Virus record (IMG/VR): IMGVR_UViG_3300046798_000035
Coordinates: 1 to 21,451 of that record
Length of the DNA stretch: 21,451 bases
Origin: a virus
Direction: 5' to 3' (one strand)
Shown here: in pieces, positions 1 to 21,451 of the stretch
How positions within the stretch are numbered: position 1 is the first letter of the stretch
Layout of the letters: each line of letters starts with the position of its first letter
Position numbers and translations under genes: made by a program
Notes under the pieces: model-generated
Seen by the model: only the letters and a program-made list of their open reading frames with translations
The model's database searches: none
What the model was told of the DNA's origin: nothing

Positions 1-1412
1 CGTATAGATTTAGGGTCTAGTCCATTTGAGTAATCTGCATACAAAATTTGTCGGTCAGTCGTAACACAATACAAATTCTGTAAAACAGGGTCATTCACCA
101 TCTGAATGATTCTATTCTTATGTTTAAAGTCCTGTTTTATCCATAATTCCTGAATTTTCCAGCTTAGTTCAGGCAGAACATATCTGCCATTGAACATTGT
201 GATTCCTTTGTAACATCCCACTACAAAGTAGTCCACATTACTCGAACCCGAGTCAATTACAGTCGCGAGGCCATGCACACCACAGCCCATAGCTGTATCA
301 ATAGTGGAAAAGGGCCAAGTAGCAGGCTCATCTCCATTATCTACAAATGATACCGTTTTGTTGCGTTTAAAAACGTATAAAACATCGCGTAATTCAGCAG
401 CATTAGTCAGAGGATTCCCATCAGGTTGAACTGTCAGGATTCCATCTATCTGATTAAATGCTTCGGGTTCACCTACAGCCGATACCCGAACAAGTGAAAC
501 ATTATCATACTCAGTCCAGACACACATTCTATTATGATAAATACATAGACCAACACCAGCAGGAATATTTGTAAAATTGTCGCTAAGGTGAGAAGCGTCA
601 TCCAAGAGGTCTTGGTCGTAGAATGAGATTCCAGTAAGAGTAGTGACGGTATTATTCGGTATAGTCGCTCCCGGAATGAAGAAAAGGTCATATCCTTCTA
701 CGTTTCCATTATAATCTTGGATTACTTTGGAAGCTACGATATGCTTTTTGACAACAAAAGAGTCAGGAGAATTAGCAACAGTGCTAAAATCAACAGCATT
801 GTTGGGTAAAGTAGTGAATGCGACAAGTCCCGAAGGTGGTGACTGATACCCCGTATCAGTTTCATAAACATAACCAAATATGTGAACGCCTGCATCAGTA
901 TGGCCGCTAGCCCCATTAGCCACAGTGATAGGAGTAGTAGGTTTGTTACCGCCAGCACGACGCGCGGCAGTTCCATCTCCTTTATAAACATATACGAATT
1001 CATTTTGCAGTCCGCGCTCTCGATTTAGCGTAGATACTACTTCTGTAGTGAATGGAGTGATGTAGGCTCGTCCCGCGTATGGAACGAAACCGAAGTCAGT
1101 CATGGCCGGAATAGTTAGAATTGGTCCAAATATTGTATCCTTATCTACTACGTGATAAATTGACCCACCCTTGATTAGAACTAGGATAGTCTGTTTATCG
1201 ACAGTAGGATAGTTGTATATTCTCAGAATATTGGATAGGGGAGAGGCCACCTCCTGATGGCGACCTATCCCATATCTACTACCAAAAGAGTTGTTCCCAA
1301 AATACCGTATATTGTTGGCTTCGCTAAAATGGTCCATAGGCGTAGATTCACGGTCCCCACGCTGCCACAAACCATTAAACGCATCCAACACTACGGGATT
1401 ATGGTCTCTCAT
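1..1412 (-). CDS. Partial tail protein, nozzle/stabilisation-like (3' end outside window)
   Basis: An uninterrupted frame of about 470 codons begins at ATG 1412 (MRDHNPVVLDAFNG) and runs off the left edge, so the C-terminus is missing. The visible protein is beta-rich, with repeated short strands and turns. It contains FYDQDLLDDASHL, then IPAGVGLCIYHNRMCVW and VSAVGEPEAFNQIDG, a pattern I associate with large beta-propeller-like tail proteins of short-tailed phages (T7 gp12 nozzle or P22 gp10 type); that link is from memory and structural analogy, not a search. It starts 14 bases after the stop of the preceding small beta protein and is the most promoter-distal late gene seen, which fits a tail component assembled after head and connector. 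The ribosome site is weak (GAGTAA before the ATG). Phage virion protein: confident. Nozzle: moderate. Confidence 0.8.
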   Translation of the reverse strand, partial: MRDHNPVVLDAFNGLWQRGDRESTPMDHFSEANNIRYFGNNSFGSRYGIGRHQEVASPLSNILRIYNYPTVDKQTILVLIKGGSIYHVVDKDTIFGPILTIPAMTDFGFVPYAGRAYITPFTTEVVSTLNRERGLQNEFVYVYKGDGTAARRAGGNKPTTPITVANGASGHTDAGVHIFGYVYETDTGYQSPPSGLVAFTTLPNNAVDFSTVANSPDSFVVKKHIVASKVIQDYNGNVEGYDLFFIPGATIPNNTVTTLTGISFYDQDLLDDASHLSDNFTNIPAGVGLCIYHNRMCVWTEYDNVSLVRVSAVGEPEAFNQIDGILTVQPDGNPLTNAAELRDVLYVFKRNKTVSFVDNGDEPATWPFSTIDTAMGCGVHGLATVIDSGSSNVDYFVVGCYKGITMFNGRYVLPELSWKIQELWIKQDFKHKNRIIQMVNDPVLQNLYCVTTDRQILYADYSNGLDPKSI

Positions 1413-1426
1413 TTAATTACTCAAAA

Positions 1427-1723
1427 CTAGACACCAGATTCGATGTACCATTTTTGACTGGTTTTCGACCAAATCAAATCAACAGACCTATTGATAGCCA
1501 TAGTAATGCCCACAAGGACATTTCCAGCAGCACTTAGCACGATGGCTCCGTCTACTGGAATAAGCGTAACTCTAATACTCCAAGTCTGTCCCCCAAATGG
1601 GGGGATGATAGTATCAATCTGAGTAGTTCCAGTAATTCTGATTACGTCTGTTTTGACGTAATTAATAGTGGCAGCACTAGCTAGTGTTGCTTCAGTAAGC
1701 CTTCCGACTGGTCCGGGAATCAT
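1427..1723 (-). CDS. Small beta-rich virion protein, paralogue of the 3904-4227 product
   Basis: This encodes 98 residues from ATG 1723, preceded by a strong GAGGAGGAG ribosome site. From about residue 14 (TLASAATI) to the C-terminus (KWYIESGV) it aligns throughout with the 107-residue product at 3904-4227. Shared landmarks are ASAATI, a V-x-x-(I/V)-(T/S)-G step, an I-x-x-I-(I/V)-PP step, LIP, an AxGN(V/I) turn and a final K-(W/Y)-Y. Such domains occur as small phage decoration or fibre-like proteins, but I cannot name the exact family. It sits between the adaptor-like gene and the nozzle-like gene, so a role at the connector or tail surface is likely. No signal peptide or membrane segment is seen. 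The real gene is near certain; the function is inferred. Confidence 0.85.
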   Translation of the reverse strand: MIPGPVGRLTEATLASAATINYVKTDVIRITGTTQIDTIIPPFGGQTWSIRVTLIPVDGAIVLSAAGNVLVGITMAINRSVDLIWSKTSQKWYIESGV

Positions 1724-1736
1724 CCACTCTCCTCCT

Positions 1737-1752
1737 CTTGATTTTCATCAAG
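1737..1752 (-). promoter_or_regulatory. Small GAAA-loop hairpin before a ribosome binding site
   Basis: On the minus-strand transcript CTTGAT, GAAA, ATCAAG forms a perfect 6-bp stem capped by a GNRA-type tetraloop. It fills most of the 39-base gap between the adaptor-like gene and the next gene, and its 3' side directly abuts the GAGGAGGAG ribosome site. It could be an mRNA-stabilising or processing element, or simply keep the ribosome site open. The structure is seen; its function is inferred. Confidence 0.45.
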
Positions 1753-1762
1753 TAGATTCCGG

Positions 1763-2482
1763 TTATGTCATCCAACCACGCTTTTTATATGCCGCACGGA
1801 AGGGACGCCTACGGGTAAAGATATTCTGCTTACCTTTAATACCAATTCCCGTAGCTCTGTCTATCCCCATGATTGCCATAGCGTTCAGGGCATTAGCCGA
1901 AGTGATATTACGCTCGATGAACTCAGCACAAAGCGCGGCAGTTCGATACTCAAGGAATGTCTGAGCATTGATTACATTGATGATAGTATTTTGATCAATT
2001 ACTGCTCCCGCGTCTGGGAACATCTGCTTAATGTAATCCAATTTGATATCATTATTCTGATTCGAGGGAAGAAATTCAAGTTGCTGACTATTCCATGTGT
2101 AGTAAATGAATGCACTAGTTTGGACTCCCTCACGATTATGAGGAAGGAAACTTCGCTTAGACATAGCAATAAAAGGATCAATATTCCTATTTCGTTCCCA
2201 TACTTGGACTAATTCAATCATATCATCCGGCAATTTTGGAATAGTGGGTGTTCCAGCCGCATTATAGATTATTTTTGTAATTCCTGCGTCAATTGGAATT
2301 ACAGTGGAAGTCTGTGAAGTGACTGGAATGGAATTTAACTCATAGAGTTCGCGAAGTTCCTGTAATGCCAGCCGTAGATAGGGTGCTTGGGTTACATACG
2401 TGTAGACAGTCTTAGCAGTATCGTTCAACAACGATGCTGAGATATCCATTACGTTGCCGCCGACTAAATCTACTGCTGCCAT
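1763..2482 (-). CDS. Putative head-to-tail adaptor protein
   Basis: This encodes 239 residues from ATG 2482, with AGGA seven bases upstream and only eight bases after the preceding stop. The N-terminal third is helical (LLNDTAKTVYTYVTQAPYLRLALQELRELYE). A beta-rich middle follows (TSTVIPIDAGITKIIYN, then LPDDMIELVQVWERN), then a helical segment with FLEYRTAALCAEFIERN and a basic tail (TRRRPFRAAYKKRGW). This layout, and a position between head genes and a nozzle-like tail gene, resembles the connector/adaptor proteins that short-tailed phages stack under the portal. I recognise the family only as a frequent phage protein of this genomic position, so adaptor is an inference from order and architecture. 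Confidence 0.75.
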   Translation of the reverse strand: MAAVDLVGGNVMDISASLLNDTAKTVYTYVTQAPYLRLALQELRELYELNSIPVTSQTSTVIPIDAGITKIIYNAAGTPTIPKLPDDMIELVQVWERNRNIDPFIAMSKRSFLPHNREGVQTSAFIYYTWNSQQLEFLPSNQNNDIKLDYIKQMFPDAGAVIDQNTIINVINAQTFLEYRTAALCAEFIERNITSANALNAMAIMGIDRATGIGIKGKQNIFTRRRPFRAAYKKRGWMT

Positions 2483-2490
2483 CTTTTATC

Positions 2491-3231
2491 CTATGCGGAT
2501 TTAGCTTTGAGTTCCAACAACTGCTTGGTCATGGGATGTTCTGGGTCAGGGAAATGACAAGCAGCACAAATCGGATAAAGTGGATTCTTCAAGGTTCCGC
2601 ACGCCTTACAACGGACCATATCCACCATTTGAAAGTCTTTCATCCAATCCTTAGTAGGCGCGAGGCCCAATTCCTTAGCGGCCATACGCATATCATCACT
2701 AACAGCGAGGGGATTACCATTAGACCTCGCCCACAGTGAGTCAGCCATCTTGACAAGAGCTGAATACCATGCTTTTTGCTTACTTTCAGTTGTATCCAGC
2801 AGTCCTTTGTAATCAGTTTTAATCCAGTCTAGTGTGGCCTTCTCATCTACTTGTCCATCGACTACTTTGGCCCCTGGCACGTAGAACAGTCCCGGTACGG
2901 CTGTAGCCATATCACAAGCATAAATTCCATTGCAATAATCCTTCACAACTGAGTCAGCTACTTGAATTGAACTAATGGGAATTTCCAATAATGGTTGATC
3001 TTCATCAATGTCTCTCCACCACGACGATGGACCGACAACTAGTATTTTAGGAAATTTCACTGAACCGGGAGGAATAATGAATTGTCCCGGCTGAAGTGTG
3101 CATTTCCGTTCATTAATCTCTTTAGGAAAAATTGAGACAATAGTGGACTTATCTAGGGGATTAATTGGACCACGAATAGTCCGACGCTTCCAATCAAGTC
3201 CTGGGAAATTTCCAACAGTTCCACTAGGCAT
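2491..3231 (-). CDS. Conserved phage protein with C-terminal zinc ribbon
   Basis: I start this gene at ATG 3231 (MPSGTVGNFPG), 246 residues, because AAGGAG lies five bases before it; the in-frame GTG at 3234 would be too close. The N-terminal half is beta-rich with several proline turns (GQFIIPPGSVKFPKILVVGPSSWW) and the second half is helical. Near the C-terminus are two CxxC pairs (CKAC at 208-211 and CAAC at 222-225), a compact zinc ribbon followed by HFPDPEHP. The gene begins two bases after the stop of the 184-residue gene and precedes the adaptor-like gene, so it belongs to the head-completion group. The function is unknown. I know of similar uncharacterised proteins only in phage head-tail clusters. 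Confidence 0.8.
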   Translation of the reverse strand: MPSGTVGNFPGLDWKRRTIRGPINPLDKSTIVSIFPKEINERKCTLQPGQFIIPPGSVKFPKILVVGPSSWWRDIDEDQPLLEIPISSIQVADSVVKDYCNGIYACDMATAVPGLFYVPGAKVVDGQVDEKATLDWIKTDYKGLLDTTESKQKAWYSALVKMADSLWARSNGNPLAVSDDMRMAAKELGLAPTKDWMKDFQMVDMVRCKACGTLKNPLYPICAACHFPDPEHPMTKQLLELKAKSA

Positions 3232-3233
3232 CA

Positions 3234-3788
3234 CTACTCCTTCTTATGGAATCCGGCAACAGCCTCACCTGTAATGGTTCGGCCTAATAGGGAGGATTCA
3301 TCCCCAAACAATTCCTCGACTAGTGTGTCTATTCGCTGTTGTTTATGTTCAACTGGATGGTTCGCTTCCTCATCTACATATTTCCGTAGTGAGGATTTTC
3401 CCATCGCGGCATACACCGTGTCGATTACAAACCTACATGCCTCATACTTCGGAGGGAGTGCATCATTCGTTCGAGGATTCTCGAAGATATACATGCACTC
3501 GTAGGATAGAATATCCGCGGGTAACTCCGCTCGGTTAATATCTGGAATCATGACTAGCCGTTCCAGAATCCAGCGATCTTTTATCCACGAATACTTCGGC
3601 ATTTCCATCACCTGTGGATACATTAAAGCCAATCCTTCAGGTGTATACTCTACAGTCCGTTTCTCGAACTGGTCATTAGACCAACTTACTTTCCACATCG
3701 GTCTACCAGTAACAGAGTCTAATCCGAAGTAATCCTTCAGACGTTGATTAATAGTTCTAACGTCTGTCGGGAGTTCTGGAAAGTTCAT
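3234..3788 (-). CDS. Conserved phage head-region protein, unknown function
   Basis: This encodes 184 residues from ATG 3788, with AAGGA before the start. It is a soluble mixed alpha/beta protein rich in aromatic and charged residues. Recognisable stretches are LKDYFGLDSVTGRPMWKVSW, MPKYSWIKDRWILERLV and ACRFVIDTVYAAMGK, and it ends in a helical charged segment with LFGDES. Proteins with this pattern are, to my memory, common but uncharacterised in phage genomes beside capsid genes. It follows the structured RNA at 3815-3889 and is the first gene after the capsid/decoration pair, so it may open a separately regulated connector sub-cluster. No catalytic motif is visible. Confidence 0.78.
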   Translation of the reverse strand: MNFPELPTDVRTINQRLKDYFGLDSVTGRPMWKVSWSNDQFEKRTVEYTPEGLALMYPQVMEMPKYSWIKDRWILERLVMIPDINRAELPADILSYECMYIFENPRTNDALPPKYEACRFVIDTVYAAMGKSSLRKYVDEEANHPVEHKQQRIDTLVEELFGDESSLLGRTITGEAVAGFHKKE

Positions 3789-3814
3789 TCTCTATTCCTT
3801 TCTGAAAATATGTT

Positions 3815-3889
3815 ACGGTGGAACCAGTCTAAGTCACACTGTGATCAGGAGTCCCATCCATGACTGTGTGCAGAGACTAGTCCCACCGC
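3815..3889 (-). promoter_or_regulatory. Nested intercistronic RNA hairpin in the late operon
   Basis: Within the only gap above 100 bases between late genes, the minus-strand transcript can form a continuous 16-bp stem between 3874-3889 and 3815-3830. Three of the pairs are G-U wobbles that would be A-C mismatches on the other strand, so the fold is specific to the transcribed strand. Inside it lie CACAC/GTGTG (3835-3839 with 3866-3870) and AGTC/GACT (3850-3853 with 3862-3865). It separates the capsid and decoration genes from the connector genes. A processing site, partial terminator or mRNA stabiliser are all possible; there is no clean U-run directly after it. Confidence 0.6.
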
Positions 3890-3903
3890 AACCTCGAAGC
3901 TGG

Positions 3904-4227
3904 TTAGGCCGAAGAAACCTTACCAGCGTAGTATTTAGCCGTAGTAGGATCGTATACGAGGAATAGTGGCTGACCAACAGTTGCGGCAGCCATCGCAATA
4001 GCGATATTGCCCGTCGCTACCATAGTGAAAGCACCAGTTGGGATGAGGACCAACAGGTGAGCACCATCAGCGGGAGGGACAATATTCGCAATAGCGGCAG
4101 CACCACTAACCTTAGTCACAAAACCAGTGGGGGTAATAGTTGCCGCTGAGGCGATAGTGCCCGGCTTCGGTTGTGAGCCAGACTGTACTGTGCTGAAATT
4201 CTGGAAGTAAAGATCGTTACTCAGCAT
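3904..4227 (-). CDS. Probable capsid decoration protein
   Basis: This encodes 107 residues from ATG 4227, preceded by a near-perfect AAGGAGG six bases upstream, one of the strongest ribosome sites in the operon, as expected for an abundant virion protein. It is small, beta-rich and low in charge, with alanine- and glycine-rich turns (TIASAATI, IANIVPP, ATGNIAIAMAAA, AKYYAG). It lies 11 bases after the major capsid gene, the usual place for a head decoration or stabilising protein. Its residues 24-105 align with the 98-residue product at 1427-1723, so the phage carries two copies of this fold. No cysteine or catalytic motif is present. The decoration role is inferred from position, expression signal and size. 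Confidence 0.82.
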   Translation of the reverse strand: MLSNDLYFQNFSTVQSGSQPKPGTIASAATITPTGFVTKVSGAAAIANIVPPADGAHLLVLIPTGAFTMVATGNIAIAMAAATVGQPLFLVYDPTTAKYYAGKVSSA

Positions 4228-4238
4228 CTCATACCTCC

Positions 4239-5501
4239 TTAGTATCCAGCAGGCACAGCGAGATTGTCGATATAGGCACAGGCAGCAGGGTTATTCACAA
4301 ACGTCTGCATACCGTTGACCATATAGAAGATCTCGGCAGTCACAACACCACCAGAAGGTCCGCGAATCTCGAAAATCTTACGACCGTCGGTTGTGTAGAA
4401 ACCGATGGGAAGAATTTCGGCGCGTCCCCACACTTCGTCAACGACAAAGTCCATTCTAGTTGGATTCCAGTTGAAGGAAGATGCTACGGGAGCACCCGCC
4501 ATCTGCATTCCGGCACCTTCGCCGTTGCCAAAATACATATTGAGATTGTCTTCCTTAGCATTCTTATTGATAAGAATGACAAGTTGTCCAATCTCCTCAT
4601 ATGCTTGGACTTGCGCGGGATGCGTCCAAATCCTAGCTTTAAACGTATGGTCGATACCGAGACGATTACCGACCTTATTCATGAGAAGTCGCGGAAATGG
4701 AAGCGCGAGGCCACTACCGAGTGCGTTCACTCGATTTGCACGAATCTCCGGTGTAGCGGATCTTGAGAATCCGAGCCACGTACCAGCACTCGCGTTAGAG
4801 TGGTGATAAGGCACACCGTAGAGAGCGGGCAACGACAGTGGAGCCGTGATTCCGTTAGTGACGATCTTGTCAGTGTTCGTCGCGCCAGCGATGGCGGGAG
4901 TCACATCAATCTGCTTATTCTCAACGTCCCACTTGGTAATGACGCCACTACCACGAAGAATGTTAAGGTTCGTATCAAAGACTTGGATAGTCTGACCGAA
5001 ACGCATCAGACGAACTCCAAACCCATCAGTTCCGAGGGTGTATGTGTCCACACCACCCGCAGTAGTAACGCCGGAAATAGTTCCGATAACACCGGAACCA
5101 TCCTGCATCATTTGTGCGTCAAGCTGCCTACGCATCTCATCCAATGCCGTAGCGGTCAGCCTACGAACACCGTTCGTAATAGCTTTCCGTTCGTCATCGG
5201 TTGACCACTGTGTGAGCTTCGTATATTCGATGTTTTCGGCAACGAATACGGAAGTCACGACAGCCTTGTCAAACGTAGGCCCGCCACCACGCCCAAGGTC
5301 GCCACCATCCGGATTAAAATACCCGAATGATCCACCGGGACGCAGTTCCAGAGGAATACGCATCTGCCTGTTCGAGATTTTCTCTACGTCACGCTTCTTG
5401 ATGTTGGCGTAGAACTTGTCATCCCGCTCAAACAGTGTGCGAATCTTCGGGATAACGCGCTCAAGTTCAAGCGCAGCTACCTGAGATTCAACTACAGCCA
5501 T
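4239..5501 (-). CDS. Major capsid protein, probably HK97 fold
   Basis: I start at ATG 5501 (MAVVESQVAALE), 420 residues, because AGGGG lies five bases upstream; a GTG at 5507 is in frame but lacks a ribosome site. The N-terminal region is helical (ALELERVIPKIRTLFERDD). A glycine-rich, extended-loop-like stretch follows (PGGSFGYFNPDGGDLGRGGG), then a long mixed alpha/beta body and a beta-rich end with GFYTTDGRKIFEIRG and QTFVNNPAACAYIDNL. Length, composition and location directly after the scaffold-like gene and before a decoration-like gene fit a major capsid protein. There is no N-terminal protease-like domain, and the N-terminus does not obviously contain a long cleavable delta domain. The assignment rests on context and architecture rather than one diagnostic motif. 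Confidence 0.88.
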   Translation of the reverse strand: MAVVESQVAALELERVIPKIRTLFERDDKFYANIKKRDVEKISNRQMRIPLELRPGGSFGYFNPDGGDLGRGGGPTFDKAVVTSVFVAENIEYTKLTQWSTDDERKAITNGVRRLTATALDEMRRQLDAQMMQDGSGVIGTISGVTTAGGVDTYTLGTDGFGVRLMRFGQTIQVFDTNLNILRGSGVITKWDVENKQIDVTPAIAGATNTDKIVTNGITAPLSLPALYGVPYHHSNASAGTWLGFSRSATPEIRANRVNALGSGLALPFPRLLMNKVGNRLGIDHTFKARIWTHPAQVQAYEEIGQLVILINKNAKEDNLNMYFGNGEGAGMQMAGAPVASSFNWNPTRMDFVVDEVWGRAEILPIGFYTTDGRKIFEIRGPSGGVVTAEIFYMVNGMQTFVNNPAACAYIDNLAVPAGY

Positions 5502-5509
5502 TTCCACCC

Positions 5510-6811
5510 CTAGTCAGAATTGAGGAATTCCAACGTGGACATTCCCTTCGGAATATCCTTGGCGTTGCGTATTTTGCCAGTAGGTGTAGATGGGGAACTT
5601 GGCTTTCCCATTTTTACTGGACCCCTCTTATCACTTTCTGAGGAGTCATTTACTCGTTTTCCAGTACCGCGTAATGCTTCATTTCTGGCCTTTTTTAGTA
5701 CTGAAGGCAACAGTGTCTTAGCCTTGCTGACGTAAGCAGTACGGATACGGTCAGTTGATTCTTTAGAAAAATTACTCTGGAAGGCTTTCTCCCACAACTT
5801 GTCAACTAGTGATCTAAACCTAGTATCCTTATTAATGAGAGTATCTAGCTCGTCTAACGCATCACGAGACGCATTCCTACGAACATATTCCGACATGGAT
5901 TGCTTCGGATCTATGTTTGCATCAATCGTATTGCGTAGTGTGTTATTAACGCGAGTGTTAAGCTCTCCACGAGTGGTTTCAAATCCTCGTCGGACGAATG
6001 CCATCTCTCTTTCAGAGATTTCACGCTCACGCGCATTATCTTCGGGTTTAGCCTCATGCGAAAGATTAGTCGGAGGCTGGAAATCTGATGTGCCGAATAC
6101 AAACTGGTTTAAAAGAAGTGCAGCAGACTGTAATTGTTCATTACTAGTCCTCCGCGCTTCATTCACCATAGCTACGATAGTGTGCTTAGTGACATTTCCA
6201 AGCACATGAAAGTAAGCTTTTTCATCGACTTTCGCTAGTGTGGGGAGATAATTATCAACAATCTTATTAAATGCCGCTTGATTAGTCTCTTTCGCAGCTT
6301 TCAGAACATTTTCAGTATTCCCACCCATAATATCACGTTCAAAGTTATCGAGAGTCTGAGACTTCTCGACTGCCATTTTAGCATCTGAAATAGTGGGAAG
6401 TAATTCGGTGAACTGTTGTTCACGATAGTACGCTTTTTCGAGGTAGGGAAAGTCCTTGAAAAGAGATGGATACTTTTTGAGAATTTCCTTACGGCGAACT
6501 GGTGTAACGAGTTCTAGTTGTTCGTCAGTAGGTTCCTCAGTCTCTAGTTCTAGTTCTTTTAGTTCGTCTATCTCGTCTTCTTCACCTTCTGCTTCGTCAT
6601 CTGATTCTTGTCTTTCAGATTCAGATTCTTCGTCTTTCGATTTGGTTTTCTTTTTACCATCACCTTCCTCTAGTGGAATTTCTTCCTTTTCATCTCCCTC
6701 GTCCTCCATGAATTCGATAATGTCCTCTTTGGACATATCAGAAGTAGTTCCACTAGCAGCCGCGGGGGCATCTACTGGAGCCAACAATACTTGCCAGATT
6801 TTATTGTACAT
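5510..6811 (-). CDS. Capsid scaffolding-like protein
   Basis: This encodes 433 residues from ATG 6811 and overlaps the portal gene's end by 11 bases; GAGG lies nine bases upstream. Residues about 25-95 are extremely acidic (runs of E and D with phospho-like Ser-Glu repeats). The middle is helical and charged, with coiled-coil character (EKSQTLDNFERDIMGG, NEARRTSNEQLQSAALL). The last 70 residues are strongly basic and disordered (KKARNEALRGTGKR). Acidic and helical with a basic C-terminal capsid-binding end, placed between portal and major capsid protein, is the classic profile of a scaffold. I see no serine protease or HK97-type maturation protease motif, so the gene is not obviously a protease-scaffold fusion. 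Confidence 0.82.
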   Translation of the reverse strand: MYNKIWQVLLAPVDAPAAASGTTSDMSKEDIIEFMEDEGDEKEEIPLEEGDGKKKTKSKDEESESERQESDDEAEGEEDEIDELKELELETEEPTDEQLELVTPVRRKEILKKYPSLFKDFPYLEKAYYREQQFTELLPTISDAKMAVEKSQTLDNFERDIMGGNTENVLKAAKETNQAAFNKIVDNYLPTLAKVDEKAYFHVLGNVTKHTIVAMVNEARRTSNEQLQSAALLLNQFVFGTSDFQPPTNLSHEAKPEDNAREREISEREMAFVRRGFETTRGELNTRVNNTLRNTIDANIDPKQSMSEYVRRNASRDALDELDTLINKDTRFRSLVDKLWEKAFQSNFSKESTDRIRTAYVSKAKTLLPSVLKKARNEALRGTGKRVNDSSESDKRGPVKMGKPSSPSTPTGKIRNAKDIPKGMSTLEFLNSD

Positions 6812-9164
6812 CTACATTTTCCTCGCCTTTAATGGGTGCATCAGAATCAGGACTGGGCTTTTCACCAGGAGTAGCACCTTTATCTCCTGCTTCAGCCTGT
6901 TGTGTGGCTTCTACCATCTGTTGCTGAATTACAGCCTGATGATACATATTGCCATACAACAATACATTACGGTAGCCTTCTGGATTATCTTGTTTGGCTT
7001 GTCGTCCAGTTTCGCTGATAACCCATTTTCGGACTACTTCAAATGCAATTTCAGGATTATCATAAACAGGGTCCATCTCGATAGATGGCATTTCTGGCAT
7101 CATAGGATCACCAGTAGGTATTGGAGCAGAATTCAAGAGTAATTTGATATCATCATTCGTTTTCAATACGTCATCTTCACCCGGCACATAAAAGTCAGTC
7201 AGACCAATATGGTCACGAATAATAGATAGATTCTCAGGAGCACCTAGAATCGCGAGAATTTCAGGATTACCAGCCTGAAGTAGTTGCATCAGCACATCTT
7301 TCTGCTGATTCCACGTCATCGGGAGATTTTCGTTAGTTTCTAACTCAATCTTTCCAATCTTCCCCTCAAGTTCCGCCTTACGAATAAAGACGTTTACGAA
7401 TCCTCCATCCCTAGATTTCTGCACATCACGTTCATCTTCCTGAACTTCCTTGATATACATAGGGATAGCTTTACCGTATATCTGTTTCCACCACACGGTA
7501 AAGATTTTCCAAGTATTCTGGAGTCTCTGTAGGGCTTGCGCCCGTGACATGGAATATTGGGATGCTGTTTCACTACCTTCTAATGAGCCTCCAAATAGTG
7601 ATGGTAATGCGCCAGAAACCATCTGAGCTAATGATTGAATATTGGCAGAAAATGGCATTACTTCAGATGATAGTGAGGCAGTTTTCACCTCATAGAATCC
7701 ATCTCCTATGGCTTGACCAGTCTTGGCTTTAGCCTCGTATATTCCACCCGGCACAGATTCCATCTGACGATATGCGTCGAAATTAAGCACGCCGGGGTCA
7801 GCGAATGTTTGACCTATACCATGCTCAATTGTCTGCAATGTCAGACTAATAATGTCGTTCGTAATCTCCTGAATGGAAACTAGTAAGAGTCCGAGTGGGT
7901 CGTGATGTAAATGATCACTGAGAGGATTGTAAGTGAGAGTCCAGCAATCATCCAACGATTCATTGCACGCCTCCGCGAATTGGTCATTAACTAGAACGAC
8001 TTTACACCCATTAGGGTATAGCTTTTTCAGTTGGTCTATGTCTTTTTTATCTGGCAAGACATTGAACGCGGCAGGACGGAGCCAGCAATTCCGAATCGTC
8101 ACAGTATTGGTGGGATATTCTCCCTGATACTGTGGGTTCAAACGTCCCCACTGTTCATATGGGTCACGCGGACCCATTCCGCCTTGCATCTTAAGCGCAA
8201 ACTCTGCCCATTTTTTACCCTGCAAATGATCGTATCGCTCGATGGCATTCGCGAAGTGTGTCTCATATGAGAATATGAGATAGGGCGTATCACACTGTTT
8301 CTGAGCGTAATTCGCTACTTTGATATATAATCCACCATATGCTTCAAGGCAGATTCTAGATTTAGGTTCCTTAGTAGTTCCAACTAGTCTAGTTACAATT
8401 AGTGGTTCTTGTGATAGAACTGGTGTAATTTGTGCTAAACACGCAGGGCATAGGTCAGCCTCCGCGTTTTGAACTACATCTTGTAATCCAGCATCCTCAT
8501 TACCCGGCATGAACTCATCTTCAGCCTGCATAGCTTTAGGCATCATTTGAGCAGCTTGCTGTATCTGCTGCTGTGCCATAGGATCTTGCATTACTTGATC
8601 ACTCATTGTAAATCCACAGTTAGGACATTTCTTATATTCGTGATTCTCAGTTATGTCCTCAGTAGTTTTCTTTTCATATGTTCCATATTCCTCATCCGCC
8701 TTCGGATAAGAATAGCAACCTACCATACCTTCAGTGCAATAAATAAATAGAGCATGTAACCAAAGCATACTAACGTCATTATGACGATAGATGAGTTGGG
8801 CAATTTTATCTCCAGCGCGTGCGGTAGAAAGATCGAGAGTATTATCAGCGTCATCAGGATAACATTTAATAGGAGGAATAGTAATACTAAGTGCAGCAAT
8901 GATAGATTCCAAGTAGGCTCGGAATACATTGACTGGCTTATCGTAATAGGATTGTTCTGTGGAGTCTCCGACAGAATCCTGATCCCAAATGCGCCAGTCG
9001 TGAGCTACTTCAGAGTACCACGCCTTCTGGTATCCTTCCCAGAATAGCTTTAGTCTACGCCATGTTCTAATCTGGCGTTCTCGCGCAGCTACATCTTCTT
9101 TGTCGAAATGATCGACAACTTGTTTCAGTAGTCGCTGGACTTCTTCAGAAGGCAGATTTGCCAT
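6801..9164 (-). CDS. Portal protein with a two-CxxC insertion
   Basis: This encodes 787 residues from ATG 9164; the start shares one base with the preceding stop (TAATG). The core matches phage portal proteins: a helical N-terminal segment with WRRLKLFWEGYQKAWYSE, a central beta/alpha clip-wing region, then QEITNDIISLTLQTIEHGIG followed by a helical crown-like end (SMSRAQALQRLQNTWKIF). The last 60 residues are glutamine-, alanine- and acid-rich. Unusually, CPNC at 180-183 and CPAC at 239-242 flank a Met/Gln-rich linker, suggesting a zinc-binding insertion in the wing. It sits between the Gly-rich gene and the scaffold. Twelve portal subunits would form the DNA entry ring and dock TerL. Confident on portal; the zinc reading is inferred. 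Confidence 0.92.
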   Translation of the reverse strand: MANLPSEEVQRLLKQVVDHFDKEDVAARERQIRTWRRLKLFWEGYQKAWYSEVAHDWRIWDQDSVGDSTEQSYYDKPVNVFRAYLESIIAALSITIPPIKCYPDDADNTLDLSTARAGDKIAQLIYRHNDVSMLWLHALFIYCTEGMVGCYSYPKADEEYGTYEKKTTEDITENHEYKKCPNCGFTMSDQVMQDPMAQQQIQQAAQMMPKAMQAEDEFMPGNEDAGLQDVVQNAEADLCPACLAQITPVLSQEPLIVTRLVGTTKEPKSRICLEAYGGLYIKVANYAQKQCDTPYLIFSYETHFANAIERYDHLQGKKWAEFALKMQGGMGPRDPYEQWGRLNPQYQGEYPTNTVTIRNCWLRPAAFNVLPDKKDIDQLKKLYPNGCKVVLVNDQFAEACNESLDDCWTLTYNPLSDHLHHDPLGLLLVSIQEITNDIISLTLQTIEHGIGQTFADPGVLNFDAYRQMESVPGGIYEAKAKTGQAIGDGFYEVKTASLSSEVMPFSANIQSLAQMVSGALPSLFGGSLEGSETASQYSMSRAQALQRLQNTWKIFTVWWKQIYGKAIPMYIKEVQEDERDVQKSRDGGFVNVFIRKAELEGKIGKIELETNENLPMTWNQQKDVLMQLLQAGNPEILAILGAPENLSIIRDHIGLTDFYVPGEDDVLKTNDDIKLLLNSAPIPTGDPMMPEMPSIEMDPVYDNPEIAFEVVRKWVISETGRQAKQDNPEGYRNVLLYGNMYHQAVIQQQMVEATQQAEAGDKGATPGEKPSPDSDAPIKGEENVDVQ

Positions 9165-9727
9165 TAGAATGCGCCAAATCTTCGATTTGCACTACCCAAA
9201 CCAGTTCCAAATCCACCCATTGTTCCAAATGTAGGAGGTTTAATTCCTTGCATAGACCCTCCACCAAGGTTCATGGCTGGACCCTCTGGCATATTACCGG
9301 ATATAGTAACTCCACCCCCTCCCTGTGGAGATGCTAGTGGATTCTTATTACGCATGTAGGTATCAAAAAGACTAGAAGGATCTTGCTGTTGTTGAGGTGG
9401 ATACATAAAGCCACCAGCATTAGCATTTTGAAATGGTTGATTAGCCCACAATTGGCTAAACGGATTACCACCAGCACCCCTAGCTTGGCCCCCGCCCCCG
9501 CCCATCGAATTAGAAAGCGCGGACAGCGTACCGGGTAAGGCTCCCATCATAGCCCCACTCACTCCACTAGAAGGGCCAGTATTTATTCCCTGTGATGGTG
9601 TAGTTGGTGAGGGAGTAATCTTAGGACTAGGCATCATTCCTGCACCAGCTTTGGCACCTCCAGTTAGGGGATTAGTAATCCCTTTGCTAGCGCCACCGAA
9701 TGCTGATTTCATCATTCCGCCAACCAT
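9164..9727 (-). CDS. Gly/Pro/Met-rich virion-associated protein
   Basis: This encodes 187 residues from ATG 9727, with AGGAG five bases upstream. The sequence is low in complexity: glycine runs, proline-glutamine clusters (YPPQQQQDPSS), many methionines and asparagines, few charged residues and no clear domain. Short GGG and GAG blocks alternate with hydrophobic patches (GAMMGALPGTLSALSNSMGG), like some flexible internal virion or membrane-active phage proteins. It lies directly before the portal gene, sharing one base with it, so it is probably translated in step with portal and may be packaged inside the head. I do not recognise a family and offer no firm function. Confidence 0.75.
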   Translation of the reverse strand: MVGGMMKSAFGGASKGITNPLTGGAKAGAGMMPSPKITPSPTTPSQGINTGPSSGVSGAMMGALPGTLSALSNSMGGGGGQARGAGGNPFSQLWANQPFQNANAGGFMYPPQQQQDPSSLFDTYMRNKNPLASPQGGGGVTISGNMPEGPAMNLGGGSMQGIKPPTFGTMGGFGTGLGSANRRFGAF

Positions 9728-9735
9728 AATGACTC

Positions 9736-10824
9736 CTAGCGTGCTCGCCTATTATAGCGTTCCTTAAATCCTTCTAAATCTTCTATTTGTTCAGCAGTTA
9801 ATGACTTTTTATCCCTAGTTCCAAATTTCCATTCCATATATTCTTTAGGAGATAGTCTCTTAGGAGTTCTTCTAGGCGTAATATCCGATGAAACTCCCGG
9901 AGTTAAATTTACACCACTATTACTAAGTAAATCTTTAATTTTCTTTGCCTTAATATTTCTAGGCATTTGTTGTAAACTAGGTCTAGCAACATAATTTCTA
10001 TCAGCTATATTAGTCATAGCTTGATTAATATTCTGGCGTCTTTCAAGATTAGTAGAACCCTCGGCAGCTTCACCAGCTACGCGAGCATTAGTCTCAAATG
10101 GAACGCGAGCATATCCCTCAAGATCCTGAGATAGTTGATATAATTCATCTGCATTTTTATTACCTAGTCCTGCCGCGCCATGAGTAAATTCATGATAGGC
10201 TGTGTTACGAGCCTCTCCGGGATTATTCATAGTTCTCTGAACTCCATAATTAGTAACCTTTAGTGGCATAGGTTCCCTAGGCTTAATGGGACCATGCTCA
10301 GGTAGGACTATTCCGGCCATTGATGTTCCTATTCTTCCCGGAACTGGCCTATCTATTTCTCCCATCTGAGGGAATATATTAGCAGCAACGCGAGGATAAC
10401 CTTTTCCCGCTGCTTCAAATGCTGGACCCATTTCTCCTCTAAGACGTTGACTTAGAGCTTGATATAATTTAGTGGCAGACTTTCTACCCGGTATATCATT
10501 CCAATATGGATTTACGGCTAATGAGGTTCCACCCAATCCTTTAACTATTGGGTCAACCGCCTGACCAATCTGAGTCATTGCATTAGCTACATACCCTGAA
10601 CTAGATTCGTCCTGAGCAGGGTCTATTCCAAGTAATCCTTTAGGAACATTAGCCGCAACATCTACTACGTCACGACCAACCTTTTTCCATTCAGGATCAT
10701 TAGCTTGTCGTTGCCTCGCGCTCGCATCATTCTGGTATATCATTTCAGACGTAGGCTCAGGCGCGGTAGGGAGATTGAATCCCATACGCCTAAGCATCGC
10801 CATAGTAGGACTAGTATCAGCCAT
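9736..10824 (-). CDS. Putative zinc metallopeptidase-like protein (HEFTH)
   Basis: This encodes 362 residues from ATG 10824, one base after the stop of the 43-codon gene, so translation is probably coupled; no strong ribosome site is seen. The N-terminal half is mostly disordered and helical. Residues 208-222 hold TAYHEFTHGAAGLGN, with HEFTH at 211-215 matching the HExxH zinc-peptidase signature. Downstream, FETNARVAGE (243-252) gives Glu candidates for a third ligand, as in gluzincins. The C-terminus is basic with PRRTPKRLSPKEYMEWKFG. Lying between TerL and portal, it could be a head maturation protease or a virion-borne hydrolase for entry or lysis. The zincin call rests on one motif plus its spacing, so the function is tentative. 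Confidence 0.75.
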   Translation of the reverse strand: MADTSPTMAMLRRMGFNLPTAPEPTSEMIYQNDASARQRQANDPEWKKVGRDVVDVAANVPKGLLGIDPAQDESSSGYVANAMTQIGQAVDPIVKGLGGTSLAVNPYWNDIPGRKSATKLYQALSQRLRGEMGPAFEAAGKGYPRVAANIFPQMGEIDRPVPGRIGTSMAGIVLPEHGPIKPREPMPLKVTNYGVQRTMNNPGEARNTAYHEFTHGAAGLGNKNADELYQLSQDLEGYARVPFETNARVAGEAAEGSTNLERRQNINQAMTNIADRNYVARPSLQQMPRNIKAKKIKDLLSNSGVNLTPGVSSDITPRRTPKRLSPKEYMEWKFGTRDKKSLTAEQIEDLEGFKERYNRRAR

Positions 10825-10825
10825 T

Positions 10826-10957
10826 TTATTTCATAACACCGAACTTCTTTTTAAAACTAGTTGACGGACCAGTGTCCATCTTGGATTTAAAATTATCCTT
10901 CTTCTTTCCTTCCGGTGGTTTGCTTTTCTTCTTGAATTTATTGAGGTCGAATGGCAT
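10826..10957 (-). CDS. Small very basic protein (43 aa)
   Basis: A short frame starts at ATG 10957, preceded by AAAGGAG at good distance, two bases after the stop of the 111-residue gene, and ends one base before the start of the HEFTH gene. The product begins MPFDLNKFKKKSKPPEGKK and ends FKKKFGVMK; about a third of its residues are lysine. No hydrophobic segment or cysteine is present. The tight fit between two genes and the clear ribosome site argue that it is real and not chance. A nucleic-acid-binding or internal head role is possible but unproven. Confidence 0.7.
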   Translation of the reverse strand: MPFDLNKFKKKSKPPEGKKKDNFKSKMDTGPSTSFKKKFGVMK

Positions 10958-10959
10958 CA

Positions 10960-11295
10960 CTAACTCCTTTTTGCCTCGGCTTCTTTCAATTCCTTCTCGA
11001 AGTCATCCACTTCCATTGTGGTCTTATCAGGAATGGGAGCTTCCTTCATTAGTTTTGCCTTCTCGCGATCCTCGCGCTCCAGCATTTGCCTACGCACATT
11101 CCACGGAACTGACTTTGGTATAGTGACTTCGCGAATTTCGACGGGCGAAGCCTCTGGCTTTTTAAATAGTGAATCCATGAGAATCTTTTTCTCATGATTA
11201 GATTCCGCCAGTTGTTGTCTCAATGTCTCACAACTGGGACAAATTTTATCAGCTTTAATTGAAAGATACTCCCGATACCAATTTAATAGGAACAT
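10960..11295 (-). CDS. Small coiled-coil protein with an N-terminal CxxC
   Basis: This encodes 111 residues from ATG 11295, with GAGG five bases upstream and two bases after the TerL stop. It opens with a short hydrophobic stretch (MFLLNWYREYLSI), then CPSCETLRQQLAESNHEKK, a CxxC followed by a predicted coiled coil, a proline-rich linker (PEASPVEIREVTIPKSVPW) and a second charged helix. Small proteins with this CxxC-plus-coiled-coil shape directly after terL are, to my memory, frequent in environmental phages but uncharacterised. A single CxxC could bind zinc in a dimer or form a disulphide. It may assist the terminase or portal; that is guesswork from position. Confidence 0.75.
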   Translation of the reverse strand: MFLLNWYREYLSIKADKICPSCETLRQQLAESNHEKKILMDSLFKKPEASPVEIREVTIPKSVPWNVRRQMLEREDREKAKLMKEAPIPDKTTMEVDDFEKELKEAEAKRS

Positions 11296-11297
11296 TT

Positions 11298-12971
11298 CTA
11301 CCTCAATGACCGACGATGGAATCGAGTGACTACCTGAGTCTTTTGACCAGCCTCGATAGTTCTCATTTGTCTGTAATACGCCGTAAAGTCCTGACTATTC
11401 CTCAAAGCCTGATTGATTAGTTCTTGCTTCTGAATTTTGACGAATTCTGTCGTAGCATCGCCAAAATATCGTTCTGCTGAGTCTACAGCGTAGCGAAGGT
11501 CATCGTAAGGGTCATCGCCCTCGAATTCAGCTACGTCCTCTGCTGGCTTTCCATTTGATGCCTTCTTATCATAGGAGCAAGCGCGGATTGCATCTATCAT
11601 AAGAGGGCAGCAATAAGGATGATGAACGTGATCATTTTCACTACAGCAGAATATTTGTAATTTAGGAATATTCTCCTCTATTTCTGGAGGGTCAAACAAG
11701 TGTAGGTATCCCTTATAATCGTCTAAACCTTTATTACGAAGAATCCACATAGCGGTTTCTTCACTATATATTGGCATTTCATTTGGTGGAATAAAGGGCT
11801 TAACTTTCCAACGTAAGTATTCATGGACCAACATCTTGCCACTTACACGACTACCCGGTCCAGAGTTAGATAATTCAATAGGACGTTCTAATGCTTCTTC
11901 GATTTGCTGTTGAATAGTATGTTCCTGTCCTCTGTCTTGCGAGGCAGACTTACAGAACTTGATAACTTTAGGATCTTCCTTGACACAGTAGTCCTTAACA
12001 ATGGGTGCCCAATCCGCGATTTTAGTTTTAAGCCAATATAGTTCCCTATACAAGTATAGTCGCTTCTGAGGTGAAACTGCATAGAACCCAATATAGGTCA
12101 TAGCAGCGAAACCCCAATCACCAATTACAAACTTAGGCCACCAATCAGGGATACCGAATGGTTCGATTACATGGAGAGCGTTATCCGGCTCATCAGGATA
12201 ATGCTTATCCCTAAACTCATCAAAAACCTGTCCCTGATAAGAATCCCAATCACCATACTTCCTTGCTTTACGCTCAGCCTCATTCGGAATACCGTCAAGG
12301 CGAGCAGTATAGCCAGCGTCAGCATAGGGATTATCTGCTACTGTGGAGTGTATATAGATTCGCTGTACTCCACCTTTTCCCTCAATTATCTTTCCGCCTT
12401 CGGGATAAGGAGAAACGAATCGTTTCTTAGTGAAGGTATGACCAATACCTCCGGGCATTCCTGCCGCTCTGATGATGGCAGGTAACTTTGGGTCGCTAGT
12501 ACGGACTCGTGTAAAGCCGATGTACAAATAGATGTATTCGGTGAATGTTGTAAGCTCATCTGGGGAGAATAGATTGATCTCCATAGAGTCGTACTTGTGT
12601 ACATCAGATTCCTCCTCGCAATGTGCGAGAAATATTAGTGCTCCCGTCCGCGCTCCCGTTCCGCCGAATTCATCAGGGCGCGGAAACGTCCATGTCATAT
12701 CAGTCTTATTAAAGACTGCTCCAAACTTCGGGAATATTTCCCTACTTCTTGGAACTATCTCATTTCGTAGTTCAGGATAAGTCCGTCGCATGAATACCTG
12801 TTTAAATCTAGGATTCTCATGCCAACGATGGACTATTCCATATATAAGTAATACGTCAGATTTCCCCGAAGCGTTCCCACCACCATATAATCCCTCGAAT
12901 ATGGTAGTAGGAAGCGCGAGAAATTCTGCCTGTTTTTCAGTGGGCTTCCAATAGCCCTTATCAAATGCCAT
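11298..12971 (-). CDS. terL: Terminase large subunit
   Basis: This encodes 557 residues from ATG 12971. The N-terminal ATPase has a Walker A variant, GGGNASGKSD (30-39), an arginine-rich stretch after it (FMRRTYPELRNEIVPRSR), and a Walker B-type strand EINLFSPDEL (131-140) with the DE pair. The C-terminal nuclease half starts near FVIGDWGF, with Asp285, and ends in DDPYDDLRYAVD (486-497), whose aspartates are candidate metal ligands. The motor cuts concatemers and pumps DNA through the portal using ATP. Length is normal for the family. It lies five genes downstream of the probable small subunit, an unusual separation. Its start overlaps a 12-bp palindrome and has a weak ribosome site, so expression may depend on coupling from the gene six bases upstream. 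Confidence 0.96.
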   Translation of the reverse strand: MAFDKGYWKPTEKQAEFLALPTTIFEGLYGGGNASGKSDVLLIYGIVHRWHENPRFKQVFMRRTYPELRNEIVPRSREIFPKFGAVFNKTDMTWTFPRPDEFGGTGARTGALIFLAHCEEESDVHKYDSMEINLFSPDELTTFTEYIYLYIGFTRVRTSDPKLPAIIRAAGMPGGIGHTFTKKRFVSPYPEGGKIIEGKGGVQRIYIHSTVADNPYADAGYTARLDGIPNEAERKARKYGDWDSYQGQVFDEFRDKHYPDEPDNALHVIEPFGIPDWWPKFVIGDWGFAAMTYIGFYAVSPQKRLYLYRELYWLKTKIADWAPIVKDYCVKEDPKVIKFCKSASQDRGQEHTIQQQIEEALERPIELSNSGPGSRVSGKMLVHEYLRWKVKPFIPPNEMPIYSEETAMWILRNKGLDDYKGYLHLFDPPEIEENIPKLQIFCCSENDHVHHPYCCPLMIDAIRACSYDKKASNGKPAEDVAEFEGDDPYDDLRYAVDSAERYFGDATTEFVKIQKQELINQALRNSQDFTAYYRQMRTIEAGQKTQVVTRFHRRSLR

Positions 12972-12981
12972 AACTAGTTAT
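12970..12981. repeat. 12-bp perfect palindrome over the terL start
   Basis: ATAACTAGTTAT is a perfect inverted repeat covering the first bases of terL, the six-base gap and the upstream stop codon. It could be a protein-binding site on DNA or a small RNA stem hiding the terL start. It may also be chance in AT-rich DNA. Confidence 0.35.
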
Positions 12982-13220
12982 TTTTCAACACCAATGAGAG
13001 GCGGCCAATTCCATTCATTCTCAGCATTCCCTCTATACACGGATTCGACCATAACCGTGGCCTCCGCGTTTCCTTTGAATGGCGTAGTCAAATCATTGAT
13101 GATAGTGAGATTCAGACAGTCACGTTCCTTCACCGCAGTAATTACAGCAGCATAGGTGTTACCACCCGAACTGAAATGAACGATTCTGCCAATAGACGGA
13201 CGATTCTCAACTACAGCCAT
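12978..13220 (-). CDS. Small conserved phage protein (GRIVHF type)
   Basis: I choose ATG 13220, giving 80 residues (MAVVENRPSIGRIVHF), because AGGAG lies five bases before it; a GTG at 13241 is in frame but overlaps the previous stop and would place the ribosome site inside the gene. The protein is a compact beta-rich domain: IGRIVHF, AAVITAV, LNLTIINDL, then VESVYR and a tryptophan-containing end, NEWNWPPLIG. Small proteins with a GRIVHY-like start and a WHWP-like end are, from memory, widespread and uncharacterised in phages. It sits between a membrane protein and TerL. No function can be assigned. Confidence 0.82.
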   Translation of the reverse strand: MAVVENRPSIGRIVHFSSGGNTYAAVITAVKERDCLNLTIINDLTTPFKGNAEATVMVESVYRGNAENEWNWPPLIGVEK

Positions 13221-13237
13221 GAATTCTCCTAACTTAA

Positions 13238-13411
13238 TCACTTGAATGGAATCCCTGCATCGTATCCAAGAACTATCTTGAACACAGCGATTAGAACAAT
13301 AATGATTAATATTCCAATTGCCCCAGTTTTGAAAGGTTGAGGCATATCAACAGAATAGATGACCCACGCTATTACGCCACAGACTAGCATGACGAATAGA
13401 AGTGTAATCAT
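13238..13411 (-). CDS. Small membrane protein with two helices (57 aa), possible holin
   Basis: This short frame runs from ATG 13411 to TGA 13238. The start directly abuts the stop of the preceding gene (TAAATG) and GAGAAG precedes it. The product has a first hydrophobic helix (LLFVMLVCGVIAWVIY), a short linker (SVDMPQPFK), and a second helix (GAIGILIIIVLIAVFKIVL), ending in a short soluble tail. Two closely spaced membrane helices in under 60 residues fit a small phage holin or another inner-membrane protein. No endolysin gene is near, so the holin call is weak. Similar PFK-linker membrane proteins are, to my memory, common in phage late regions. Confidence 0.75.
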   Translation of the reverse strand: MITLLFVMLVCGVIAWVIYSVDMPQPFKTGAIGILIIIVLIAVFKIVLGYDAGIPFK

Positions 13412-13981
13412 TTACTTCTCACTTTTCTTATCGTGGTGTGTTGGGATGAGTCCAGTCTTGACTACTGAAGGTGTAGTGAATTCCTTGACTGATTCCTTCT
13501 TTTTAGAAGTAGTGGAAAGGACAGTGGGTGGATGAAGCAGTTGGAAAATTTTAGCATTAGAGACAGCACCAGTTGAAGTCTGAACTTGGACTGGAATGTC
13601 AATCGCTACTTCTGCTGTATCCATATTAACTATAGTAGTTAGTTCAGTAGCCGAAACGAATATAGTAGGTTCAGGTGAACCATTCCATATAATCATGGAA
13701 CCAGAATCAAACCCAGTTCCGATTACATGAAGTGTGAATGATGGATCACCGAGGAAGGCGGAAACTGGATTCAGACTAGCCACTACAGGCATTGGGTCTG
13801 AACCATGAGTCATAATATAGATTAGTGCGTTATACGCCTTCTCAGCGAACTTACTATCAGAACATGCTAGGTCTAGCACTAGCCGAACGTAGCCCTTCTG
13901 CTCATCCGTCACCCGAAGCGCGGGAGAATTAAACAGTGTGGGCCGAAATGGGTCTTTAAACATCGGAGGTAATGTAGGCAT
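13412..13981 (-). CDS. IPT/TIG-type Ig-like domain virion protein
   Basis: This encodes 189 residues from ATG 13981, with TGGAG before the start. A helical N-terminal part (GYVRLVLDLACSDSKFAEKA) is followed by a clear Ig-like fold of the IPT/TIG type: PVVASLNPVSAFLGDPSF, the signature GTGF turn, MIIWNG, and FVSATELTTIV. The C-terminus is charged and disordered. Such domains are common on phage surfaces, where they are thought to bind host glycans or strengthen the capsid. The product is probably displayed on the virion. Domain recognition is strong; its exact place on the particle is unknown. Confidence 0.85.
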   Translation of the reverse strand: MPTLPPMFKDPFRPTLFNSPALRVTDEQKGYVRLVLDLACSDSKFAEKAYNALIYIMTHGSDPMPVVASLNPVSAFLGDPSFTLHVIGTGFDSGSMIIWNGSPEPTIFVSATELTTIVNMDTAEVAIDIPVQVQTSTGAVSNAKIFQLLHPPTVLSTTSKKKESVKEFTTPSVVKTGLIPTHHDKKSEK

Positions 13982-14004
13982 CTTTACTCCAGTTTTTACT
14001 ACAG

Positions 14005-14334
14005 TTAAACTGCTTTGACAACTATGTTACCGGGAGATGCCGATGTACACTTAATAAAGGCTGCCGCGATTTCGGCCTGACCATTTGTCAATACTACGGG
14101 GATTGATGTAGCGAACGCGAAATCATTCGCCATGACAAATGTCGGACTAGCCGCATCACTGAACAGAAGTACGCGCCTAGCAGGTAAGGCATACACAACA
14201 TTCTGAAGTATGGGCTGAGGATATCCGATTGAAATTTCAGGCACAACTTTTCCCTCTGGAGTGACTATTGACGAAGTGACAACATTGAGAATGAAGTCAT
14301 TTAATACACCGACATTCAATACTGCACTTGTCAT
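14005..14334 (-). CDS. Small beta-rich virion-like protein
   Basis: This encodes 109 residues. The start ATG at 14334 overlaps the stop of the upstream gene (ATGA), implying translational coupling. It is beta-rich and hydrophobic with few charges: NDFILNVVTSSIVTPEGK, then VVYALPARRVLLFSDA, and a small-residue C-terminus (SPGNIVVKAV). This resembles small phage structural proteins made of alternating strands, but I cannot place it in a named family. Its neighbours, a fibre-like protein and an Ig-like protein, suggest a group of surface components. Confidence 0.8.
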   Translation of the reverse strand: MTSAVLNVGVLNDFILNVVTSSIVTPEGKVVPEISIGYPQPILQNVVYALPARRVLLFSDAASPTFVMANDFAFATSIPVVLTNGQAEIAAAFIKCTSASPGNIVVKAV

Positions 14335-14810
14335 TGTATTGCAATAGCACCAGAACCAGTCAATGTAAAAGTTCCTGCCGGTATGGTATTAGTCTGAATC
14401 ACATCACGCATTAAATAGATTAATCCACCATTTGGAAGTACATCCATTACTCCACCGAATCCTGTATTCATAGACCAGAATCCACCACATTGGTCCCATA
14501 CAGCACTAACAAATGGAGTAGGTAATTTCATAGTAATGAATGTAGTGGCTGCATTAGTTGTAATATTGATATAGAAATTTACAAATAATATTTTACCCAA
14601 TGCCATGTATTTACAGCTAGTGATATTATTAAGTGTAGCAGAACCATTCTGTGAACCGAATGGATTAGGAGTAAAGTTAGACCATGTACCCGGAACCGCG
14701 AGAGCGAGTTCAGCATCAACTGGGTCTAGTATTACATTCTTAATTTGGGTTTTATTCCATACAGTAGTACCATCGATTAGGGCATTGAACGCTGTCCTAT
14801 CTAAAGCCAT
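14331..14810 (-). CDS. Virion surface or fibre-like protein
   Basis: This encodes 159 residues from ATG 14810, with AGGAT upstream. The N-terminal helix (DRTAFNALIDG) and NKTQIKNVILDPVDAEL are followed by GTWSNFTPNPFGSQNGS, then a beta sandwich-like body with KYMALGKILFVNFYINITT, MKLPTPF and a glycine-rich end. The pattern of W-x-x-F/Y-x-P, then Y-x-x-x-GK-x-(L/V)-F-V-x-F, is typical of short domains found in phage tail-fibre and spike proteins. Unlike long fibres it is only 159 residues, so it may be a small spike, a head fibre or an adaptor. The class is moderately certain; the role is inferred. Confidence 0.8.
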   Translation of the reverse strand: MALDRTAFNALIDGTTVWNKTQIKNVILDPVDAELALAVPGTWSNFTPNPFGSQNGSATLNNITSCKYMALGKILFVNFYINITTNAATTFITMKLPTPFVSAVWDQCGGFWSMNTGFGGVMDVLPNGGLIYLMRDVIQTNTIPAGTFTLTGSGAIAIQ

Positions 14811-14832
14811 ATCTTATCCTAAATGAACAGCG

Positions 14833-15429
14833 TTATTCCTTAGCTACGACAGTGGAGTATTCGTCTGGTTTCTTGAGTTGGGGAGCGTAGAATACGAAGG
14901 TAGGACCGTTAGCTGCCTTGTCAGCAGCTTGAGTTTCTTCACTAGTTTCCATATTCTTAACGATAGTTGACATATCTTTGGCTACGCCAGATAATTCCCT
15001 CGCGCTTGCCATATCTAGTTTCTCTGAAGTTAATTTACTAAGCGCAAGGACTAGTCTACCTCTAGCTTTCTTAGAGATACGTTCTTTGGCTTTGCGAATT
15101 ATGCTGGCTCCCGGCCTTCGATCATAGGATGCTGTAGAACTGGCACCCTGAGTATATGCACTGACCGATGACTCTGACAAGCCAAATTGCTTCGCCAATT
15201 GAATAGCCGACGCGCGGCTGCCATCAACTGATTCTATTCCTATTAAGTTTCTCAGTGATTCAGGGACTTCGACATTTCCTTTCCCCCGTCCCTTTGGAAT
15301 TTCAACAACAATAGGATTATCATTAGTTTCACTATCATCATTATTGTCATTAGTGAATGGAATCTCGACAATATCGAGATCCTTCTTTTGTTTCTCGAAT
15401 TCATTTGTCGATACAACGCCCATCGGCAT
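14833..15429 (-). CDS. Probable terminase small subunit
   Basis: This encodes 198 residues from ATG 15429, preceded by AAAGGAG. The first 60 residues are charged and disordered. Residues 75-99 form a helix-turn-helix-like stretch (SAIQLAKQFGLSESSVSAYT). Next comes a basic helical segment (ASIIRKAKERISKKARGRL), then LALSKLTSEKLDMASARELSG and a helix ending VKNME. DNA-binding HTH followed by helices for oligomerisation is the architecture of small terminase subunits, which find the packaging site and activate TerL. It is the second gene of the late operon, as expected. The five genes separating it from terL are atypical. A different HTH regulator remains possible. Confidence 0.65.
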   Translation of the reverse strand: MPMGVVSTNEFEKQKKDLDIVEIPFTNDNNDDSETNDNPIVVEIPKGRGKGNVEVPESLRNLIGIESVDGSRASAIQLAKQFGLSESSVSAYTQGASSTASYDRRPGASIIRKAKERISKKARGRLVLALSKLTSEKLDMASARELSGVAKDMSTIVKNMETSEETQAADKAANGPTFVFYAPQLKKPDEYSTVVAKE

Positions 15430-15466
15430 TTTATTTCTCCTTTATTGAAGGCGCGGATGTAATTGA

Positions 15467-15700
15467 TTAACTGATAGTTAATGTAAGTGTACCAGCCGTA
15501 CCATTGATGGTACCAGTAATAGTAGTTACACCAGTGAGATCAAATTCTTTTTCCGGAGGTGAATTAGTGTCACCACCCTGAAAGAGTTGAATTACTTTCC
15601 TATCTGGCAGGATGAGAACACCAGTCAGATTAGCAAAGACACCAGCAGTAACTAGTTTATCGGGTCCAGTTTTAGCAGTAATTGTGACGGATGCGGGCAT
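15467..15700 (-). CDS. Small beta-rich phage protein, first late gene
   Basis: This encodes 77 residues from ATG 15700, with AGGAG seven bases upstream. It is almost entirely beta-forming and rich in threonine, glycine and valine (ASVTITAKTGPDKLVTAGVF, VLILPDRKVIQLFQGG, GTINGTAGTLTLTIS). It has no cysteine, no membrane helix and few charges. Proteins of this size and composition are common, to my memory, in phage structural blocks, but the function is unknown. It is the first gene after the late promoter, with a leader of about 64 bases. Confidence 0.8.
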   Translation of the reverse strand: MPASVTITAKTGPDKLVTAGVFANLTGVLILPDRKVIQLFQGGDTNSPPEKEFDLTGVTTITGTINGTAGTLTLTIS

Positions 15701-15770
15701 GTCTTTCTCCTACTGTTAGTGTGTGGACTAACCGAATTCAATGTTCAGAGGCCAGTCTGTACCGCCCTCT

Positions 15771-15799
15771 ATCCTATCCGATAGCGAACTGAATGTCAA
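15771..15799 (-). promoter_or_regulatory. Late-operon sigma70-type promoter
   Basis: On the minus strand, TTGACA (15799-15794) is followed after exactly 17 bases by TAGGAT (15776-15771), a perfect -35 box and a 4/6 -10 box. The expected start of transcription is near 15764, giving a leader of about 64 bases to the first late gene. The -35 box lies in a GAGGTTGAC motif that recurs about 118 bases upstream. Confidence 0.65.
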
Positions 15800-15923
15800 C
15801 CTCGCACTTTTGAACTTGTCATTATATGTTATTCTAGAAGTTTCGCTTCACTTTCGCCCCTATCAAATTCGCCATACTCCCCTACGTGGTCTAGGACGTT
15901 CGTTGAACCTGAGTCAACCTCAC
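15786..15923 (-). promoter_or_regulatory. Duplicated GAGGTTGAC promoter module and a lone TATAAT
   Basis: GAGGTTGAC followed by (AT)TCAG occurs twice on the minus strand, at about 15805-15786 and 15923-15905. Both carry a TTGAC -35-like core. Between them is a perfect TATAAT (15826-15821) that lacks a good -35 box. Together they look like stacked late promoters or binding sites for a late activator; only the downstream copy has an acceptable -10 box. Confidence 0.4.
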
Positions 15924-15948
15924 GTCATTATGAGGCATCGTAGCGGAC

Positions 15949-16040
15949 CCCTCTCAATTGTCCTGTTTCAAGAGAGGGCTGGAGGGAGACTATTTTGTTT
16001 TTTCTCCATAGAAATATGGATGTTAAAATAAGGAGTCTCT
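15949..16040. other. Pair of hairpins in the control region (possible structured RNA)
   Basis: First hairpin: CCCTCTC (15949-15955) pairs with GAGAGGG (15972-15978), extended by TTG/CAA. Second, nested: GAGACT (15986-15991) with AGTCTC (16034-16039), ATTTT (15992-15996) with AAAAT (16025-16029), and an inner TCCATA-GAAA-TATGGA (16005-16020). No gene overlaps them convincingly. The second structure has a GNRA loop if read on the plus strand, where it would also bury an AAGGAG. Strand and role are unknown. Confidence 0.4.
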
Positions 16041-16192
16041 TTCTGAATATTATTGAGGATAGTTTTTTAACTATTCTTTTCGAGAGTCAGATGATTGCTA
16101 TGCGGCAATTTCCATGCCAACTTTAGTCTGCCAATCAGCGGACTACTCCGGTATACCCCATAGTCTAGTGAATACATGAACTTCAGTCTGAC

Positions 16193-16259
16193 CCGAGGCT
16201 GACTTCTAGAAGCCCCTCGGCACACGCTCCTTTAGAATCAATGACTTAGCGCGTGCCGA
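16193..16259. promoter_or_regulatory. Two mutually exclusive hairpins
   Basis: Hairpin A pairs CCGAGG (16193-16198) with CCTCGG (16215-16220). Hairpin B pairs 16217-16228 with 16248-16259, 12 positions with one mismatch and a 19-base loop. They share 16217-16220, so only one can form at a time, as in attenuators and riboswitches. The block ends about 20 bases before an extended -10 promoter. No U-run follows hairpin B. Between 16041 and 16190 I see only a weak AT-rich hairpin (ATAGTT/AACTAT near 16054-16069). Confidence 0.4.
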
Positions 16260-16275
16260 TACTTGGCGACTGGTA

Positions 16276-16284
16276 TGCTATACT
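16276..16284 (+). promoter_or_regulatory. Extended -10 promoter for the small-gene cassette
   Basis: TGCTATACT is an exact TG-N-TATACT extended -10 element (5/6 to TATAAT); no good -35 is seen, which such promoters tolerate. Transcription would start near 16291, at the base of a hairpin formed by GTGTCGG (16289-16295) and CCGACAC (16320-16326), followed by a GGCC-ATCAA-GGCC mini-hairpin (16329-16341). Confidence 0.45.
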
Positions 16285-16360
16285 ATCAGTGTCGGTTGTC
16301 GGGCGATGAGGCAAGGCAGCCGACACGGGGCCATCAAGGCCACACAGTGAGGGTAGTTCT

Positions 16361-16792
16361 ATCATTTCCAAAACTGGCAAGTTCACGCTCACCATTCCTG
16401 CTACGCACGCGCAAGCGGGGCAGAAAATCACCAAGCCTTTCGATTTCAAGGTGTGCCAAACTGAGGAAGAAGCGAACGAAATCGCCACGGCGAAGAAGTT
16501 CTCCTTCCTGAAGTTGGTCAACGCTTTCCTGAAAGACCAAGCTCGGTCCAACGCATATCAGGCGGCGCTTCTGCCTTACAAGCCTGTCGAAGTCTCGCAG
16601 GACGAAATCAAGGAGCGTATGGTCCGCGACTACATCCGCTCGGGTTTCACCGAGGCTCGTGCCCGCGTCAAGGTCGAGGAAACGCTGGCAGAACTCGCCG
16701 CCGAGGCACTTCTGGAAAACGCTTCCGGCGAGGTTCCCTCCGAGGGTGAGGAAATCGAAACCGAGGAAACGGAGGAAACCGAGACGGCGTAG
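16361..16792 (+). CDS. GC-rich small-gene cassette protein with acidic tail; non-canonical start
   Basis: The frame is open from 16310 to the stop at 16790-16792. It reads convincingly as protein from about 16361 (IISKTGKFTLTIPATHAQAG, then ITKPFDFKVCQTEEEANEIA), yet holds no ATG, GTG or TTG before GTG 16451, which itself has no ribosome site. GAGGG at 16349-16353 lies seven bases before ATC 16361 and ten before ATT 16364, so I place the start there (142-143 residues); a +1 shift from a 14-codon leader at 16306 is another option. The product has a beta N-terminus, a helical middle (FSFLKLVNAFLKDQARSNAY, then IKERMVRDYIRSGFTEARAR) and a Glu/Thr-rich acidic tail, like some single-strand-binding or DNA-mimic proteins. 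No family is recognised. Its GC content is well above that of the late genes. Confidence 0.65.
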   Translation: MISKTGKFTLTIPATHAQAGQKITKPFDFKVCQTEEEANEIATAKKFSFLKLVNAFLKDQARSNAYQAALLPYKPVEVSQDEIKERMVRDYIRSGFTEARARVKVEETLAELAAEALLENASGEVPSEGEEIETEETEETETA

Positions 16793-16805
16793 TCTGTAGG
16801 TTCTC

Positions 16806-16830
16806 GGGAGCGGGTTGTCTACCCGCTCCC
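16806..16830 (+). terminator. Perfect 10-bp hairpin after the first cassette gene
   Basis: GGGAGCGGGT and ACCCGCTCCC pair perfectly around a TGTCT loop, 14 bases after the stop codon. The following bases are pyrimidine-rich (TCTACTTCTC) rather than a clean T-run, so it may be a terminator, a partial terminator or a 3' stabiliser. Confidence 0.6.
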
Positions 16831-16866
16831 TCTACTTCTCGAATACTTTCAACTACTGAGGTTCCA

Positions 16867-16998
16867 ATGACCAGTCTGAACATTCCCGTGTGTGTTATCT
16901 GCCGCAAGCCTCTGACCGTTTCGGAAACGAAGGTCAAGGCGTCCGCGCACTTCCCCTGCGTCGTCAATCAGATGTGTGGAGGCAAGCATGGACGCTAA
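16867..16998 (+). CDS. 43-residue zinc-binding-like protein
   Basis: ATG 16867 has GAGG five bases upstream; the frame ends at TAA 16998. The product begins MTSLNIPVCVICRKPLT and carries CVIC (9-12) plus Cys31 and Cys37 with a nearby His, a likely treble-clef or ribbon-like zinc site. It overlaps the next gene's start by 11 bases, so the two are probably translated together. The family is unknown; small zinc proteins of phages often bind DNA or host enzymes, but nothing here shows which. Confidence 0.6.
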   Translation: MTSLNIPVCVICRKPLTVSETKVKASAHFPCVVNQMCGGKHGR

Positions 16999-17167
16999 CG
17001 CCTTGTGGCTTGCCTCACTCACGCTCACGCAATTCCGCGCTTTCCGCAAGGCATTCGACGTGCTTCGCCGGGCCGGGATTGATGATACGGACGCGATTAC
17101 CATGCTTCGCGAAGCGGCGTCCCGCCGGAACAACTACGGTATGACGCCGATTCGACACAAGGCGTAA
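16988..17167 (+). CDS. 59-residue helical protein
   Basis: I choose ATG 16988 because GGAGG lies five bases upstream; a GTG at 16976 in the same frame lacks such a site. The product (MDANALWLASLTLTQFRAFR, then FDVLRRAGIDDTDAITMLRE) is helical with a net positive C-terminus (ASRRNNYG, RHKA). It overlaps the zinc protein by 11 bases and ends four bases before a strong hairpin, closing the cassette. No family is recognised. The overlap, ribosome site and GC-rich codon use shared with its neighbours support a real gene. Confidence 0.6.
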   Translation: MDANALWLASLTLTQFRAFRKAFDVLRRAGIDDTDAITMLREAASRRNNYGMTPIRHKA

Positions 17168-17171
17168 CTCC

Positions 17172-17198
17172 GAGGCGAGGGACTGCAAACCTCGCCTC
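17172..17198 (+). terminator. Perfect 9-bp hairpin closing the small-gene cassette
   Basis: GAGGCGAGG and CCTCGCCTC pair perfectly around a nine-base loop, four bases after the stop of the 59-residue gene. A C/T-rich tail (ACTTCCGCTCGCTCCC) follows. It has the same layout as the hairpin at 16806-16830: stem, then pyrimidine tail without a long U-run. Confidence 0.6.
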
Positions 17199-17303
17199 AC
17201 TTCCGCTCGCTCCCGCCCTTGCCAGTTCCCACCCAGGCACAACACCCCACACTCCCCATGCCATGCCAACCCGAATAGTCGAGGTGGCTGGCCGTAGGGC
17301 TTG

Positions 17304-17500
17304 GCTAATCATGACTTTAGCTAATCGTGATTCGCTAATGACTCTCGCGCTACGCGCGACCCTCTTTTGCTAATCGTAATGCTCAGGTTGACTAATCGAA
17401 GTGTATTTACATATCGTTATTTCGGTTCGCGAAGGAGGCATCAGGGCAGACTAATCGAATTGACAGCCCGCGCTACGCGCGTCGGTCTAGTGCTAATCGT
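17304..17500. repeat. Seven CTAATC/CTAATG-type iterons (possible replication origin)
   Basis: The core CTAATC or CTAATG, mostly preceded by G and followed by G, recurs at about 17304, 17320, 17334, 17369, 17390, 17450 and 17492, always in the same orientation. Spacings vary from 14 to 60 bases. The longest forms are GCTAATCGT and ACTAATCGAA. Same-strand short repeats in a non-coding stretch beside AT-rich DNA are typical of initiator-protein binding sites at replication origins. No initiator gene is recognised in the window, so origin is inference. Confidence 0.6.
17346..17481. repeat. 13-bp direct repeat CGCGCTACGCGCG
   Basis: Identical 13-mers lie at 17346-17358 and 17469-17481, 123 bases apart, both inside the iteron block. 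Each can fold into a tiny CGCG-loop-CGCG hairpin. They look like a second class of binding site in the same control region. Confidence 0.55.
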
Positions 17501-17706
17501 TGTTAATACCGCTTCGATACCGCTGCGCCGGCGGGTTGTCTATTCGAGAAGGGTTTTGACATATCTGGATTAATATTGATTAACACCTCCCCAGCACTTT
17601 CTCATCACCTGCTAGTCATATTCTAATCACTTTCTCGCCATATTCTAGGCAATTAAATTCGCCTAACTCATTTGTTTTCAACAACTTAGCCGGACCCCCC
17701 TCTGAC

Positions 17707-17756
17707 TCCACTTTTTTTTAGGGGCACACACACCCCCTTAATTCACCAAAAGTGGA
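17707..17756. repeat. Nested inverted repeat TCCACTTTT / AAAAGTGGA
   Basis: A nine-base arm at 17707-17715 pairs with 17748-17756, and within it GGGG (17721-17724) pairs with CCCC after a CACACACA loop. This makes a cruciform-capable element just left of the poly-T tract. T8 lies in its left side, so it is not a simple terminator. Confidence 0.45.
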
Positions 17757-17800
17757 CAGTGGTAGTGTCGAGGGTGGATAGGGGATTATTATTCTTTTTA

Positions 17801-17816
17801 TTTTTTTTTTTTTTTT
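17801..17816. repeat. Run of 16 T
   Basis: An uninterrupted T16, extended on the left by CTTTTTA, sits near the centre of the inverted-repeat region. Such tracts bend or melt easily and are seen at origins. The exact length could be affected by sequencing error. Confidence 0.7.
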
Positions 17817-18191
17817 ATATCAAAACACTTCGCGAAGTAAATTTTTCTGGCACCCCCAATATCGCGATGGCATGGTTGATGCCGTCTGTCGAAATCGCGA
17901 CACTCTGGTATGCCCCTTTAAAATTAGGCGGACTCCCACCCCCTCTCATTCATTTCGCCCTAAGTCATTCATTTACAGTCACTTACGGCCTCCGGGCCTC
18001 GTTCAAAACTGCCGGGAAACTGCCTAGATTGTGATGAGAAAGGAATAGGAAACTATCGGGAAAGTGCTAGGTAAGCGTTTTCGACTTGTCATTAGCCATA
18101 TCATTTCATCAATATTAATGTGCCATAGTTCCATGCCTTGCCTTAATTCACCTAATGATAGACTCAGGTAAGTATTAATTCAATTCTCGAA

Positions 18192-18247
18192 TGTGTCTCG
18201 TTTTGGAACACTCGTGTGTGCCGTTCTGAGACACACTACATATAGTG
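18192..18247. promoter_or_regulatory. Hairpins in the early leader region
   Basis: TGTGTCTC (18192-18199) pairs perfectly with GAGACACA (18228-18235), with an inner GGAACAC/GTGTGCC (one mismatch) and a TCGT loop. A second small hairpin CACTA-CATA-TAGTG follows at 18234-18247. CAATTCTCGAA and GTGTGCCG, found here at 18181 and 18216, recur together at 18355 and 18366, so a module is duplicated on both sides of the promoter at 18291. Confidence 0.45.
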
Positions 18248-18290
18248 GTCCGGGCCTCGATTTTGAGCTTTTGTCACTACATCTTGTGGC

Positions 18291-18319
18291 TTGACATCAT
18301 CGCCCTGATATGCGACGAT
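18291..18319 (+). promoter_or_regulatory. Candidate early promoter
   Basis: TTGACA (18291-18296), 17 bases, then GACGAT (18314-18319). The -10 box is poor, but spacing and the bases after it (GATAGTGGG) parallel the late promoter (GATAGAGGG), suggesting a shared promoter style. It points to the zinc-ribbon and SprT-SNF2 genes. Confidence 0.45.
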
Positions 18320-18349
18320 AGTGGGTGCCCCATTCTAGCCCACTATCGT
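18315..18349. promoter_or_regulatory. 11-bp perfect dyad overlapping the early promoter
   Basis: ACGATAGTGGG (18315-18325) and CCCACTATCGT (18339-18349) are perfect inverted copies 13 bases apart. The left arm covers the -10 region and the presumed start of transcription, so it could be a repressor operator; as RNA it would be a strong hairpin 50-68 bases before the first early gene. Confidence 0.55.
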
Positions 18350-18416
18350 TAAACCAATTCTCGAAGTGTGCCGGGCATAGTCTGTCTAATTCAGTAAAAT
18401 GAGCGGAGCGAATCAA

Positions 18417-19172
18417 ATGCTATATGGAAATGAGAAATCGAAGAACGGCCAGTGCGAAGTCTGCGACAAAGACAATATTCGCGTAGTCGAGCACTACGGC
18501 AATATGTGGTTCTGTCCAGAATGCTGGCAACTAGAAGTTAAGGCCAGTATCGAGAATATGGCTCCTCTCGCTCAGGATGCCAGAGTACAGGCGTATAAGG
18601 ATAGCTACACCACGCGAGTGATTGAAACCGCGAAAGTATTGGATGAGAGTGTCGAAGTTAAATCCGACATATTCAATGCAGCGACACACTCCATCGATGA
18701 AATGAAAAAGGCTATCGACGCCGATGCCTCGATTGAGAACAAGCCTTACGCGCTTGCCGAATTTGTCATTTCGCGGGCGGAACACTTCAAGAAGGTCATT
18801 TTCGATGCTCAGAATGCCCTCATCGAAGCCAACACCAATCAAAAGGCCATTCAGGTATATCTGAACAACTTAGCGAATAAGCTGAGAGCAGATGAGCGTG
18901 AAAAGCTGAAAATCGCGGATATCTCATATCAGCCCGCGAAAATCAAGGCTAAGGTCGCCAAGATTTCGACCACTGGCACCTCGTCGAAAGTTCAGAAAGA
19001 CAAGCCAAAAAAAGTCGAAAAAGTCAAGATTGACAAGGCCGAAATTCGGCGTGTGGCCGCGACACTGGGAATCGACGAATTCACTCTCCAGATGATTGTT
19101 GTGTCGAAGGGCTGCACCGTCGAACAGGCGGCTGCCGTAATTCGCCGCAAGATGTCTGGGCCTAAGGAATAA
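18417..19172 (+). CDS. Zinc-ribbon protein with helical body and small C-terminal helical domain
   Basis: I favour ATG 18417 (251 residues) because GGAG lies eight bases before it; ATG 18399 in the same frame has no ribosome site and would add six residues. Near the N-terminus two CxxC pairs (CEVC and CPEC, 17 residues apart) form a zinc ribbon. A long helical body follows (SIDEMKKAIDADASIENKPY, then AEFVISRAEHFKKVIFDAQN), then a Lys/Pro-rich linker. A compact C-terminal three-helix domain (IRRVAATLGIDEFTLQMIVV, SKGCTVEQAAAVIRRKM) resembles UBA-like or HTH-like folds. It lies 45 bases before the SprT-SNF2 gene on the same strand, so the two probably act in the same process, perhaps as adaptor and motor. 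The family is not recognised. Confidence 0.85.
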   Translation: MLYGNEKSKNGQCEVCDKDNIRVVEHYGNMWFCPECWQLEVKASIENMAPLAQDARVQAYKDSYTTRVIETAKVLDESVEVKSDIFNAATHSIDEMKKAIDADASIENKPYALAEFVISRAEHFKKVIFDAQNALIEANTNQKAIQVYLNNLANKLRADEREKLKIADISYQPAKIKAKVAKISTTGTSSKVQKDKPKKVEKVKIDKAEIRRVAATLGIDEFTLQMIVVSKGCTVEQAAAVIRRKMSGPKE

Positions 19173-19177
19173 TTAGT

Positions 19178-19203
19178 TTCACTACACTTCACTTCACTAC
19201 ACT
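19178..19203 (+). repeat. Direct repeat TTCACTACACT before the SNF2 gene
   Basis: TTCACTACACT occurs at 19178-19188 and 19193-19203, a period of 15 bases, filling most of the gap before AAGGAG at 19204-19209. It makes an unstructured pyrimidine-rich leader, possibly a translation-control element. Confidence 0.5.
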
Positions 19204-19217
19204 AAGGAGCTAGACCA

Positions 19218-21437
19218 ATGATGATGGACCGTCACCAAGCCTCACTCTATGCGCGAGAACTACTCAATAACTACGGCCTAAACAATTGGGGCGTGCGTAT
19301 TACGTCGGACCCTAATCTTCCATTCCTCGGGAAGTGTATGCACGCCGATAAGTGTATTATGCTGAACGGCGCGCATATCGATATTCACCCTGCCGCGGAA
19401 GTCATTGACACAATCAAGCACGAAGTAGCCCACGCGCTTACACCCGGTCAGGCTCACAATGGAATCTGGGAAGCGAAAGCGCGTGAAATCGGATGCAAGA
19501 ACACTATCGCGTGCTCTCACCTCGACTTGCCTGAACACGTCATCGACGCAATCCGAAGCGGTCATACGGTGGAAGTCACCGTCGAAGAAAAGATAGTCGA
19601 ACAGGTCATTCGGAATGTGACCCACAAGGTAACTCGATTGCAAGACAAGTGCCCTGAATGCGGAAAGGTTGCTGTCGAAGTCAGCCAGTCAGAAGAAATC
19701 GACACAGACGGTAATCTCTGCAAAATCATCACACTGGAGTGCTTCCATATCATCAAGCGGATTCTGCCGAAGGGCACCGCATTCGATTCGATGATTTCCA
19801 ACTTCTGGAAAGATGAAGTGGCGGAATGCAAGCATGAATGGCCCACAAAGGAAAAGGCCAAAGCACTCCACATTCCGTCGAATCAGTGTGAAAAGTGTGG
19901 AGAATTCAAACTCTATAACTTCCAAATACTTGGTGCTCAGCGTTGCGAAGCGGCATTAGCCGTTCAGAAGGGCTTCGGCATATTCGATGACATGGGCCTC
20001 GGTAAGACTATTCAGGCTCTTGCGATTCTGAAATTCCATGCAAAGAAATACAACCCCACAATCATCGTCACGAAATCCGCTATCAAGTTCCAATGGTTCA
20101 AAGCCGCTATCACATGGCTTGGACCTGACTTCATGGCGCAAACCCTCGCGACAAGTAAAGACCCTATCCTACCGGGACTCAAGCTTTATATCATTCCATA
20201 TGATTTGCTCCGCCGGTTCCCACGCGAGAAACTCCACAAGCGTGGTTTCAAACTTGTCATTCTCGATGAGGTGCAACAAATCAAGAATCCTGATAGTTCG
20301 CGCACGCAGGAGGTCCGTAAACTCGTTAGCGCCAATCCTGCTTGTAAGGTTATCGAGTTATCAGGGACACCCTGGAAAAATCGAGGTAGTGAATTTTTCC
20401 CAGCGTTGAATCTGATTGACCCGATGAAATTCGGTTCGTATCAGCGATATCTTGATACGTGGGTCCAGTATCACTGGGAAGGCAATAAGAAGAAGATGGG
20501 CGGCATACGTAATGTGCCGAAGTTCAAGGAATACGTCAGTAACCTCATTATCAGGAGGGAATACAACGAAGTAATGGACGAATTCCCGGACGTGAATCGC
20601 ACGAAACTGGCCGTCGAATTGGATTCGCTGGAACAGGACACCTACGACGAGTCAGTCAGCGAGTTTGTGGCGTGGTACAACGATTACGTCATTGGCGGCG
20701 AGGAAGACAAGATTAGCGGTATCGAAATTCTCGCCAAGATGGCGCGTATGCGTCATATCACTGGCCTCGCGAAAATCCCGGCCACACTGTCATTCGTGGA
20801 GCAATTCGTCGAGGACACTACGGATAGGAAGCTGGTTATCTTCGTTCACCATAAAGACGTAGGCGAGCTGATGTTCTCCGCGCTCTCCAATATGGATGAG
20901 GGAACCAATCCATCGTGGCATCACTTGGCGAAAGAGTTGGATGCCGAGGGAATTCGCGTTTTCCAGTACACGTCGAAGCACACTGGCCGCCCTGAAGGCT
21001 ATCAGATACAGGATGACTTCAACAATACGCCACGCTGTGTTATGATTGCATCGACGCTGGCGTGTGGTGAGGGACTCAACTTGCAGACGTGCCACGATAG
21101 CGTGCTGCATGAGCGTCAGTGGAATCCCCAGAATGAGGACCAAGCTACGCCGGGCCGATTCCGTCGAATTGGTCAGAAGTCGAGCGTCATTAACGTCACC
21201 TGCACAGAGGCGGATGGCACCATTGACCAGCAGTTGGATGCCATAGTCGAAGGCAAGCGTAGGGACTTCCATGATGCCATGAACAATGGGAGTGAAGTGC
21301 CCACATGGAATCAGGGAGCCTTCGCGAAGCAACTCGCTGAGATGATTGTTTCCAAGCATAAGGAGAAGAAAGGGAATAAGCCCACCACAACGAGTGGCAA
21401 GATAGTCAAGAGTATTACGGCTGCTGCTTCATTCTAG
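19218..21437 (+). CDS. SprT-like metallopeptidase / zinc-binding / SNF2 ATPase fusion
   Basis: This encodes 739 residues from ATG 19218, eight bases after AAGGAG. Residues 1-100 form a SprT-like domain: HEVAH (68-72), third ligand candidate His80 and Trp84 (AHNGIWEAKAREIG). SprT/SPRTN-type peptidases act at DNA, on cross-linked proteins. Next come CPEC (145-148) with later cysteines, and Cys204 with CEKC (224-227), likely zinc sites. The SNF2 motor follows: DDMGLGKT (257-264), DEVQ (350-353) in place of DEAH, SGTP (382-385), KLVIFVHHKD, ASTLACGEGLN, and a motif VI QATPGRFRRIGQ with one extra residue. The tail is basic. It may strip or degrade proteins on DNA during phage replication or counter host DNA-bound defences; both are inferences. 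The gene is complete, ending 14 bases before the window edge. Confidence 0.95.
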   Translation: MMMDRHQASLYARELLNNYGLNNWGVRITSDPNLPFLGKCMHADKCIMLNGAHIDIHPAAEVIDTIKHEVAHALTPGQAHNGIWEAKAREIGCKNTIACSHLDLPEHVIDAIRSGHTVEVTVEEKIVEQVIRNVTHKVTRLQDKCPECGKVAVEVSQSEEIDTDGNLCKIITLECFHIIKRILPKGTAFDSMISNFWKDEVAECKHEWPTKEKAKALHIPSNQCEKCGEFKLYNFQILGAQRCEAALAVQKGFGIFDDMGLGKTIQALAILKFHAKKYNPTIIVTKSAIKFQWFKAAITWLGPDFMAQTLATSKDPILPGLKLYIIPYDLLRRFPREKLHKRGFKLVILDEVQQIKNPDSSRTQEVRKLVSANPACKVIELSGTPWKNRGSEFFPALNLIDPMKFGSYQRYLDTWVQYHWEGNKKKMGGIRNVPKFKEYVSNLIIRREYNEVMDEFPDVNRTKLAVELDSLEQDTYDESVSEFVAWYNDYVIGGEEDKISGIEILAKMARMRHITGLAKIPATLSFVEQFVEDTTDRKLVIFVHHKDVGELMFSALSNMDEGTNPSWHHLAKELDAEGIRVFQYTSKHTGRPEGYQIQDDFNNTPRCVMIASTLACGEGLNLQTCHDSVLHERQWNPQNEDQATPGRFRRIGQKSSVINVTCTEADGTIDQQLDAIVEGKRRDFHDAMNNGSEVPTWNQGAFAKQLAEMIVSKHKEKKGNKPTTTSGKIVKSITAAASF

Positions 21438-21451
21438 TCAGATGGGGGCCG

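Follow-up and report, generated by a model that had tools for sequence, protein, structure and literature searches.

The 3' end of the window, by which is meant the whole 21,451-nucleotide stretch of viral DNA that was analysed, is occupied by a 739-residue open reading frame in which a SprT-like protease appears to be joined to an SNF2 ATPase. SPRTN-type proteases attack obstacles bound to DNA, alongside other machines that reach or unfold these obstacles. The locus therefore raises the question of whether the fusion is genuine and, if it is, what a phage would gain by attaching such a protease to a motor of its own.

Domain composition and predicted fold

The original prediction, that a SprT-type domain and a full SNF2 motor share one frame, was borne out by the open frame itself, by Pfam and PHROGs matches and by the predicted fold (Table 1). 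All of the motif positions it had given were exact. The SprT motif residues are HEVAH (68-72), His80 and Trp84. The first zinc-binding segment pairs C145-C148 (CPEC, 145-148) with C175-H177 (CFH, 175-177) and the second C204-H206 (CKH, 204-206) with C224-C227 (CEKC, 224-227), while the SNF2 motifs are DDMGLGKT (257-264), DEVQ (350-353), SGTP (382-385) and QATPGRFRRIGQ (642-653). The sequence AAGGAG lies 5' of the start of the fusion gene in the window, and Met3 (19224), which matches the usual start in relatives, is possibly the true start of the protein.

Table 1. Features of the fusion gene and its upstream neighbour in the window
Feature	Position	Strand	Basis
SprT-SNF2 fusion gene, 739 aa	19218..21437	+	single open frame; Pfam and PHROG matches
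SprT-like metalloprotease domain, residues 1-115	19218..19562	+	PF10263, AF2/Foldseek, invariant motif
Variable low-confidence linker, residues 116-136	19563..19625	+	pLDDT about 47-68; length varies among relatives
Two Zn-binding segments, residues 137-228, part of the motor module	19626..19901	+	conservation; first kept without SprT
SNF2/SWI2 two-lobe ATPase motor, residues 229-690	19902..21287	+	Pfam, PHROGs, structure matches; invariant motifs
Conserved 257-aa upstream partner with a C2C2 zinc knuckle at the N terminus and a helical body	18399..19172	+	conserved locus position

The Pfam SprT-like family (PF10263) matched residues 37-94 with an E-value of 6.7e-6 and a score of 26.4 bits, against a curated cut-off of 25.6, and scored 31-40 bits in relatives. 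The matches to SNF2-rel_dom (PF00176; residues 255-486, E 1.1e-26) and Helicase_C (PF00271; residues 527-651, E 3.4e-5) were also above their curated cut-offs. In PHROGs, residues 2-144 matched four phage families of unknown function (1.4e-16 to 2.6e-15) and residues 229-693 matched the SNF2 'DNA helicase' family phrog_62 (1.5e-71).

An AlphaFold model of the whole chain, built with 38 sequences, had a pLDDT of 82.6 with a low-confidence stretch at about residues 100-140 between the domains, and the SprT part modelled alone with AF2 had a pLDDT of 87. The N-terminal domain has a predicted SprT/minigluzincin fold, for which Foldseek returned selecase, projannalysin, Spartan (6MDX, TMq 0.53) and Wss1. 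The full model matched Chd1, ISW1, Ino80, CSB and the Sulfolobus SNF2 core, and the best solved relative of the motor by sequence was 1Z63 (profile match, E 5.9e-37). The comparison originally proposed, of each part with its presumed family, thus gave SprT folds (Spartan, Wss1) for residues 1-115 and SNF2 folds for the motor. Membership of the SprT family is indicated by the score above the PF10263 cut-off, by HExxH with a third His ligand (H68, E69, H72, H80) and by the predicted fold, and that of the SNF2 ATPase family by SNF2_N with Helicase_C, Walker A, DExx and motif VI. Because the linker that joins the two domains is of low confidence, no defined mechanical coupling between them is predicted.

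Conservation and setting of the fusion

A first scan of IMG/VR gave 66 loci. When the SprT domain alone served as the query, 438 relatives were confirmed, and the complete proteins among the best 80 of these 438, which were kept, were essentially all fusions. When identical motors were dropped, the IMG/VR set comprised at least 71 fused proteins, 10 that had no SprT domain, one that was split across frames and three that were cut by a contig end. In the split member (L057:7992-10078), SprT and the SNF2 part are encoded in two different frames that overlap, which could reflect a genuinely split gene, a damaged one or an error in sequencing; gene fission is not concluded, because a frameshift or sequencing error explains the frames equally well. 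This member could be taken to suggest that a sequencing or assembly error had joined two genes, but at least 71 non-identical fused proteins from independent contigs, the outcome of the survey of architectures that had been proposed at the outset, refute that reading and leave it practically no chance of being correct. The fusion was confirmed as real and beyond chance, and it is neither a frameshift nor an assembly artefact. Its carriers are a group of uncultured phages.

The residues H68, E69, H72, H80 and W84 were invariant in 38 aligned diverse fusions, as were those of Walker A, DExQ and motif VI; the first zinc segment was invariant and the second nearly so. The ratio dN/dS in close pairs was 0.05-0.17 for SprT, which indicates that the protease is under purifying selection, and 0.04-0.08 for the motor. 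These data bear on the precedent of plasmid ArdC, a DNA-directed protein of a mobile element whose antirestriction function does not depend on the active site of its Spartan-like peptidase domain (PMC7213743). By analogy, the phage SprT domain might be a DNA- or protein-binding tether with a dispensable peptidase activity. However, HExxH, His80 and Trp84 were invariant in all aligned fusions and HExxH was intact in every fused member scanned, with zero degenerate copies, so that a tether of this kind seems very improbable. ArdC also differs in having an ssDNA-binding domain where the fusion has a motor; an N-terminal domain of that type is absent from the fusion, where SprT is at the extreme N terminus.

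Two fused members have an unusual Walker A. It reads GLGKQ, not GLGKT, in L105:1922-4021, and in L046:7971-11141 it is interrupted (DDMGLGK / T) by an in-frame insert of about 300 residues, which is intein-like and gave weak matches to intein-containing NCBIfam entries.

Among named phage records, none spanned 80% of the fusion-protein query, and among the SNF2 helicases matched in a viral structure library, judged from their lengths and names, there was no SprT fusion. A scan of 84,980 prokaryote genomes for short peptide patterns, which divergent fusions may escape, found distant SNF2 motors only and no fusion. A search for the host by homology in these genomes likewise gave only motors that were 23-28% identical and had no SprT coverage. 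No SprT-SNF2 fusion was found on plasmids, where the match of widest cover had no SprT; an apparent fusion on Streptomyces plasmids (91% query cover) was a spurious N-terminal alignment in which HExxH was missing. The open-access literature, to which the search was confined, yielded no description of a SprT-SNF2 fusion and no pairing of 'SprT domain' with 'SNF2', in agreement with the original statement that the fusion is not known to have been characterised. The one text there that covers SprT, SNF2 and phage is a jumbo-phage review, which deals with them separately (PMC7824862); to judge from titles and abstracts, the other papers that a broader search gave were reviews of DNA damage in eukaryotes. 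The SprT-SNF2 protein appears to be a new domain architecture built from known families.

The gene also has a constant setting. Where the sequence extends far enough upstream, the 257-residue zinc/coiled-coil partner precedes the motor gene in nearly all loci, whether or not SprT is attached; it had no significant family match in Pfam, PADLOC or NCBIfam and a marginal one in PHROGs. The order in relatives is the partner gene, the fusion, an exonuclease-like gene and genes for a Sak4-like annealing protein, a UDG-PolA polymerase and a DUF3987 primase-like protein, by which gene content the fusion sits in a predicted replication/recombination operon. One polymerase, an 845-residue protein (L255:13837-16371, minus strand), combines a uracil-DNA glycosylase superfamily domain with a family A DNA polymerase, and a UDG-like start was seen in a fused phage (G009) as well.

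The operon, with its UDG-PolA, Sak4 and exonuclease genes, and the SPRTN/Wss1-like predicted fold would both suit DNA-protein-crosslink repair proper, that is, SPRTN-like housekeeping removal of covalent adducts in front of the phage replication fork, while the motor would serve as a recombination remodeler of the Rad54/UvsW type. The phage protein resembles SPRTN/Spartan and Wss1 in its SprT fold, its HExxH with a third His and its DNA-replication setting. Nevertheless, SPRTN carries its own zinc-binding subdomain (PMC9240642), whereas residues 1-132 of the fusion contain no zinc cluster of that type; the fusion also has an SNF2 motor of its own, and it is phage-encoded. Moreover, a housekeeping role would not lead one to expect that phages lose the protease repeatedly and retain the motor, as described below, and we consider this explanation rather improbable.

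Loss and exchange of the protease

The SprT-less relatives start at or just before the motif VTRLQ.KCPxCGK, which corresponds to query residues 134-138 and places the cassette junction at about residue 138. All of them keep the first zinc segment, and all except L052 and L233 keep the second. The two segments are therefore present as originally described, but they belong with the motor module and not with SprT. It had also been reasoned that relatives with the SNF2 part alone and a degenerate HExxH would speak against the proposal. SNF2-alone relatives do exist, 10 of them distinct, but a degenerate HExxH was found in none; the protease was either intact or absent.

The SprT-less members were scattered over the motor tree. 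A careful tree required six changes of state, five of them forced by well-supported branches, and a larger, quick tree required nine, again with five forced. Provision of SprT in trans was rejected as an explanation, as SprT-less contigs of 46.6, 47.7, 44.6, 41.0 and 34.3 kb had no SprT match anywhere; seven fused contigs of 46-48 kb had exactly one each. Compared with a small sample of 11 stand-alone phage SprTs, the fused SprT domains grouped in a single clade on an unrooted tree (support 100/99), a pattern that would suit one acquisition followed by losses. The stand-alone proteins, from Gordonia, Streptomyces, Mycobacterium and T4-like phages, have the same domain (33-43% identical) in chains of about 150-250 residues, but the 11 sampled ones lie outside the fused clade.

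The protease was also exchanged. Between the loci L013 and L005, identity was 42-57% in the SprT domains but reached 88-100% in most of the motor, and the flanks were colinear on both sides with about 80-85% DNA identity. Forcing the discordant groups together was rejected (AU p 0.001 for the SprT tree and 4e-12 for the motor tree), p values that are descriptive because the groups were picked after the trees had been seen. Because phages have repeatedly lost or exchanged it but kept the motor, the protease looks like an optional, exchangeable cassette, and the motor like the constant part of the system.

An exchangeable protease could be an anti-host or anti-defence device, in which the motor scans phage DNA, SprT cleaves DNA-bound host proteins (restriction or defence translocases, nucleoid proteins) and the cassette follows the host arsenal. 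Presence or absence of the cassette and its exchange at a fixed junction fit such an arms-race module, and the patchily distributed SprT-like peptidases of jumbo phages have been suggested to target host proteins (Iyer et al. 2021, PMC7824862). Yet the gene lies in the replication/recombination operon rather than in an accessory locus, the low SprT dN/dS shows nothing to suggest that diversifying selection acts within a cassette class, and swaps also arise from general phage mosaicism, so that we regard this explanation as possible but doubtful.

The proposed role of the fusion

The reading that we prefer, and to which we give an even chance, is that the protein is a phage SNF2 dsDNA translocase or remodeler of the replication-recombination operon, with an exchangeable N-terminal SprT protease for proteins stuck on DNA. 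The motor, to judge from its intact SNF2 motifs, would bind duplex DNA and track along it using ATP. Blocking proteins would then reach the flexibly tethered protease and be cleaved, as the SprT fold and the SPRTN precedent suggest, and cleavage would leave the phage DNA free to be replicated and recombined. The core function would lie with the motor, and the protease would be an add-on, whose value or substrate would depend on the host background; this dependence is proposed to explain the repeated loss and cassette swapping. The turnover of the cassette makes a host-dependent substrate plausible, although ordinary phage mosaicism could yield such turnover too.

Several observations favour the remodeler-protease reading: 1) both catalytic centres are intact, 2) the predicted folds match the two families, 3) the protein is under purifying selection, 4) the gene lies in the operon described, 5) the protease has a history of loss and exchange, and 6) the two functions are encoded in proximity in the phages Theresita and Olihed. 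Against it stand the 10 SprT-less relatives, the low-confidence linker and the stand-alone SprT genes, which are not beside SNF2 genes. As ten relatives have no protease, coupling of motor and protease is not essential.

The proximity deserves comment. In Olihed an SNF2 helicase gene is followed directly by a SprT gene, and in Theresita the two are close, separated by a single small gene on the opposite strand. Both functions are thus encoded near each other, as in the fusion, but in two separate genes, and the distant motor begins at the SNF2 core and has no zinc segments. A general partnership of SprT and SNF2 genes in phages was not supported, since 10 of 50 contigs with a stand-alone SprT had an SNF2 match and in none of the 50 was it a direct neighbour. 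The functional link accordingly rests on the fusion and on one other phage group, that of Theresita and Olihed.

The motor has relatives elsewhere. The phrog_62 SNF2 helicases of Thermus phage phiLo and Rhodothermus phage RM378 are the same kind of motor (25-27% identical), but unlike the fusion they match without a SprT domain. The defence proteins ZorD, DpdE and DrmD, and also RapA, have an SNF2 motor, but they are host genes with different accessory domains. Membership of a defence system was rejected, the NCBIfam scores being far below the cut-offs (ZorD, 65 of 1500 bits; DrmD, 50 of 610; DpdE, 33 of 500).

We infer that the fusion may both pull and cut DNA-bound proteins. A stronger and more speculative version, which we think unlikely, is a single-chain DNA-translocating protease, in which the SNF2 motor would mechanically deliver or unfold DNA-bound proteins into the attached SprT domain, with the cassette tuned against host proteins. 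If true, such an enzyme would be the DNA-track counterpart of the ATP-dependent proteases. Related phages with the same motor and an intact protease, another cassette or none offer a natural comparative system for two questions, namely whether a SprT protease can be fed by a translocase and what use phages have for such a protease.

Two further observations concern other HExxH or SprT-like sequences. In the structural half of the window, a 362-residue protein (9736-10824, minus strand) contains the HExxH-like sequence YHEFTHGAAG and matched nothing in Pfam or PHROGs. A very large phage contig of 390 kb (G048, of locus L320) gave two SprT-like matches that exceed the Pfam cut-off, together with three of lower score.
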